A stretch of 64,000 nt of DNA from Spirulina major PCC 6313 (lineage in GTDB: Bacteria > Cyanobacteriota > Cyanobacteriia > Cyanobacteriales > Spirulinaceae), in contig NZ_KV878783.1 of assembly GCF_001890765.1 (NCBI RefSeq), forward strand, positions 1,527,174 through 1,591,173, in the 5' to 3' direction. Shown here in pieces: positions 1-64,000 of this stretch. The translations under genes and the position numbers were made by a program. Below the pieces are notes generated by a model, which searched no databases, was not told the DNA's origin, and saw nothing but the letters and a program-made list of their open reading frames with translations. Positions within the stretch are counted from its first letter, which is position 1; each line of letters opens with the position of its first letter.

Positions 1-327
1 CCCATAGATTGACTATTTTTGCGATCGCAGTTCGCCCACTGGCAAGGGATTGCGCGATCGCACCCCTCAAAATGAGCTTCCCTGCCACCCTTTATCTCTA
101 CTTCATAAAACCCAATCACTCTTCATTGAAGATTTACCGCCAACAATGAATTCCATTGATACCGTTAACCTATAAGCATTCAGGAAATCATCAGATCATC
201 CGAAAACTTTTTGAGAGATTTTGCATAAAAAATCACCAAACTCCTAGAGACAGAATAAAGCAGAACTTTTCATCGTCCCGGTTCATTCATCACCCATCCA
301 AAACATTGTAGGTAAGGAGCATCAGCC
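1..327. other. Non-coding region upstream of the subtilase gene
   Basis: No convincing coding frame is visible. The stretch holds two HIP1-type GCGATCGC/GCGATCG cores near its left end and becomes AT-rich towards the gene. A clear ribosome binding site, AAGGAG at 314-319, lies 8 bases before the ATG at 328. Any promoter of the protease gene should lie here, but I see no -10/-35 pair good enough to call. Confidence 0.5.
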
Positions 328-3300
328 ATGTTCGGCAAACGCAAATCGGCCCGTCGCCATCGTCAGTCCTTGATTCTTGAGCCCATCTGGACACCCATGG
401 GAGTCATTCCCGGCGGCGATGATGGTGATGTTGATCTCAGTGACTTTGATGGCGGAGGGCTTGATAGCTTTGAAGGCACAGTGGATCTCGTCGATGACTA
501 CACCTCAGGGGTCTTCACCGTTGGCGACTCCGGTGATATCACGATTGATTTCCTCTACGATGGCGGCTTCTACAGCAACGGTGAAGTCGGGATTTTCAGC
601 CTTGAGGGGATGGACGAATTTGAAATCGGCAGCCAAGACTTTATCAAAGAAGCCGCCAATCGTGCCCTCAGTGGCTCCGAATTGGGCCATGTGGTGATTT
701 CCGATGCCACCGAAGGCGCACGCTTTAGCGGTCACATGGGTGAGGGCAATTTTAATTCCGGCGACTATCAAGAAGGCAGTGCCGTGAAGATGCGAGCTGG
801 GGATCAATTCGGCATCATGCTGGCGGCGAATCACTCCATGGAAGAAGTGGCCGAGGGTAAAACCTGGAGCGTCCGCTTCTCGATGTCCACCGCTAACCCC
901 GATGACGGTCTCCAGTTTGGCCAAGTCGCCGATGTTACGGGTGATGGCAATACCTTCGCCTTTGAAGATTTGAGTGTGGATAGCAGCGATCGTGACTACA
1001 ACGACATCGTCTTCCAAATCCAAGGCGCAACCGGTGAAGCGGCTCTGATGGATGAAGTGGTCGCTGAAGGTCAAGACTGGCGCACCGATGATGTGGGGAT
1101 TGAGATCCTGGCCTACACCACCGAGGTCATGGAAAAACTGGAGCTAGAAAACCGGGGCCGCCAGACTTTTGTGGGGATTATTGACACGGGTTTTGCCGCC
1201 GATAATCCCGATCTTGATTATGACAACATCCAGTTGGGCAGCGATTTTGTCGATGGTGATACCAATCCTTTGCTGGATGATGCTCAAGGAAATGAGCACG
1301 GGACACATATCGCAGGGATCATTGGCGCGACTCAAGATAATGGTCTCGGCATTGATGGGATTAATGATGATGCACCGCTTTGGTTTGGTCGTGCGATCGG
1401 GTCGGGTGAATGGGAAAATTCTCTCAAGGAGTTTGTTGATGCAGCCGCTGATTCGGGTCAACCCAATGCCGTGGTTAACCTGAGTTTGGATCTCACTCAA
1501 GTTGACGCGAATGGTGAGGTGACAACGCGCTATGAATTTACCCCCCAAGAACGACAGGCGATCGAATATGCGCGGCAAAATGGCGTGTTGCTGGTGGTCT
1601 CGGCGGGGAATGATGGCGGTGTGATGTCGGTGTTGGGTCAGGCTTCCCAGGAGTTTGACAACATCATCACGGTGGGTGCAGCCGATGGTACGGAACGCGC
1701 TGACTATTCCAGTTACGGCAATGGCTTAGACCTCTTGGCGGAGGGCGGCACTGAGGAAAATCCGATCACATCGCTGGTGGATGATGGTATCGGCACGATG
1801 GCGGGAACGTCGGTGGCAACGGCTCAGGTGACGGGTGCAGTGTCGCGGGTCTGGGCGGCGAATCCAGAGTTAAGTTATCGCCAGGTGATCGCCATTCTCA
1901 AAGAGACGGCAACGGATCTGGCTACGCCGGGTTGGGATGCTGAGACGGGTGCGGGGTTGCTCAATTTAGCAGCAGCGATCCAGGTGGCACGAGAAACCCA
2001 AGGTGAGGTTTATACTCCTGCGGCGATCGTTGCACCGGATAGTTGGGCAGGTGCAGGTCAGTTTACGCCCGGTGAACGAGCCGTTCAAAATTATGACGCT
2101 CACGGCTCAGGACGAAGGTTTTATAAAGGTTGGCTACGGGATTACAACACCGTTGATAAACTCTGGTTCACTGTCAACTCCTTTACACCCAATTTCCAAT
2201 TCTCACTAGATCAATATGGCGCACGAATTACGCTGCGAGATAAGTATGGCGACAAGGTTGTCTCTGGCAGTCCGCATAATGCTGTGGCTTGGTATGGCGC
2301 AGCGGATCTCTGGCCTGGCGAATATTATCTGGAAGTCGAGAAAAAAGATAGCGATGATATTGACTACCAGGTAGCTATGAACTTCTATGGTGAATCTGTT
2401 GGAGATCATGATGATGGAACATTTACGCTTCCATATCCTGAGCAACCGGAGCCAGAAGAACCAGAGACTCCTGAACCCGAAGAACCGGAGGAGCCAGAAG
2501 AACCTCAAACTCCTGTTGCACCAGCGCCAGGGACGGGTAAGGTTCCAGCCAATGCGGGGAGTCATGTCAATACGGTAACGAGTCTGCTGGGTGTGGTGAC
2601 ACATTATTACAATAATGGTCACTTGATCGCTGGCCCCTTTGGTTTGTCTTATTGGTATCAGTACGGTACGGGTCGCTCCTTAATTGATGGGCTGTTACCA
2701 TCACCGAACCGTCCGATTGAACTTGAAAATGTGGGTAAATACACATTTGAGATCAAACCAACAACCGAGAATCTCACATTTAACCGTGGTCAAGACTGGA
2801 CAACATCTACAGGGTATAAATTCGCTTTCCAGAATGACGGCAATTTGGTGATGCGGAATCCTGAGGGTCAAGCTATCTGGGCAACAGGGACACATGACAC
2901 AGGTGCAGACAGGTTTGTGGTTCAGGCAGATGGAAATGTTGTCCTTTATGAGGGCAGCGAAGCACTTTGGGCAACGGATACGAATGATAATCCTGGTGCG
3001 TACTTTGCGATTCAGGGTGATGGGAATTTAGTTGTTTACTCTTCCGATGATGATCCTTTGTTTGAGTCAGGAACACATACAGATCCAGGGACATTAACTG
3101 CATCGTTGGATTGGTTATCTACTCCTTTCACCAATCAGCAATATATCCAACGATTATATGGGCATAGTGAAGGTACTTGGACTCGTGGTTTGGATCCTGA
3201 CCATAACGGAATAGATACTACGGATACAGTGGCTCCGTATCAAGTCCGAGCTTTAGTTGGAGGTGAAGTTCTTCGTATGCGTAATGGTGGAAGGGTATTT

Positions 3301-3651
3301 ACTGATGTTCGCTGGCAACTAACAGATCCTGAGTACGGATCGGGAATTAATCCTGCTACTCAAATGCGTGAATATCAAATATGGAATGACAATAACGAAG
3401 TTGTGATCTACAACCAAGACTTAGATCGCACATTTATATATTGGCATTTTGCGAATGTAGATGTTCAAGTGGGTCAGGATATTAATCCTGGAGAAGTTCT
3501 TGGTATTGAAGGTGATACAGGATTTTCGGCTGGCCAACATACTCATTTAGAAGTTCGTCAAGGACGAGGAACAGGAGGTGCAGTAGAAAATCCATTAGTA
3601 ACATTGGGTAATGCACGAGGCAGGGAGATTTTAGATCGAAACTACCATTAG
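328..3651 (+). CDS. Subtilase (S8) - bulb-type lectin - M23 peptidase fusion, with DUF4114-like N-domain
   Basis: The protein has 1107 residues and looks like a multidomain extracellular protease. In order: a DUF4114-like segment (about 60-235, ending in the DRDYNDIVF signature); an S8 subtilase with Asp286 (GIIDTG), His324 (NEHGTH) and Ser495 (AGTSVAT); a pre-peptidase-like beta domain (about 590-690); a Pro/Glu linker (about 705-735); three bulb-lectin QxDGNxV-type repeats (about 820-910); and a C-terminal M23 domain with HNGID (His959, Asp963) and HTH (His1071, His1073). Both active sites look intact, so it may cut protein and also peptidoglycan-type peptides. There is no classical signal peptide; the basic N-terminus contains LEPIW, so export by a non-Sec route is an inference. 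The start is fixed by AAGGAG 8 nt upstream. The gene is monocistronic, with a terminator just downstream. Domain calls are motif-based. Confidence 0.85.
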   Translation: MFGKRKSARRHRQSLILEPIWTPMGVIPGGDDGDVDLSDFDGGGLDSFEGTVDLVDDYTSGVFTVGDSGDITIDFLYDGGFYSNGEVGIFSLEGMDEFEIGSQDFIKEAANRALSGSELGHVVISDATEGARFSGHMGEGNFNSGDYQEGSAVKMRAGDQFGIMLAANHSMEEVAEGKTWSVRFSMSTANPDDGLQFGQVADVTGDGNTFAFEDLSVDSSDRDYNDIVFQIQGATGEAALMDEVVAEGQDWRTDDVGIEILAYTTEVMEKLELENRGRQTFVGIIDTGFAADNPDLDYDNIQLGSDFVDGDTNPLLDDAQGNEHGTHIAGIIGATQDNGLGIDGINDDAPLWFGRAIGSGEWENSLKEFVDAAADSGQPNAVVNLSLDLTQVDANGEVTTRYEFTPQERQAIEYARQNGVLLVVSAGNDGGVMSVLGQASQEFDNIITVGAADGTERADYSSYGNGLDLLAEGGTEENPITSLVDDGIGTMAGTSVATAQVTGAVSRVWAANPELSYRQVIAILKETATDLATPGWDAETGAGLLNLAAAIQVARETQGEVYTPAAIVAPDSWAGAGQFTPGERAVQNYDAHGSGRRFYKGWLRDYNTVDKLWFTVNSFTPNFQFSLDQYGARITLRDKYGDKVVSGSPHNAVAWYGAADLWPGEYYLEVEKKDSDDIDYQVAMNFYGESVGDHDDGTFTLPYPEQPEPEEPETPEPEEPEEPEEPQTPVAPAPGTGKVPANAGSHVNTVTSLLGVVTHYYNNGHLIAGPFGLSYWYQYGTGRSLIDGLLPSPNRPIELENVGKYTFEIKPTTENLTFNRGQDWTTSTGYKFAFQNDGNLVMRNPEGQAIWATGTHDTGADRFVVQADGNVVLYEGSEALWATDTNDNPGAYFAIQGDGNLVVYSSDDDPLFESGTHTDPGTLTASLDWLSTPFTNQQYIQRLYGHSEGTWTRGLDPDHNGIDTTDTVAPYQVRALVGGEVLRMRNGGRVFTDVRWQLTDPEYGSGINPATQMREYQIWNDNNEVVIYNQDLDRTFIYWHFANVDVQVGQDINPGEVLGIEGDTGFSAGQHTHLEVRQGRGTGGAVENPLVTLGNARGREILDRNYH

Positions 3652-3688
3652 GTCATCCCGCTTTTCAGTTGCTGAAATGACGTTAAAT

Positions 3689-3722
3689 GATCAGGTACTT
3701 TTGCCTGATCGCACTTTTTTTC
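3689..3722 (+). terminator. Rho-independent terminator of the subtilase gene
   Basis: GATCAGG (3689-3695) pairs with CCTGATC (3704-3710) and is followed after GCAC by a run of seven T (3715-3721). A weaker hairpin lies just before it at 3662-3676. It sits about 40 bases after the stop codon. Confidence 0.75.
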
Positions 3723-3824
3723 TTAACACAAAAGAATACAACCCCATAAACCCCAACGTACCGCCGCCCAAACCCTCCCCGCAGCGGTGCATTTTCTTCA
3801 TCACCCCCACCCCAAGACGCAAGA

Positions 3825-4074
3825 GGGCGCAAGCGTTGCGCCCCTACACATATTCAAAATTCATACCACCCGTAGGGGCGGATCGCATCCGCCCAAACCC
3901 ACCACGCCACAAATCCGCCAATTCCCCATCCATCGTTTCCCCATTTCGCAAAACCATTGGGCGCAAGCGTTGCGCCCCTACCAAAATTCACATCATCCGC
4001 CCACACCCATCACACCGCAAACCCATCAATTCCCCATCCCGTTTAACCATTGGGCACAAACGTTGCGCCCCTAC
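3825..4074. repeat. REP-type palindrome cluster upstream of the RAYT gene
   Basis: There are four short palindromes. Three have the form GGGCGCAAnnnTTGCGCCC followed by CTAC (3825-3847, 3959-3981 and a variant with GGGCACAA at 4052-4074). One is a relative, GTAGGGGCGGATcgcATCCGCCC, in the opposite orientation (3872-3894). The stems are 8 bp with 3-nt loops, and the conserved flank is CTAC, or GTAG in inverse orientation. This is the layout of REP elements that RAYT transposases recognise. The whole 3652-4168 interval is otherwise non-coding and low in complexity. Confidence 0.8.
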
Positions 4075-4168
4075 CAAAATTCACATCACCCGTGGGGATG
4101 AATGCGATCTGCCCGATCGCGCCCCCGCGAGTACAATAAACCCGTTGTCCCATGCGCCGCCCATCGCC

Positions 4169-4759
4169 ATGAAATACAACCCCAAAATCCACCATCGCCA
4201 ATCCATTCGTCTGCGGGGTTACGACTACACCCAACCTGGAGCATATTTTGTCACCATCTGCACCTACAAAAAACAATGTTGGTTCGGAGAAGTCCGCAAC
4301 GGCACAATGTATCGCAATCAAATCGGGAACTTGGTTGCCCACGAATGGTTAAAATCGCCTCAAATTCGGGATAACGTGAAGCTAGATGCTTGGGTTGTGA
4401 TGCCGAATCATCTGCATGGCATTGTCTGGTTGCTCGAAACCAAAACCCGTAGGGGCGCAACGCTTGCGCCCAGACCCTGCGCAACCCCACACCAAGGATG
4501 GGGGCGATCGCGCAACGAATTAGGCTCATTTATCGCCGGATTTAAAAGCAGCGTCACCCGCCAAATCAATCAACTCCGAGAGCATTCTGAATTACCGATC
4601 TGGCAGCGCAACTATTACGAAACAATCATCCGAGACGACACTGCATTACACTCCATCCGAAACTACATCCAACAGAATCCAGAACAGTGGCTACAGGATA
4701 AAGAACATCCTCAACGCCATACCGAATTCACAAAATTATCCCTCGATTTGGTGTTCTGA
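4169..4759 (+). CDS. REP-associated tyrosine transposase (RAYT, Y1 superfamily)
   Basis: The protein has 196 residues. RAYTs are single-copy, domesticated relatives of IS200/IS605 TnpA that nick REP hairpins by HUH-tyrosine chemistry. The HUH pair is His81-x-His83 in VMPNHLHG, and the catalytic Tyr is Tyr149 or Tyr150 in NYYETII. The N-terminal YDYTQPGAYFVTICTYKK is typical. The frame is open back to 3677, but that part runs through REP palindromes and has no homology-like character, so I chose the ATG at 4169. Residues about 94-101 (RRGATLAP) are encoded by a REP palindrome lying in frame within the gene (4449-4471), in the loop between the HUH motif and the Tyr helix. REP copies lie on both sides, which supports a REP/RAYT unit. 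Confidence 0.85.
   Translation: MKYNPKIHHRQSIRLRGYDYTQPGAYFVTICTYKKQCWFGEVRNGTMYRNQIGNLVAHEWLKSPQIRDNVKLDAWVVMPNHLHGIVWLLETKTRRGATLAPRPCATPHQGWGRSRNELGSFIAGFKSSVTRQINQLREHSELPIWQRNYYETIIRDDTALHSIRNYIQQNPEQWLQDKEHPQRHTEFTKLSLDLVF
4449..4471 (-). repeat. REP palindrome inside the RAYT coding sequence
   Basis: GTAGGGGCGCAA followed by CGC and TTGCGCCC is the reverse orientation of the palindromes at 3825 and 3959. It lies in frame and does not break the RAYT reading frame. Confidence 0.8.
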
Positions 4760-4770
4760 ACCAGACTTCT

Positions 4771-4920
4771 GTAGGGGCGCAAGCGTTGCGCCCGATCGCA
4801 TCCGCCCGATCGCACCAACCCGATCACGTCCATCCAAACCCCCCGATGATTGCCGCACACCTATTTACAAATATTGAGCGCAAATTGGGTGCAATTTGGG
4901 CGCAAGTGTTGCGCCCCTAC
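4771..4920. repeat. REP palindromes downstream of the RAYT gene
   Basis: Two copies are seen: GTAGGGGCGCAAGCGTTGCG... at 4771-4793, starting 11 bases after the RAYT stop, and GGGCGCAAGTGTTGCGCCCC at 4898-4917, followed by TAC. With the cluster at 3825-4074 they bracket the transposase in both orientations. Confidence 0.8.
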
Positions 4921-4956
4921 AGGGGTGTTACCATCCTCAATAAACCCCAACACATT

Positions 4957-5559
4957 CTATTCTTGATCACTCGGTTGCCCTACTTCATCGGGTTCCTCAA
5001 AAACTACATCTTCATAGAGTTGCTCAAAACTGATTTTGAAATCAATACTTTGGAGATGGACGGGGGTGTCGGGTTCGTAAAATTGTAATGTCCAGAGTCC
5101 TGATTGATCGCGTCGGAATATATTGACTCGTGGCTGGGTTTGGCTGATGACGACGTATTCTTGTAGGGTTTCAATCTGTTGATAATCAAAGAATTTATCG
5201 CCACGATCGCAAGCCTCAGTTTCTGGGGATAGGACTTCAATGATTAGACAGGGGTGTTGCTTGAATTGTTTTAAGGCGCGATCGCGCTCATCACAGGTCA
5301 CCAAAACATCGGGATAGTAATAACAATTAGTCGCGTCGATGCGCGTTTTCATATCTGCCATGTAAACCCGACAGCCGGAACCTCGTACATGGCTGCGGAG
5401 CAACGCGAAAATGTTACCCGCAATGGTGACATGGGCTTCACTTGCGCCTGCCATCGCGTAGATTTCGCCAGCGCGGTATTCGTGTTTGATCGGGCTGTCC
5501 TGTTCGTGGGCGAGGTATTCTGCTGCTGAGAGTTGGAGATCGTGGGGATTCGCAATCAT
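4957..5559 (-). CDS. Uma2 family protein (DUF820, PD-(D/E)XK fold)
   Basis: The protein has 200 residues. The Uma2/DUF820 family is greatly expanded in cyanobacteria and has a PD-(D/E)XK nuclease fold; the physiological role is not established. Visible family marks are LSAAEYLAHE near the N-terminus, KHEYRAGEIYAMAGAS (Glu27 and His42 region), YYPDVLV with Asp84, and LIIEVLSPETE with Glu108, then Lys122 in DKFFDYQ. The length is usual for the family and the acidic C-terminus is ordinary. It is convergent with the RAYT/REP region and divergent from the EcfT gene, with no partner gene nearby. Substrate and biological role are unknown. Confidence 0.85.
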   Translation of the reverse strand: MIANPHDLQLSAAEYLAHEQDSPIKHEYRAGEIYAMAGASEAHVTIAGNIFALLRSHVRGSGCRVYMADMKTRIDATNCYYYPDVLVTCDERDRALKQFKQHPCLIIEVLSPETEACDRGDKFFDYQQIETLQEYVVISQTQPRVNIFRRDQSGLWTLQFYEPDTPVHLQSIDFKISFEQLYEDVVFEEPDEVGQPSDQE

Positions 5560-5721
5560 GACAATTCTTGCTGAGCGGTAGTACTTCTATATTATCTCAT
5601 GGGTAAAGGGGGCGATCGCATCGCTGCCCGTGTCACGGAATTCGAGCAATGGACTACAGTAGGGAGGGTTAATTGGTAAATCGCGGTCGGTGTCTGGGCG
5701 CGATTCTGCTTGGATACTGTT

Positions 5722-6639
5722 ATGGACTTATTGCGATCGCTCCCTATTGGTCTTTATCTTGAACAGCCCGTCACCTGGCTGCACCACCTCGATCCGCGTG
5801 TGAAGTTGGGGTGGTTGATGACATTTTTGCTCGCGCCGATTTTGGCGAATAATGCCTGTCGGATTGCCCTGGTGGGGTTGTTGATTCTCTTAACCCTGAC
5901 GGCGCGGATTCCCTGGCGGGCCTGGAAGCAGCAAATGGGCTGGCTCTTGATCGTGGCGGGGTTAGCGTTTGTGATTACCTGTATTTTTGATGATGGTCTT
6001 GCCCTCACGAGTCAGCCCCGCCTCGTCGGGGCAGAATTGTCAGATATCACCGCCACGGGCTACCAATTTGGCGACTATCGCGACATTCAGCCCACGCCCT
6101 ACGACTATGTGGTGTTGTCGGTGGGACGCATTACCGTGACGCGGCATTCTCTGGATTTGGCGACCCGTTTTACAACCCTTTTGTTTACCTTGGTTTACAG
6201 CACGAGCCTTTATCTGTTGGTGACGGCTCCCGAAGAAATTACCACGGGCCTCGAACAATTACTTGACCCATTGAACCGCTTTAAGATTCCGATTACGGAA
6301 ATTTTGTTGACGTTGACGTTGGCGTTGCGGTTCATTCCGTTGGTGCTGGAAGAGGTGCAAAATTTGACGCGATCGGTGCGCACGCGGGCGATTAATTGGA
6401 AAAAAATTGGGCTGAAACAGACGATACAGATCTGGCTGGTGGTGGCGGAGCGGTTGATTGAGAATTTGTTATTGCGGGCCGAACAGATTGCCCTGGCGAT
6501 GAATGTGCGGGGGTTCACTGCGCCGAACGAGCATCGGGTGCAGTGGCATCGGTTGCAGTTGCGCTGGGGGGATGGGGTGGCGATCGCACTCCTCATTCTG
6601 TTGTGGTGGGCGCGGTTAAGCGTGGGGTGGATGGTGTGA
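5722..6639 (+). CDS. Energy-coupling factor transporter T subunit (EcfT/CbiQ family)
   Basis: The protein has 305 residues and is an integral membrane protein. EcfT couples the ATPase pair of ECF transporters to a substrate-binding S component for vitamin or metal uptake. Hydrophobic segments are visible at about residues 33-62 (two spans), 75-93 and 155-175, with a last span at the C-terminus. The cytoplasmic coupling region with LTRSVRTRAINWKK and NVRGF resembles the Arg-containing coupling helices. An in-frame TTG lies at 5710, but I prefer the ATG at 5722 (MDLLRSLPIGLYLEQ), which begins exactly where family-like sequence starts. No ATPase or S-component gene is adjacent, so the substrate cannot be inferred. 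Confidence 0.8.
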   Translation: MDLLRSLPIGLYLEQPVTWLHHLDPRVKLGWLMTFLLAPILANNACRIALVGLLILLTLTARIPWRAWKQQMGWLLIVAGLAFVITCIFDDGLALTSQPRLVGAELSDITATGYQFGDYRDIQPTPYDYVVLSVGRITVTRHSLDLATRFTTLLFTLVYSTSLYLLVTAPEEITTGLEQLLDPLNRFKIPITEILLTLTLALRFIPLVLEEVQNLTRSVRTRAINWKKIGLKQTIQIWLVVAERLIENLLLRAEQIALAMNVRGFTAPNEHRVQWHRLQLRWGDGVAIALLILLWWARLSVGWMV

Positions 6640-6800
6640 AGCACGCCATAGATGAGCAATGGCCTGGGTTAAAATCCTGGGGTTCCGTCGCGATCTGGAA
6701 TGAACGGCCTACTATTGTTATTGGTGGGTCTACTGAGGGTTAATGTATCCAAAATTAGGCTCCCAATCTGTCCCTTGCATTTCGAGTCTTTGAAAGACCC

Positions 6801-9800
6801 ATGGCGAGTCACAAAGTCCTCATATTAGATGGTGATAGTGTTGTCCGCAGCAAATTGCGCCGACTACTCCCCCCCGGCAGCTATGAAATTGCGGAGGCTA
6901 GTGATGGCGAGTCAGGGCTAGCTCTGATTCACCAAGAACGGGGGCGGATTCGGTTTATTTTGCTCAATGCGGCGCTGGCGAAGGTGAGCGGTTGGGATGT
7001 GGTGGCTCACTTGAAAGCCGATTCAGATTTTCAACATATTCCCCTGGTGGTGATGCGGGGTTCCCAGCGTCAAGATCCGGATCTCACGGAGCCGGTCTAC
7101 GCAGCGGTGGAGGTTCTGGATAAACCCTTTGAGCGATCGCAACTCAAACGCGCCGTTAAAACTGCAATCCAAAAAGCGAAGGCTCTCAACCCACAGAAGA
7201 ACGCCCCCAAAGCGGTAAAAAAAGCGGTAGAACCTGCGATCGCGCCCCCCATACCTGAACCTCCACCGAAATTCTCCGCTCCTAAACCTCCACCACACCC
7301 CCCCACTGTTCCGCCAGCCCCGGTGATTCCAGCGATCGCGGACAATCCCCCAACGATTCCCCCCACAGACCCAACACCCGTTGAGGATCTCGACCCCACC
7401 GATCTAGAAAATGCCTTTGAAGACTATGTGGATTTTGGAAATTTAGCGGCAGAACAGCCAGAGGGGGATGATCCCTTTGCGGGGTTGGATGATTTTATGG
7501 CCTCCGCTGAAGCGTCCGAGACCCTCGACCTCCCCGAAGAACTGCAACTCATTGATGATTTTGAGGCCTTACCCCACGACCTCGAACAGCCACCCTTTGA
7601 CCCCACCTCCGGGTTTACTCAGCCGTTCATCCGGCCCCAAGCCTCAGAGGTGCAGTCCACCCCAGCCCCGTCTGATCCTGCCGTTCCCACCCCCTACACC
7701 CGCGACACCCAGACCCCGCCTGACCTGGAGCTAGAACCGGAGGATTTGGTTAATTCGCCTGCGTTGAGTTCAGAGTTTAGCCGGGGGGGGATGTTTAGTG
7801 CGCCGCCGGTGGGGGAGTTTTACGAGGAGGATGAGGCGATCGCGCCAGTCCCGCGTCCGTCTGCCGTCGTTCCCGCTGCGGATCTCACCGTGGCACCCGA
7901 TTCGGTGGAGGATACTGTCTTTGGCGATTTTGGCGTTGATCAGCCGTCCGCCCCGGATGACGCGCCGGAATCGGCCACCGATGACGTGCCGTTGGAGTTT
8001 AACCCAGAGGCCTTTTGGAATCAGGAGCCAGCGATCGCGCCGTCCCCCTCAGCCTTTGACCTCGACGAAGACGAGCACCCCTTTGAGGACGAAGATCTTT
8101 CTAGTTTTCTCACCCGGCCCGCCGCCATTCCGCCCCGCAAACTCGATGCAGAGGACGAAACCGACGATCTCTTCCTCACCCCCGACCCTGAACCCCCCTC
8201 CGATGATCTGGCCCCCCTAGATTTAGGGTTGGATCATCCCTTTGCAGAGATACCAGCGGACTCGATGGCCGCGACGAACGCCAGCGATGCCGCCTCAGAC
8301 TTTCTCGCCGAGCCAGATCCCGCCCCCATCCCCGACCCGATTATTGATCCGGCCCTGGCCTATACCCCAAGCGACCAGCCCGATGCAGAGATACCGTTAG
8401 CCGGGGAAGACGAGGGGGAATCTCAGCTTACGGTCGGGGCTGACACTGCCGATGTTGCCGGAACCGGGGATGATTTCACCCTAGGGAATGATTTTGAGTT
8501 TGATCTTTCAAGCTGGGAACCCGATGCGGTCACGCCGATGCCCGATCCCCTCCTAGATGCGGATGATCATCCGATCGCGCCCCTGGGAGAAATTCAGTTT
8601 GACCCCTCGGATCAACTCGAACCGGATACCGAGGAGAATACGGTGTTAGGCGAGACGCGATCGCCCGCCCCTCCCCCCACCGATCCAGGTGACCCCTTCG
8701 CCGCGCTCGATGATTTCACCCTGGCCACCCCCGACGCAGAAAACACCATCCTGGCAGATAAGCAAACCAGCCCCCCCATTGCCAACCGCCTCGAACAACA
8801 ACTGGATGCGGCCTTAGCCTCCGAGGATGCGGAAAAGGCTGATGATGGTGATGATGTCGATGTGCTCAACGACAGCCCCGAATATACCGTCCTCGAAGAC
8901 AAGCAAGAGATTGACCCGGCCCAGTTTCCGCGCTTTTCCTTTGAAAATCCTGACACCAAACCCACCCTGCTCCAAGAGGGCATGGTGACGCTGTTGGGGT
9001 TTGATGAAGTGAAGATGCGGTTTGAAAGCCGTCTTGAGTCCGAACGAAACGCCGCCCTCCGGGATGCCTTGGACTACGGAGAAGAAGGTTATGATCTGGT
9101 GATCAATGCCCTGCGAGACGAAGCGGGGCCAGTGCGTGACGCAGCGGAACAGTTGATTAAAGAACAGTTGCGCAAGTCCAAACACGCCCGCCCCCTCGCC
9201 CAGCAAGCCTGGTTAGAGGTGGAGTGCATCAGCGTCATTACGGGCCATTCCCATTGGGTGCAGACGGTGGCGATCGCTCAAGATAACCGCACCCTCGTCA
9301 GCGGCAGCAAAGACAGCACGATCAAAACCTGGGATCTGCGCACCGGCCGCGAAACCGGCACGATCACCGGCCATGCCGCCTCTGTCCTCTCCATCGCCAT
9401 CAGTCCCGACGGCGACCACATCATCAGCAGCAGCACCGACAACACGATCCGGATTTGGGACATTCACAACGGCACGGAAATTCAAGCGATTAGCGGTGAT
9501 GCCCACCATAAAATCTACGTCGTCGCCCTCAGCCCAGACGGCAGCGTGATCATCAGTGCCAGTGCCGACCAAACCGCCAAGCCGGAATTTGAAACCGGCC
9601 TTTCCGGGCTGCTTAGTTATCTCCCCTCAAAAACCACCTCGCCCCTGTTGTCGTTGATTAACTTCATTCGGCGCAGTCGGGAAATTAAGCTGTGGGATCT
9701 GCCCACGGGTAAAGTGAAAGGGAGTTTAGTGGGCTATTCCAAAGGGGTGACGGATCTCGCGATCACGCCCAAGGGGGATAAGGTGGTGAGCGGCAGTCGC

Positions 9801-10214
9801 GACCACACGATTAAAGTTTGGGATCTGGAAACGCGCAAAACCCTAAACACCCTCTGGGGCCATACCGATGAGATTCGCTCGGTGGTGGTGACCACCAATG
9901 GTCAATATGTGGTGAGTGGGAGTCGCGATCGCACGATCAAAATTTGGGATCTGCGCACCGGCCATGTCCTCCGCACCCTGCGCGGCCACAGCCAATCCGT
10001 CACCTCCATCGCCATCAGCCCCGACGGCAAAACGATCATCAGCGGCAGCCGCGATGCGACCTTGAGAATCTGGGACTTTGACAGCGGCGAACACCTCAAC
10101 ACCTTAATGGGTCACACCGACCTGATCCGCTCTGTGGCCATCAGTCCCGACGGCCGCACGATCGTCAGCGGTAGCCGCGACAATACGATCCGGGTGTGGG
10201 CGGTGAAAGGGTGA
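6801..10214 (+). CDS. Pseudo-receiver / disordered linker / seven-bladed WD40 protein
   Basis: The protein has 1137 residues. Residues 1-120 form a CheY-like receiver with the acidic pair (Asp10, Asp12) and Lys108 (LDKPF), but the phospho-acceptor position holds Asn56 (FILLNAAL). It is therefore probably a non-phosphorylated pseudo-receiver. Residues about 125-735 are Pro/Asp/Glu-rich and look disordered. A helical, HEAT-like segment follows (about 740-800, EEGYDLVINALRDEAGPVRDAA). Residues about 808-1137 hold seven WD repeats (GH...SPDG...SGSxDxTIxxWD), enough for one closed propeller. Blade 3 is interrupted by about 35 extra residues (near 924-963). There is no catalytic domain, so a scaffold role is the natural inference. 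The flavoprotein gene starts 11 bases downstream on the same strand. Confidence 0.8.
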   Translation: MASHKVLILDGDSVVRSKLRRLLPPGSYEIAEASDGESGLALIHQERGRIRFILLNAALAKVSGWDVVAHLKADSDFQHIPLVVMRGSQRQDPDLTEPVYAAVEVLDKPFERSQLKRAVKTAIQKAKALNPQKNAPKAVKKAVEPAIAPPIPEPPPKFSAPKPPPHPPTVPPAPVIPAIADNPPTIPPTDPTPVEDLDPTDLENAFEDYVDFGNLAAEQPEGDDPFAGLDDFMASAEASETLDLPEELQLIDDFEALPHDLEQPPFDPTSGFTQPFIRPQASEVQSTPAPSDPAVPTPYTRDTQTPPDLELEPEDLVNSPALSSEFSRGGMFSAPPVGEFYEEDEAIAPVPRPSAVVPAADLTVAPDSVEDTVFGDFGVDQPSAPDDAPESATDDVPLEFNPEAFWNQEPAIAPSPSAFDLDEDEHPFEDEDLSSFLTRPAAIPPRKLDAEDETDDLFLTPDPEPPSDDLAPLDLGLDHPFAEIPADSMAATNASDAASDFLAEPDPAPIPDPIIDPALAYTPSDQPDAEIPLAGEDEGESQLTVGADTADVAGTGDDFTLGNDFEFDLSSWEPDAVTPMPDPLLDADDHPIAPLGEIQFDPSDQLEPDTEENTVLGETRSPAPPPTDPGDPFAALDDFTLATPDAENTILADKQTSPPIANRLEQQLDAALASEDAEKADDGDDVDVLNDSPEYTVLEDKQEIDPAQFPRFSFENPDTKPTLLQEGMVTLLGFDEVKMRFESRLESERNAALRDALDYGEEGYDLVINALRDEAGPVRDAAEQLIKEQLRKSKHARPLAQQAWLEVECISVITGHSHWVQTVAIAQDNRTLVSGSKDSTIKTWDLRTGRETGTITGHAASVLSIAISPDGDHIISSSTDNTIRIWDIHNGTEIQAISGDAHHKIYVVALSPDGSVIISASADQTAKPEFETGLSGLLSYLPSKTTSPLLSLINFIRRSREIKLWDLPTGKVKGSLVGYSKGVTDLAITPKGDKVVSGSRDHTIKVWDLETRKTLNTLWGHTDEIRSVVVTTNGQYVVSGSRDRTIKIWDLRTGHVLRTLRGHSQSVTSIAISPDGKTIISGSRDATLRIWDFDSGEHLNTLMGHTDLIRSVAISPDGRTIVSGSRDNTIRVWAVKG

Positions 10215-10225
10215 GGATTGCATCC

Positions 10226-11434
10226 ATGCGCATTGGTGTGATCGGCGGCGGCGCGGCGGGATTTTTTGGGGCGATTACAGCGGCGTTAACGAACCCTCAG
10301 GCCGAGGTGACGATCTTCGAGGCTGCCCCGGAACCCCTGGGGAAAGTCCGCATTTCCGGCGGCGGCCGGTGCAATGTGACGCACCATTGTTTTGATCCGG
10401 CCCAGTTGGTGCAGCAGTATCCACGGGGGGGGCGGGCGTTGCGGGGGGCGTTTTCGCGGTTTCAGCCAGAGGATACGGTGGCTTGGTTTGCGGCGCGGGG
10501 GGTGCCGTTAAAAACCGAGGCCGATGGCCGGATGTTCCCGATCACCGACGATGCCGCGACGATCGCAGATTGCCTCATCCACACTGCACGAGCGGCAGGG
10601 GTACAGGTGCGTTTAAAAACCCCCGTGCGCGGCATCGAGCGGCGCGATCGCTGGCAGATCCAGTTAAAGCAGGAACGGTGGGACTGCGATCGCCTCCTCC
10701 TCGCCACGGGTTCCAATCGCCTCGCCTACCGTTGGATCGAGTCCCTCGGCCATACCCTGATCCCCCCCGTGCCCTCCCTCTTCACCTTCAAACTCAATGA
10801 TCCGCGCCTGCGAGATCTCGCCGGGGTCAGCGTCGATCCGGCGATCGTCACCCTCGGCCCCGGCAAAACCAAACTGCAACAAACCGGCCCCCTACTGATC
10901 ACCCATTGGGGTCTAAGCGGCCCCGCCGTCCTCAAGCTCTCCGCCTGGGGAGCGCGACACCTCCATGACCAGCGCTATCACGCCCCCTTAACGATTAACT
11001 GGTGTCCCGGCGAAACCCCCGACAGCCTCCGCCAGATCCTCGCTGCCACCAAACACGCCACCCCCAAGCGCAAAGTTAGCACCGCCCCCCCGGTTCCCCT
11101 CCCGAAACGCCTCTGGCAGCGCTTCGTTGCCCTCAACCTCGCCAACCCCGATCAACTCTGGGCCCACCTGAGCAAAGCCGAACTCCTCAGCCTCGCCCGC
11201 GAACTCACCCAAGGCCAGTATCACATCACCGGCAAAGGGGTGTTTAAGGAGGAATTTGTTACCTGTGGCGGCGTGGAGTTAAAAGAAGTGGACTTTAAAA
11301 CCTTGGCCAGTCGTCGCTGTCCGGGTCTTTATTTCGCTGGGGAAGTGCTTGATGTGGACGGGGTAACGGGGGGGTTTAATTTCCAAAATGCCTGGACGAC
11401 GGGCTGGCTCGCCGGACGTGCGATCGCCCTATGA
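10226..11434 (+). CDS. NAD(P)/FAD-dependent oxidoreductase, BaiN/HI0933 family
   Basis: The protein has 402 residues. The N-terminus MRIGVIGGGAAGFFGAI is a dinucleotide-binding GxGxxG loop. It is followed by LGKVRISGGGRCNVTH, the HI0933 family signature, and near the C-terminus by LYFAGEVLDVDGVTGGFNFQNAW, which closes the FAD site. Family members are flavoproteins of largely undefined substrate. The frame is open from 10196, but the ATG at 10226 directly precedes the Rossmann strand and is the better start. It follows the WD40 gene by 11 bases and may be co-transcribed. It overlaps the convergent GH9 gene by 6 bases at its 3' end. Confidence 0.85.
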   Translation: MRIGVIGGGAAGFFGAITAALTNPQAEVTIFEAAPEPLGKVRISGGGRCNVTHHCFDPAQLVQQYPRGGRALRGAFSRFQPEDTVAWFAARGVPLKTEADGRMFPITDDAATIADCLIHTARAAGVQVRLKTPVRGIERRDRWQIQLKQERWDCDRLLLATGSNRLAYRWIESLGHTLIPPVPSLFTFKLNDPRLRDLAGVSVDPAIVTLGPGKTKLQQTGPLLITHWGLSGPAVLKLSAWGARHLHDQRYHAPLTINWCPGETPDSLRQILAATKHATPKRKVSTAPPVPLPKRLWQRFVALNLANPDQLWAHLSKAELLSLARELTQGQYHITGKGVFKEEFVTCGGVELKEVDFKTLASRRCPGLYFAGEVLDVDGVTGGFNFQNAWTTGWLAGRAIAL

Positions 11435-13855
11435 ATCACCAGCGGGCAAGAGACTCACACTCCTTGGGGGATCGGTGGCGGCCAGGTAGCCCCAAGCGTA
11501 GGTGGTGGGGCCCATGGACTGTGCGATCGTGAATTCTGTGACGGCGGGAAAGAGAAAAATATCAAAGTAGGCCTCGGTGGTGGGCCATTGGCTGGGGTCG
11601 GGGAAGGTGACGGGGCGGAAGCGGTCGAAGGTCCAGTAATGGCTGTATTTAACGACATCGAGGGGGCCGTAGATGGGGATGCCGGGGGGTGGGGCTTGGG
11701 CTTGGATGCGGGCATCGATAATGAGGGGGTTTTGGGGGGGGTGATGACCGAGGCCGGTAATGGTGGTGATGTTGTCGGGGTTGGCTCCGAGGGCGAATTG
11801 ACTGACGACGATCGCACCTCGATAATACTGTTCTTGACCCGTTAACACATGGGCCCGAATCAGGGCGATCGCTTTCGGAGCGCCGAAACTACTGCCCCAG
11901 CCAATGGGCTGATAGGGGTCATCCTTCGCCCAGCGAAAGCCCGTTTGTTGGGAAAAAGCCAGGACAAGATCCGCTTCTTTGATCAGGGCGCGGCGGGCCT
12001 GGCGTTGCACGCGGGAGTCAGCGGGGCGATCGCGCAAACGAGCATAGACAAAGGCCGCATCCCGTTGATGATGGCTAGCCCACTGCAGGGTTGGCGCGTC
12101 GGGATCATCAAACACCGTGGTTTGTAGAAAAAGATCATGCCAACGGGATTCCCCGGTGAGGCGGTAGAGTTCGACGGCGGCGAGGTTGCGGGCATCGTTA
12201 ACCTGGTGGGGGAGGGGGTTTAAGCCATGGGCAGCGGCGGGATCGGTGCGGGCGGCTTCGGCGTAGGTCATGGCGGCGATCGCACTGCGGCGATAGGTTT
12301 GGGCCAAGTCAGGGGCGCGATCCTGAAGGATCGTTGCCACCTGCGCCGCCCCCCCCGCATAGAGATAACTCGACCACAGATCCGGCCCATACACATAGGT
12401 CGGTAGGGTATTCTGCCAACTGGCTTCACCGCGATGGGGATGGGAACTCGATTCAATCCCACCACGCACGCCCCCATTGGGCAGTTGCAAGCGCCGGAAA
12501 AAGTCCAGATTCCACAGGGCTTCATTCACCAAGTCGGGCAGGCTGGGGTAGTCCTGGGGAATGTTCAAGCCCAGTTGGGTAATGCGGGGCGCAATTTCGA
12601 CGAGTTCCAACTGTAGGCGGGTGGCTTCGAGGTGCTGAATCCGGCGATCCCAATCCCCCGCATCAAAATACCCCCCCCAGGCTTCCGGCACGGGGGTTGT
12701 GCTGGTTTCAGCTTGTAAGGCTTCAAAAACGCTTTCATCCCCAAGTCCCATGGTGGTTTCCATGAGGGTGGTGCGGGCTTGGTAGATGGGGGTGTCGTCG
12801 GGGTGGAAGGGACGGGGGCGTGTCCAATCGGTGTAGGGCTGGGTGAGGGGGATGCCGCTGCGTTGATGGTAGAAACCACGGGCCACGGTGCGGTAGGCCG
12901 TTTTCCAAATGTCAGGGGCGATCGCAAAGGGCAGCGAACAGCCCACGGTTGCCACACAGAGGCGATAGCGGCCGGGGGTGCGGAGGTTACTAAAGTCGAG
13001 GCTGTAGACATCGGTGAGGGTATAGTTGCGATCGCGGGGATCTTCGGATTCCGTCGCCGTTTTGGTTAATTGCGCCTGGCCGGTGAATTGAATGCGATCG
13101 CTCCCCGCCGCCACCACCGTAAACTCCAAACCCTCCGGATAGGACCAGCCCCCCCCGTTGCCCACCCACAACGACAAAAACCCCACTTTCACCGGATCAT
13201 CCGGTCGAAACCCCAACTGCGACACATGCACCGCCTCGCTCCATTGCCGTTGGGGATCGTAGCGGAACGTGACCGCAGATAAGGCCAGGGGCGATCGCTC
13301 AAAGGACAGGGTATAGGTTTTGCCAACGCTTAACGGCTGGGAAAAGCGGAGATAGAGCCGATGGCGCACGGGCCAATCCAGTTCGCCCCGGCTGAGTTGG
13401 GCCATGTCCGTCGGCTTGCTTTTGCGAAACACCGCCCCCGGTTGACGGGCTTGGCGATAGTTCGGATCATTCTCGGAGGCGAGGCGATAGTGATTGCTTT
13501 GGTCGGCCCAGTTGGGGTCGAGGCGATCGCCCTCGTAGCGATCAAAGCCATAGAGAAGATCGTGATTGGGGCCGACGAGGTTACCGATGAGGGTTTTATT
13601 GCGCCGTACCCAGGGCTGATCATCCCGTGTCACGATGCGATCGCCCGGTTCCGGTTGGTACGGTGTTTGCTGAGCGTGAACCACAGCACCGAGGTTAAAT
13701 TCCACCGCCACCAGCGTCCCATCCACTGGATATACCTGAATCGGGGCGGTCGGAGTAGACATCGATGCCACACCCAAGAGCCAGCCCCCCCGCCAGATCA
13801 AGGCAATCAGGAGAACTGCGATCGCAACACCACTCCACCGATATCCCTTGAGCAC
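11429..13855 (-). CDS. Glycoside hydrolase family 9 (cellulase-type) with N-terminal Ig-like CelD_N domain
   Basis: The protein has 808 residues. A hydrophobic segment at residues about 9-30 should act as signal peptide or anchor. The Ig-like CelD_N domain lies at about 213-310 (VHVSQLGFRPDDPVKVGF) and is followed by the (alpha/alpha)6 barrel. The GH9 catalytic signature DAGD is present as Asp398 and Asp401, and the His signature appears as GLGHHPPQNP (His704, His705). The general acid may be Glu774 (VTEFTIAQ), less certain because the surrounding motif is not canonical. GH9 enzymes are inverting beta-1,4-glucanases or exo-glucosaminidases. The enzyme may therefore remodel the organism's own beta-glucan or sheath polymer. 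It follows the flippase gene by 36 bases on the same strand, which supports a polysaccharide role. Confidence 0.8.
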   Translation of the reverse strand: MLKGYRWSGVAIAVLLIALIWRGGWLLGVASMSTPTAPIQVYPVDGTLVAVEFNLGAVVHAQQTPYQPEPGDRIVTRDDQPWVRRNKTLIGNLVGPNHDLLYGFDRYEGDRLDPNWADQSNHYRLASENDPNYRQARQPGAVFRKSKPTDMAQLSRGELDWPVRHRLYLRFSQPLSVGKTYTLSFERSPLALSAVTFRYDPQRQWSEAVHVSQLGFRPDDPVKVGFLSLWVGNGGGWSYPEGLEFTVVAAGSDRIQFTGQAQLTKTATESEDPRDRNYTLTDVYSLDFSNLRTPGRYRLCVATVGCSLPFAIAPDIWKTAYRTVARGFYHQRSGIPLTQPYTDWTRPRPFHPDDTPIYQARTTLMETTMGLGDESVFEALQAETSTTPVPEAWGGYFDAGDWDRRIQHLEATRLQLELVEIAPRITQLGLNIPQDYPSLPDLVNEALWNLDFFRRLQLPNGGVRGGIESSSHPHRGEASWQNTLPTYVYGPDLWSSYLYAGGAAQVATILQDRAPDLAQTYRRSAIAAMTYAEAARTDPAAAHGLNPLPHQVNDARNLAAVELYRLTGESRWHDLFLQTTVFDDPDAPTLQWASHHQRDAAFVYARLRDRPADSRVQRQARRALIKEADLVLAFSQQTGFRWAKDDPYQPIGWGSSFGAPKAIALIRAHVLTGQEQYYRGAIVVSQFALGANPDNITTITGLGHHPPQNPLIIDARIQAQAPPPGIPIYGPLDVVKYSHYWTFDRFRPVTFPDPSQWPTTEAYFDIFLFPAVTEFTIAQSMGPTTYAWGYLAATDPPRSVSLLPAGDS

Positions 13856-13891
13856 GCTTGTTTCCTCCGTCGTCTATGGTTTCGCCCTCAT

Positions 13892-15244
13892 TCAATAATA
13901 GGTTTCAAACATTAGATCGAGGGGCATTCCCCAATCCGCCCCATAGCGCAGCACCAACATCACCCCCAACATCCCCACACAAAACACCGTACTCAGAAAA
14001 TCTTGGCGCAAACAGAGCATTTGCTCTTGCTTCAAGCCATACAACGACACCAGATAGGGGAAAAAATCACTCAAGGAAATAATCGCGATCGCCCAGGGCA
14101 GCCCCCCCCAGGTATATGCCAAGGGCACACCCACCGCCATCACCAATAAACTCGCAAAATTGCTGTAGGCGTTGTACACCGGCTTGCCCACCGCCAACAA
14201 CGCTGGGCTATGGGTATAAAACAGCACCGCAAACCAGATCCCCACCGACAAAACCGGCAACATCCAGGCCGCCTGATCGTAGCGATCATCATAGAGCGCC
14301 AAAATCACCAAATCCCCAAACGCCATAAAAATCGCCACCCCTAGCCCAGAACCTAACAACAACGGCCACCGCTGTCGCTGAATTTTGCGCACCAGTTGCG
14401 CCCTGGGGAGTCCGTTATTTTGGGAAATGGCCGGGAAGATGACCTTCGTGCTGAGGCGTTTTAAAAGTTTGCGGGGAATATTAGCCATCGTGTAGGCGAT
14501 CGTATACACCCCCAACATAGAAAACGGCAGCAACTTCGCCAAAATGAGGCGATCGGACTGCTCGGCCAAAAACATCATGATTGCCGCCACAAAAATCCAC
14601 CGCCCAAAGGAGGCCAATTCCTCTAAGGATTCCCGGTCAAGCTGCCAACGCGGTAACGGCTCTTTAAAAAAGCAATAACTGCCAATGGTTTTACACAACG
14701 TTCCCGCTAACCCCCCTAGGGCCAGGGCCCAAATGGTCGGACTCAGCCACGCCCAAGTGATCATCACCACTAGCCCCAACACACTTGCGCCCAGTTCAAG
14801 CATCGTCAGTTTCCCCACCTCCAGACGACGATTGAGGGTGAAAAATGCATTGGAGCGAACACCATCCAGGACAGTCGTGAACCCGACTAGGGGCAGGAGG
14901 GGGAGCAAGTTGGGATCACCATAAAAGTTAGCAGCGGGAACCGTTAGGGCGAGGCAAACCCCCCATAAAATTAGCCCCCGAATCACCTGCACTGTCCAAG
15001 CGGTGTTTAAAAAGGTGGGATCTTCTCCCCGTGGACTCTGGACGACGCTTTGATTCACGCCCACATCGGAAAAGAGTTCCAAACCCATGCGGAGGGTGGT
15101 GGCGAGGGCCATCAGCCCGAAGAATTCCGGGACGAGCAGACGGGTGAGGATGAGGTTATTGACGAAGCGGAGCATTTGTTGTGCTCCGTAGCCAAATAAG
15201 ACCCAGGTTGCACCACGAACAGCGCGTTTTTTAATCGAAGCCAT
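13892..15244 (-). CDS. Oligosaccharide flippase / polysaccharide transporter (Wzx-like, PST/MOP superfamily)
   Basis: The protein has 450 residues and is a polytopic membrane protein with about 12-14 hydrophobic segments. The N-terminus MASIKKRAVRGATWVLFGYGAQ and LILTRLLVPEFFGLMALA are typical of lipid-linked oligosaccharide flippases. The frame is open to 15304, but the added 20 residues (from MTGLSTPG) look non-homologous, so I set the start at 15244. It lies in a surface-polysaccharide group: GH9 downstream on the same strand, and sulfotransferase and GT4 divergent on the other side. It would move polymer units across the plasma membrane. Confidence 0.85.
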   Translation of the reverse strand: MASIKKRAVRGATWVLFGYGAQQMLRFVNNLILTRLLVPEFFGLMALATTLRMGLELFSDVGVNQSVVQSPRGEDPTFLNTAWTVQVIRGLILWGVCLALTVPAANFYGDPNLLPLLPLVGFTTVLDGVRSNAFFTLNRRLEVGKLTMLELGASVLGLVVMITWAWLSPTIWALALGGLAGTLCKTIGSYCFFKEPLPRWQLDRESLEELASFGRWIFVAAIMMFLAEQSDRLILAKLLPFSMLGVYTIAYTMANIPRKLLKRLSTKVIFPAISQNNGLPRAQLVRKIQRQRWPLLLGSGLGVAIFMAFGDLVILALYDDRYDQAAWMLPVLSVGIWFAVLFYTHSPALLAVGKPVYNAYSNFASLLVMAVGVPLAYTWGGLPWAIAIISLSDFFPYLVSLYGLKQEQMLCLRQDFLSTVFCVGMLGVMLVLRYGADWGMPLDLMFETYY

Positions 15245-15499
15245 AATTTTAGGGGGGAAGGGAAAAAGCCGCAGAATGAATCCAGGGGTGGACAACCCTG
15301 TCATCGTTCCATGCTAGTGAATCCTAGGGGATGACGCTGAGAATTGCGATCGCACTGTTTGCCTGTTCTCCGGTTGAATCAGGTAATCCGTTAAGTTTGG
15401 CAGCCAGGGGGATGCTTTTTCTCTCTGTAAATCTCTCACTTCTGTCCGGATCGGGCAACGTATGATGGTGAGGAATGACTTGGCTTATTCCTTTTTTCC

Positions 15500-16498
15500 A
15501 TGCAAAACTACGCTTTGATTGTGGGTCACGGTCGCTCCGGGACAAACTGGCTCCTTGATATCCTGGATGCGAGTCCCCTGACCTACTGCCGCAACGAACC
15601 CAACGAAGTCCACGATTCCCCCTGCCAAAAACTCGCTCCCCTCTGGCAGGGTGGCCAAGATGTGGCCACCATGACCGATATGGCTGCCCATTGGGATGAG
15701 ATTGCGGCTTGGATGGGGAGCCGCATGGGAGAGCGGGATCATCGCCTCGCCACCCCGAAGCAGTATGTGCATCCCTGGGCACAAAAATTGGGGGTGGCGT
15801 ATTATCCGGCGCGTCCAAAGATTCGTCAGGCCTTGCGAACGGCGTTCCCAGGGATGCGGGCGGGAGAATGGCCGATGCCTTGGTGGGTGGGGGATCAGCA
15901 AAAACTAGAGCAGGCCTACGCGGTGCTGAAGATTAACCAGGCGGCGCGGGTGGCGGTGTGGTTGCTCAAAAACCGCCCCCAGGTTCCCGTGCTGCATATT
16001 GTGCGCCATCCGGGGGGGCGGCTGAATTCCTGGCTGAATCGATTTTTGGCGGTGCGCGATCGCGATCGCATTAACCAACGCAACAAAGACCGCCTCCGGG
16101 ATGTGCTAGCCGTATCCCCAGAATGGAGCGATCGCATCGGAGACAAGATCGACGCAATGCCCATCGCCGAAAGTGAAATGTGGTTCTGGCGCTATGTCAC
16201 CGAAACCATCCACCAAGCCGGCGAGGGCCTCCCCCATTATCACCTCATCCTTTACGAAAACCTCGCCCATGACCCCATCGGTACAGCCCGACAAGTGTAC
16301 GAAATGTGTGATCAACCCTGGACACCGGACATTGAAGCCTTAATCCGAGCCGGAACCAAAGAATCGGTTTGGGGTGCGATCCAAGGGACACCGATGAGCG
16401 TTGCCCAAGCCTGGCGCAAAAAACTCAAGCCCGACGAAATTGAATCCGTCAATCATGTCCTCGACAGCAGCATCATGGCCCACTGGTGGGATGAGTAA
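15500..16498 (+). CDS. Sulfotransferase family protein (PAPS-dependent)
   Basis: The protein has 332 residues. The 5'-phosphosulfate-binding loop is visible at residues 9-17 as GHGRSGTNW. The 3'-phosphate-binding segment is VLHIVRHPGGRLNSWL, about 170 residues in. This fold transfers sulfate from PAPS to hydroxyl or amino groups of glycans or lipids. With the GT4 gene starting 36 bases downstream and a flippase gene divergent upstream, it could sulfate an exopolysaccharide; cyanobacterial sheath and released polymers are often sulfated. Acceptor identity is inference only. Confidence 0.8.
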   Translation: MQNYALIVGHGRSGTNWLLDILDASPLTYCRNEPNEVHDSPCQKLAPLWQGGQDVATMTDMAAHWDEIAAWMGSRMGERDHRLATPKQYVHPWAQKLGVAYYPARPKIRQALRTAFPGMRAGEWPMPWWVGDQQKLEQAYAVLKINQAARVAVWLLKNRPQVPVLHIVRHPGGRLNSWLNRFLAVRDRDRINQRNKDRLRDVLAVSPEWSDRIGDKIDAMPIAESEMWFWRYVTETIHQAGEGLPHYHLILYENLAHDPIGTARQVYEMCDQPWTPDIEALIRAGTKESVWGAIQGTPMSVAQAWRKKLKPDEIESVNHVLDSSIMAHWWDE

Positions 16499-16534
16499 TT
16501 CGCCTTCGATCTAAACCCCCTGAACAAAACAATC

Positions 16535-17731
16535 ATGAAACCCCTCAAAATTCTCTATGCCTCTGGCCCGGTGGATGCGGCAAGTGTGTATGACTATTGG
16601 CGCAACGGTGAAGTTGATCCGTACCATTGCACGCTGCCCTTTGTCTATCAATTTTTTGATCTCTGCCGGAGCTTGAATGCACAGTTTTATGTGCTGTCTC
16701 GTTGTCAGCGCCCTGGGATGATTCAAGATGGTAACGGCAAAATCAAGCATAGTCCCGTGCCCTTTGAAACGAGTTCGCCGCTGCTCTACTATGGGGGGCA
16801 ATTGTGGGCGGGGTTGCATTTGATTTGGGAAGCGATCGCCTACCGTCCCGATGTGCTCGTCATTCAGGGCGGGCGCGTTTTTCCCTTCTTCCTCTCCCCC
16901 ATCGCCTGGTTAGGGATTAAAGTGGTTCCCTCCTATCATTGTGTGCTTTGGGCTAAATATCGCCCCCAAAGTCAGGCCATGAAACTGATTTGGGCCTTAA
17001 ATCGCCGCCTCTTTAGCAAAGATGCCACCGCGATTCTCTCCACCTCCCCCGATATCACCGCCCAAATCCACGAACTCACCCAGGGTAAACCCCGGCCCAT
17101 TACGCAATTCCTGTCGATTTATCAACCTGACCAGTTCAGCGATTTTGCCCCGCCTCACCATGATCAGAGTTGTTTCAAGATTCTCTATGTGGGACGGATG
17201 CGCGAGAACAAAGGCATTTTCGACCTCCTCACCATTGCCCAGCGTTTCCGTGCGGAAAATTACACCACGATTCAGATTGATCTCTGCGGCACAGGGCCGG
17301 ATCTCGAACCGCTGCAAGCGGCGGCCGCTGCGGCGGGATTGAGCGATCGCTTTGTCTGCCATGGCCACTGTAGCCGCCCCGTTCTCCTCGAAAAATACGA
17401 GCAAGCCCAGGTCGTGATCGTCCCGACCACGACCCGCTTTGTGGAAGGGTTTAACCAAGTGGTGCTCGAAGGGGTTTTATCCGGCCGTCCGGTGATCACA
17501 TCGGCGGTTTGCCCTGCGATTCACTATGTCCGTGAAGCCGTGATGGAAGTGCCCCCGGACGATGTGCAGGCTTACGGAGATGCGATCTTGAAGCTCTACC
17601 ATGATCCGGAGCTTTACCAGGAAAAACACCGCACCTGTCTGAAAATTCGCGATCGCTTCTTCGACCTCTCCCAAGGCTGGGGTGCAAAATTCCACAGCAT
17701 CCTCCAAGCCCAGGGGTTAACGCCGTCTTGA
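16535..17731 (+). CDS. Glycosyltransferase family 4 protein
   Basis: The protein has 398 residues. The C-terminal half carries the GT4 nucleotide-sugar half with KILYVGRMRENKGIFDLL, then GTGPDLEPL, and the acidic EGFNQVVLEGVLSGRPVITS segment that gives the E-x7-E pattern of retaining GT-B enzymes. The N-terminal half is divergent, as usual for the acceptor side. It follows the sulfotransferase gene by 36 bases on the same strand, so they are likely co-transcribed and act on one glycan. The donor and acceptor sugars cannot be told from the sequence. Confidence 0.85.
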   Translation: MKPLKILYASGPVDAASVYDYWRNGEVDPYHCTLPFVYQFFDLCRSLNAQFYVLSRCQRPGMIQDGNGKIKHSPVPFETSSPLLYYGGQLWAGLHLIWEAIAYRPDVLVIQGGRVFPFFLSPIAWLGIKVVPSYHCVLWAKYRPQSQAMKLIWALNRRLFSKDATAILSTSPDITAQIHELTQGKPRPITQFLSIYQPDQFSDFAPPHHDQSCFKILYVGRMRENKGIFDLLTIAQRFRAENYTTIQIDLCGTGPDLEPLQAAAAAAGLSDRFVCHGHCSRPVLLEKYEQAQVVIVPTTTRFVEGFNQVVLEGVLSGRPVITSAVCPAIHYVREAVMEVPPDDVQAYGDAILKLYHDPELYQEKHRTCLKIRDRFFDLSQGWGAKFHSILQAQGLTPS

Positions 17732-17740
17732 GGTGCGAAT

Positions 17741-17975
17741 GTGTGAACCAGAGGCTCACAGCACCTTTGGGCTACGGCCGATACATCACCCACGTTGCGA
17801 GTCTGGAGTGGGTATCAGTGAGCCAGAGGCTCACACTATCCTGATCAGAGGGGATCAACCGCAGGCGAGGGTAAGGTATCAGTGAGCCAGAGGCTCACAC
17901 TACCCTGCCTGGAATCCTTTGTCGTGCGAGCTTCCTCGCTACCCTGATCAGAGGGGATCAACCGCAGGCGAGGGT
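17741..17975. repeat. Interleaved short repeats: 7-bp-stem hairpins and a 33-bp direct repeat
   Basis: GTGAGCCagaGGCTCAC is present perfectly at 17818-17834 and 17882-17898 and imperfectly at 17741-17759. A 33-bp sequence beginning CCTGATCAGAGGGGATCAAC occurs at 17840-17872 and again at 17943-17975. The block fills the gap between the convergent GT4 and FAD-oxidase genes. The hairpins could act as bidirectional terminators, but they lack a clear T-run. There is no coding content. Confidence 0.75.
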
Positions 17976-17993
17976 CAGGTCGATCGTCTCGCG

Positions 17994-19352
17994 TTACGCC
18001 GTCGGGGGATATTTCTCAAACCAAGCCCGCATTTTGCCGGGGTTGAGCAGACCGTAGGGGTCTACTTGTTCTTTAAAGGCGAGTTGTACCGGGTCGATCA
18101 CTTTGCGGCCGCCATCTTCGAGGATGTAGGTGTGGGGGTTAGCGATCGCGCAGCCGTTCGCTTCGTGGTAGTGAATAATTTCGTTGAGGCGTTCGGGGGT
18201 GGAGTAGCGCACCAGTTGCAGCCCCGCCGGAATCGCCTTGCCATTGACCCGCAAAAACTCCAAATGCACCATCACCTCATCCCCAAACTCACGGATCATC
18301 TTGTCCACATTTTCGAGGGTAAAGAAAAAGGTTTGCAAATAGGTCAAGGTGGGATCGACGGCGCGGGCGTGGAGGGTGGTATGGTTCCAGGTAAATTCAG
18401 CGAGATTGATCCCTTTTTGGGCATCGGTGGCGGGTTTGGTGTAGGCGATCGCGCCGTTAAATTCTGCCACCAAATCCTGCAACGGAGCGAGGGACGATTC
18501 CGCCAGGATCAAGAGGGCGCAGGATTTTCCGGCGGGAATATAGGTCTGTAAGGCCGCGAAATATTGCGGAATGGGATCGGCGTGGATGCTGACTAATTTT
18601 TTAATCAGGGCATCGGCATCGCTGAGGGTTTGGCCAAATTGGGCGGCGGCGGCAAAGTCGTCAAAGGTGACGATCGCTTCGGCCCAATCGTAGGCCGGAG
18701 CGAGGGGGACTTCCAATTGGGTGATAATGCCATTGGTGCCGTAGGCGTGGTTGACCTGCTGAACCGCGTCGCCGCGCAGTTCGAGAACGCGGGGGGTGTC
18801 TTCGAGGGTGACGACGCGGACGGCGTGGAGATTGCCGCGATCGCGCAATTGTCCGTAGGTAATCGAGCCGATGCCGCCACTGCCGCCGCCAATGAAGCCG
18901 CCGATCGTCGCCGTGCGATAGGTGGAGGGATACATCCGCCATTCCCACCCTTGGGGACGGGCTTGTTTATCAAACGTCGCCAAGCGCACCCCCGGATCAA
19001 CGCAGGCCACCCCGCCTTTAAGCCAGTGGATCGCGTTGAGTTTCGTCAAGTCCACGACAATCCCGCCATCGAGGGGAATACATTGCCCATAGTTACCTGT
19101 TCCCGCGCCGCGCACCGTCAGGGGAATCCGATGGTTAACGCAGACTTGCGCCACCCGCAGCACCTCCGCTTCGGTGGTGGGACGCACCACCAAGTTCGCC
19201 CGCTTGTGGCCCAATTGCGCGGCGAGGATGGGGCTGAAGTCGTAGTAGTCTAGGGAGAGCTTGGTGAGTTGGTTGGGGTCGGCGATCGCTTCAATGCCGG
19301 CCAATTCAGTGGCGATCGCGTCCCAATTGATCGAAGCAGCAGTAAACGTCAT
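17994..19352 (-). CDS. FAD-binding oxidoreductase (GlcD-like, PCMH-type FAD domain)
   Basis: The protein has 452 residues. A PCMH-type FAD-binding domain is clear: VVRPTTEAEVLRVAQVCVNHRIPLTVRGAGTG and later PSTYRTATIGGFIGGGSGGIGSITYGQ (pyrophosphate-binding glycines). The C-terminal half ends in DPYGLLNPGKM, the ending shared by glycolate/lactate oxidase-type flavoproteins. It lacks the iron-sulfur domain of fused D-lactate dehydrogenases. The likely reaction is oxidation of a 2-hydroxyacid or related substrate, but the substrate is not determinable. It is convergent with the GT4 gene across the repeat block. Confidence 0.8.
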   Translation of the reverse strand: MTFTAASINWDAIATELAGIEAIADPNQLTKLSLDYYDFSPILAAQLGHKRANLVVRPTTEAEVLRVAQVCVNHRIPLTVRGAGTGNYGQCIPLDGGIVVDLTKLNAIHWLKGGVACVDPGVRLATFDKQARPQGWEWRMYPSTYRTATIGGFIGGGSGGIGSITYGQLRDRGNLHAVRVVTLEDTPRVLELRGDAVQQVNHAYGTNGIITQLEVPLAPAYDWAEAIVTFDDFAAAAQFGQTLSDADALIKKLVSIHADPIPQYFAALQTYIPAGKSCALLILAESSLAPLQDLVAEFNGAIAYTKPATDAQKGINLAEFTWNHTTLHARAVDPTLTYLQTFFFTLENVDKMIREFGDEVMVHLEFLRVNGKAIPAGLQLVRYSTPERLNEIIHYHEANGCAIANPHTYILEDGGRKVIDPVQLAFKEQVDPYGLLNPGKMRAWFEKYPPTA

Positions 19353-19421
19353 CGGTTGTCGCGTCCCTTCACGGATGGAAAAATTTAGCCCTATTGTATC
19401 GAGATGCTTGGGGCAGCGGGT

Positions 19422-20606
19422 TTAGACCTGGGCGACTGGGGGGGGAACACAAGCCTGGAGCGCCGCAGCCAGGGCGATCGCATCGGGGTAGCGATCGCTG
19501 ACCTTGGGCGCGGTGACCCGTTCAATCACCTGGCGAAGTTCGTCACTCAACCCCGGCACACTGGCCACCGAAAAGCGGGGGATGTGATGGTCAAAGCGGT
19601 AGTATTGCACCGGAGAATTCCCCGTCAGCAGATAGGTCAAGGTCGGGCCGATGGCAAACAGATCCGACTGGGGGCAGGGTTGACCGCGATCCTGTTCCGG
19701 GGCGGTATAGCCTTCGGCCCCGATCCGTGTGCCGTAGGGTGTGCCCACCTCCTTCACCGCCCCAAAATCGAGCAAAACCAGGGTGCGATCGCGATTGCGC
19801 ACCATCACATTAGCCGGCTTCACATCCCGATGCACCAAGGGCGGCGTTAACCCATGGAGATAGGCCAAAATCTCACACAACTGCACCATCCACCCCACCA
19901 CCTCCGGCAGCGACACCACCCCCCATTGCCGCACCCACTGCTCCAAATTCACCCCATGCACCAACTCCATCACCAAATAGGTCTTCCCCGCCTCACTAAA
20001 CGAATCGTAATAGCGCGGAATCCCGCTATGATTCAACCCCTGTAAAATTCGCACCTCCCGCGCAAACAACTCCTGGGCCTTCGCCAGTTGGGCCATATCT
20101 GCATTCATCGCCTTCAACACCACGAGTTGATTTTGGATCACATCCCGCGCCAGATAAGTCGTCCCCATCCCCCCCTGGCCTAAGGTTTTCAGCACTTGGT
20201 AGTGGCGGATAATCTGCTGAGGCTGGTAGAGGGTTTGGCCACAATGAATGCAGAACAAAGCCGTGGGAGGATTGTTGGGATGGGTACAAGGGGTCAGGGG
20301 GGCCGTGGTTCGCGTTTGTTGAAACTGAATGCGGGGGCCACCACGGGCAAACTGCATCAGTGCCCCGTTGGTGACTAAACTTTCGCGGACGGATTGACCA
20401 TTGAGAAACGTCCCATTGGCCCCATAGCTCAACAGCCGCCATTGATCCCCGTGGGGCACAAGTTCCGCATGGTAGCGCGACACTTCTTGAGAATAGTCCA
20501 AGACAATATCATTATCGTCAGCCCGCCCAATCCGGACGCGCTCCGGATTGCGGAATTTCCATTCCTGGAGCGGCGTGCGACCATCCAATAGGGTGAGGAT
20601 CAGCAT
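19422..20606 (-). CDS. Serine/threonine protein kinase with N-terminal FHA domain and zinc ribbon
   Basis: The protein has 394 residues. An FHA phosphothreonine-binding domain (about 20-85) shows VRIGRADDNDIVL and SRYHAEL and is followed by a CTHP...CIHCG zinc ribbon (about 100-125). The Hanks-type kinase domain has GQGGMG (P-loop), VVLKAM (ATP-binding Lys), LVHRDVKPANVM (catalytic loop), LLDFGAVKE (DFG) and GYTAPEQ (activation end). All catalytic residues are present. The frame is open to 20678, but FHA-like sequence begins at MLILTLLDGRTPLQEW, so I use the ATG at 20606. The PP2C phosphatase gene lies 125 bases upstream on the same strand. Together they suggest a reversible phosphorylation pair. 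Confidence 0.9.
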   Translation of the reverse strand: MLILTLLDGRTPLQEWKFRNPERVRIGRADDNDIVLDYSQEVSRYHAELVPHGDQWRLLSYGANGTFLNGQSVRESLVTNGALMQFARGGPRIQFQQTRTTAPLTPCTHPNNPPTALFCIHCGQTLYQPQQIIRHYQVLKTLGQGGMGTTYLARDVIQNQLVVLKAMNADMAQLAKAQELFAREVRILQGLNHSGIPRYYDSFSEAGKTYLVMELVHGVNLEQWVRQWGVVSLPEVVGWMVQLCEILAYLHGLTPPLVHRDVKPANVMVRNRDRTLVLLDFGAVKEVGTPYGTRIGAEGYTAPEQDRGQPCPQSDLFAIGPTLTYLLTGNSPVQYYRFDHHIPRFSVASVPGLSDELRQVIERVTAPKVSDRYPDAIALAAALQACVPPPVAQV

Positions 20607-20731
20607 GGAATGATGAGCGTAAACAACAAGAATGTACCGTGAGCCGTTCAGTCCATTGTGCATCCCGCTGGCGAGCATGACCGCTGCTCCCTTGTCTGGC
20701 GGTAGCGGGGCGATCGCACGCCCAAAAACCG

Positions 20732-22600
20732 TTAGAACTGATCCGCATTGGGTCGCATCTTAATCCGAATCACGACCCCGGTGATGTTGTCATGGCCGTT
20801 GAACTCGTTGGCGAAATCCACGAGTTCAATAATGCCGCTGTCGAGGTTGGCTTTCGAGGCGATCAGGGGGGTGAGGTAGGTGGCGTAATGCTGTTCGATC
20901 AGGTCATTGTCCGAAATGCCATCGGAACAGAGCAGCAAGAGGGTGTCTTCGTTGAGTTCGATAAATTGCACGTCGGGGTGGACGTAATCGTTATCGCGGG
21001 GGCCGAGGGCTTGGGTGAGTTGGTAGGCATCGGGGCGGGCGTAGGCATCTTGGGGATCAACGCCGCGTAGGATTTCCCGTTGGCCCACTTCGTGATCAAC
21101 GGTGAGTTGTTCGACCCCGTGTTTACGGGTGACACGATAGACACGACTATCGCCGACGTGAGCGATCGCAATATTAATATCCGACACCAACACCATCACC
21201 AACGTTGTCCCCATGCGACCACTGCCGGAGCGGGCATTTTTCATGTTGACGGAATAGAGTTTTTCATTGGTGATCAAAATCCCTTCGCGGATGATGTCTT
21301 CATTGGGAAGCTGCGATCGGTCTGACCAATGGGTTTGGAAATATTGCTGGAGGGTTTCGACCGCCATGGCGCTGGCCACTTCCCCGGCAGCATGGCCGCC
21401 CATGCCATCACAGACAATGTACAACCCGTTGGACTGCACATGCTTGCTCATGACATTTTCCCGGCGCACGGTGCTCGTTTCAATGCCGAAGTGGTCTTCG
21501 TTGTGATCCCGTTGTTGGCCAATGTCGGTAAAACCCGCATCGCTCAAACTCAGCAGTTGCATCGGGAGTACGACGGTGGGCATATCATCGCCCATGCCGC
21601 GATACACCATTTTGTCGGGGTCTTCTTCGGTGTTGACGGGGTCGGGGGTGGGGTCAGTGTCGGCGGTGGGGGTGGCTTCTTCGATTTCCTGTTGACGGGC
21701 GATCGCTTGCAATTCCGTGCGGGCTTGATCAACGGTTTCAATCTCCCCCTCGCTGAGACGCTCTAGCAGGGTCATCATCGGCCCGTACAAGGTGCGCCCC
21801 GATGCCGAAAAGAGCCGTTTCCACAGTTGACCCAATTCCCTGAGGGGGGGCGCACCTTGCTCCGCTGGATCGGGGAGCAAGAGGGCAAAACAGAGCAATT
21901 GATCTTCATCGAGGCGGAGGTTTTCATCGGTCAAAAGACTTTGACAGCAGTGGAATTTTGCCAACTCCGACCACAGCCGCAGGGTTTCGTCCAACCAATA
22001 GAGCAACTGGGAAAAGGGAATCGCCTCACTGCCCCAAGCATCGATCAGTAAATCCCAATCCGCCCGATGTTCGACGACAATAATCCCATGGCCATCTCTT
22101 TGCCAGGTATCTTGCAAGACTGGAATGGCAGGGCTGAGGGATTCTTGCAGAACGAGATAGGGAATCGCCGGATCACACACACCCACCTGTCGCCAAAACT
22201 CGATGTTGGGGTCATCGGCGATGGGGCCGGTGGCGGCGGCGGTTTCGCTGCCGTCTTGCTGTTCGATTAAGGTTTCGAGATAGGTTTTTTGGAGGGGTTG
22301 ACTGTCCCACACTCTGATCTCACTGGTGGGGGTTTCGGGGGGGACGAGGGCTTGGTAACGCTCGGACACATCAAGGGGACTGAAGGGGGTTTGTTCCGGT
22401 TCGGGTTGCAGCGGATAGGCGATCGCCAACCATTCCTGCGCCACCATTGCCCCACATTCCGGGCAATCCTTTGCCGTCCAACTCACCTCCGAATCACAAA
22501 TCGGGCAAGTTTGGGTTACTAGTGAACTGCCACACCGCTGACAAAATTTATTCGCTTCAGGGTTCTCAAATTGGCACTCAGGGCAAACGATCATAACCAT
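20732..22600 (-). CDS. PP2C-type protein phosphatase with N-terminal double zinc ribbon and unknown central domain
   Basis: The protein has 622 residues. Residues 1-55 hold two zinc ribbons (CPECQ...CQRCG and CPIC...CPECG). The central part (about 60-320) shows no catalytic motif I can name and could be a degenerate kinase-like fold. The C-terminal PPM/PP2C domain (about 355-620) has all metal-binding motifs: RDHNEDHFG, CDGMGGHAAGE, VGDSRVYR, CSDGISD and GHDNITG. It removes phosphate from Ser/Thr residues. It sits just upstream of the FHA kinase gene in the same orientation, so the two are probably co-expressed and opposed. The start could also be the ATG two codons in (22594). Confidence 0.85.
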   Translation of the reverse strand: MVMIVCPECQFENPEANKFCQRCGSSLVTQTCPICDSEVSWTAKDCPECGAMVAQEWLAIAYPLQPEPEQTPFSPLDVSERYQALVPPETPTSEIRVWDSQPLQKTYLETLIEQQDGSETAAATGPIADDPNIEFWRQVGVCDPAIPYLVLQESLSPAIPVLQDTWQRDGHGIIVVEHRADWDLLIDAWGSEAIPFSQLLYWLDETLRLWSELAKFHCCQSLLTDENLRLDEDQLLCFALLLPDPAEQGAPPLRELGQLWKRLFSASGRTLYGPMMTLLERLSEGEIETVDQARTELQAIARQQEIEEATPTADTDPTPDPVNTEEDPDKMVYRGMGDDMPTVVLPMQLLSLSDAGFTDIGQQRDHNEDHFGIETSTVRRENVMSKHVQSNGLYIVCDGMGGHAAGEVASAMAVETLQQYFQTHWSDRSQLPNEDIIREGILITNEKLYSVNMKNARSGSGRMGTTLVMVLVSDINIAIAHVGDSRVYRVTRKHGVEQLTVDHEVGQREILRGVDPQDAYARPDAYQLTQALGPRDNDYVHPDVQFIELNEDTLLLLCSDGISDNDLIEQHYATYLTPLIASKANLDSGIIELVDFANEFNGHDNITGVVIRIKMRPNADQF

Positions 22601-23005
22601 GATAGGGATAGAGGCTAAACAACGAGGGAATAGAAATGCGTTTCAAATCAAACGATAGACACAACCCCAACGAAGCATTGCCCCGCCCTAGAGATATCGT
22701 CTTGGCTTGACTGCACCTGATCCAATCGTAGCAAGGGACATTGTTGGACTCTGCCATTGTTTCTCTACCAGAATAGTCAGAGAATTCCGCTAACTCTGGC
22801 GTGATCTTTGCGAAATACCCTGTCAATGGTGGGGTTGTATCACGACGTTAGCAGAGAATCCAGACCCGGATGAATTTCTCAACAAAATAACTACCAAGAT
22901 CCGTCGCCGTGCTCCGTCCATAGCCAAAGGCTTGGGGGGTGGTGAAGCGACTTAACCAGACAATCATGCATGGGTCTCAGGGTCTGATCGGGGGTGGGCG
23001 GTGCG
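22601..23005. other. Intergenic region between asnS and the PP2C gene
   Basis: About 400 bases without a supported gene. One 82-codon open frame overlaps the PP2C start but has no homology-like character. I see no tRNA, no strong palindrome and no repeat shared with the rest of the window. It should contain the PP2C promoter and the 3' leader of nothing else obvious. Confidence 0.4.
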
Positions 23006-24397
23006 TTAAAACTCCGCACTGAGGGGGCTACGGGGGAAGGGGATCACATCGCGGATGTTGCCCATGCCCGTCATGAACTGAACGACGCGCTCAAACCCAA
23101 GGCCAAACCCGGCATGGGGGACGCTGCCATAGCGGCGGAGATCCCGATACCACCAGAGGTCATCTAGGGGCATTTGGGCGGCGGCAATGCGTTGGTCGAG
23201 GATGTCGAGGCGTTCTTCCCGTTGGGAACCGCCGACGATTTCGCCGATTTTCGGGGCGAGGATGTCCATGGCGGCGACGGTTTTGCCGTCATCACTGAGG
23301 CGCATATAGAAGGCTTTGATTGCTGTGGGGTAGTCGGTGACGATGACGGGTTTTTTAAAGAGGTCTTCGGCGAGGTAGCGTTCGTGTTCCGATTGCAGAT
23401 CCAACCCCCAGGAGACGGGATAGTCAAAGGTGCGATCGCACCTCTCCAAATAGCGCACCGCCTCGGTATAGGTAATCCGCTCGAACTCGTTGTTAATGAT
23501 ATTGTCCGCCGTGGCCAGCACGGACTTGTCAATGCGTTGATTGAAAAACTCCATATCCTCCGGGCAGGTGTCGAGGACGAATTTAAAAATATGTTTTAAA
23601 AATGCCTCGGCGAGATCCATATTGCCGATCAGGTCACAAAAAGCCATTTCTGGCTCCACCATCCAAAACTCCGCCAAGTGGCGGGAGGTGTTGGAGTTTT
23701 CCGCCCGGAAGGTGGGGCCAAAGGTGTAGACATTGCTGAACGCCATCGCCATCACTTCCGCTTCCAGTTGGCCGCTGACGGTGAGATAGGCGGGTTTACC
23801 AAAAAAGTCTTGGCTAAAATCGATCGCGCCCTGGTCTGTTTTCGGCACATTGCCCAGATCGAGGCTCGTGACGTGGAACAGTTCCCCCGCCCCTTCGCAG
23901 TCGTTGGTGGTGATCAACGGCGTATGCACCCAGAGGAAGCCGCGAGATTGGAAAAAGTCGTGAATCGCCCGCGCACAGGCATTCCGCACCCGGAACACCG
24001 CACCCAGGGTGTTGGTGCGCGATCGCAAATGGCCAATCTCCCGCAAAAACTCAAAGGAATGGCGTTTCTTCTGCAACGGATAGGTTTCCGGGTCAGAACC
24101 GCCCAACACATCGAGGGATTCCGGCACTAACTCGATCCGTTGCCCCTTCCCTTCCGAGGCTTTGAGCCTGCCGCTCACCGACACCGACGCGCCGATCGTG
24201 ATCTGTTTGAGCACCGCTTCGTAGTCCGGAAAACTACCCTCAATCACCACCTGAAGATTGGCCAACGCGGAGCCATCATTAACTTCCATAAAGGCGAATC
24301 CTTTTAACTCCCGCGTCGTGCGCACCCAGCCCTGAATCGTGACCGATTGATCCGGTTGGCCGTGGCGGAGAAGTTCGATGATGCTGCGTTTTTCCAT
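23006..24397 (-). CDS. asnS: Asparagine-tRNA ligase
   Basis: The protein has 463 residues, the usual bacterial length. It charges tRNA-Asn with asparagine. The N-terminal OB-fold anticodon-binding domain shows [25 protein letters not shown]. The class II core has [15 protein letters not shown] and then [17 protein letters not shown] (motif 2 area), [46 protein letters not shown] (motif 2) and [29 protein letters not shown] (motif 3). All elements are complete. It is monocistronic, upstream of nothing on its own strand except the DnaJ gene 63 bases before it. Confidence 0.97.
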
Positions 24398-24460
24398 GGT
24401 GGTTACAAAGGGCGTGAATCGTGAATGGGGGCAAGGGGTTGAAGCCCCTTGGGGGCAAGA

Positions 24461-25456
24461 CTAGAGGCGGATTTGTCCGAGGTGGGTGCGGGGGTTGTCG
24501 CTGCGGGCGTTGCGGAGTTTTTCGTAATATTCCTTTTCGAGGGAATTGGGGTTCGCGGGGGTGGCGATGATGATTTTAACGAGTTGGTCGGTGCGATCGC
24601 CCTTCGGACTCGTCCAGCCTTTCCCCCGCAGGCGCAGGGTTTGGCCGGTGCGAATCCCCGGCGGAATCTTCATCGACACCTGACCATCGGGGGTCGGCAC
24701 TTCAATTGATCCCCCCAACACCGCTTCATCGGGGCTAATCGGCACTTCACAGGTTAAATTATCCCCGTCAAAATTGAAAAAACTATGGGAATCAATATTG
24801 ACATTTAAATACAGGTCGCCCCGTTGGCGCGTCATCGGGTCAATCGTGCCCTTGCCCCGCACCCGTACCCGGCTCCCCGGCTTCGCCCCCGCCGGAATCC
24901 GCACATCAATAATTTCGCCGTTGAGATTAAGCCGCTTTTGCACGCCCCGAAAGGCTTCACTCAGGGTCAGTTTGAGATTCGCCTCACTGACACCGCCGCC
25001 TCTGGATGCAGTTTGGTAATCGGTGCGAAAGCCGGTGGTGGAGCGATAGCCTGGGCCGGGGTTGGCGGTGCGGGTGGTGCGGGTGCGAGTGCTGCCGCCC
25101 ATGCCACCGAGGAGGTCATTGATAAATTCTTCAAAACTGCCGTATTGACCAAAGTCAAAACCGCCAAAATCGACATTTGTACCGCCCCGACCGTAGGGGC
25201 TACCGCCGGGTTGCGCACCGGCTTGTTTCCAATATTGACCAAATTGATCGTATTTGCGCCGTTTGTCGCTGTCGGAGAGGACTTCGTAGGCCTCGCTGGC
25301 TTCTTTGAAGCGGGCTTCGGCGGCTTGATCACCGGGATTGCGATCGGGGTGATACTTCAAGGCAAGTTTGCGGAAGGCTTTTTTAATGTCTTCTGCGGTG
25401 GCTGTTTTCGTCACGCCTAAGGTGGCGTAGTAGTCCTTGAAGTCGGTGGAAGCCAT
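24461..25456 (-). CDS. DnaJ-family co-chaperone without zinc finger (type II, CbpA-like)
   Basis: The protein has 331 residues. The J-domain is complete (residues about 8-75) with the HPD tripeptide in [10 protein letters not shown], which stimulates DnaK ATPase. A Gly-rich region follows (about 80-150, [13 protein letters not shown]), then the C-terminal peptide-binding beta domains ([18 protein letters not shown] and LRLRGKGW). The CxxCxGxG zinc-finger repeats of DnaJ proper are missing, so it is a type II J-protein. It ends 63 bases before asnS on the same strand. The gene upstream (GT4) is divergent. Confidence 0.9.
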
Positions 25457-25783
25457 AAACTTCGATCTCCTCGCGCCCGGTGTTGGTCTGTCTATTGTTC
25501 TTGACTAGGATAACAGAGCGATTCTCTGGGTTCGGTTCGGTTTTTCCGACTTGGGGGAAGATTGGTCCATTTCACTCCGGGTTATTAAAAGGATGGCGGG
25601 AGAAAAGAGGTAGGGATCGAGGGGAATTGTTTTTGACAAGGGGGGCGATCGCTGATCCTGCTGATCGTGAACAGGCGAATCACCCTGTGGTCTCCTCAAG
25701 GTCCAGATCCCCCTAAGATTAAGACGACCGATGAAGACGGATGACCGACAACAAACCTGTGCTCAATTGAAGGGGGTGACGAG
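25457..25783. other. Divergent intergenic region (DnaJ-family gene / GT4)
   Basis: About 330 bases between two genes that point away from each other, so promoters for both should lie here. Apart from one HIP1 core I can name no operator, RNA or repeat. Confidence 0.4.
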
Positions 25784-26989
25784 ATGCGGATTGGCTATTT
25801 AACAGGAACCTATCCACGCGCAACGGATACCTTTATTCAGCGGGAAATTTTTGCCCTGCGCGATCGCGGCTTGGAGGTGAAAACCTTTGCGGTGCGGCGA
25901 CCGAGTGCGGCGCAATTGGTGGGGGAGGAGCAGCGTCAAGAGTGCGATCGCACCTATTACCTCTTGCCCCCGCAACTGCCCCAACTGATCCAAGATCACC
26001 TCGCTCTCTTTTTCCAAAGTCCGGGCCGCTATTGGGCGGGCTTGAAACTCGCCCAGCGCACCAGTCAGCCCGGTTTACGGGGCTTGCTCTATCAATGGGT
26101 GTATTTTGTCGAAGCGGGCAGCCTCGCGCGACAGTTGCAACAGCAAAATATTGACCATCTCCACAATCATTTAGGGGATTCGAGTTGTTCCGTGGCAATG
26201 TTGGCGGCGCATTTAGGCGATCGCCCCTACAGCTTCACCCTCCACGGCCCCTATATTTTCTACGACCCCTACCGCTGGCACGTGGGCACAAAAATTGAAC
26301 AAGCCCGCTTCGTGATCTGTATTAGCCACTTTTGCCGCAGCCAAGCGATGTATTTTGCCCCCTTCACCGCTTGGTCAAAGTTAAACATTGTCCATTGCGG
26401 CGTTGATCCCCAACTCTTTCCCTTGGTGCGCCATCAAGGGGTCGGCAATCGCCTGCTTTACGTCGGGCGGCTCTCCGCCGCCAAGGGCTTACCGATTCTC
26501 CTTGACAGCCTCAGCCAACTGAAAAGCGATTACCCCGATCTCTGTTTGACGGTGGTGGGGGACGGTGAAGATCGTCAAATTCTCGAACAATTGACCGTGC
26601 AGCGGGGGTTAGAAAAACACGTGAAGTATGTGGGGTATAAGTCCCAGGCGGAGGTGCGCGACGCGATGCAACACACCGATGTGTTTGTCTTGCCGAGCTT
26701 TGCCGAAGGTGTGCCGGTGTCGTTGATGGAGGCGATGGCGGCGGGTGTGCCGGTGGTGACGACCCGGATCGCGGGGATTAGTGAACTCGTCGATGATGGG
26801 GTGAGCGGTTATCTGGTGCCGCCGGGGGATAGTGAAGAGTTAACCCTAAAAATTTGCCGCCTGTTGGATCAGCCAGAATTGCGATCGCAATTTGGCAGCG
26901 CCGGCCGCGCCAAGGTCGAAGCCGAATTCAACATCCACATTGAGGCCAACCGCCTCCACCAAGTGCTGATCGAATCCTGTTCAGCCTGA
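25784..26989 (+). CDS. Glycosyltransferase family 4 protein (colanic-acid-type)
   Basis: The protein has 401 residues. The N-terminus MRIGYLTGTYPRATDTFIQREI is typical of GT4 enzymes of exopolysaccharide synthesis, where the loop binds the acceptor. The donor half shows LLYVGRLSAAKGLPILLDSL, VVGDGEDRQILE and SFAEGVPVSLMEAMAAGVPVVTTRIAGISELV, with the E-x7-E pattern, and ends normally. It is isolated from other polysaccharide genes (nearest GT4 is 8 kb away). Sugar specificity is unknown. Confidence 0.9.
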   Translation: MRIGYLTGTYPRATDTFIQREIFALRDRGLEVKTFAVRRPSAAQLVGEEQRQECDRTYYLLPPQLPQLIQDHLALFFQSPGRYWAGLKLAQRTSQPGLRGLLYQWVYFVEAGSLARQLQQQNIDHLHNHLGDSSCSVAMLAAHLGDRPYSFTLHGPYIFYDPYRWHVGTKIEQARFVICISHFCRSQAMYFAPFTAWSKLNIVHCGVDPQLFPLVRHQGVGNRLLYVGRLSAAKGLPILLDSLSQLKSDYPDLCLTVVGDGEDRQILEQLTVQRGLEKHVKYVGYKSQAEVRDAMQHTDVFVLPSFAEGVPVSLMEAMAAGVPVVTTRIAGISELVDDGVSGYLVPPGDSEELTLKICRLLDQPELRSQFGSAGRAKVEAEFNIHIEANRLHQVLIESCSA

Positions 26990-27005
26990 TTACCCTAAAA
27001 AAAAG

Positions 27006-27199
27006 CCCTCTCCCAGCGGGCTACTGCTTATACATAACCTCCAAATACTGACCTAACCTGGGATTGATCCCCCTAAATCCCCCTTTTAAAGGGGGACTTT
27101 TTCCAATTCCCCCCTTTGAAAAGGGGGGCTAGGGGGGATCACGAGAGTTTTGGGACTTGAGATCGATTTGTGTATAAGCGATAGCCCAGCGGGAGAGGG
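27006..27199. repeat. MITE-like element, copy 1
   Basis: A non-coding unit with imperfect terminal inverted repeats. The left end reads CCCTCTCCCAGCGGGCTA then CTGCTTATACATAA; the reverse complement of the right end reads CCCTCTCCCGCTGGGCTA then TCGCTTATACACAA. Inside is a C-run/G-run hairpin (CCCCCTAAATCCCCC ... AAGGGGGG). A second copy at 50781-50916 shares both inner ends exactly. It sits between the convergent GT4 and M48 genes, where it could double as a terminator. No transposase is encoded. Confidence 0.7.
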
Positions 27200-27215
27200 G
27201 GGTGAGGGGTTTAGA

Positions 27216-28121
27216 TTATTGGCACTGGATGCGATCGCTAATCACTCCCTTCATATCCAAGCAATACTCCAGCGTATCCATCCCCGCCGTTTCCGTCGCC
27301 GTCGGTGGATTCGCCGCGATCATCGCCTTCAAATTCTCCACCCGTGCCCCCGGATTCGGGTGCGTACTGAGGATCGTCATACCGCGACCGCCCCCCTGTT
27401 GGGCCAACTTCGTCATAAAATTCACCATCCCATTGGGGTTATAACCCGTGCGGCGCAACAGACTTAAGCCCACCTCATCCGACTCATTTTCATCGCCCCG
27501 ACTATTGGGCAAATTCAACGCCACATCTACCCCCAACTGCACCACCTGGGCTTGATCTAACCCGGCCGCCGAGAGAATCCCCTGCTGCACCGCCCGTTCA
27601 CGCATTTGGTTAATCGCGTGTTTCTCAATAATGTGGCCCATCTCATGGCCAATCACCCCGGCTAATTCCGCTTCCGTATCCGCCATCAACATCAGCCCGG
27701 CATTGATATAGACATAGCCGCCCATCGTCGCAAAGGCGTTGACATTGGGATCATTCACCACCTGAAACGTGAAATCAATCTCCCGCCGTTCTTCTGGGGT
27801 CAAAATCGCTTCCATTCTCTGGCCAATTTCAGCAACATAGAGCGTCGCGGGATGGTTATCCCGAATCACAGGTGTACCGTTGCGGGCCAGATCTTGCTTA
27901 ATCTGGCCATCGATTTGGTTGCCCACGGCCATTTCGCGTTCCGGCGACATATTGCCGAGTTGAATCCCCTGCAAAACCCGCGCCCCGCCGCGAATAATAT
28001 CCCAGATCGAAATCGCCTGGGCCTGGGGTTGAACCGCGAAAATAGTGAATGAGGTTAAAAGGGCGAGAAATCCATAGGCCCAACGAGGTGGGCGAGACCA
28101 AAATGTCTTATTCATAGTCAT
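27216..28121 (-). CDS. M48 family zinc metallopeptidase, secreted or periplasmic
   Basis: The protein has 301 residues. A signal peptide is visible at residues 1-36, with a hydrophobic core FLALLTSFTIFAV and an AQA cleavage site. The zinc site is HEMGH (His159, Glu160, His163), with a third ligand probably the Glu in DENESDEVGL. It lacks the membrane helices of HtpX-type members, so it resembles the periplasmic BepA/LoiP-like branch involved in outer-membrane protein quality control; that role is inference. The start may be the internal ATG two codons in (28115). Confidence 0.9.
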   Translation of the reverse strand: MTMNKTFWSRPPRWAYGFLALLTSFTIFAVQPQAQAISIWDIIRGGARVLQGIQLGNMSPEREMAVGNQIDGQIKQDLARNGTPVIRDNHPATLYVAEIGQRMEAILTPEERREIDFTFQVVNDPNVNAFATMGGYVYINAGLMLMADTEAELAGVIGHEMGHIIEKHAINQMRERAVQQGILSAAGLDQAQVVQLGVDVALNLPNSRGDENESDEVGLSLLRRTGYNPNGMVNFMTKLAQQGGGRGMTILSTHPNPGARVENLKAMIAANPPTATETAGMDTLEYCLDMKGVISDRIQCQ

Positions 28122-28207
28122 CAGAGTAATGAGGAGTCAAACCCACTCATGCTTACGTTATAGGTTTATTCTGGCCCATTTGACGGAATCCGTAGGGGGT
28201 TTGTTGC

Positions 28208-28223
28208 CCGATTTGCAAATCGG
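28208..28223. promoter_or_regulatory. Perfect 16-bp palindrome upstream of hsdM, possible operator
   Basis: CCGATTTGCAAATCGG is fully self-complementary and lies 92 bases before the hsdM start, in the gap between divergent genes. Palindromes here could be the binding site of one of the TA antitoxins or another repressor of the operon, but no such protein is identified. Confidence 0.35.
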
Positions 28224-28315
28224 CAGGGAGCAAATACCCATTTTCTGAAGTTCGGCAGCAGACCATACAAAATCGGGATCAGGTAAGATCTGTTCACTTT
28301 CCTATTCCTCTGGCT

Positions 28316-29770
28316 ATGTTTGAGCAGACGTTTAAAAATATTGATGATGTCCTTCGGAAGGAGGCGGGCTGTGCGACGGAGCTTGATTATGCGGAACAGA
28401 TTTCCTGGATTCTGTTCCTGAAGTACCTCGATGACCTGGAGACTGATCGCCAAAGTAAAGCTCTGTTAACGGGGGAAGCCTATCAACCGCTATTAGATGA
28501 GCCGTACCGCTGGAAATCGTGGGCGTATCCACGGGATAAGGCGGGGGAATTGTTGAAAACGGCTCCCATTGGGGATGACCTGATCGAGTTTGTCAGTGGG
28601 GAGTTATTCCCGTATTTTCGGGCGTTCAAGGATTATGCGGAGCCGGGTACGTTTGGCGCAAAGATTGGGGAGATTTTTTCGGGGGTTAGCAATAAGTTTC
28701 AGAGTGGCTACAATCTCCGGGAAGTCCTAGAAGGTATTGATAAGCTCCGGTTTCAGACGCAGCAGGAAAAGCATGAGTTGTCTGACCTCTACGAAACGCG
28801 CATTAATAATATGGGGAATGCGGGGCGCAATGGGGGGGAATATTACACGCCGCGTCCTTTGATTCGGGCGATGATTCGGGTGATCAAACCGCAACTGGGG
28901 GAGACGATTTACGATGGGGCGTGTGGTTCGGCGGGGTTCCTGTGTGAGGCCTATGAGTTTTTGCGTCCGTTGGTGAAGAGTGCGGCGGAGTTGGAACGGC
29001 TGCAAACGAAAACGCTCTATGGTCAGGAAAAGAAGGGGTTAGCCTACATCATCGGGGTGATGAATCTGATTTTGCATGGGATTGAAGCGCCGAATATTCT
29101 CCACAGGAATACGCTAACGGAGGATATTCAGGGGTTTCAGGAGAAGGATCGCCATGATGTGATCCTGGCAAATCCGCCGTTTGGGGGGAAGGAACGGGGG
29201 GAGATTAAGCAGAATTTCACGATCGCAACGGGGGAGACGGCGTTTCTGTTTCTCCAGCATTTTATGAAGCGGCTCAAGGATGGCGGACGGGCGGCGATCG
29301 TGATTAAAAATACGTTCCTATCGAATGCGGATCATGCGTCACGGGCGTTACGGCAGGAGCTTACGTCAACCTGTAATCTGCATACGGTGTTGGATTGTCC
29401 GGGGGGGACGTTCCTGGGGGCGGGGGTGAAAACGGTTGTGCTGTTTTTTGAGAAGGGGACACCGACGGAAAGGATTTGGTTTTATCAGCTTGATGTGGGG
29501 CGCAGTCTGGGGAAAACGAACCCGCTGAATGATGATGACCTGAGGGAGTTTGTGGAGTTTCAATCGGTGTTTAGGGAGTCGGAACGGTCTTGGTTTCTGG
29601 ATTTGCAGGAGGTTGATCGGTCGTCGTTTGATTTGTCGGTGAAGAATCCGAATGCGCCGGAGGAGGAGCCGTTACGGGAACCGGAGGAAATTTTGGCGGA
29701 AATTGCGGAGCTTGACCAAAAGAGTGCGGAAATTTTGGCTAGTATTGAATCATTAATCTCAAAGGAGTAA
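28316..29770 (+). CDS. hsdM: Type I restriction-modification system, DNA methyltransferase subunit M
   Basis: The protein has 484 residues, usual for HsdM. It carries the N-terminal helical HsdM_N region (FKNIDDVLRKEAGCATELDYAEQISWILFLKYLDDLE), the SAM-binding motif YDGACGSAGFL (about residue 200), and motif IV NPPFGG starting at residue 286, the N6-adenine signature. It methylates adenine in the half-site set by HsdS. It is the first gene of an operon: the next ORF starts 5 bases after its stop. The codons are strongly G-ending, unlike hsdR in the same operon. Confidence 0.95.
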   Translation: MFEQTFKNIDDVLRKEAGCATELDYAEQISWILFLKYLDDLETDRQSKALLTGEAYQPLLDEPYRWKSWAYPRDKAGELLKTAPIGDDLIEFVSGELFPYFRAFKDYAEPGTFGAKIGEIFSGVSNKFQSGYNLREVLEGIDKLRFQTQQEKHELSDLYETRINNMGNAGRNGGEYYTPRPLIRAMIRVIKPQLGETIYDGACGSAGFLCEAYEFLRPLVKSAAELERLQTKTLYGQEKKGLAYIIGVMNLILHGIEAPNILHRNTLTEDIQGFQEKDRHDVILANPPFGGKERGEIKQNFTIATGETAFLFLQHFMKRLKDGGRAAIVIKNTFLSNADHASRALRQELTSTCNLHTVLDCPGGTFLGAGVKTVVLFFEKGTPTERIWFYQLDVGRSLGKTNPLNDDDLREFVEFQSVFRESERSWFLDLQEVDRSSFDLSVKNPNAPEEEPLREPEEILAEIAELDQKSAEILASIESLISKE

Positions 29771-29775
29771 AGGGG

Positions 29776-29985
29776 ATGACGGTTAAGGAAAGATTACTGC
29801 AAGAAATCGAGCAATTATCTGATGATTTTTTACCGGAGTTATTAGATGTTGTTTTGTCGATGAAGCAACGGCAAGAGGATGAAGAGGAAATTTCAGAGGA
29901 GGAAAAAGCGAATATTATTCAGGCTCGTTTGGAATATGAAGCGGGTGATTATATGACCCTTGAGGAGTTTGAAGCAAGTTTATAA
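29776..29985 (+). CDS. Small acidic protein, probable antitoxin of a type II TA pair (first pair)
   Basis: The protein has 69 residues and is strongly acidic (many Glu). MTVKERLLQEIEQLSDDFLPELLDVVLSMKQRQ forms a helical N-terminal half seen in many cyanobacterial antitoxins. It starts 5 bases after hsdM and overlaps the toxin start by one base (TAATG), the coupling expected of a TA pair. No DNA-binding fold is recognisable. Its role as antitoxin follows from position and the RelE/ParE-like partner. Confidence 0.7.
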   Translation: MTVKERLLQEIEQLSDDFLPELLDVVLSMKQRQEDEEEISEEEKANIIQARLEYEAGDYMTLEEFEASL

Positions 29986-30239
29986 TGAGTTACCGTATTA
30001 TTACTCCGAGGTCTGTTCAGAAGCAATTAAAAAAATTATCTCCACAAATTCGCTCTCGTTTGTTGGCTGAGATTAAATCTTTGTCGGATATTCCGCGACC
30101 TGATGGCGTTAAAAAATTAAAGGGTTATCAGAATACCTATCGGATTCGTGTGGGTGATTATCGGGTGATTTATGAAATTAATGATGGGGAGATGCTGATT
30201 TTAATTATCAGTGCTGTTCATCGTCAAAGTGCTTATTGA
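29985..30239 (+). CDS. RelE/ParE-superfamily toxin (first pair)
   Basis: The protein has 84 residues. The pattern of MSYRIITPRSVQKQLKKLSPQIRSRL at the start, KKLKGYQNTYRIRVGDYRVIYEI in the middle and an Ile/Leu-rich end matches the RelE/ParE fold. RelE members cleave ribosome-bound mRNA; ParE members poison gyrase; which applies here is not visible. The gene is translationally coupled to its antitoxin and ends 16 bases before hsdS. Confidence 0.85.
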   Translation: MSYRIITPRSVQKQLKKLSPQIRSRLLAEIKSLSDIPRPDGVKKLKGYQNTYRIRVGDYRVIYEINDGEMLILIISAVHRQSAY

Positions 30240-31212
30240 TTGGGGAGCTTTTAGCATGAAGTGGGAAGTTAAAAAAATCAAAGATTTAGGCATTATTCAG
30301 ACAGGAGCAACACCAAAAACATCAGATGCAAAAAATTTTGGAAACTATATATCATTTGTTAAGCCTGCTGATTTTTTGCCCAATGGAGAAATAAAAAATA
30401 GTGGTCAGAAATTAAGTAAAACTGGTCTACAAAAAACAAGATTAATAAAAGCCAACTCAGTTCTTATGGTTTGTATTGGTGCAACTATTGGAAAAGCGGG
30501 CTTCTCTGCGTTGGATATTACAACGAATCAGCAAATTAATTCATTAACACCTGAACGTAATTATGATGCAAAATTTATTTACTATCAGATGCTGACTCAA
30601 GAATTCCAAAAGAGAGTTAAACATAATGCAAGTCAAGCAACTTTACCAATTATCAATAAGACAAAATGGGGAAATTTAACAATCAGAATTCCGCCGATCG
30701 CTGAACAAAAACGGATTGTGGAGATATTGGATGAGTGTTTTGCTGGGATTGAAAGGGCAGAGGCGATCGCACGCCAAAACCTCACCAATGCCCGCGAACT
30801 TTTCGACAGCTATTTAAACAAGCTTTTTCAAAATCCTCCAGAAGATTGGTCAGAAAAATCACTCGGAGAAGTTTGTAGATTTCAAGGTGGTTCTCAGCCT
30901 CCAAAATCAGAATTTGTTTCAAGCTTACGGGAAGGATATATACGACTAATTCAAATTAGAGACTATAAAACTGATGAAAAAAAAGTTTTTATACCTTTAG
31001 AAAAGGCAAAACGATTTTGCGAGAAAGATGACATAATGATTGGTCGATATGGTCCCCCTTTATTTCAGATTCTTAGAGGACTAGAGGGGGCTTATAATGT
31101 AGCTTTAATGAAAGCAATTCCTAATGAAAAAATAATTTCCAGGGACTATCTATTTTATTTTCTTAAAAATCGGTCAATTTTACACTAAGTAGCTCAGGCA
31201 AGAAAGAGTGAA

Positions 31213-31881
31213 CTATGTAACAGAATATTGAGGTTGTCGCAGATTGACATATTCAGTGGAGTGAGCGTTTTGTTGTGCCCGAGCATCAAGTCCAAAAATG
31301 ACCTCACAAGCCAACTCCTTCTCTGACTCAAACATCTGACCAACCAACTCATCTCGCTTGAGATGCTGCCACTCCAACTCAATAGGATTCATCTCTGAAC
31401 AGTAGGGGGGCAGGAAGAAAAGATAAAGCCCCTGAGCTTGCCAAGTAGCAATCTGGGCTTGAACAAGCTTGCTGGTATGAATGGAGCCGTTGTCCAGCAC
31501 AATGACCCTTATCCGTCCGGTTTTCGAGAGGATGTCAGCGGCACTCTGGGCTTGCTGGTTCATCAAGGCGATGAAGTCATCGCTCTTAAAGCTGCCTAAA
31601 ACCAGAGAGTAGATGAAGGTGACCAATGGCTGCCACAAACCGATGATGCTGAGCCTCTTGCCTCGCTTGCGAGTCTGCTCCTGTCGTTTTTGCTCACCTC
31701 GGAAGTAATCGCTGTAACTGGCGGCACTCCATAAACAACTGCCGGATTCGTCGCCGTAGAGCAAGTCAATCTCCCCTGCTGCCGCAGAGAGTTCGAGCAT
31801 CTCTAAGTCTGCTTGCTTAATCGCCCGCGTTGCTGGGTCTTGGCGCTCTCGGTGACTCTGACGTGTCCGCTTCCATATCAC
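31213..31881 (-). CDS. IS630 transposase, C-terminal DDE part
   Basis: The frame has 222 codons and holds the catalytic triad: Asp in LLYGDESG, Asp in IVLDNGSIHTS, and Glu in NPIELEWQHLKRDE. The upstream HTH parts lie in other frames. Its first codon is a GTG right at an A6G5 run (31884-31894 on the plus strand), where a frame change would join it to the middle piece. It may be expressed by frameshifting or be decayed. Confidence 0.85.
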   Translation of the reverse strand: MIWKRTRQSHRERQDPATRAIKQADLEMLELSAAAGEIDLLYGDESGSCLWSAASYSDYFRGEQKRQEQTRKRGKRLSIIGLWQPLVTFIYSLVLGSFKSDDFIALMNQQAQSAADILSKTGRIRVIVLDNGSIHTSKLVQAQIATWQAQGLYLFFLPPYCSEMNPIELEWQHLKRDELVGQMFESEKELACEVIFGLDARAQQNAHSTEYVNLRQPQYSVT

Positions 31882-32001
31882 CCCCTTTTTTGAGCACCTG
31901 ACGCAGATGGTCTGGGCTCAAGGTAATGCCTCTGTATCGTTTGAGTTTCTTGGCTAACTGTACGCTGTTATAGGTTCGCTTTTCTTCACGCAAACAGGTT
32001 T

Positions 32002-32286
32002 CTAGGTACACCATGTCGGCTTCTGTCCAGGTGCTCTTTTTCCTCTTCCTGGTGCATCCCAGAGTCCGCCTAAGCCCTTTTCCTGCCAACGTTTGAACGT
32101 TTTCCTCACTGTCCCTACATTCCAGTGCAAGTGTTGGGCTATCTTTTCGACGTACCATCCTTGATGGCTGAGTCTCAGAGCTTCTGCACGGTCTTTGACT
32201 CTCTGTATTACTGTGGTTGCTTTCCTTAGCTCCCACAGGGTTCTTTCTTCCTCTGGGCTTAGAAATACTCTCATCCTTGCTCCCAT
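32002..32286 (-). CDS. IS630 transposase, N-terminal helix-turn-helix part
   Basis: The frame has 94 codons, MGARMRVFLSPEEERTLWEL...WNVGTVRKTFKRWQEKGLGG, with the first HTH of IS630 transposases. It runs into a stop after GKRAPGQKPTWCT. A -1 shift at the GGAAAAAGA run near 32038-32045 continues into a second helical segment (STWTEADMVYLETCLREEK ... HLRQVLKKGG) in another frame. From there a second shift is needed to reach the DDE part, so full-length protein needs two frame changes. Confidence 0.75.
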   Translation of the reverse strand: MGARMRVFLSPEEERTLWELRKATTVIQRVKDRAEALRLSHQGWYVEKIAQHLHWNVGTVRKTFKRWQEKGLGGLWDAPGRGKRAPGQKPTWCT

Positions 32287-32637
32287 AAGTACACCTGTTC
32301 TTTATACTCACTCTTTACATCTCTCAATCTACCTCTCTTTTTCTACCCTGGCCTACTTATATCGAAAATTCATCTAGTAGAACTGCGGGACAAACAGGAT
32401 TTAATAAGGCAACCATTGAACCTTACCCTATCGTTTTTCCACCACTGAATCAGCAACCAGAAATAGTTCAGCGGCTTACAAATATTCTTGAAGACTCACA
32501 AAAACTCGAAGAAAATTATCAACGCAAAATAGAAGCCCTTGGGGAGTTAAAACAATCGATATTGCAGAAAGCCTTTAGCGGACAACTCACCCAGTAGATT
32601 GGCTAAACTGTACAAAATAGCCCAAACCTCGAAAACC

Positions 32638-32871
32638 ATGCTACTGCAAAAAATTATTGACGAAATCAAAGAAATCCCCGAATCCCGCCAGGAAGAGCTT
32701 TATCAACTGATCCAAGCATTTCGCCACCATCTCAACGACAAACCCGCCGCCGAACCCTACGACACCCCCGACGAAGAAATTATCGAAGGTATCAGAGAAG
32801 GAATGCGCCAAGCTCTAGCTGGTGAAGTCATTCCCCTTGAAGAAATGTGGGAGGGCATTGATGTCGATTAA
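32638..32871 (+). CDS. Small acidic protein, probable antitoxin (second pair)
   Basis: The protein has 77 residues. The helical MLLQKIIDEIKEIPESRQEELYQLIQAF and the acidic tail ...LAGEVIPLEEMWEGIDVD fit a cyanobacterial antitoxin. The ATG at 32638 is preferred over an upstream TTG at 32599, because that codon lies directly after the hsdS stop and gives no family-like residues. It overlaps the toxin ORF by 11 bases. A resemblance to the first antitoxin is limited to overall character. Confidence 0.7.
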   Translation: MLLQKIIDEIKEIPESRQEELYQLIQAFRHHLNDKPAAEPYDTPDEEIIEGIREGMRQALAGEVIPLEEMWEGIDVD

Positions 32872-33211
32872 CCCAAACCCCATCAATATCGATCTATCAT
32901 CCCGCTTCAAAAAAGACCTCAAAACCCTAGCCAAACGTTACCGCTCCATCCGCCAAGACTTACAACCCCTCATCGCAGAATTACAAGCAGGCGATACCCC
33001 CGGCGATCAAATTCAAGGACTACAACACACTGTTTTTAAGGTTCGGCTCAAAAATAGCGACACCCAAAAAGGCAAAAGTGGCGGCTATCGGGTGATCTAT
33101 TACCTTCGTAGCCAAATTGGAATTACCCTCATCACCATCTATTCCAAATCCGATCAATCCGATGTCAGTAATCAAGTGATCGAAGACATCATTCGCCAAT
33201 ATCAAAACTAG
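32861..33211 (+). CDS. RelE/ParE-superfamily toxin (second pair)
   Basis: The protein has 116 residues. The sequence DLSSRFKKDLKTLAKRYRSIRQDLQPL, then VFKVRLKNSDTQKGKSGGYRVIYYL, and LITIYSKSDQSD near the end, match a HigB/RelE-type toxin family. It is longer than the first pair's toxin (84 residues) and not a copy of it. It overlaps its antitoxin by 11 bases and stops 3 bases before the hsdR start, so all three are one transcript. The target is likely mRNA on the ribosome, by family analogy only. Confidence 0.85.
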   Translation: MSINPNPINIDLSSRFKKDLKTLAKRYRSIRQDLQPLIAELQAGDTPGDQIQGLQHTVFKVRLKNSDTQKGKSGGYRVIYYLRSQIGITLITIYSKSDQSDVSNQVIEDIIRQYQN

Positions 33212-33214
33212 ACC

Positions 33215-35839
33215 ATGAACGAAGCCGAAACCAGAGCCGAACTGATCGACCCCGCCTTAAAAGCCGCAGGCTGGGGAGAAATTCCAGAAAGTCGCATCCG
33301 CAGAGAAGCGATCGCCCCCGGTCGCCTGGTGGGTTCCGGTCAGCGCAGCCGCTCCAAAACCTGCGATTACGTCTTGGTCTATAAAAATCAAAAACTCGCC
33401 GCCCTCGAAGCCAAAAAAGACGAGCTGCACCCCACCGAAGGACTCGGCCAAGCCAAAGACTACGCCGAACGATTACAAACCCCCATCGCCCTCTGCACCA
33501 ACGGCAAAAAAATCTACCAAGTCGATATGCGCACCGGGGCAGAACAATACATCGATCGCTACCCCACCCCCGCCGAACTCTGGGAACTTGCCTACCCCAC
33601 CCAAAACCAGTGGCGCGATCGCTTTGCCGCCATCCCCTTTGAAGACAAAAGCGGCACATGGGAAGCCCGCTACTACCAACATAATGCGATCGAAGCCGTC
33701 CTCGAAGCCATCAGCCAAGGCAAAACCCGGATGCTGCTCACCCTCGCCACCGGAACCGGGAAAACCTTCATCGCCTTTCAAATCGCCTGGAAACTCTTCC
33801 AAGCCAAATGGAACATCAGCGGCGAACCCACCCACCGCCCCCGCATCCTCTTTCTCGCCGATCGCAATATTCTCGCCAACCAAGCCTTTAACGCCTTCGG
33901 AGCCTTCCCCGATGATGCTCTCGTCCGGATCGACCCCAAAGAAATCAAGAAAAAAGGCAAAGTCCCCACCAATGGCAGCCTCTTTTTCACCATCTTTCAA
34001 ACCTTCATGACCGAGATCCCCCCTAACCCCCCTTCCCAAGGGGGGAAGCCGATAGGCAGGGGGGAGCAATCCGCCAACTTTAGCGAGATCCCCCCTAGCC
34101 CCCCTTGGGAAGGGGGGAAGCCGATAGGCAGGGGGGATCAATCCGCCAACTTTTACGAGATCCCCCCTAACCCCCCTTGGGAAGGGGGGAAGCCGATAGG
34201 CAGGGGGGATCAAGCCAACTTTAGCGAGATCCCCCCTAGCCCCCCTTCCCAAGGGGGGAAGCCGATAGGCAGGGGGGATCAAGCCGCGAATTTTACCGAG
34301 ATCCCCCCTAGCCCCCCTTCCCAAGGGGGGAAGCCGATAGGCAGGGGGGATCAAGCCAACTTTTACGACTATCCCCCCGACTTTTTCGACCTCATCGTGA
34401 TCGACGAATGCCACCGGGGCGGAGCCAACGACGAAAGCACCTGGCGCAAAATTCTCGAATACTTTTCCCCCGCCGTCCAACTCGGCTTAACCGCCACCCC
34501 CAAACGGGATATCAACGGCGACACCTATCAATATTTTGGCGAACCCCTCTACACCTATTCCCTCAAAGAAGGTATTAACGACGGCTATTTAACCCCCTTC
34601 AAAGTCGTTCAATTCACCACCACCCTTGATGACTATCTCTATGATCCCGATGATGACGTGATCGAAGGGGACATCGATGCAGCGCGAACCTACACAGAAA
34701 AAGACTTTAACCGCATTATCGAGATGGAAGAGCGCGAAAAACAGCGGGTGCAACTCTTCATGGCAGCGATTGACCAGAACGAAAAAACCCTTGTGTTTTG
34801 TGCCACCCAAGACCATGCCCTAGCGGTGCGCGATCGCATTAACCAGATGAAAATCAGCACCGACCCGAACTATTGCGTTCGAGTGACGGCCAATGATGGC
34901 AGCATCGGCGAAACGAACCTTAAAACCTTCCAGGACAACGAAAAAGCGATTCCCACGATTCTCACCACCTCCCGCAAACTTTCCACAGGCGTAGACGCTC
35001 GCAATGTGCGGAATATTGTCCTGATGCGTCCGATTAAATCCATGATCGAGTTTAAGCAAATTATCGGGCGGGGGACGCGACTTTTTGACCATAAAGACTA
35101 TTTCACCATCTACGATTTCGTGAAAGCCTACGAACATTTCAATGATAAAGAATGGGACGGCGAACCCACTGAACCCGTCGCCATTGACCCCAAACCCCAC
35201 AAAGAACCAACAGAACCAAAACCCGATGATGGGGAGAACGATGAACCAAAATCCCGCCAAAAAATCAAAATTAAGTTAGCCGATGGCAAAGAGCGGGAGC
35301 TAGCCCACACCCAGACCACGACGTTTTGGGATGCGGATGGCAAACCTATTGCCGCTGAAGACTTTATCAAAAAATTATTCGGTGAACTGCCGGAACTCTT
35401 TAAAAATGAAGCCGAACTCCGCACCCTCTGGGGAAAACCGGATACCCGTAAATCATTGCTGACGGGACTGGCCGAAAAGGGCTATGGCGATGAACAACTA
35501 CAAGCGATCGCTCGCATTGCCGCAGCAGAGAAAAGCGACATTTACGATGTGCTGACCTGGATTGCCTATGCTGCCACGCCAATCACGCGCAAAGAGCGGG
35601 TGATCAAGCATCGGGATTTAATTTTTTCCAAGTACACCGGCAAACAGCAAGAATTTTTAGATTTCGTCCTCAACCAATACATCCGGGAAGGCGTGAGCGA
35701 ACTCGACCGAGGCAAATTACCCCAACTCATCGAGATTAAATATTTGACGGTCAATGAAGGGTTAGCGGTGTTAGGCCATGATATCGCTCAGGTTTTTGCG
35801 GATTTCCAAGCGGATTTATATACCGGAGAAGCGGCGTAA
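33215..35839 (+). CDS. hsdR: Type I restriction enzyme, helicase-nuclease subunit R, with inserted repeats
   Basis: The protein has 874 residues. The N-terminal HSDR_N nuclease has TCDYVLVYKNQKLAALEAKKDE, a PD-(D/E)XK site with Asp and ExK. The motor domain has Walker A (LATGTGKTF, about 178-186), DECH at 397-400 and TGVDARNVRNIV with QIIGRGTR for the RecA2 half. It cleaves DNA after translocation when HsdS finds an unmodified site. Residues 267-384 are an insert of five repeats just before the DECH box, absent from ordinary family members, which have only a short loop there. Because hsdS is broken, the enzyme has no visible local specificity partner. It starts 3 bases after the second toxin gene. 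Confidence 0.93.
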   Translation: MNEAETRAELIDPALKAAGWGEIPESRIRREAIAPGRLVGSGQRSRSKTCDYVLVYKNQKLAALEAKKDELHPTEGLGQAKDYAERLQTPIALCTNGKKIYQVDMRTGAEQYIDRYPTPAELWELAYPTQNQWRDRFAAIPFEDKSGTWEARYYQHNAIEAVLEAISQGKTRMLLTLATGTGKTFIAFQIAWKLFQAKWNISGEPTHRPRILFLADRNILANQAFNAFGAFPDDALVRIDPKEIKKKGKVPTNGSLFFTIFQTFMTEIPPNPPSQGGKPIGRGEQSANFSEIPPSPPWEGGKPIGRGDQSANFYEIPPNPPWEGGKPIGRGDQANFSEIPPSPPSQGGKPIGRGDQAANFTEIPPSPPSQGGKPIGRGDQANFYDYPPDFFDLIVIDECHRGGANDESTWRKILEYFSPAVQLGLTATPKRDINGDTYQYFGEPLYTYSLKEGINDGYLTPFKVVQFTTTLDDYLYDPDDDVIEGDIDAARTYTEKDFNRIIEMEEREKQRVQLFMAAIDQNEKTLVFCATQDHALAVRDRINQMKISTDPNYCVRVTANDGSIGETNLKTFQDNEKAIPTILTTSRKLSTGVDARNVRNIVLMRPIKSMIEFKQIIGRGTRLFDHKDYFTIYDFVKAYEHFNDKEWDGEPTEPVAIDPKPHKEPTEPKPDDGENDEPKSRQKIKIKLADGKERELAHTQTTTFWDADGKPIAAEDFIKKLFGELPELFKNEAELRTLWGKPDTRKSLLTGLAEKGYGDEQLQAIARIAAAEKSDIYDVLTWIAYAATPITRKERVIKHRDLIFSKYTGKQQEFLDFVLNQYIREGVSELDRGKLPQLIEIKYLTVNEGLAVLGHDIAQVFADFQADLYTGEAA
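34013..34366 (+). repeat. Five in-frame tandem repeats (69-72 bp) inside hsdR
   Basis: Unit starts are 34013, 34085, 34157, 34226 and 34298, and the last ends at 34366. Each encodes EIPPxPPxxGGKPIGRGxQ plus a short ANF(S/Y/T) tail (24, 24, 23, 24 and 23 codons). At DNA level a unit begins GAGATCCCCCCTA and ends near GGGGGGATCAA, so the two halves can pair as a hairpin. The same C-run/G-run motif occurs in the MITE-like elements at 27 and 51 kb. All lengths are multiples of three, so the frame is preserved. Confidence 0.92.
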
Positions 35840-35926
35840 TTGGAATGGAGCGATCGCTAAGAATTAAGAATTAGGATACTCGTAGGGTGCTGTTAGCGAA
35901 GCGTAACGCACCATCACATTGAGCTT

Positions 35927-36967
35927 CTAGGCCCGCCATTTTAAAACGCGGTCTTTAACGGGATTCACAAATTCACGCTGCTCGGCTTGGGCTTGGGCGT
36001 ATTCTTTTTTCAGTTGGAAATACCATTTCGCCAATTGATCCGAGTCGGGGATCAACATTAACGAGGGGTCGAATTTTAAGCCGACTTGTTGCCGCTCCAC
36101 CACATCGCGGTCTTGTTTGAGAAATTGCCAGGCGAGGGGACGGAGAAACGGGGCCACAAGGCCGAGCCAGGGCACATTCCAATAGGCGAAAAAGTTAACT
36201 TCCGATTCTGACTCGGTGAGGGGGGTGATCGTGGTGAGGTTGCTGACGTGGTAGCGGGCGGTGGTGGTGCTTTCGATGCGGACACTGGGGAGGCGGAAGG
36301 AAATTTCAGTTTCCGGGACACCGCCCAGCATCTGGTACACAAAGGTCATGATCCCCACCTTGTGGCGCACCATCGTGAAACCGAGGTGAGAGGCGACAAA
36401 TTCGCGGGCTTCTTCGTGAAAATCATGGCCCGATCGCCACCACCAAGCGCGATGGACAAAGGGTGAATGGGCGGGGTCCATCAGACCCACGACGGCATGA
36501 TCGAGGGCGCAGGGGTAGATCATTTTCAGGTGAAATTGGGGGGCGCGACCTTCAAACCCGGAGACGATCGCAATCTCGGCCGGATCGGCGAGGGTGCGAT
36601 CGCCCATAAAAATCCACAGATTCCCCTGCACCTCCGCCACCGCGTAAGACTTCACCCCAAAGCGGTCTAAATTCAACTGCTGCCCCGTCACCAACGACGG
36701 AATATGGGTACAACTCCCCGCCGCATCAAACCGCCAACCGTGGTAACAGCACTCCACCTCCGCCCCATCAAACCGGCCACAACTGAGGGGAATCGCCCGA
36801 TGGGGACAGAGATCCCGTAGGGCAAAAGCGTCCCCCGCCTGGGTACGTCCAAAGAGAATCGGCTCACCCAAGAGAGTTTTCGCCCGCATCTTACCCGGTT
36901 TGAGGGATTGGCTTGGCAGCGCAAAATACCAAAGGTTACGGAGAAATGAGGAATCGGCTTCGATCAT
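35927..36967 (-). CDS. Rieske [2Fe-2S] aromatic-ring-hydroxylating oxygenase (PaO-like)
   Basis: The protein has 346 residues. The Rieske motif is CPH (Cys54, His56) and CCYHGW (Cys73, His76). The mononuclear iron site looks like DPAHSPFVH, the arrangement of the pheophorbide a oxygenase-like branch. Such enzymes oxidise ring-type pigments or related molecules using O2 and an external electron donor. The frame is open to 37111, but the homologous start is MIEADSSFLRNLWYFALPSQSL at 36967. It is divergent from carA, with about 190 bases between. The substrate is unknown; pigment breakdown is a guess. Confidence 0.85.
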   Translation of the reverse strand: MIEADSSFLRNLWYFALPSQSLKPGKMRAKTLLGEPILFGRTQAGDAFALRDLCPHRAIPLSCGRFDGAEVECCYHGWRFDAAGSCTHIPSLVTGQQLNLDRFGVKSYAVAEVQGNLWIFMGDRTLADPAEIAIVSGFEGRAPQFHLKMIYPCALDHAVVGLMDPAHSPFVHRAWWWRSGHDFHEEAREFVASHLGFTMVRHKVGIMTFVYQMLGGVPETEISFRLPSVRIESTTTARYHVSNLTTITPLTESESEVNFFAYWNVPWLGLVAPFLRPLAWQFLKQDRDVVERQQVGLKFDPSLMLIPDSDQLAKWYFQLKKEYAQAQAEQREFVNPVKDRVLKWRA

Positions 36968-37153
36968 TAGGTTTGCAAGATGAACAGAATTTAGAGAGGG
37001 AATGCCAGAATTCGCCCCCGTCGGGCAGTGGAGATTTAGACTATCCCATCCCACCAGCCGGATCAACACATTCTTAAAATTGTAGGATTGAATGCTCAAT
37101 CCCTGAGGCAACCCCTGTAAAGTAGGTGATTGGCTGAGTTACCCGCAACATTT

Positions 37154-38302
37154 ATGCCCATTTCCCCAGAAGTACCCGCATTGCTCGTCCTCGCTGACGG
37201 ATCGATCTATCACGGCTTCTCCTTTGGCGCAACCGGGACTGCGATCGGCGAAGTCGTCTTCAACACCGGCATGACCGGCTACCAAGAAGTGCTCACCGAC
37301 CCCAGTTATCGCGCCCAAATCATCACCTTTACCTATCCTGAACTGGGAAACACCGGGGTTAACGCCGAAGACGAAGAATCCGCAGGGCCCCAAATCCGCG
37401 CCGTCATCGCCCGCAACATCTGCCACCGCCCCAGCAATTGGCGTTCCACCCAATCCCTCCCCGACTACCTGAAGCAGTATAAAATTCCCGGTATCTACGG
37501 CATCGACACCCGCGCCCTCACCCGCCGCCTCCGCTCCGGTGGCGCGATGAATGGTGCGATTTCCACCGAAATCCTCGACCCGGAAGAACTCCTGCGCCAA
37601 GTCCAAGCCGCCCCCTCCATGGCCGGTCAAAACCTCGTGCGCGAAGTCACCACTTCCCAAGCGTATGAATGGAATACGTCCACGGACACCGTTTGGGAAT
37701 TTAGCGACACGGCCCACAGTGGTGATGCGTCGCTAACCGTGGTGGCGTTGGATTTTGGGGTGAAGCGAAATATTTTGAACCGCCTTGCCAGCTATGGCTG
37801 TCGGGTGATTGTGGTGCCGGCCAGCACGCCGCCGGAGGACATTTTGAGCCATCATCCGGATGGTATTTTTCTCTCCAATGGCCCCGGTGATCCGTCAGCG
37901 GTGACGGAGGGGATCACCACGGTGACCGAACTCCTCAAGGCCCAAAAGCCGATGTTTGGGATTTGCATGGGGCATCAAATTATTGGCCTGTCCTTGGGGG
38001 CGGAAACTTTTAAGTTGAAGTTTGGCCATCGGGGGTTGAATCAACCCTGCGGCCTGGATCGCCAGGTGGAAATCACGAGCCAAAACCATGGCTTTGCGGT
38101 GACGGCTGATTCCCTAGGTGATGATGTGGAAGTGACCCATTTAAACCTGAATGATCAAACGGTGGCGGGGTTACGCCATAAAACACTGCCGATTTTCTCG
38201 GTGCAATATCACCCGGAAGCGAGTCCGGGGCCCCATGATGCGGACTATTTGTTTGAGCAGTTTGTGAAACTGATGCGGGAGCATCAGGCGGTTGCTGTTT
38301 AA
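37154..38302 (+). CDS. carA: Carbamoyl-phosphate synthase small subunit (glutamine amidotransferase)
   Basis: The protein has 382 residues. It hydrolyses glutamine and channels ammonia to CarB for arginine and pyrimidine synthesis. The N-terminal CPSase domain shows [37 protein letters not shown]. The class I GATase has the nucleophile Cys in [10 protein letters not shown] and the His-Glu pair in [16 protein letters not shown] at 37130 opens the frame further, but the ATG at 37154 fits family alignments from memory. The first part of the gene is C-ending in codon use and the later part G-ending, switching near 37690. Confidence 0.95.
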
Positions 38303-38428
38303 CGCAGGGGTTGAGATTTCGCCGGCTCGATGGGGCCCGCCTAGTCGGGCTTCGCCGTGGCCTGTTATACTGGCTAATCGACTAATCAACTTTATTCTGT
38401 CATTCGCACGCATAGGGAGGGTGGAACC

Positions 38429-38797
38429 ATTCCTGAACAACTCAATTTAACCGTGAGCCTACGGGGCACACGCGAGGTCAAAGAAAACTGTCAGATTATT
38501 CGGCTGATCGGTCAGCTTGATGCGTTTTCAGAGCCTACATTTCAGAAAGTGTTAGGCAACTGTCTTGATACGGGCCCGAAGCATATTATTTTGGGGCTGT
38601 CCGCGATTGACTTTGTGGATAGTTCTGGGCTGGGGGCGTTGGTGCAGTTGGTGAAGAAGACGCAGACTGAGGGCGGTAGTGTCCAGTTGGTGACGAATGC
38701 GCGGGTGACGCAGACGGTGAAGCTGGTGCGTCTTGAAAAGTTCCTGGCGCTGCAACCGTCGGTGGAAGAGGCGATCGCTAGTCTTGCGAACCAATAA
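38429..38797 (+). CDS. STAS-domain protein (anti-sigma factor antagonist-like), apparent ATT start
   Basis: The protein has 122 residues. The STAS fold is clear: [19 protein letters not shown], and the phosphorylatable segment [17 protein letters not shown] with the conserved Ser. Such proteins bind anti-sigma or switch kinases in partner switching. The only ordinary start is GTG at 38453, which leaves the Shine-Dalgarno GGGAGGG (38415-38421) 31 bases away. An in-frame ATT at 38429 lies exactly 7 bases after it and adds eight residues (PEQLNLT-like). I therefore use ATT. The next gene, mini-RNase III, starts 8 bases after its stop. Confidence 0.75.
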
Positions 38798-38805
38798 CCC
38801 CCCCG

Positions 38806-39258
38806 ATGCTTGTGGGTGAACCACGCCAACCCCCCCCAACGATTCGTCATTGGGCACAGGAGCGCCTCAGTTCTCTGTCGCCGTTACCCCGTTCCCTTGG
38901 TCAAGTGGAGCAACTGTCTCCGACGGCCCTTGCCTATATCGGGGATGGGGTCTACGAACTTTTTATTCGGACAACCTATCTGCTGCCACCCCAGCGGATC
39001 GCCACCTACCATCGGCAGGTGGTGTCTCAGGTACGTGCTGAGCAGCAGGCTGCGCACCTGGATCACCTGATCCCCCACCTCACCGCCCCGGAACAGGAGA
39101 TCCTGCGTCGTGGTCGTAATGCAGCGACTCGCCCGCCGCAGCGTCTTGATCCGAGGATTTATCAGCAGGCGAGTAGTTTGGAGACGTTGATCGGTTATTT
39201 ATACCTAACTGATCCGCCTCGTCTCAGTGAATTGTTTTATTATTTGCAACTGCCATGA
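38806..39258 (+). CDS. mrnC: Mini-ribonuclease III
   Basis: The protein has 150 residues. The RNase III catalytic segment is [14 protein letters not shown], with conserved Asp and Glu, and there is no dsRNA-binding domain, as usual for Mini-III. In Bacillus this enzyme trims both ends of 23S rRNA precursor. The ending [20 protein letters not shown] is typical. Its stop overlaps the start of the following methyltransferase (ATGA), which suggests coupling of rRNA processing and modification. Confidence 0.93.
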
Positions 39259-40022
39259 CGGTACGGGATGATTTGGTCTATGGTCGCCATTCGGTGCGGG
39301 CCACGCTAGAGGGCGATCGCATGCCCCAACGCCTTTGGGTGACGGCCAATGTGCGCCATGATCCCCGCTTTGCAGACCTGTTGGCAACGGCGAAATCTCA
39401 AGGGGCGGTGATTGATGAAGTGTCCGTCGGGCGGCTGAATCAAATGACCCAAGGGGCTAATCATCAGGGGATCGTGGCCCAAATTACCCCCTATGAATAC
39501 TGGGATCTGACGCAACTGATCATCCATGCGGCCAACGTCAGCGAGCAGCCGGTGATCATCGTTGCGGACGGGATCAATGATCCCCATAATCTCGGTGCAA
39601 TCATTCGCACCGCTGAAGCGATCGGCGCTCAGGGACTGGTGATCCCCCAACGTCGCGCCGTGGGGATCACGCCCACCGTCTTGAAAGTCGCCGCTGGGGC
39701 CTTGGAATCATTCCCGGTGGCACGGGTTACCAATTTGAAGCGGGCCGTGACGGAATTGAAGACCTCCGGGTTTTGGATCTATGGCACCGTCGCCACGGCT
39801 CCCCAGACGATCATGACCACGGATTTACGAGGTGCGATCGCGCTGGTCATCGGATCAGAAGGGCGAGGCTTAAGCTCCTTAATGGAACAAAACTGTGATA
39901 GCTTGGTGTCCATCCCGCTCCAAGGTCATGTTCCGAGCTTGAATGCATCGGTCGCCACCGCCATGGTTTTATACGAGGTTTTTCGTCAGCGTTGGCAGGC
40001 CAGCGATTCAGAAACTGTGTAA
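39255..40022 (+). CDS. rlmB: TrmH-family 23S rRNA 2'-O-methyltransferase (RlmB-like)
   Basis: The protein has 255 residues. An N-terminal L30e-like substrate-binding region ([13 protein letters not shown]) precedes the SPOUT knot with [34 protein letters not shown] and [22 protein letters not shown]. It should methylate a guanosine in 23S rRNA (position 2251 in E. coli numbering for RlmB). The start overlaps the mini-RNase III stop by four bases. Exact position of modification is by family name only. Confidence 0.9.
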
Positions 40023-40145
40023 TTAGAGACTTTCAAAAAATGAATGAAAGGAGTATAAAGAGAGTTAAATCCGCAATTATTAAATAATGTAAAGCGACGC
40101 TCTTGGTTGGGCGAGCTGTTTAAAACACGATTTTGGGGGAATTTA

Positions 40146-40430
40146 ATGAAAGAGATTTGGCTGAAATTCCTAGAGGCGACCGGTAAAGCCTTTTGGGTGG
40201 AAATCACCACAGAGCAGCCACGCTGTACCTACTACTTTGGCCCGTTTGCCAGTGAAATCGAGGCGAAAGAAGCAAGTCCAGGTTATATCGAAGATCTAAA
40301 AGAGGAAGGCAGTCAGGGCATTCGATTCTCCGTCAAGCAAATGAAGCCGACGGATCTTACGATTGATCATTCATTGGGGGAGATATTTGATCCTGAGACA
40401 ATCCCCGCTCTCAGTGGTCACGGAGTTTAA
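40146..40430 (+). CDS. DUF1816 domain protein
   Basis: The protein has 94 residues. MKEIWLKFLEATGKAFWVEITTEQPRCTYYFGPFASEIEAKEASPGYIEDLKEEG matches the DUF1816 family, found in cyanobacteria and of unknown function. The frame is open to 40107, but the ATG at 40146 has the family start. It lies after the rRNA methyltransferase with a gap of about 120 AT-rich bases, so it may have its own promoter. Confidence 0.8.
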   Translation: MKEIWLKFLEATGKAFWVEITTEQPRCTYYFGPFASEIEAKEASPGYIEDLKEEGSQGIRFSVKQMKPTDLTIDHSLGEIFDPETIPALSGHGV

Positions 40431-40585
40431 CGGGGAACCATAGCAAACTAGACTGCATCGGTTGCCAAACAATGCAGACGGCTGACGGGATTGGGTCGAT
40501 CGCACAGCCGATTTTTTAGGGTCATTTTGCCTGGGGTGCAACCGCGATCGCGGTGGGTATGCCCGTGGATGGTGGAATCGGGACG

Positions 40586-41404
40586 TTATAGATTCTGTTG
40601 GCGTAACCAAGCGTGAATCGTTTCGTTCATGGCGTTCGGGACTTCCCAGGGGAAAAGGTGGGCGGTGTTGGGGAAACAGTGCCAATCGCAGCGGGGGAGA
40701 GTTTGGGCGGTTTCCTGGCTGGATTGGGCGGTGATGTTGATGTCGTCCGCACCGGCCACCATTAAACAGGGCATGGTTAAGGTGGGAAGATCGGCGAGGC
40801 GGTTATAACCTTGGCGGAGGGCGGTGTTGAGGGCACGATGGGCATGGCGGGAGGTGCGGAGATAGGCGGGGGTTCCGGCGTGGGCGAGGTAGTGGTAGGC
40901 GGTGGGGGTGTGTTGTTTGAGGAGGCGGCGAAAGAGCGATCGCGTCCCAAAGGTGTCAATATTCCACTGCCAACCGGGTTTAACCCCATTGATCAACCCC
41001 GCGATCCCCGTATTCACATATTCCCACCAGGGAATGGGGGGATAATTCCCCCTCGGTCGAGCGGCTGTGCCGATCAAGATTAACCCCCGGTAACGCTGGG
41101 GATTACGTAACGCCAATTCCATCGCCAAAATCCCCCCTAACGACCACCCCAAAATTAAGCACTCTTCAATCCCCTCACGATCAAGCAGGGCTTCGAGATC
41201 GGCAATGTGGTCGGCCATTTCAAAGGGATCTTGTACCTGACTCTGACCATAGCCCCGCAAATCCGGCGCGAGGGTATGATATCGGGTCGATAACGGCTCA
41301 GTGAATACGGCCATGGCTGACCCGGAGCCGGGATGACCATGGAGACAAAGGATCGGAACGCCGGAGCCTCGGCGCTCGACTTGGAGAGGATGGGGGTTAG
41401 ACAT
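40586..41404 (-). CDS. Alpha/beta-fold hydrolase
   Basis: The protein has 272 residues. The nucleophile elbow is GWSLGG, preceded by the oxyanion region LCLHGHPGSGSAM and DLRGYGQS. An acidic residue (ADDINI) and the His in NTAHLFPWE complete a plausible triad. No lid or extra domain is visible and the substrate is unknown. It converges with the DUF1816 gene. Confidence 0.85.
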   Translation of the reverse strand: MSNPHPLQVERRGSGVPILCLHGHPGSGSAMAVFTEPLSTRYHTLAPDLRGYGQSQVQDPFEMADHIADLEALLDREGIEECLILGWSLGGILAMELALRNPQRYRGLILIGTAARPRGNYPPIPWWEYVNTGIAGLINGVKPGWQWNIDTFGTRSLFRRLLKQHTPTAYHYLAHAGTPAYLRTSRHAHRALNTALRQGYNRLADLPTLTMPCLMVAGADDINITAQSSQETAQTLPRCDWHCFPNTAHLFPWEVPNAMNETIHAWLRQQNL

Positions 41405-41582
41405 GGAAAATAGGGTTAATCATTGTGATGCCTATTGATCATAAAGTGCCATTGAGCGCACCCTGAGGGTCGTCGAAGGGTAAGCGGTCGGGCGGGCTTC
41501 GACGATCCTCCACCCTCGATTGTGATCAGCAGCCCTCCGTAGGCCCGCGACTTGATCAAAATGGTGTTGAATTTTGAAAAGC

Positions 41583-42605
41583 ATGAATAGATTGAAACCG
41601 ATGAATCCCCCCGCTTGTACTCCCCAGGATATCGACCACGCCGCCCAACGCTTACAGGGAATCGCCCATCAAACCCCTGTCTTCACCTCCCGCTGTGTGG
41701 ATGAACGGACGGGCAGCCAGGTATTTTTTAAAGCGGAAAACCTCCAACGGACGGGATCATTTAAGTTTCGGGGGGCGTATCATGCCCTGTCGCGGTTATC
41801 GGAACCGCAACGGGCGGCGGGAGTAGTGACCTATTCGTCCGGCAACCATGGTCAAGCGATCGCCCTCGCGGGCCAACTCCTCCACATCCCCACCACGATC
41901 GTGATGCCCACCGATGCACCCCAGGTGAAACAGGCAGCCGTGCGAAGCTATGGCGCGGCGATCGTGCTCTATGACCGCGCCCAGGAAAACCGCGAAACCA
42001 TTGCCCAGCAGCTTCACGAAACCCAGGGCGCAACGCTGATTCCACCGTTTAATCATCCCGACGTAATCGCGGGGCAGGGGACGGTGGCGCGGGAATTGAT
42101 CGAGGCGGTGGGATCGTTGGATCTGCTGTTGGTGTGTTGTGGGGGTGGGGGGTTGCTGTCGGGCTGTGCGATCGCCACTAAGCACACCCTCCCCCATTGT
42201 CGAGTGATTGGCGTTGAACCGGCGGCGGGAGATGATGGAGTGCGATCGTTCCACAGCAAAACCCTGCAAACCGTGGCAAATCCCGACACGATCGCCGATG
42301 GGGCGCGTACCCCCAGCCTCGGTGATTTAACCTTTCCGATCATTTTGTCCCACGTCGATGACATGGTGAGCGTCACCGATGCGCAACTGCTCGATACCCT
42401 GACGTATCTTTGGACGCGCTTAAAATTGGTGATCGAACCCACGGGCGTTTTGGGAGCGGCGGCGTTGCTCCAAGGCGTTGTCCGCGCACCGGGTCAGCGC
42501 GTCGGGGTGATTCTCAGCGGGGGAAATGTGGATTTGGCTACACTTTTGGGTGTGGTAAATCGGGGAGAGTGGGGGCATCTCGCTGATGAGGTTGTCAGGG
42601 ATTGA
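41583..42605 (+). CDS. PLP-dependent threonine/serine dehydratase (serine racemase-like)
   Basis: The protein has 340 residues. The PLP lysine lies in ENLQRTGSFKFRGAYHAL and the phosphate-binding loop is CCGGGGLLSG. The protein stops after the catalytic domain without a C-terminal ACT regulatory domain, so it is of the catabolic or racemase-like type rather than biosynthetic IlvA. A second ATG at 41601 is an alternative start. It is isolated; the reaction (threonine or serine deamination, or serine racemisation) is not resolved. Confidence 0.85.
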   Translation: MNRLKPMNPPACTPQDIDHAAQRLQGIAHQTPVFTSRCVDERTGSQVFFKAENLQRTGSFKFRGAYHALSRLSEPQRAAGVVTYSSGNHGQAIALAGQLLHIPTTIVMPTDAPQVKQAAVRSYGAAIVLYDRAQENRETIAQQLHETQGATLIPPFNHPDVIAGQGTVARELIEAVGSLDLLLVCCGGGGLLSGCAIATKHTLPHCRVIGVEPAAGDDGVRSFHSKTLQTVANPDTIADGARTPSLGDLTFPIILSHVDDMVSVTDAQLLDTLTYLWTRLKLVIEPTGVLGAAALLQGVVRAPGQRVGVILSGGNVDLATLLGVVNRGEWGHLADEVVRD

Positions 42606-42652
42606 TCCCCAGGTCTTGGGTCACAATCTGCTCAGGAGACAGAGTTATACTG

Positions 42653-42658
42653 TATAAT
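42653..42658 (+). promoter_or_regulatory. Candidate -10 box upstream of rplU
   Basis: TATAAT lies about 100 bases before the rplU start, in a run reading TTATACTGTATAATC. There is no good -35 at the expected distance, so this may be an extended or alternative promoter. Confidence 0.4.
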
Positions 42659-42754
42659 CAAAAATTGCGTGTTTACTATTTCTGCTCGGATCAGGTTCAC
42701 ACCATGAAACGCGATCGCACGCGACCTGTACGGCCACACTAACAAGGAAACCCC

Positions 42755-43135
42755 ATGACCTACGCCATTATCGAAACCGGCGGCAAGCAACTTCGTGTTG
42801 AGCCGGATCGCTTCTATGACATCGAACTGCTCCACGTCGATGCAGGTGAGAGCGTTTCGATTGACAAAGTTTTATTGATTAACGACGACGGTGACGTGCA
42901 GGTGGGGCAACCCCATGTGGACGGCGCGACCGTTGAAGGGACGGTGCTGCGTCACTATCGCGGCAAAAAAGTGATCGTCTACAAAATGCGCCCCAAAAAG
43001 AAAACCCGCAAAAAACGCGGTCATCGTCAAGAAATCACCCGCTTGCTGATTAACTCAATTTCGATCAATGGGACAGCGATCGCCTCCGGCAGCGGTGAAG
43101 CCGTTACCCCCGAAGTGGTCGAAACCGAAGCCTAA
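42755..43135 (+). CDS. rplU: 50S ribosomal protein L21
   Basis: The protein has 126 residues. MTYAIIETGGKQLRVEPDRFYDIELL at the start and KKKTRKKRGHRQEITRLLI near the end match bL21, with an extra acidic tail (SGSGEAVTPEVVETEA) often present in cyanobacteria. An AAGGAAA lies 6-9 bases before the ATG. rpmA follows after 63 bases, the conserved rplU-rpmA order. Confidence 0.97.
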   Translation: MTYAIIETGGKQLRVEPDRFYDIELLHVDAGESVSIDKVLLINDDGDVQVGQPHVDGATVEGTVLRHYRGKKVIVYKMRPKKKTRKKRGHRQEITRLLINSISINGTAIASGSGEAVTPEVVETEA

Positions 43136-43198
43136 ACCCCAGAACGCTGCACCCTAACGTAAAATCAAACCAATCCCCCACCCTTTGGAGATCTCACC

Positions 43199-43453
43199 AT
43201 GGCACATAAGAAAGGTACTGGTAGTACACGAAACGGACGCGACTCAAACGCCAAACGCCTCGGCGTTAAGCTCTACGGCGGCCAAGCGGCCAAAGCCGGC
43301 AACATCATCGTCCGGCAACGGGGCACGCGCATCCACCCCGGCGAAAATGTGGGACGTGGCAAAGATGACACCCTCTTTGCGCTGGTGGATGGCGTGGTGA
43401 CCTTCGAGCGTCGTGGTAAATCCAAGAAAAAAGTGAGCGTTTATCCGGCCTAG
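43199..43453 (+). CDS. rpmA: 50S ribosomal protein L27
   Basis: The protein has 84 residues. [29 protein letters not shown] is the bL27 start; the N-terminus reaches the peptidyl-transferase centre. There is no N-terminal extension to be cleaved as in Firmicutes. It follows rplU and is followed by a hairpin, so the pair forms a complete operon. Confidence 0.98.
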
Positions 43454-43487
43454 GGAACGGTTTTAACCCTTCCCCGTCTGAATATTC

Positions 43488-43530
43488 ACCCCCACAGGGA
43501 CAGCCATCGGGTTGTCCCTTTGTTGTGGGG
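43488..43530 (+). terminator. Hairpin downstream of rpmA, likely terminator
   Basis: AGGGACAGCC (43496-43505) pairs with GGTTGTCCCT (43510-43519), allowing a G-U pair. Outer CCCCACA and TTGTGGGG can extend the stem (43488-43530). There is no clear T-run, only a CCTTTGTTG, so termination strength is uncertain. Confidence 0.5.
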
Positions 43531-43620
43531 AGGAGCGGCTCAGAGGCTCGATATCCCACGTTAAAATGGGGGGATGTGTGCCCCTTGGGTTCAGTTTTAT
43601 AGCGAGTGATAACTTAAACG

Positions 43621-44823
43621 ATGCGTATTTCTCAAGCAATCCGGAGATTCGGTTCCCACGTATTGGCCTTACTCGTGGGCAGTCTGCTGGCCTTTGGGAC
43701 GGTGCGGGTGTCGGCTTCCAATGCTGGCCCTGCCCCTGACGCGGCTGCTGCCCCTGCCCCTACCACCCTGCTGGCTCAGGACACCTCCGCACCATCGACT
43801 GGGCGGCGCAGCTTTGTCACCTCAGCGATCGCCCGCACCGGCCCCGCCGTCGTGCAGATCAACATTGCCCGCACGGTGGAAAATCGCTTGCCGCCGATGA
43901 TGCAAGACCCCTTCTTTCGGGACTTTTTCGGGGATCAATTTTTCCAACAAATGCCCCAGGAACGGCGGATCGAAGGTCAGGGATCGGGCTTCATCATTGA
44001 CCGCTCTGGGGTGATTCTCACCAATGCCCACGTGGTTAGTGAAGCCGAAGAAGTGAATGTTACCCTCCAAGATGGGCGCGAGTTTGAAGCGTCGGTGTTG
44101 GGGACAGACCCGGTGACGGATTTGGCGGTGGTGAAGATCAGCGATCGCGTTAGTGACCTGCCCGTTGCCCCCCTCGGCAATTCCGATGTGCTAGAAGTGG
44201 GCGATTGGGCGATCGCTGTCGGCAGTCCCGGCGGTCTGAGTAACACCGTCACCCTCGGCATCATCAGCACCCTCGATCGCCCCTCCTCCCAAGTGGGCAT
44301 CCCGGACAAACGCCTCAACTTCCTCCAAACCGATGCCGCCATCAACCCCGGCAACTCCGGCGGCCCCCTCCTCAACGGCAACGGCGAAGTGATCGGCATC
44401 AACACCGCCATCCGCGCCAACGCCATGGGCATCGGCTTTGCCATCCCGATCAACAAAGCCAAAGAACTCAAAGACATTCTCGCCTCCGGGCGCGATGTGC
44501 CTCACCCCTACGTGGGTATTGAAATGTCCGACATCACCGCCGCCCAAGCCCAACGCAGTAATGCTGATCCCAATTCTTCCTTTGCCCTGCCGGAAGTGGA
44601 TGGAGTCCTCGTGCAGCGTGTGATGCCCAACGCCCCCGCCGCCGAAGCCGGCTTACGGCGTGGGGATGTGATCATCGAAATCGACGGCCAGCGCGTCACC
44701 CAAGGCCTAGAAGTCCAGAACATTGTTGAGAAAAGTGGGATCAATGCCCGACTCCGGTTTAAAGTGCGTCGTGGCACCGAAACCCTGACGATCACCGTCC
44801 GTACTGCCCAACTCAGCAGCTAA
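43621..44823 (+). CDS. HtrA/Deg-type serine protease with one PDZ domain (Hho family)
   Basis: The protein has 400 residues. A signal peptide or anchor covers about residues 1-32. The trypsin-like triad is His137 (TNAHVV), Asp167 (TDLAVV) and Ser246 (NPGNSGGPL). The C-terminal PDZ domain begins near 290 (GVLVQRVMPNAPAAEAGLRRGDVIIEIDGQRV). It is a periplasmic or thylakoid-lumen quality-control protease of the HhoA/HhoB/HtrA group; which one cannot be told. It follows the L27 gene by about 170 bases and probably has its own promoter. Confidence 0.92.
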   Translation: MRISQAIRRFGSHVLALLVGSLLAFGTVRVSASNAGPAPDAAAAPAPTTLLAQDTSAPSTGRRSFVTSAIARTGPAVVQINIARTVENRLPPMMQDPFFRDFFGDQFFQQMPQERRIEGQGSGFIIDRSGVILTNAHVVSEAEEVNVTLQDGREFEASVLGTDPVTDLAVVKISDRVSDLPVAPLGNSDVLEVGDWAIAVGSPGGLSNTVTLGIISTLDRPSSQVGIPDKRLNFLQTDAAINPGNSGGPLLNGNGEVIGINTAIRANAMGIGFAIPINKAKELKDILASGRDVPHPYVGIEMSDITAAQAQRSNADPNSSFALPEVDGVLVQRVMPNAPAAEAGLRRGDVIIEIDGQRVTQGLEVQNIVEKSGINARLRFKVRRGTETLTITVRTAQLSS

Positions 44824-44951
44824 GACGAGGCCATTGCACCTGTGCCCTTCGATAGAATATCCCTCGTTCGCTCATCTTCCGGATGGGCGATTTTCATGGT
44901 CAGACAATGCGGTAGGGTAGACTACGTTGATGCTTTGTACTTCCACCACTT

Positions 44952-46199
44952 ATGGATGCCACTTCCCTGGCTCATGCACACTACTCCCTCGATCATGACC
45001 ACTTTCAATCTGTCCTGAGCCGTACCCAAAACCTGCTGATTATTCAAGATCTCGATGGCGTATGTATGCCCCTCGTCAAAGATCCCCTCAATCGTCACAT
45101 TGATCCCGACTACATCACCACCACTGAAGCCTTTGATGGCCATTTTTATGTGCTGACCAATGGGGAGCATCTGGGCAAACGGGGGGTTAATGCGATCGTG
45201 GAGCGGGCCTTTGGGGCTGATCAGTCGGGAAAAGCAGCGGGGCATTATCTCCCCGGTTTAGCGGCGGGGGGCGTACAGTGGCAAGACCGTTGGGGCATGG
45301 TGAGCCATCCGGGGGTGAGTGACCCAGAGTTGGCCTTTTTACAAGGAGTGATCACGGCGATGGAGCAACGCTTGCGCGTGGTGTTGCCTTGCTTGGGGGT
45401 GACGCGGGTGGAATCGTTGGTGGCGGCTTCTGTGTTGGATAATGTGGCATCCCCGACGGTGAATTTAAATCTGGCCTATGAGATTGTGGGTGAGCATTAT
45501 CCGGAACTCCAGACCGCCATGCATCGCCTCATGACAGAGTTGCTCAAGGATGCTCAAGCCAGCGGCCTGACGGATGCTTTTTTTGTTCACTACGCGCCGA
45601 ACCTGGGCCAAGATCAGGCGGGCAACGACATTTTGCGCCCGGCCACGACGACGGATTCTGGCACGACGGATTTTCAGTTTATGGTGCGTGGCGGGATCAA
45701 AGAGGCTGGGGTTGTTGCACTGCTAAATCGCTACTATCACCAGCATTTCGGGTATTATCCCTTGGGGCCAGAATTCAATGTGCGCCAAGCACCGGCATCG
45801 TTGCCGGAGTTGCAAGGCTTGATTTTGGAGCATTTTGATCCGGAGAAAATGCCGTTACTGGTGGGGGTGGGGGATACGGTGACGAGTCGAGTCACGCCGA
45901 ACGGGGTGCAGCGGGGAGGGAGCGATCGCAACTTCTTGCAACTGATTCACAATATCAGCCAAGCCACAGAGCAACCCCATCTCACGGTTTACGTGGATAG
46001 TTCGCGCGGCGAAGTCAAAAACCGCAAGTCCCTGAAATTAGCCACCATCGACGGCGTTGAACAAGTGGCAGAAGGCCCCGGCGATCCTGACGATCGCAAC
46101 GATCCCCTGCGGTTAAATGTGGCGTTTCCCGGTGGCTACAAGCAATACACCGCCTGCATCAAAGCCGCAGCCCAGAACCGAGCAGTTGCACAGAGTTAG
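44952..46199 (+). CDS. ggpP: Glucosylglycerol 3-phosphatase
   Basis: The protein has 415 residues. It shows the HAD-like start LLIIQDLDGVCMPLVKDPLNRHIDPDY and the segment FYVLTNGEHLGKRGVN, which I recognise from the Synechocystis salt-tolerance phosphatase StpA. It removes phosphate from glucosylglycerol phosphate, the last step in making the osmolyte glucosylglycerol. The synthase (GgpS) gene is not in this window. Its stop overlaps the convergent pentapeptide gene by four bases. Confidence 0.85.
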   Translation: MDATSLAHAHYSLDHDHFQSVLSRTQNLLIIQDLDGVCMPLVKDPLNRHIDPDYITTTEAFDGHFYVLTNGEHLGKRGVNAIVERAFGADQSGKAAGHYLPGLAAGGVQWQDRWGMVSHPGVSDPELAFLQGVITAMEQRLRVVLPCLGVTRVESLVAASVLDNVASPTVNLNLAYEIVGEHYPELQTAMHRLMTELLKDAQASGLTDAFFVHYAPNLGQDQAGNDILRPATTTDSGTTDFQFMVRGGIKEAGVVALLNRYYHQHFGYYPLGPEFNVRQAPASLPELQGLILEHFDPEKMPLLVGVGDTVTSRVTPNGVQRGGSDRNFLQLIHNISQATEQPHLTVYVDSSRGEVKNRKSLKLATIDGVEQVAEGPGDPDDRNDPLRLNVAFPGGYKQYTACIKAAAQNRAVAQS

Positions 46200-47710
46200 G
46201 GTGCGATCGCTTTCGGGCGGGGAAATTCTAAGCCGGGGCGGGGTTCTGTTTCCGCCAAGCTGGGGGGGATTTTAAACCCCACGGTATCGTTGAGAATCGC
46301 GTCGGTGATGCTCATCTGTGCCGTCCTTGCTCCGGTTAAATCTGCGCCCTGAAGATTCGCCGCGTCAAACTCGCTCGCCGTCAAGGTTGCGCCCACCAGA
46401 TTCGCCCCGCGAAAGTCGCTGTAGGTGCAGTTTGTCCCGGTCAAATCAGCGGAGCGTAAATCTGCTTCGGCCAACGTTGCCCCGATCAGCACCGCGTTGG
46501 TGATCCCCGTTTCTCGGAGCACGGCTTGGCGGAAATTTGCCCCGCTCAAGTCGCTCCGATGCAGCAATGATCCGTAGAAATAGCTGGTTTCGGCGTTAAT
46601 ACCTACCAGGGTTGCACCGTTGAGAATCACCGTTTCTACCTTGGCCTGCCGTAGGTCTGCATTGCTGAAATTTGCCCCGGATAAGTCGCTCATGTTTAAA
46701 TGGGCGCGGCGTAGATCTGCCCCTTGCCAATCACTGCGCTGACCTTTGATTTGCCCTAAACCAGAACTCCGCCAATCGGAATTTTCAAGCGTCGCGTCGA
46801 TGAAGGTTGCTCCGGTAAATGTGCTGTCGCGGGCGATCGCATCTTGCAAATTCGCCAGCGTCAAAATGGCACTATCGGCGATCGCCCCGACAAAATCAGC
46901 CTCGGCAAAATTAGCACGAGTAAAATTAGCCGCCTGTAGATCAGCCCTGCGCAACGTTGCCCGCTCAAAGATTGCCCCCGGAGCTTGGAGTAGGGCCAAA
47001 TTCGCATCGGTTAAATCTGCACCAAAGACATTCCCCCGCAACACTGTTGCGCTCGATAAATTCGTCCGCAACAGTGTTGCACCGACGAGTTTCACCCCGT
47101 CAAGGTTAGCGTTGTTGAGGTTGGCATCGGTGAGAATCGCGCCGTTGAGTTGGGTAGCCACCCCACGCAAGCGGAGGGCTTCGCTGCGGAGGCGATTGAA
47201 TTCGGCGAGTTCGGCAGCGTTGCCGGGTTGCTCAACGACATCGGGATCAAGGGTGGCTTGGAGGGCATCGTAGGCCCCTTGTTCCTCTGAGTTGATTTCA
47301 CCCTCCCAGGTTTCATCATCGAGGCGATTTTTTTGTAATAGTTGGGGATCGATTAGGTCAAGATTGATACCGTCGATGGTGAGGGGGAGTTGACGGGTTT
47401 CAGGGGTGAGGCGGGGATTGAGGCGGGCCGATCGCAGGTTCGCGCCGGTTAAATTCGCGCCGTTGAGTTTGGCACCGCGTAGGTCGGCCCATTCGAGGTT
47501 TGCGCCTTGGAGATTCGCGCCTTGGAGGTCTGCCCCTTGTAAATCAGCGCGACGGAGATCGCAGCCGGTGCATTCCTGGGTGGTGAGGAGGCGATCGCGG
47601 GGGTCAATTTCTGCCGCGTCCTGAGCAAAGGTAGGATGACCCAACACAACGAGGCTGAATCCGAGACTGGTGAGCAGGAGCCAGGATTTGAGAGGGTGAG
47701 GGCTGAACAT
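46196..47710 (-). CDS. Exported pentapeptide-repeat protein
   Basis: The protein has 504 residues. The N-terminus has a signal peptide-like hydrophobic stretch (SWLLLTSLGFSLVVLG, cleavage near PTFAQ). A(D/N)LxX pentapeptides form two runs: about 50-90, and a long one from about 185 to 470. They would fold into right-handed quadrilateral beta helices. Between them is a spacer of about 75 residues, partly acidic. Such proteins are common in cyanobacteria and their functions are mostly unknown. Confidence 0.88.
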   Translation of the reverse strand: MFSPHPLKSWLLLTSLGFSLVVLGHPTFAQDAAEIDPRDRLLTTQECTGCDLRRADLQGADLQGANLQGANLEWADLRGAKLNGANLTGANLRSARLNPRLTPETRQLPLTIDGINLDLIDPQLLQKNRLDDETWEGEINSEEQGAYDALQATLDPDVVEQPGNAAELAEFNRLRSEALRLRGVATQLNGAILTDANLNNANLDGVKLVGATLLRTNLSSATVLRGNVFGADLTDANLALLQAPGAIFERATLRRADLQAANFTRANFAEADFVGAIADSAILTLANLQDAIARDSTFTGATFIDATLENSDWRSSGLGQIKGQRSDWQGADLRRAHLNMSDLSGANFSNADLRQAKVETVILNGATLVGINAETSYFYGSLLHRSDLSGANFRQAVLRETGITNAVLIGATLAEADLRSADLTGTNCTYSDFRGANLVGATLTASEFDAANLQGADLTGARTAQMSITDAILNDTVGFKIPPSLAETEPRPGLEFPRPKAIAP

Positions 47711-47724
47711 GAATCGTTGGGAGG

Positions 47725-48624
47725 TTAGGACTGGGCAGCAGTGGGATCGCAGACGAGAGGATCGGAGGCAGGTTCCAGGGTCGGGGGCAGTTCGAGGGGA
47801 ATTTCGCCGAGATCGCCGCGCCGAAAATCATTGAGCATCAGCACGGCGACCCGTTCGGTATCACCGAGATAGCGGGCGTGGGCGAGGCGATGAAGATAGG
47901 CTTCGCCGTTGTCATTTTCGACGGGGACGGAGTAGCGATCGCCCAGTACCCCCTCCATCGCCAACGCTTTCAACAAGTCCACCATCCGCTCCGCCACTTT
48001 TTCATTGTTATAGGCGGCCTCACCAATATCTTCACAGATCGCGAGTTTGATCGCATCCTCTTGGTTGTCGAGTTTCCAGGGAATCACCCCTGGTGCATCG
48101 AGGAGTTGAATTTCATCGGAAATTTTCACCCATTGTAGTTGCCGCGTCACCCCCGCCCGCCGCGCACTTTTCACCGCTTTTCGGTTCACCAGTCGGTTAA
48201 TTAAGGCGGATTTGCCCACGTTGGGAAAGCCAATCACCACCGCTCGCACGGGGCGCGATCGCATCCCGCGCTGCAAGCGACGCTCATTCACTGCGATCCC
48301 CACCGTCTGCGCCGTTTTCAAGACCGGGCGGAGTCCCTTCCCCTGTTTAGCACTTGTCCAATACACCACCTCTCCTTGGGTCTTAAACCACGCCTCCCAT
48401 GCTGCTTTCAAAGGTTTCGGAATCATATCCACCCGATTGAGCAACAGAATGCGGGGCTTCTCCCCGATCCACTCGGCGACATCGGGATGCTGCGACGCGA
48501 GGGGGATGCGCGCATCAAGCACCTCAAACACCACATCCACATGTTTAAGTTGTTCTTTAAGTTGGCGTTCGGCTTTGGCAATGTGGCCGGGATACCACTG
48601 AATTAGGGGAGGGCTGTTACGCAT
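47725..48624 (-). CDS. ylqF: Ribosome biogenesis GTPase YlqF/RbgA
   Basis: The protein has 299 residues. It is a circularly permuted GTPase: G4 (LLNRVDM) comes before G1 (GFPNVGKSALIN) and G3 (DAPG). It acts late in 50S subunit assembly. The frame is open to 48681, but that stretch overlaps a strong terminator hairpin of the upstream ftsH gene (48662-48698), so I choose the ATG at 48624 (MRNSPPLIQWYPGHI), which is the family start. It follows ftsH on the same strand with the terminator in between. Confidence 0.93.
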   Translation of the reverse strand: MRNSPPLIQWYPGHIAKAERQLKEQLKHVDVVFEVLDARIPLASQHPDVAEWIGEKPRILLLNRVDMIPKPLKAAWEAWFKTQGEVVYWTSAKQGKGLRPVLKTAQTVGIAVNERRLQRGMRSRPVRAVVIGFPNVGKSALINRLVNRKAVKSARRAGVTRQLQWVKISDEIQLLDAPGVIPWKLDNQEDAIKLAICEDIGEAAYNNEKVAERMVDLLKALAMEGVLGDRYSVPVENDNGEAYLHRLAHARYLGDTERVAVLMLNDFRRGDLGEIPLELPPTLEPASDPLVCDPTAAQS

Positions 48625-48661
48625 AATGAGGGAGAAGAGGGACAGCGATCGGGCATAGTTT

Positions 48662-48698
48662 AAAAATACCAGGGAAGCCATCAGACTTCCCTGGTATT
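48662..48698 (-). terminator. Rho-independent terminator of ftsH
   Basis: On the minus strand AATACCAGGGAAG (13 bp) pairs with CTTCCCTGGTATT and is followed by a short T-run. It lies about 50 bases after the ftsH stop and before the ylqF start. Confidence 0.85.
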
Positions 48699-48750
48699 CA
48701 TGGGGATTCAGGGTCTAGGGATGAGATCAGACCCGCGCTGGAGGCGATTC

Positions 48751-50601
48751 CTACACCAACGTCGCCATTTTGACTTCGTTGCTATCGAGAATCGCTTGTA
48801 ACTCTTCGGAGTCCACGGTTTCTTTTTCCACCAGCACTTCCGCGAGTTTATCGAGAACGTGGCGGTTATCCGTGAGCACTTCTTTGGCGCGATCGTAGGC
48901 ACGGTCTACCAACTTGCGCACCTCTTCATCAATCACAGCAGCGGTCTCATCGGAGAAGTCGCGATCGGAGGCAATGTCACGACCGAGGAACACATTCCCC
49001 GATTGACGACCCAAGGCCACGGGGCCGAGTTGGTCACTCATGCCGAAGCGTGTCACCATTTGGCGGGCCACCCGTGCCACCTGTTGTAAATCGTTGGATG
49101 CACCCGTGGTCACTTCTTCTTCACCAAAGATGATTTCTTCAGCGATCCGACCACCGAGGGCCACAGCCATTTGATTTTGCAGGTAAGAGCGGGAATAAAG
49201 ACCGGAATCCATGCGGTCTTCGCTGGGGGTGAACCAGGTTAAGCCACCGGCCCGGCCGCGGGGGATGATGCTGATTTTTTGCACCGGGTCATAGTCCGGC
49301 ATCAGGGCACCAACGAGGGCGTGACCGGCTTCATGGTAAGCCACGAGGGTTTTGCGCTTCTCGCTCATAACGCGGTCTTTCTTCTCCGGCCCGGCGAGGA
49401 CGCGATCGATCGCATCATTCACCTCATCCATGGAAATCTCAGTCAGGTTACGGCGAGCGGCGAGAATCGCGGCTTCGTTGAGGAGGTTGGAGAGGTCTGC
49501 CCCGGTGAAGCCAGGGGTACGGCGGGCGATCTTGTCGAGATCCACATCCTTAGACAGGGTTTTACCACGAGCGTGGACATTGAGGATCTCACTGCGACCG
49601 GCGTAGTCGGGGCGATCCACCACCACTTGGCGGTCAAAACGACCGGGACGCAACAGGGCCGCATCCAGCACATCGGGGCGGTTGGTGGCGGCGATGATGA
49701 TGATACCGGTGTTGCCTTCAAACCCGTCCATTTCCGTCAGGAGTTGGTTGAGGGTTTGTTCCCGTTCATCGTTCCCGCCGCCTAGACCTGCGCCCCGGCT
49801 GCGACCCACAGCGTCAATTTCATCGATGAAGACGATACAAGGGGCGCTCGCTTTGGCTTGCTCAAAGAGGTCACGGACGCGGGATGCACCAACCCCGACG
49901 AACATTTCCACGAATTCCGACCCGGAGATGCTGAAGAAAGGCACACCGGCTTCACCGGCGACGGCACGGGCGAGGAGGGTTTTACCGGTTCCGGGCGGGC
50001 CGACGAGGAGCACCCCTTTGGGGATTTTCGCGCCGATGGCGGTGAAGCGATCGGCGTTTTTGAGGAAGTCCACCACTTCGGTGAGTTCGAGTTTGGCTTG
50101 TTCGATGCCAGCGACATCACCAAAGGTGACTTGGGTTTGGGGTTCCATTTGGACGCGGGCTTTGGATTTCCCGAAGTTCATCGCTTGGGAGCCGGGGCCG
50201 CTAGAGGCACGCCGCACGAGGAAGAAGAGACCAATCAGCAAGAGGGCCGGAACAAAGAGGCTGCTGAGAACGCGGAACCACACGCCGTCATCTTTGGGGG
50301 GTTGAACGGCAATATCAACATTGTTTGTGGTGAGGATGTTGATCAGTTCGGGGTCATTGGGCAGATTGACGAGCACCTGTGCGCCGTCTTGGGCGGTGAC
50401 GAGGGCTTGGGAGCGATCGGAGGAGAGTTTAATCGTTTCGATCTTGCCGGTTTGAACTTCTTGGATGAGGCGGCTATATTTCCAAACTTCTTTGCTTTCG
50501 CGGGGGCTGTCGAAGAGAGCCGAGCCGAGGGCGAGCAGGACGATGACGAGGAGAACGTACAGTCCCGCATTACGCCATTTTTTGTTCTTGCTGTTGTTCA
50601 C
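48751..50601 (-). CDS. ftsH: ATP-dependent zinc metalloprotease FtsH
   Basis: The protein has 616 residues. Two membrane spans frame a periplasmic or lumenal domain (about 13-30 and 108-128). The AAA module has Walker A GPPGTGKT (201-208), Walker B and the SRH with RPGRFDRQV. The M41 zinc site is HEAGH (His423, His427). FtsH complexes remove damaged photosystem II D1 and other membrane proteins in cyanobacteria. The start ([13 protein letters not shown]) agrees with homologues. Four paralogues are usual in cyanobacteria; which one this is cannot be told. Confidence 0.96.
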
Positions 50602-50780
50602 GCGATTGAACTCCTAATAGGTGAATGTGCGATGTAGAGAGAGGGATACGAGGCAGAACGGGCCGTCGTGGGAAGTTAGTACGATGTTAAATCGGGTTTT
50701 ATTGGCAATTGCATAGTTTATATATTAACTAATGTTAACGTTTCTCAGGAAGTCTTGACTAGGGTTGGGGTATTTGTTGG
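50602..50780. other. Upstream region of ftsH
   Basis: About 180 AT-rich bases before the second MITE-like copy. It includes the run TTAATATATAAACTATGC on the minus strand, a possible promoter area for ftsH. No firm -35/-10 pair is called. Confidence 0.35.
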
Positions 50781-50916
50781 GCGGGCTACTGCTTAGACAT
50801 AACTCTCAATAGTTGATCTGGCCAGGATTTGATCCCCCTAAATCCCTCTTGTTAAGTAGGGTGGTTAGGGGGATCAAGTCAGGGTGTTCACATTGAAGAT
50901 CGATTTGTGTATAAGC
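50781..50916. repeat. MITE-like element, copy 2
   Basis: It shares GCGGGCTACTGCTTA (left) and GATCGATTTGTGTATAAGC (right) with copy 1 at 27 kb, and also the inner GATCCCCCTAAATCCC motif. The inside is shorter and differs in the C/G-run hairpin. It lies between ftsH and the PEP-CTERM gene and has no coding content. Confidence 0.7.
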
Positions 50917-50960
50917 CGTGGGTTGGGTGGGAGAGGGCGCGATCGCCTTCCCCGTCATAG

Positions 50961-50995
50961 GCAAAAGCGACGCTAACAGATAGCATCGCTTTTGC
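50961..50995. terminator. Long hairpin downstream of the PEP-CTERM gene
   Basis: GCAAAAGCGACGCTA (50961-50975) pairs with TAGCATCGCTTTTGC (50981-50995) with one G-U pair, giving a 15-bp stem and a 5-base loop. It lies about 40 bases after the stop of the minus-strand gene. There is no strong T-run on either side, so it may be a structured terminator or a mRNA-protecting hairpin. Confidence 0.6.
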
Positions 50996-51033
50996 TTAGG
51001 ATTCTTGAACTCTTGGAGTAGGAGACCTCACAC

Positions 51034-51978
51034 TTAGGCTTTCTTCGCCTGCTGCTTTGCCTTAAAGATTGAGGTTAACGCCACAATCCCACCAAGAATG
51101 GTTCCCGGTTCCGGTGTGCCAGTTTCTTTCTTCGGCTGACCACCAACCGGCGTTGACGGCGGCGGGACAGCCGCAAAGTCACCCGTCATGCCCACGGTAT
51201 CGTTGGCACATTCTGCCATCACATGAGCAATCCAGTTCAATTCACCACCGGGCAACAGGGAACGCGCAAAGCTGAAGCCCAACACTTCTGCTCCATTTTG
51301 TCCGCCTTGGCTGCCAAAATCGAGACCCATTCCCGTCAGAGCCGTTTTATCTAAGACGGTGATGTTGCCCACTTTCGTCCCGGAACTCATCACGCTTTGG
51401 CCATGGCTGCCGAGGTAGCCCTGGGCTTGGGCTGTTGTCATACCGTCAATGAGTTCGACCGAACCCCGTTTATTGACGTAGTTGTTGTAGCTGCCGTAGT
51501 CACTCCAGCCCGCATTGTCTTGGGTGACATTCATGGTGGAGATGTTACTGTAGACCCCGGTTTCCCCCGCAGCAATACCGGAATCATTACTGCCTGCAAA
51601 TCGAATTCCGAGGACATCACCGTCTGTTTTAGCTTGTGTGAAGCTTTTCGTCGGATCGAGGTTGAGGAACATATCACCCCAGCCAATATTGCCGTCCGCA
51701 GCACGGGAATAAGAGCTGCCATTAATCCCAAAGTTGGCGTTGAAGGCGAAGGTGACGGTGTCTTCATTGGCGGTGTAGGCCATGCCGAAGGCTTCGTAGT
51801 GGCTGTTGAGACCTACTCCGTACTTGTTGGTTGTGCCGAACAACAGTCCGGTTCCATCTGCGCTCGAATCCATGCCGTAGTTCCAAGTGAAGGCTTGGGC
51901 GGCTTGGGGGGTTGCGATCGCAGCACTCGCTGCTGCTAATCCTGCGATTAATAAAGCGCTTCCATATTTAATATTCAT
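51034..51978 (-). CDS. PEP-CTERM exosortase-dependent surface protein (XDD-type)
   Basis: The protein has 314 residues. It has a signal peptide (residues 1-29, ending AAQAF) and a C-terminal sorting signal: TPEPGT followed by a hydrophobic stretch and the basic tail KAKQQAKKA. The body is rich in Gly, Asn, Ser and Thr, and repeats of the cyanobacterial XDD-family surface proteins are suggested. Exosortase would cleave and anchor it. The exosortase gene is not in the window. Function is unknown; secretion is the confident part. Confidence 0.85.
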   Translation of the reverse strand: MNIKYGSALLIAGLAAASAAIATPQAAQAFTWNYGMDSSADGTGLLFGTTNKYGVGLNSHYEAFGMAYTANEDTVTFAFNANFGINGSSYSRAADGNIGWGDMFLNLDPTKSFTQAKTDGDVLGIRFAGSNDSGIAAGETGVYSNISTMNVTQDNAGWSDYGSYNNYVNKRGSVELIDGMTTAQAQGYLGSHGQSVMSSGTKVGNITVLDKTALTGMGLDFGSQGGQNGAEVLGFSFARSLLPGGELNWIAHVMAECANDTVGMTGDFAAVPPPSTPVGGQPKKETGTPEPGTILGGIVALTSIFKAKQQAKKA

Positions 51979-52350
51979 GACATCATCACTCCTATATCAG
52001 TTTGAAATTTATCCCAAAGTCATCCCTGTTATGACTTTAAATGGGTTGAGCCTAGTGCGTCTTAGGCGATTGGGATGTCATGCTTGAGTACGACTACATG
52101 GTTATCCCTCCGACACCTACAAGAATAATTGAGACGCTCACGATCGCACTACCCATTCTGCATAACTTTACACAGTCTTGATTGAATTACAGCCATTTTA
52201 TAAAGCCTCTGTTTAGTCTCAGTGAATACACTGTGAAAACGTGAACTCATAAGAACCTGGCTGCAATGCAGAAAAAACACTTAACTTCACATTTTGGCTC
52301 TCGACTCACCAAAGACCGTAAATACACGGAAACATCCCAAAGCATTTCCG
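51979..52350. other. Intergenic region upstream of the PEP-CTERM gene
   Basis: About 370 bases without an open frame of interest. It is AT-richer than the genes. The promoter of the PEP-CTERM gene should lie at its left end. No RNA gene or shared repeat is visible. Confidence 0.4.
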
Positions 52351-52384
52351 AAAAAATACTGAGAACCCACCCTTTAGTTCTCAG
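52351..52384 (-). terminator. Rho-independent terminator downstream of the TnpB element
   Basis: On the minus strand CTGAGAAC pairs with GTTCTCAG and is followed by TATTTTTT. It lies 47-80 bases beyond the right end of the IS, on the strand transcribing tnpB, so a read-through transcript through the right end and its flank would stop here. Confidence 0.8.
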
Positions 52385-52410
52385 CAAATCAAGAAAACTT
52401 AAGGGTTTGC

Positions 52411-52600
52411 ATTGATACTAACCCCAGAAATTGACTTACTCCCCCGTTTAGAAAACGGGGGATTCTGGGATCAAACAGCAATAGCAGGCAACGCCTGTCT
52501 GACATCACCTAACCCAATGGCTGAAGCCCCAGCCACTTTAATATTCATCGCCGCATTCTCATCCCGGTCATTCTCTGCCGAGCAACTGGGACACCGCCAA
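52411..52600 (-). ncRNA. Putative omega RNA (reRNA) with guide, overlapping the tnpB 3' end
   Basis: In TnpB systems the guide RNA covers the end of the tnpB gene and the IS right end, and its 3' 16-20 bases come from the flank. Here the right end holds a 9-bp stem hairpin (52441-52461), and the flank directly beyond the IS end (52411-52430) would be the guide. The left limit inside tnpB is a guess; only the right-end structure is seen. Confidence 0.45.
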
Positions 52601-53688
52601 TGGCGAGTCTCTAAATCCAGATGCTCCAAAATATGACCACAACTTGAACAGGCCTTGCTCGAAGGGAACCAGCGGTCAACATAGACCACCCGCTTCCCCT
52701 TCTTCGTCGCCACCCACTCCAGGATTTGCAGAAACTCCCGAAACGCCAAATCACTCACCTTACGCCCCCAGAGCCGCTGCATCGCCTTGAGGTTCAAGGT
52801 TTCAAAACACAGCATATCAAACTGATTCGTCAGTTGATGGGCTAACTTCCAAAACCAGTCCCGCCGTCGATGGGCAATATCTTCATGCTTGCGGGATAAG
52901 TTTAATCGGGCACGTTCCCGATGGGCTGAACCCTTTTGCTTACGGGACAACTCTCGACTCGCTTTGCGAACCGAGTTAAGTGACTGCTTGAAGAACAAGG
53001 GGGCATCAAGATTGAATCCCTCAGAACAGGTCAGAAACGTCTTAAGTCCAAAATCAAAACCAGCAATGTTACCTGTCTCGGTTTTGACTTGGGGTTCTGA
53101 CAGGGTATCGACAGTGACAATCATGAACAGTTCTCCCAAGGGAGTTCGTTTAATCGTCACGGTCTTGACCTTGCCCTCAATGGGGCGAGAGTGCCAATAT
53201 TGATAGACTTTGTTCCCAATCCTGACCCGGTTGCCACCGAGGAATTTGTACCCAGCTTGCTTGAGGGTGAAGGATTTGTACTTTCGGGTCTTCTTGAAGT
53301 TGGGCGGTCGAACGCTTCTATCTTTGTGTTTGAAGAACAGTTGATAGGCTTTCTCAATTCGTTGGCAGATATCCTGTACGGCTTGAGAACCCACCTGCAA
53401 CCACCAGGGGTTCCGTTTCCGAAGCTTGGCGATGTGTTTTTGCAGTCGGGCGCAGTTCAAGTGCTTGCCCCACATTCGGTAGTACCGTTTGTGGAGGGCA
53501 ACACAATGGTTGTAGATACGCCCTGCGGCATTGATTGTCCGCTTGAGGTATCGATTTCGCTTGTGTTGGTAGAGCTTGAACTTGAGCGTTTTCATGGTTG
53601 CTATGATACCTCGGTATCACGGCTGAATAAATTCAGCCCTTCGCTTATATCCCCCGTTTGGAAAACGGGGGCTTTACGCTTTACATTC
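52431..53688 (-). mobile_element. IS605/IS200-superfamily element with tnpB only; IS608-like ends
   Basis: The 1258-bp element has the IS608 layout on the minus strand. The left end is preceded by TTAC (plus coordinates 53689-53692), and AAAG stands directly 5' of the hairpin CCCCCGTTTtccAAACGGGGG. At the right end GAAT stands directly 5' of a near-identical hairpin, and the element closes with TCAA (52431-52434). There is no TnpA, so movement would need a transposase from elsewhere. Confidence 0.88.
52471..53595 (-). CDS. tnpB: TnpB, RNA-guided nuclease of the IS605 family
   Basis: The protein has 374 residues. The RuvC-like triad is present: Asp181 (GFDFGLK), Glu265 (CFETLNLK) and Asp345 (DRDENAAMNI). 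A CSSC...CPSC zinc knuckle interrupts the last RuvC part (about 316-338). The N-terminal helical domain starts MKTLKFKLYQHKRNRYLKRTINAAG. No mutations of key residues are seen, so it should be active as a guide-directed DNA nuclease. It reads towards the element's right end, as expected. A 186-codon open frame on the other strand is antisense noise. Confidence 0.95.
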   Translation of the reverse strand: MKTLKFKLYQHKRNRYLKRTINAAGRIYNHCVALHKRYYRMWGKHLNCARLQKHIAKLRKRNPWWLQVGSQAVQDICQRIEKAYQLFFKHKDRSVRPPNFKKTRKYKSFTLKQAGYKFLGGNRVRIGNKVYQYWHSRPIEGKVKTVTIKRTPLGELFMIVTVDTLSEPQVKTETGNIAGFDFGLKTFLTCSEGFNLDAPLFFKQSLNSVRKASRELSRKQKGSAHRERARLNLSRKHEDIAHRRRDWFWKLAHQLTNQFDMLCFETLNLKAMQRLWGRKVSDLAFREFLQILEWVATKKGKRVVYVDRWFPSSKACSSCGHILEHLDLETRHWRCPSCSAENDRDENAAMNIKVAGASAIGLGDVRQALPAIAV

Positions 53689-53812
53689 GTAATATCCATG
53701 AGCAAAAATCGAGCTATCGAGCTACAGATCACCAAGCTCAGGGTGCGCTAATCTGTTTTAAATCACTGTTTTAGCTGTGGCACGGCACTACGTTTGAGCA
53801 TTAGATTCGCAA

Positions 53813-55105
53813 CTACTTCGGAACTCCTGCGGTTAACACTTCATTTCCGTTCGCCGTAACGAGGACATCATCTTCGATGCGGATGCCAATGCCGCGCCAT
53901 TCTGTCGGGATTTCTGGCTGGCCTTCGGCGGGTTTGATGTTGGGGCCAATGTAGATGCCGGGTTCGACGGTGACAAGGTTGCCAGGTTGGAAGCTGTACC
54001 ACTGGTCTTCGGTGACTTTGTAGGGGCCCGCGTCGTGAACATCAAGGCCGAGCCAATGGCCGGTGCGGTGCATATAGAAGGGCTTGTATTTTTCCTCGGC
54101 GATTAATTCATCAAGATCGCCTTGGAGGAGTCCAAAATCAAGCAGACCTTGGACGAGAACACAGACGGCGATGTCGTGAAAGCTGTTGTAGGGGTTGCCG
54201 GGTTGGACTTCAGCGATCGCTTTTTCCTGAGCGGCTAACACTAACTCATAGATCGCTTGTTGTTGTTTCGTGAATGTCCCATTCACGGCGAACGTGCGGG
54301 TAATATCGGCGTTGTAATATTGATACGCTCCCCCCGCATCAATGAGCAGCAAATCCCCATCCTGAAGCTGACGATTATTCTCGATGTAGTGGAGAATACA
54401 GGCATTTTCGCCCCCCGCCACGATGGACGGATAGGCGGGGGTCATGCCGTTGCGGGCAAAGGTATATTCAATTTCGGCTTGAACTTGGTATTCATACACA
54501 CCCGGTTTAGCCAAGTCGCGGGCGCGATTATGGGCGAGAACGGACACATCAGCCGCGTGGCGGAGGGCGTTGAGTTCGGCCTCGGTTTTGACAACGCGGA
54601 GGGGATTAAGGATGAAGGTCGTATCCTCGATGCCGGTGGGGCCATAACCGTTTTTGGCGAAGAGACGGATACAGCGTTGCCAGTGGCGGAGAATGGTGTG
54701 GTTAAAGGCTTCATCGCGGCCGAAGTGGTAGTAAAGGCGATCGCACTTCGCCAGATACTGCGGTAAATGCTCACTCAATTCGCCAATGGGATACACCACA
54801 TCCGCGCCGTATTTTTCCTTGGCCGCTTCAACGCCGGTAATATAGCCCGTCCAGGTCTCCTTATCGGGGTCTTTGGGTTGCACAAAAAGGATGTAGCGGT
54901 GTTCCTCATGGTGGGGCGCGAGGACAGCGACGGCGTTAGGTTCGTTAAACCCGGTGACGTAGTAAAAATCACTCTCTTGGCGAAAGGGATGCTCCACGTC
55001 ATTGTGCATAACGGCCAGGGGCGCACTGCGAAAAATCGCGGTTCCTTGACCGATTTTCGCCATGATGCGATCGCGGCGGTGCTGATATTCGGCGGCTTCA
55101 ATCAT
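53813..55105 (-). CDS. pepP: Aminopeptidase P family metallopeptidase (Xaa-Pro aminopeptidase)
   Basis: The protein has 430 residues. It removes N-terminal residues before proline. The N-terminal AMP_N domain is followed by the pita-bread fold with dinuclear metal ligands in LLIDAGGAYQYYNADITRTF (two Asp), HRTGHWLGLDVHD (His) and VTVEPGIYIG (Glu). A TTG two codons upstream (55111) opens the frame, but the ATG at 55105 (MIEAAEYQHRRDRIM) is the better start. It lies just 25 bases from the rnpB 3' end on the same strand. Confidence 0.93.
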   Translation of the reverse strand: MIEAAEYQHRRDRIMAKIGQGTAIFRSAPLAVMHNDVEHPFRQESDFYYVTGFNEPNAVAVLAPHHEEHRYILFVQPKDPDKETWTGYITGVEAAKEKYGADVVYPIGELSEHLPQYLAKCDRLYYHFGRDEAFNHTILRHWQRCIRLFAKNGYGPTGIEDTTFILNPLRVVKTEAELNALRHAADVSVLAHNRARDLAKPGVYEYQVQAEIEYTFARNGMTPAYPSIVAGGENACILHYIENNRQLQDGDLLLIDAGGAYQYYNADITRTFAVNGTFTKQQQAIYELVLAAQEKAIAEVQPGNPYNSFHDIAVCVLVQGLLDFGLLQGDLDELIAEEKYKPFYMHRTGHWLGLDVHDAGPYKVTEDQWYSFQPGNLVTVEPGIYIGPNIKPAEGQPEIPTEWRGIGIRIEDDVLVTANGNEVLTAGVPK

Positions 55106-55130
55106 GAGCAAATCTGGCTAGGGGTGGAAA

Positions 55131-55555
55131 GAGAGAGAGCCAGACATAAGCCGGATTCTGTTCTGAGGACGGTTATCTATCTGGGAGACTTGTTGCCAAA
55201 TCCCTCAAGCGGTTCTCCAAAAACGGGACGGGAAAAAGACCAACCCTACTCCCTGCGACCTTGCTCCCGACCGGGGTTTACCGAGCCAACACCTCTCGAT
55301 GTTGCTGGTGCGCTCTTACCGCACCTTTGCACCCTTACCTTTTGAAGGATGAAGGATGAGCGAGGAAGGACGAATCACAAGAATTCTGCCTTCTGCCTTC
55401 TGCCTTCTGCCTTTTAAAGGCGGTATGTTTCTGTGGCACTATCCTCACGCTCGCACGCACTGGGGGTTACCCAGCAAGTCTGGTCTTTCGGGAGTCCGGA
55501 CTTTCCTCAAGCCTTCTCAACGGAAGACTTGCAACCATCTCGCTGACTCTCTCTC
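55131..55555 (-). ncRNA. rnpB: RNase P RNA (bacterial type A)
   Basis: On the minus strand the transcript starts GAGAGAGTCAGCGAGATGG and soon has GAGGAAAGTCCGGACTCC, the conserved P4-side element. The 3' part has ACAGAATCCGGCTTATG, the other strand of P4. The ends pair as P1 (GAGAGAGTCAG with CTGGCTCTCTC). It matures tRNA 5' ends with RnpA protein. A run of four TTCTGCC heptamers occurs inside, an STRR insertion. The limits are taken from the P1 pairing. Confidence 0.95.
55384..55411. repeat. STRR heptamer array (four TTCTGCC) inside rnpB
   Basis: Four perfect tandem copies on the plus strand (55384-55390, 55391-55397, 55398-55404, 55405-55411). Nearby plus-strand text AAGGATGAAGGATGA is a second short heptamer-like array. 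STRRs inside rnpB were described in heterocyst-forming cyanobacteria (Vioque-type observation, from memory); they fall in a peripheral helix. Confidence 0.9.
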
Positions 55556-55576
55556 AATCTCAGTGTAGAGCGAAAT

Positions 55577-56764
55577 TTAGGCAGACTGATGAAGTTGGGC
55601 AGAAATTTGATCGACATTTTGCTGGACGATGCCCTGCATCGTGGCGGTGAGGTGGTCAATGGTGGCGGTGCGATCGCGCTGATAGTCCGCCAGATAATCC
55701 GCCAAATTAATCGGATCACCCACCTTCACATAGGCAAAGCGATCGCCTTTGGGCTTCGGTTTGTCAATATTGAACACCTCCCGCTCTAAGCGCGTCAAGG
55801 TGTCTAAAAATCGCTCCGGCGTAGGCACAGCCGCCACATAGCCATCATAGAGCGAGTCAAAATTCAACAAACGCACCGTCCCCCGATAAATGCGGCGGTG
55901 TTCTGGGCTGGGGTTTTCCTGTTCTTCGACGATCGCTTGCACACGGTAGACACGCTCGCGCAGGGGGAGGCTGGGCATCGGTTCGAGACCGATTTCTTGC
56001 TCGCAGATCGTCAACATTTGGGCGCGAATTTGGGCGATGCGATCGTTTAAACTCCCCTCCAATTCATGGCCAAAATATTCCTGCTCAAACTGTCGTGATA
56101 CCGCCTCTCCAATGCCTCGCAACCGAGGGTAGAAATTGAGATCCGGCGGCGTAATGTTGAGGGCCGTTTCCAAGCCAATTAACGACTGTTCAATTGCCCA
56201 ATTCATCGGGCGCGTGTAGTAATATTTCACACTCACCGGCAGCAGGTAAAAGTTAGGAACGGTTTTTGTTTTTTTTATAATCCGGGCCATGGCCTGCATT
56301 GCTAGTTGCACCGCACCGGGTCGGAAGGTCATCACTGTATCATTTTGAAACGAGCAGCCCCCTTCTGGAAAAATTACCAGACGGCAGCGGGCATGGGTTT
56401 CGAGTAATTTCAGCGTGTAGGCGATACTGGTGCGATCGCCCACTCCCCGTTTAATCGAATAGGTTCCTAAATATTGCATCAGCTTGGTTTGCAAGCCTTT
56501 AAAATTTGCATAGGCCGAGAGAAAGTGAAACAATTCCCCTGCCCGCGTCGAGAGTAGAAATAACACAATCGGATCATCAAAGGTGGGGTGATTGGGCATC
56601 AGGATGACGCGATCGCCCCGCAGGACTTTCAGTTTCGCCACATCCTCAATACTGATCCGCAACCGCATTTGATACTTCCACCAGGCCAACGGATAGGACA
56701 GGCTTTGAAAGAGGCGAGTGAAGAGGGGATTTTGGCGATCGGGGTAAAAATCAGGGGCAGGCAT
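55577..56764 (-). CDS. Lysophospholipid acyltransferase-like protein (PlsC family)
   Basis: The protein has 395 residues. The acyltransferase motif I is NHPTFDD (NHxxxDD form; catalytic His, two Asp) and motif III is VIFPEGGCSFQND. The 250-residue core is followed by a long C-terminal extension without a known domain, so it is larger than typical PlsC (about 240). It likely transfers an acyl chain in glycerolipid synthesis. An upstream frame to 56782 exists; the ATG at 56764 (MPAPDFYPDR) is preferred. Confidence 0.8.
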   Translation of the reverse strand: MPAPDFYPDRQNPLFTRLFQSLSYPLAWWKYQMRLRISIEDVAKLKVLRGDRVILMPNHPTFDDPIVLFLLSTRAGELFHFLSAYANFKGLQTKLMQYLGTYSIKRGVGDRTSIAYTLKLLETHARCRLVIFPEGGCSFQNDTVMTFRPGAVQLAMQAMARIIKKTKTVPNFYLLPVSVKYYYTRPMNWAIEQSLIGLETALNITPPDLNFYPRLRGIGEAVSRQFEQEYFGHELEGSLNDRIAQIRAQMLTICEQEIGLEPMPSLPLRERVYRVQAIVEEQENPSPEHRRIYRGTVRLLNFDSLYDGYVAAVPTPERFLDTLTRLEREVFNIDKPKPKGDRFAYVKVGDPINLADYLADYQRDRTATIDHLTATMQGIVQQNVDQISAQLHQSA

Positions 56765-56837
56765 GGATTTGCAGAACAACATTACTTTGAACCTAAGCGG
56801 CGGCAGGGGGTGCGATCGCGCCCCCTGTGACAGTTCT

Positions 56838-57716
56838 CTATTCTTCCTCGCTCACCGCCTCACTTGCCACATCAACCGTAGACTCGGCTGATGCTTCGTT
56901 CCCCAGTTCCATCAGTTCATCCTCCAGTTCATCCTCCAGTTCATCCGCCATCCAAGCGGCAAACTGATCCATGACATCCATTTTGGTAAACGATTCGTCC
57001 CCATCCCAATGGGCTTTTGCTTCCATCGTGCGCATGGCTAAAGCGATGGCTAAACTCTCGATCCCGTCTTCGTAAAAATTGGCGGGTAATTCTTCAATTA
57101 ACGGACTTTTCTGCGGTGTGTTGGCTTCGAGATAGGCCGTGAATGCTTCACTGCGTTGCTCCCAATCATCAGGATATTGGGCGGTAATGGCATCCATGTC
57201 CGCTTCCATTTTGGCAATGTCCGGAATATAGATATCATCCCGATGTTCAAAAAAGTGATCATAGGGCGGGGTGAGTTGTTCGATGGTATCGGGTTGATTG
57301 CCATCAAAGAGTTGATTGACCAGACGTACCCGCTCTAAGGTTGCCACACGCCGGTTAATCCGCCGATCAAAAAAGACGATCGCTTCTGTTGCCCGCTGAA
57401 AGGAGCGTAAATCAATGACCATTTCCGTCTCGCTCGGAAAAAAGAAGTCACCGAGAATGAGCGGGCGATGTTCTTTCGGAACTTTTTGATATGGGATATC
57501 AAAGCGAATTTTTTTGGCTTCGTATTCATACATCCAACGCCAGCGTTTGAGCGGTTTTTCGTAATAGACACACCGCAGTTTTTTTAATGCTCCTAATACG
57601 GTTTTTTGTTTGCTGATGCGATAGTAAAGCCGGATGGGTTGGCTAAATTCACCGGTACGGGTAGCCGCGAGGAGACGTTTTTCGGTGTTGGCGTTGGATA
57701 TTAGGGGTAAATTCAT
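56838..57716 (-). CDS. Conserved-type hypothetical protein, unknown function
   Basis: The protein has 292 residues. I recognise no domain. It has an N-terminal part rich in aromatic and basic residues (RWRWMYEYEAKKIRFDIPYQKVPKEHRP), two Leu/Ile-rich middle stretches, and a very acidic tail with DELEDELEDELMELG repeats and SEAVSEEE. It lies 74 bases upstream of the acyltransferase gene on the same strand, so they may share a transcript. A cyanobacteria-specific family is plausible. Confidence 0.5.
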   Translation of the reverse strand: MNLPLISNANTEKRLLAATRTGEFSQPIRLYYRISKQKTVLGALKKLRCVYYEKPLKRWRWMYEYEAKKIRFDIPYQKVPKEHRPLILGDFFFPSETEMVIDLRSFQRATEAIVFFDRRINRRVATLERVRLVNQLFDGNQPDTIEQLTPPYDHFFEHRDDIYIPDIAKMEADMDAITAQYPDDWEQRSEAFTAYLEANTPQKSPLIEELPANFYEDGIESLAIALAMRTMEAKAHWDGDESFTKMDVMDQFAAWMADELEDELEDELMELGNEASAESTVDVASEAVSEEE

Positions 57717-57809
57717 GGGCGATCGCGTCTAGGGTTCACGTTCAGAATTGTATCGAAGGCTGGCCACCGTGAGGCGATCGCCGCCCATCCCTTGATTAAT
57801 CACAATAGA

Positions 57810-58433
57810 TTAATAACAATATTTCCCGTCGTCGGGTTTAGGTTGATTCGTGCCTTGGCGCATGGCTCCGAGCATGGTGGAGAGAATCACACAGCGGCGC
57901 AGGATTTGGGCATCATTGGCAGTGGGAGCGTGGACTGACTTCAAACCGAGGCGGCCTTTAACGTGGGGGGCTTCGGTACACATATCCTCAGGTTCGTAAA
58001 CGGGGCAACCGTGGGGATTGAAGATAACGCGCCAGGTGGTGATGCCGTCGATCGTATCGCGTCGGAAGGTGGTTTCATTGTCACCGCGTCCGTTGGTTTG
58101 ATCCACAAGAATTGAGGAATCGAGGCGGCTCCAGAGGGTGGAATTTTGCCAGAGGTCGGGGGGGACGAAATGAGCCGCGTCGGCGGGGTGGGTGATGAAT
58201 TCGACGTGGGTGGGGGTTTGGCGGATGCTGATTTGTTGGGAGATGTGGCTGTAGCGGGCAGTTTCGTGGGCAATTTTGAGGGTGCGAAAGAGGCGATCGC
58301 TGCCCTGGTTCAACCGTTGGCGTTGCACAAATCCCAACCAGGTTGCACTCACCAACAGCCCTAAAATACCGAGCAAGACAATAACGACGAGGAGTTCAAC
58401 GAGGGTAAATCCTGGATCTGATTTGGCGTTCAC
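57810..58433 (-). CDS. Type II secretion/type IV pilus pseudopilin-like protein (GspH-type)
   Basis: The protein has 207 residues. The class III prepilin leader is MNAKSDPG^FTLVELLVVIVLLGILGLLVSAT, with Glu5 of the mature protein and one N-terminal hydrophobic helix. The rest is a soluble domain with a few Cys (CPVYEPEDMC). It would be processed by PilD and sit in a pseudopilus or minor-pilin tip. It is alone, with no other pilin genes in the window. Confidence 0.85.
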   Translation of the reverse strand: MNAKSDPGFTLVELLVVIVLLGILGLLVSATWLGFVQRQRLNQGSDRLFRTLKIAHETARYSHISQQISIRQTPTHVEFITHPADAAHFVPPDLWQNSTLWSRLDSSILVDQTNGRGDNETTFRRDTIDGITTWRVIFNPHGCPVYEPEDMCTEAPHVKGRLGLKSVHAPTANDAQILRRCVILSTMLGAMRQGTNQPKPDDGKYCY

Positions 58434-58722
58434 AGTGGTTCAACCGGCTAGCGGGACAGTGCGCGGAAGATTGCCAGAATGAGCAATCTATATTCGGTGA
58501 ATATTTTGAGAGAGTGTATCACCCTCTACATTAGCGAGGGGGCTTCGCTCGGTATTGTTGTAATGGTTACAGTGTGGTGAATGAAACGATTTAGATTTCT
58601 CCATGGACGGGGTTCCGAAACACCGCCAAGCTGAACAGAGGGGAGGTCTCGCCCATGTTGCTGTTTTGTGGATGGAGCGAAGACTGCCATGCTGTGGGAT
58701 TATTCATGATTCTGGGGCGACA

Positions 58723-59721
58723 ATGCGAATTGAGCAAGTGCAGGCATTTTTAGCCATCGTCAAGACGGGGAATTTTGGTCAAGCTGCACGGGATTGCGGA
58801 ATTACCCAATCGACGATTAGTCGCCAAATTCAGGCGTTGGAAGCTGAGGTGGGCTTGCCGCTGTTTCATCGCAGTAATCAGGCCAAGTTGACCTTGGCGG
58901 GGGAGCGATTTTTCCCTAGGGCGCAGCGGGTGTGTCAGGAGTGGCAGACGGCGATCGCAGAACTCACGGAGTTACGGGAAGGCAAACAGCCAGAGCTTTG
59001 TATTGCGGCGATTCATTCGGTCTGTTCCCATTATTTACCGCCGATTTTGCAGCAGTTTTGTCGGGTCTATCCGGAGGTGCAGTTACGGGTGACGGCCTTG
59101 GGGAGCGATCGCGCCTTGAAAGTCCTGCGGGATAACCTCGTGGATTTAGCGATCGTGATGAATAATCGGTTTTTAACCACCTCCCCGGAAATTGTCGTGG
59201 ATGTGCTCTATGAAGAATCCGTCGAAGTCCTCATGGCCGCAAGCCATCCCCTCGCCCAATACGCCACCGTGCCTTGGTCAGAATTAGTCCGCTATCCCCA
59301 AGTGGTGTTTAAAGATGGCTATGGGATGCAGCGGCTGGTGCAAGAACGGTTTCATCAACTGGGGGCAGAACTCCACGCTGTGCTCGAACTCAACACCCTT
59401 GATGCGTTTCGGGGGGTGGTGCGTCAGGGGCAATTAATCGCCCTGTTGCCCCATTCCGCCCTAGTGGAAGTGGCTAATGATCCGAGTTTGGCGGTGCGAT
59501 CGCTGGCCTCCGATGCGATCGCTATGCCGCCTCCCCTCGGCCTTGCCCCCGCCGATGACCAAAGCCTGACTCGGCAAGTGGTATGCGTCACCACCCAAGA
59601 CCGCCTCAGCATTCCCCCGATCGCCTATTTCCGCGACTTAGTACAAAAGTCCTTAGTCCATCCCCTTTCCTCGCACCATCAACCCCACCGATCGCCCCTC
59701 ACCGTTGCAGGTTTAGAATGA
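58723..59721 (+). CDS. LysR-family transcriptional regulator
   Basis: The protein has 332 residues. The HTH is complete: MRIEQVQAFLAIVKTGNFGQAARDCGITQSTISRQIQALEAEVGLPLFHR. The C-terminal effector domain (about 92-290) has the periplasmic-binding-protein-like fold. The frame is open back to 58603, but the HTH begins at the ATG at 58723. The TrpD-like gene follows 88 bases after the stop on the same strand. The effector and target are unknown. Confidence 0.92.
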   Translation: MRIEQVQAFLAIVKTGNFGQAARDCGITQSTISRQIQALEAEVGLPLFHRSNQAKLTLAGERFFPRAQRVCQEWQTAIAELTELREGKQPELCIAAIHSVCSHYLPPILQQFCRVYPEVQLRVTALGSDRALKVLRDNLVDLAIVMNNRFLTTSPEIVVDVLYEESVEVLMAASHPLAQYATVPWSELVRYPQVVFKDGYGMQRLVQERFHQLGAELHAVLELNTLDAFRGVVRQGQLIALLPHSALVEVANDPSLAVRSLASDAIAMPPPLGLAPADDQSLTRQVVCVTTQDRLSIPPIAYFRDLVQKSLVHPLSSHHQPHRSPLTVAGLE

Positions 59722-59809
59722 TTCCTTGCAACATTTGAATCACAGGCAACACACCCAATCGGGGTTAACTGTACAGTGGAAAGAAACCCCATCGTCAGTA
59801 ACAGCACCC

Positions 59810-60865
59810 ATGAGCGTAGCGTTTCGTGCCCTTCTCAAAAAAGTCGGAAGCGGCCCCCATACCAGTAAAGATTTAACCCGCACCGAAGCTGCCGACGCTG
59901 CCCGGATGATGTTGACCGGGGAGGCAACCCCGGCCCAAATTGGGGCCTTTTTGATCGCGCACCGGATTAAACGCCCCACCCCCACAGAATTAGCCGGGAT
60001 TCTCGATGCCTATGATGCTCTCTGTCCACCGTTGCCCGATTTGAATTTGGGTCAGCCGCTGGTGATTTTGAGCACGCCCTACGATGGGCGATCGCGCACG
60101 TTACCGGTGACGATTTGCACGGCGTTGATTCTCTCGGCGGCGGGTGTGCCGGTGTTGCTCCATGGTAGCGATCGCATCGCCACAAAATACGGGCTGCCGG
60201 TGCTGACCACAGGGCAAGGGCTGGGGTTAGATTTCACCAACCTCGATCGCGCCCAGGTGCAAACCCTGTTAACAACAACAAATTTCACCTTTTTCTACAC
60301 ACCGCACCATTTCCCCCAAACCCAAGCCCTCAATAACTACCGCGACCAAATCGGAAAACGGCCCCCCTTGGCGACGGTGGAGTTAATGTGGACACCCTAC
60401 GCGGGGGTAGTACATGCGGTGGCGGGGTTTGTGCATCCGCCGACGGAGCAGTTTATTCAAGGGGCGTTGGCGTTGCGAGGCGTGACGCACTATACATTGA
60501 TCAAGGGTTTAGAGGGAAGTTTGGATCTCCCGTGCGATCGCACCGCCATCCTCAGTTACAGTGATCCGGGTCAGACCGCCCCAACGCGCTACAAACTCCA
60601 TGCCCGTGATTATGGCTTTGGGGGGACAGAATGGCCCCTGACCACGGAAGGGGAGGCGATCGCTCAACTCCACCACATTCTTCACGACCCGGAAACCGCT
60701 GATCTTCGGGCTGTGATCTGGAATGGGGGCTTTTATTTGTGGCGGTGTGGGCGGTGTGATTCCCTAGAAGCGGGCTTTGCGGAGGCGCGGCGTTTATTGC
60801 TCTCCGGGGAAGTGCGATCGCACTTCCACACCATCCAAACCTGTCTCCAAACCCTATCCCCCTAA
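59810..60865 (+). CDS. Anthranilate phosphoribosyltransferase-like protein (TrpD2/YbiB-type)
   Basis: The protein has 351 residues. The N-terminal helical part LTRTEAADAARMMLTGEATPAQIGAFLIAHRIK is TrpD-like, and the following region has PYDGRSRTLPVTICTALILSAAGVPVLLHG. The PRPP-binding motif is not the canonical GTGGD: PYDGR-like stands in its place, so it may not be a true TrpD. YbiB/TrpD2 proteins bind nucleic acid instead. An earlier in-frame TTG (59726) is less likely than ATG at 59810. It is next to the LysR gene. Confidence 0.75.
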   Translation: MSVAFRALLKKVGSGPHTSKDLTRTEAADAARMMLTGEATPAQIGAFLIAHRIKRPTPTELAGILDAYDALCPPLPDLNLGQPLVILSTPYDGRSRTLPVTICTALILSAAGVPVLLHGSDRIATKYGLPVLTTGQGLGLDFTNLDRAQVQTLLTTTNFTFFYTPHHFPQTQALNNYRDQIGKRPPLATVELMWTPYAGVVHAVAGFVHPPTEQFIQGALALRGVTHYTLIKGLEGSLDLPCDRTAILSYSDPGQTAPTRYKLHARDYGFGGTEWPLTTEGEAIAQLHHILHDPETADLRAVIWNGGFYLWRCGRCDSLEAGFAEARRLLLSGEVRSHFHTIQTCLQTLSP

Positions 60866-60912
60866 CCCCGGTGCATCAACCCTCAGCCCATCCCGCTTGA
60901 TCCCAACTGCTG

Positions 60913-61668
60913 ATGAGAACAGACAGAACTCCACCCCCCGGCCTCTGTTCCCTCCAAACCCTACCCGATCCGTACCAGTTGGCATTTCGGCAAGGGTCGG
61001 CACATTATCTGCCGGGGCAGTTTTTGCCGGTGAACGTAGACTGGTTCACCCAAATTTTGCTGCTGCCGCTGTGGTTGTTAATCTATGCCCTGCCGCCCTT
61101 GACCTTACCCATCGCCTTTATAAATCAATGGATACGAGCACCCGAAAGCTATGGGCGTTTTTTTCGGACTGTGCAACAGCAAAACGCGGTGGAAACGGCC
61201 ATCATGGTGGGGCTATTTGGGTTGATTGGGGTGTTGCTGGTGTATTCTGCCTGGGTCGCCTGGGATGCAGGCTCATCTTTCGTTCGCACTTGGCAAGCGC
61301 ACCGATGGCAGCGACGCGGTGACCATGGTTTTGGGCTGGTGTTGCTAGAGCAAGGACTGGTGGCGCGATTGATTGATAATTTGGACGGCTATAACTGCCT
61401 ATGGTTGCCACGGGATGCGATCGCAGATATCCTCTGGCAGCGCATCCGTGAAGAGGGAGCGAAGCGATCGCGCTGGGTCTATCGGACGCGACTGTGCTAC
61501 GTCACCACAGATCAGGGCAAACCCCAAACCCGCTGGCTCACCCTCAAAGGCTACTTCGTCCAAACCGACTACCCTGTGGGAGATGTGAGGAGCGATCGCG
61601 CCCTATTCGAGCAGCTCCATGGATGGTGGCGATCGCCCGCGTCAACACATCTAACCGCCGAACCCTAG
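60913..61668 (+). CDS. Membrane protein of unknown function
   Basis: The protein has 251 residues. Two strong hydrophobic segments (about 46-70 and 93-117) are followed by a soluble basic domain ([24 protein letters not shown], later [15 protein letters not shown]). I recognise no family. It starts 47 bases after the TrpD-like gene. Its stop overlaps the convergent aspS stop by 4 bases. Confidence 0.55.
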
Positions 61669-63452
61669 TCCTTGTCGGGATCGTAAGTCGAAGCCACGTA
61701 GAGTTCTTTGAGTTGTTGGTCATCCACACCAGCGGGGGCATCGGTGAGGAGCGATCGCGCCTGTTGGGTTTTCGGAAAGGCAATCACATCGCGGATCGAA
61801 TCCTCACCCGCCAGGAGCATCACCAAACGGTCTAACCCGTAGGCAATCCCGCCGTGGGGCGGCGTGCCATATTCAAACGCATCCATGAGAAACCCGAACT
61901 TCGCCCGCGCTTCTTCCTCACCCAGGCCAATCGTGGTAAATACCTGCTCTTGCACGTCCCGCTGATAGATCCGCAGACTGCCGCCCCCCACTTCGATGCC
62001 GTTGTAGATCAAGTCGTAGGCTTGGGCGCGGGCGGTGGTGAGGTCGTCGATGTCGTCAGGATGGGGCGCAGTGAAGGGGTGGTGGAGGGCTTCGAGGCGT
62101 TTTTCGTCGGCGTTGTATTCAAACATCGGGAAATCCGTCACCCAGAGCAGATTCACTTGATCCGGGTCGATCAGTCCCATCTGTTCGCCCACCACTTGCC
62201 GGAGGCGATCGAGGGATTTATTTACCGTGGCGGTATCCCCTGCGCCAAAGAGGAGGAGGGTTCCGGGTTCGGCCTGGGTGAGGCGGAGGAGTTCGTCTTT
62301 TTGTTCTGGGGTGAGGTTGTCTTTAATCGCGCCGATCGTGTCGATTTCACCACCCTCCCGGACGCGGACATAGGCGATCCCTTTGGCTCCGGCGATCGTG
62401 GCTTCGGTGAACAAATCCCCACCGGGTTTGATCCGCACATTGGAGATGCGATCGCCTCCCGGAATCGGCAACACTTTAATGCTGCCGCCATTTTTCACCG
62501 CACTGGTAAACACCTTAAACCCACAATTTTTCAGGAGTTCCGACAGATCCACCAACTCCAACCCAAAGCGGGTATCGGGGCGATCGGTGCCGTATTTATC
62601 CATCGCTTCGGCATAGGTGAGGCGCGGGAAGGGGCGCGATAACTCCACCCCTTTCACCGTTTTGAAAATATGGCAGATTAAGGCTTCATTGAGGGCGAGG
62701 ATCTCCTCTTGGCCCATGAAGCTCATTTCCATATCCAACTGGGTAAATTCCGGCTGGCGATCGGCTCGTAAATCTTCGTCCCGGAAACAGCGGGCGATCT
62801 GGTAGTAGCGATCGAACCCGGACACCATCAACATTTGTTTAAACAGTTGGGGCGATTGGGGCAGGGCGTACCATTCGCCGGGGTTGACGCGGGAGGGGAC
62901 GAGGTAATCCCGTGCGCCTTCGGGGGTGGAGCGGGTGAGGATCGGGGTTTCCACTTCGACGAAGTTTTCCGCATCTTCGAGGAAGCGGCGCATGGCTTTG
63001 ACGATCGCATGACGCAAGAGTAAATTCTGAGTCATGCGATCGCGCCGCAAATCCAAATAGCGATACTTGAGGCGCAATTCTTCTTTGACCGTTTCCGTAT
63101 CGCTCGATGCCACTTGGAAGGGCAATTGTTGATGTACTGCGTTGAGGAGTTCGATGCGATCGGCGTAGATTTCAATTTCCCCCGTGGGAAGTTTGGGATT
63201 CAACGAATCGGCGGGCCGTTGGCTCACCCGGCCGGTGATGCGCACCACATATTCATTACGCAGTTTTTCCGCATCGTTGTAAGACTCTGGGGTGCGTTCA
63301 GGGTCGCTGACAATCTGCACCACACCGGAGCGATCGCGCAAATCAATAAAAATTACTCCGCCATGATCCCGACGGCGATCCACCCAGCCGCAGAGGGTCA
63401 CAGTTTGATCAAGATTGGTGGCTCGCAGATCGGCGCAGTAATGGGTTCGCAT
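61665..63452 (-). CDS. aspS: Aspartate-tRNA ligase
   Basis: The protein has 595 residues, the length of bacterial AspRS with the GAD insertion domain. The OB fold has [31 protein letters not shown]. The class II core has [70 protein letters not shown] and motif 3 [28 protein letters not shown]. Whether it is discriminating or also charges tRNA-Asn is not resolved; an AsnRS gene is present in this window. Confidence 0.97.
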
Positions 63453-63656
63453 AACTCAGTAGACAGGGTTAATTCGGTTAACACAGTTTAAACACTTTGC
63501 CCATTATCAATGATCAGGGGTCAATGTGCCGTCTCTAATCCAGGAGAATTCCAGGGAGCACCGTTAGGAGAAGGGAGAAGAAACGTTTAACTGCACTAAC
63601 CCCTAAATCCTAACTCCTCACTACTCCTCACTTAAGAGAGAAGAGCCTGCTAGAGA

Positions 63657-64000
63657 TCATGAGCATATTCTTGCTGACGACAATGTCCGCAGTGAGGCGT
63701 TGATCTGCTGACCCAGGGCTTGCACATGGGGTTCTTTCATCATGGTTAGGTGTCGCCCCGGCATCGCGTGAACGGTGATTTTTCCCTGCACCAGATCACC
63801 CCAGCCTAAGGTGGGATTGTGGGCAGAGCGCGGGGATTGCAGTTGGGCCCGATATACCACTACATCCCCATCATAGGGTTGAGGCTGATAGCTGTCCTGA
63901 GCGTGGTAGTTGGGTTGCAATACATTCAGCATCCGGAGGTTAACATTTTGGGCTTTGAGCGTTTCGGTATAGATGCGATCGCGCTTCATTTGCCGTTTCC
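63657..64000 (-). CDS. C-terminal thioesterase domain, probably of an NRPS/PKS (partial at window edge)
   Basis: The visible 114 residues are open past the window end. The sequence has YQPQPYDGDVVVYRAQLQ, NPTLGWGDLVQGKITVHAMPGRHLTMMKEPHVQALGQQI, which is the end of a type I thioesterase with its catalytic His in the GRHLTMM motif. Such domains release the chain of a nonribosomal peptide or polyketide. The upstream catalytic Ser/Asp and any modules lie outside the window. It reads away from aspS's start, on the same strand. Confidence 0.75.
   Translation of the reverse strand, partial: KRQMKRDRIYTETLKAQNVNLRMLNVLQPNYHAQDSYQPQPYDGDVVVYRAQLQSPRSAHNPTLGWGDLVQGKITVHAMPGRHLTMMKEPHVQALGQQINASLRTLSSARICS

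Follow-up and report, generated by a model that had tools for sequence, protein, structure and literature searches.

Gene architecture and distribution

The window, that is the whole 64,000-nucleotide stretch of Spirulina major PCC 6313 DNA that was analysed, carries on its plus strand an open reading frame of 1137 amino acids with an ATG start (6801..10214), as an earlier sequence-only reading of this DNA had it. From the amino to the carboxy end the protein consists of a pseudo-receiver, an acidic arm, a HEAT-like segment and a WD40 propeller with an insert; we refer to it and its orthologues as family A. The HEAT-like helices (residues 734-805), the repeated threonine motif of the arm and the further active-site losses were absent from that reading. 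It had also known of no described system with exactly this domain order. The order is in fact common to a Spirulinaceae family, with a looser form in paralogues. Judged by title and abstract start, none of the papers listed in searches of open-licence literature deals with a receiver-WD40 protein of Spirulina or with the DAVLGG tag (see below). The window protein matched 24 NCBIfam families at E <= 0.001, none of which reached its curated cut-off. A defence protein was rejected as an assignment, the single PADLOC match (HEAT-ARM_XIII) lying within the WD40 part, and so was a viral origin, given that a scan of viral contigs gave five pattern matches, none of which encodes a relative.

Of the 13 Spirulinaceae genomes searched, 10 yielded a family A orthologue, and all 13 the receiver of a paralogous family, B. 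In one of the three genomes where A was not found (G010), 150 of 204 candidates were scored, so that copies may be missed; likewise, the receiver searches list best matches, and fusions outside the Spirulinaceae besides that of G014 may exist. In the phylogenetic tree A forms one group (100/95) and B another (99/83).

A receiver that has lost its phosphorylation site

The receiver domain (residues 1-127; 6801..7181, plus strand) scores 44.7 bits with Pfam Response_reg (PF00072) over residues 6-120, above the cut-off of 30.2. Its AlphaFold2 model is CheY-like (pLDDT 85.8, pTM 0.82), as the sequence-only reading had expected of a structure prediction, and the best Foldseek matches of the model are receivers. 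The alpha4 region (residues 87-102) is unformed in the model; among the nine A receivers that could be read, four are 3-4 residues shorter in alpha4 and two are shorter by one, with proline at 2.8 against 1.3, which is no more than suggestive of alpha4 loss as a family trait.

Where the canonical response regulator has an Asp, an acidic pair, Thr/Ser and Lys, the catalytic set of the window protein reads D-G-N-R-K. The codon aligned with the phospho-Asp of canonical receivers is AAT (6966..6968, plus strand), so the Asn56 reported earlier is confirmed, and the term pseudo-receiver is, if anything, strengthened, since five landmark positions rather than one are lost while the CheY-like fold is kept: the second acidic residue (DD2) is Gly11, the phospho-Asp Asn56, the Thr Arg86, the D+4 residue Ala60 and the K-3 residue Val105. 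This agrees with pseudo-receivers in the sense of the excerpt of PMC12632262, PF00072 being detected and key phosphotransfer residues (DD2 = G, D = N, T = R) being missing.

Asn56 had been suggested to be possibly a strain-specific change, which it is not: both receivers readable within the genus of the window carry it, and the residue is Glu in two further orthologues and Gly in a third. The nine A receivers have D (4), N (2), E (2) or G (1) at position 56, with at least four changes between D and non-D on the tree, and in B that position is never Asp (0/13) and mostly Lys (10/13). An Asp in homologues had been named as evidence against a pseudo-receiver, and this expectation was half borne out, with Asp in 4/9 orthologous receivers and other residues in 5/9, although the CheY fold holds. 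The variation in A and the missing Asp in B, set against the intact set of the stand-alone relatives described next, indicate a loss of the phosphate site in progress in both families, even as the receivers tested remain subject to purifying selection. The receiver pocket of A is not erased, since the first acidic residue (DD1) is kept in 9/9 and the Lys in 8/9 receivers.

The residues that remain in some relatives raise an alternative, in which phosphate would regulate the proteins of family A as response regulators with a WD40 output and the Asn, Glu and Gly variants would be forms locked off or on. Of the four Asp56 receivers, that of Spirulina sp. CCY15215 (G007) keeps all five catalytic residues (D-D-D-T-K) and a Phe at K-3, that of G398 reads D-E-D-T-K with the same Phe, and that of G004 keeps the Asp and the Phe; the Glu56 of two others (G006 and G011) could mimic phospho-Asp. 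However, in the window protein and G002 the losses extend to the second acidic residue, the Thr, D+4 Pro and K-3 aromatic, and G003 keeps its Asp yet has lost the Thr, DD2 and K-3, whereas stand-alone cyanobacterial receivers, which are presumably phosphorylated, read D-D-D-S-K in 52/52 rows (43 distinct) and keep the second acidic residue, Thr/Ser, D+4 Pro and K-3 aromatic in every one of them. We therefore regard a phosphate-regulated family as rather unlikely. For the window receiver a binding role would fit better than a phosphate switch, since five landmarks are lost and yet a CheY fold is predicted and purifying selection is found. The earlier notion of a scaffold whose head senses binding rather than phosphate thus finds support in the window receiver (its five losses, fold and dN/dS), against which stand the 4/9 orthologues that keep Asp. 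The receivers of G007 and G398 look able to take phosphate, and family A as a whole can therefore not be called phosphorylation-independent.

The HEAT-WD40 module and the blade-3 insert

The carboxy-terminal half opens with the HEAT-like segment (residues 734-805; 9000..9215, plus strand), which forms five helices in the model and has a homologous counterpart in stand-alone HEAT-WD40 proteins (L063 against the window gene, E = 8.2e-10 and 41 bits; 40.2 bits in a second comparison). It is followed by a seven-bladed propeller (residues 807-1135; 9219..10205, plus strand), for which the seven repeats counted previously were recovered both as seven WD40 stretches in Pfam and as 28 strands, four per blade, in the AlphaFold2 model. 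With a homologous HEAT segment and a seven-bladed propeller, this half is a cyanobacterial HEAT-WD40 module, which also occurs alone in the same genome, where a 408-aa protein (L203) has the module and its amino-terminal tag and lacks receiver and insert. HEAT segments separate from family A were present in 10 of the 19 relatives searched. A strict tie between tag and WD40 was rejected, as three of the 16 tagged HEAT frames from relatives (L194, L206 and L211), which may have other carboxy termini, gave no match to a crude WD pattern. The DAVLGG pattern itself occurred at 13 places in the 19 relatives, and the 10 readable on the plus strand comprise four HEAT proteins and six seemingly coincidental matches.

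Between strands two and three of blade 3, alignment and model place an insert of 36 residues (926-961; 9576..9683, plus strand), matching the earlier estimate of about 35. It is a fixed family trait and not an oddity: all seven aligned rows, window included, share the same ungapped length over the insert region, and 27 of its 99 positions are invariant, five of these within the insert (K, P, L, P, R). At the level of the phylum, the insert was sought among 13 scored candidates in each genome, so that copies may be missed. Weak matches to the region in 729-733-aa open reading frames of G003 and G009 were discarded, these being kinase-WD40 proteins without the insert by eye.

In the window protein the insert consists of a hydrophobic stretch followed by Arg-Arg, mostly at low pLDDT. 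In 7/9 orthologues no other stretch of the HEAT-WD40 part is as hydrophobic, the exceptions being the window (1.44 against 1.67) and G009, and hydrophobic 11-mers (mean Kyte-Doolittle up to 2.95) are followed by [RK]R in 8/9 orthologues and by CR in 1/9. Such a stretch, together with a model that finds no packing site for it on the propeller, could point to a membrane anchor, with the protein holding a receiver-binding partner at the thylakoid or plasma membrane. We hold this to be doubtful, as the stretch in the window protein is mildly hydrophobic and too short to span a membrane, and a thin alignment of 14 sequences, 8 of which have the insert, may account for the low pLDDT.

The acidic arm

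Receiver and module are joined by a low-complexity arm (residues 131-716; 7191..8948, plus strand) with 24% D+E, 3% K+R, 17% P and a net charge of -119. A 600-residue disordered arm had been proposed; the low complexity is observed over residues 131-716, and the disorder would follow from composition alone. The motif [DE]xT[VI][LF]x[DE] occurs in four copies, all on the plus strand: EDTVFGDF (370-377; 7908..7931), the least typical, ENTVLGET (612-619; 8634..8657), ENTILADK (647-654; 8739..8762) and EYTVLEDK (694-701; 8880..8903). Shuffled sequences gave 0.006 expected copies, a figure that is descriptive as the motif was derived from the same arms. The fourth copy precedes the HEAT segment, as the DAVLGGQ tag does, at a shorter distance, in stand-alone HEAT proteins, and by eye its TVLEDK resembles such a tag, in a stretch too short to show homology. 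The motif is not common to other proteins of the genome: a strict DNA pattern, which misses copies 1 and 2 of the window gene itself, matched six places, two in the window gene and four as single matches in unrelated contexts, one of them within a 20-codon frame. A DPF-type motif was likewise rejected, being enriched in the B arms and some A arms and at chance level in others.

Selection and gene neighbourhood

The dN/dS of the A receiver was 0.065-0.123 in the four pairs tested, indicating purifying selection, compared with 0.25-0.32 in three arms. For the Glu56 pair G006-G011 the values were 0.065 in the receiver, 0.28 in the arm and 0.026 in the HEAT-WD40 part. Although several catalytic residues drift in A and B and receiver-less HEAT-WD40 proteins exist, this difference, together with the lack of any stop within the nine A receivers read (the sole A protein without a full receiver, that of G001, is cut by a contig end with the last receiver helix still visible), makes it very unlikely that the receiver is a decaying remnant and that only the HEAT-WD40 part functions, as it does when alone.

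In five genomes (G004, G006, G007, G011 and G398) the genes for A and B stand in tandem; in that of the window they are 1.5 Mb apart, and B reads in two frames. A conserved operon around A was rejected, since the CbiQ and HI0933-like neighbours were unmatched in the orthologue flanks (BLASTP 1e-10, stretches of 12-19 kb), where only B recurs.

Proposed function

We give about an even chance to the window protein being a phosphorylation-independent docking scaffold, one that would work like FrzS without being FrzS. The Spirulinaceae scaffold would be a fusion of two ordinary cyanobacterial parts, with an amino-terminal receiver that descends from, or shares an ancestor with, a widespread stand-alone receiver of about 200 aa, and a carboxy-terminal HEAT-WD40 module otherwise found alone. 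The long acidic arm would tie both ends, seemingly amplifying the short tag found ahead of HEAT modules, and could set their distance and offer repeated short docking motifs. No longer taking phosphate, the window receiver would act as a constitutive docking domain, the partners we favour being the receiver of paralogue B, encoded by the next gene in five genomes, or else the stand-alone receiver or the kinase of the latter. At the other end the HEAT-WD40 head, whose ring bears the hydrophobic, Arg-capped insert on one face, might hold a second partner or a membrane surface.

More speculatively, and with low confidence, A and B could be sister scaffolds whose receivers were turned into docking domains, with relatives caught at different steps (the full set in CCY15215, partial sets, then Asn, Glu, Gly or Lys). 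Their pseudo-receivers would bind one another or the stand-alone receiver, whose phosphorylation would decide which scaffold is joined, and the threonine motifs of the arm would be several docking, possibly phospho-threonine, sites.

The Spirulina group is tightly coiled and gliding, and nothing in the sequence analysis ties the protein to trichome shape or motility. Within one lineage and one architecture, orthologues range from a complete catalytic set to the loss of the phosphate site and other landmarks, next to a paralogue without Asp in 13/13 genomes and a canonical relative that does not vary in the 52 rows read. This natural series makes testable, by domain swaps, what receivers do once phosphate is gone; how pseudo-receivers are switched on and off is termed a mystery in the excerpt of a 2025 review.

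Comparison with known systems

The closest receiver relatives outside A and B are the stand-alone cyanobacterial receivers (e.g. G000:C2:1628735-1629109), with 40% identity to the window receiver. Unlike the window protein, they have the canonical set throughout, a short tail (a coiled coil by eye) and no propeller. The stand-alone HEAT-WD40 proteins with a DAVLGGQ...VLGG amino-terminal tag (L063 of Nostoc punctiforme NIES-2108, and L203) share the order of HEAT segment and propeller, but lack the receiver, the long arm and, by eye in seven sequences, the blade-3 insert. Their tag has Ala, Val or Leu where the arm motif has Thr, and precedes the second VLGG by about 15 residues, compared with about 34 in the window protein.

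Among better known proteins, the histidine kinase CikA, the clock protein KaiA and the DNA-binding regulator NblR differ in architecture from the window protein. Like it, they contain cyanobacterial receivers independent of Asp phosphorylation, and are named as pseudo-receivers in the excerpt of PMC12632262.

The PDB sequence matches of the window receiver include the FrzS receivers (2gkg, 52.9 bits). The rest of FrzS includes a long coiled coil, and we know of no WD40 propeller or HEAT segment in it; homology of the remainder is unlikely because of the WD40 part, and we claim no orthology. The likeness is that of an amino-terminal receiver with a CheY fold and without the Asp site, which in FrzS of Myxococcus xanthus, according to the excerpt of PMC1974792, still works via a binding surface.

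Architecture and active site of the receiver-propeller protein

The plus-strand ORF at 6801-10214 encodes 1137 residues in which four regions can be distinguished. The first, a receiver (residues 1-127; Pfam Response_reg, 44.7 bits), was modelled with AlphaFold2 from 11 sequences and shows the beta-alpha order of CheY with a mean pLDDT of 85.8, as the sequence-only reading had anticipated; its fourth helix (87-102) is unformed in the model, with the lowest certainty at residues 90-96, and the best solved Foldseek matches are receivers, including the cyanobacterial RpaA. Residues 131-716 form the long arm which that reading had placed between receiver and propeller, an acidic, proline-rich, low-complexity stretch with a net charge of -119. 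It is followed by a HEAT-like segment (734-805), helical in the model and without a Pfam match reaching cut-off, and by the propeller (807-1135), for which the seven blades proposed are borne out by 28 modelled strands and the blade-3 insertion of about 35 residues proves to be 36 (926-961, between the second and third strands, pLDDT mostly below 50).

The phospho-acceptor position of the receiver is indeed Asn56 (AAT, 6966-6968, plus strand), and the other losses are Gly at the second residue of the acidic pair, Arg at the T/S position, Ala for Pro at D+4 and Val for the aromatic residue at K-3; the first acidic residue and the Lys are retained (landmark meanings follow PMC12632262). The homologue collection covered 19 relatives, 13 family genomes and broader sampling at order, class and phylum level. 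Among the nine readable receivers of the orthologous family A, position 56 is D in four, N in two, E in two and G in one, so that the loss of Asp, which the sequence-only reading expected homologues to share, holds for five of the nine and fails for the other four. The paralogous family B has K in 10, N in two and T in one of 13 receivers. All 52 rows (43 distinct) of stand-alone receivers, the best-scoring rows of the searches rather than a random sample and with further such rows existing, read D-D-D-S-K with Pro at D+4, Gly at D+8 and Phe at K-3.

In a tree of 66 receivers with the five active-site columns removed, family A forms one group (support 100/95) and family B another (99/83). On this tree, position 56 requires a minimum of eight residue changes, or of four when only switches between D and not-D are counted; by its own checks the tree rests on a small number of columns and some of its branches are long. 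Judged by their sequences, the A orthologues of G007 and G398 may still be phosphorylatable; a phosphate-controlled ancestor is therefore likely, and a residual phosphate role is possible in some species.

Distribution of families A and B

The insert-bearing region was found in nine of the 13 family genomes at E <= 1e-10, two weak matches being left out as other proteins. Since G002, in which receiver, arm and HEAT start are present before the contig stops, joins these carriers, family A occurs in 10 of 13. Carriers named in a genome-contig scan are Spirulina sp. DLM2.Bin59, SIO3F2, CCY15215 and CS-785/01, S. subsalsa FACHB-351, Spirulinaceae SM2_1_0 and Cyanobacteria bacterium SBLK. Across 386 genomes sampled phylum-wide (E <= 1e-15) the insert region gave two matches, the own genome and G004, both Spirulinaceae. 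Family A was not found in G005, G008 and G010 (99-100% completeness), and B is present in all three.

B receivers were the best rows in all 13 family genomes; at least the propeller start is visible behind nine of them, and the contig ends, or nearly so, within the arm of the other four (G001, G007, G009, G398). In G004, G006, G007, G011 and G398 the B gene starts within about 60-110 bases downstream of A, in the same orientation; in the other five A genomes it lies elsewhere or on a different contig. The B gene of the own genome (contig C2 around 3052817; L032:7791-9955) is divided between two reading frames, the change falling within a C-rich run of Pro codons; this could reflect an error in sequencing, a dead gene or a (phase) switch. 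In the B arm of G008 (L161) a unit of about 38 residues (SADPFGEVSDSLDEIVTPPPESETPQETADSIEDILQP) recurs as an array of nearly identical copies, which illustrates how such arms can lengthen.

A long fusion (L030:5910-7889) with receiver, arm, HEAT-like segment and propeller also occurs in G014, from another family of the order. It has Asn at position 56, its receiver falls beside the stand-alone group on the 66-receiver tree, and it is possibly a second, independent fusion.

Selection on the different regions

For the close orthologues of G006 and G011 (both Glu56), the receiver has a dN/dS of 0.065, compared with 0.28 in the arm and 0.026 in the HEAT-WD40 part; the corresponding values for G007 and G398 are 0.11, 0.32 and 0.07. 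Comparison of the window protein with G002 (receiver 0.07, arm 0.25) and G003 (receiver 0.12) gives rough ratios only, because synonymous sites are near saturation; with G001 the last 446 residues give 0.11. On these ratios the receiver of family A does not look to be decaying.

Origin of the HEAT-WD40 part

A Nostoc HEAT segment used as query had matches in 12 of 19 relatives, 10 of which have at least one match outside family A and the G014 fusion. Three matches are in the own genome, the window gene and two others; L203 there is a 408-aa HEAT-WD40 protein with no receiver, arm or insert, and six further stand-alone proteins of this kind were read. Their N-terminus carries a tag, e.g. EYDAVLGGQ, about 15 residues ahead of VLGGIEGVK and the helices of the HEAT segment; in a few tagged HEAT proteins the WD40 end may be missing. 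In A proteins EYTVLEDK precedes TLLGFDEVK, with a spacing of about 34 residues in the window protein. Tag-like motifs, defined from the same A arms in which they were counted, number three to four per arm in seven A proteins and one in three, against 0.004-0.025 copies in shuffled arms. From position and resemblance we infer that the arm motif could be an amplified tag, although the stand-alone tag, unlike the arm motif, has no Thr.

Other features of the window

At 3677-4940 there is a Y1_Tnp (IS200-like) ORF amid six 32-base repeats that contain the palindrome GGGCGCAAGCGTTGCGCCC and are 63-100% alike. The first half of the ORF reads through the repeats, and the arrangement resembles a REP-associated transposase. 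The reading frame for a type I restriction R subunit (33215-35839) contains a 72-base tandem repeat (34012-34378; 4.8 copies of 24 codons each). The 1107-aa ORF at 328-3648 combines DUF4114, subtilase and Peptidase_M23 domains.

Possible function and comparison with known systems

No NCBIfam model matches the window protein at its cut-off, and no description of receiver-WD40 proteins of Spirulina or of the DAVLGG tag was found in the literature as judged by titles and abstract starts. The parts are of known kinds, and the novelty lies in how they are combined, in the restriction of that combination to Spirulinaceae so far and in a phosphate site that is lost by degrees. A retained fold without the chemistry, a long charged arm and a propeller would together make the layout of a docking protein, and docking is probably its function. 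The first candidate for a receiver partner would be the tandem sister B, whose receiver is even more degenerate, and the second a stand-alone receiver; the insert-bearing face of the propeller would hold the other partner. Three observations weigh against this reading: the G007 and G398 orthologues may still accept phosphate, the B gene of the own genome is divided between two frames, and A was not found in three family genomes that do have B. A 2025 review (PMC12632262) describes regulation of pseudo-receivers via protein contacts, including the FrzS-SgmX interface, and names possible pseudo-receiver/receiver heterodimers. According to PMC1974792, the receiver of FrzS, which like that of the window protein has no Asp site, can steer the protein via surface contacts.
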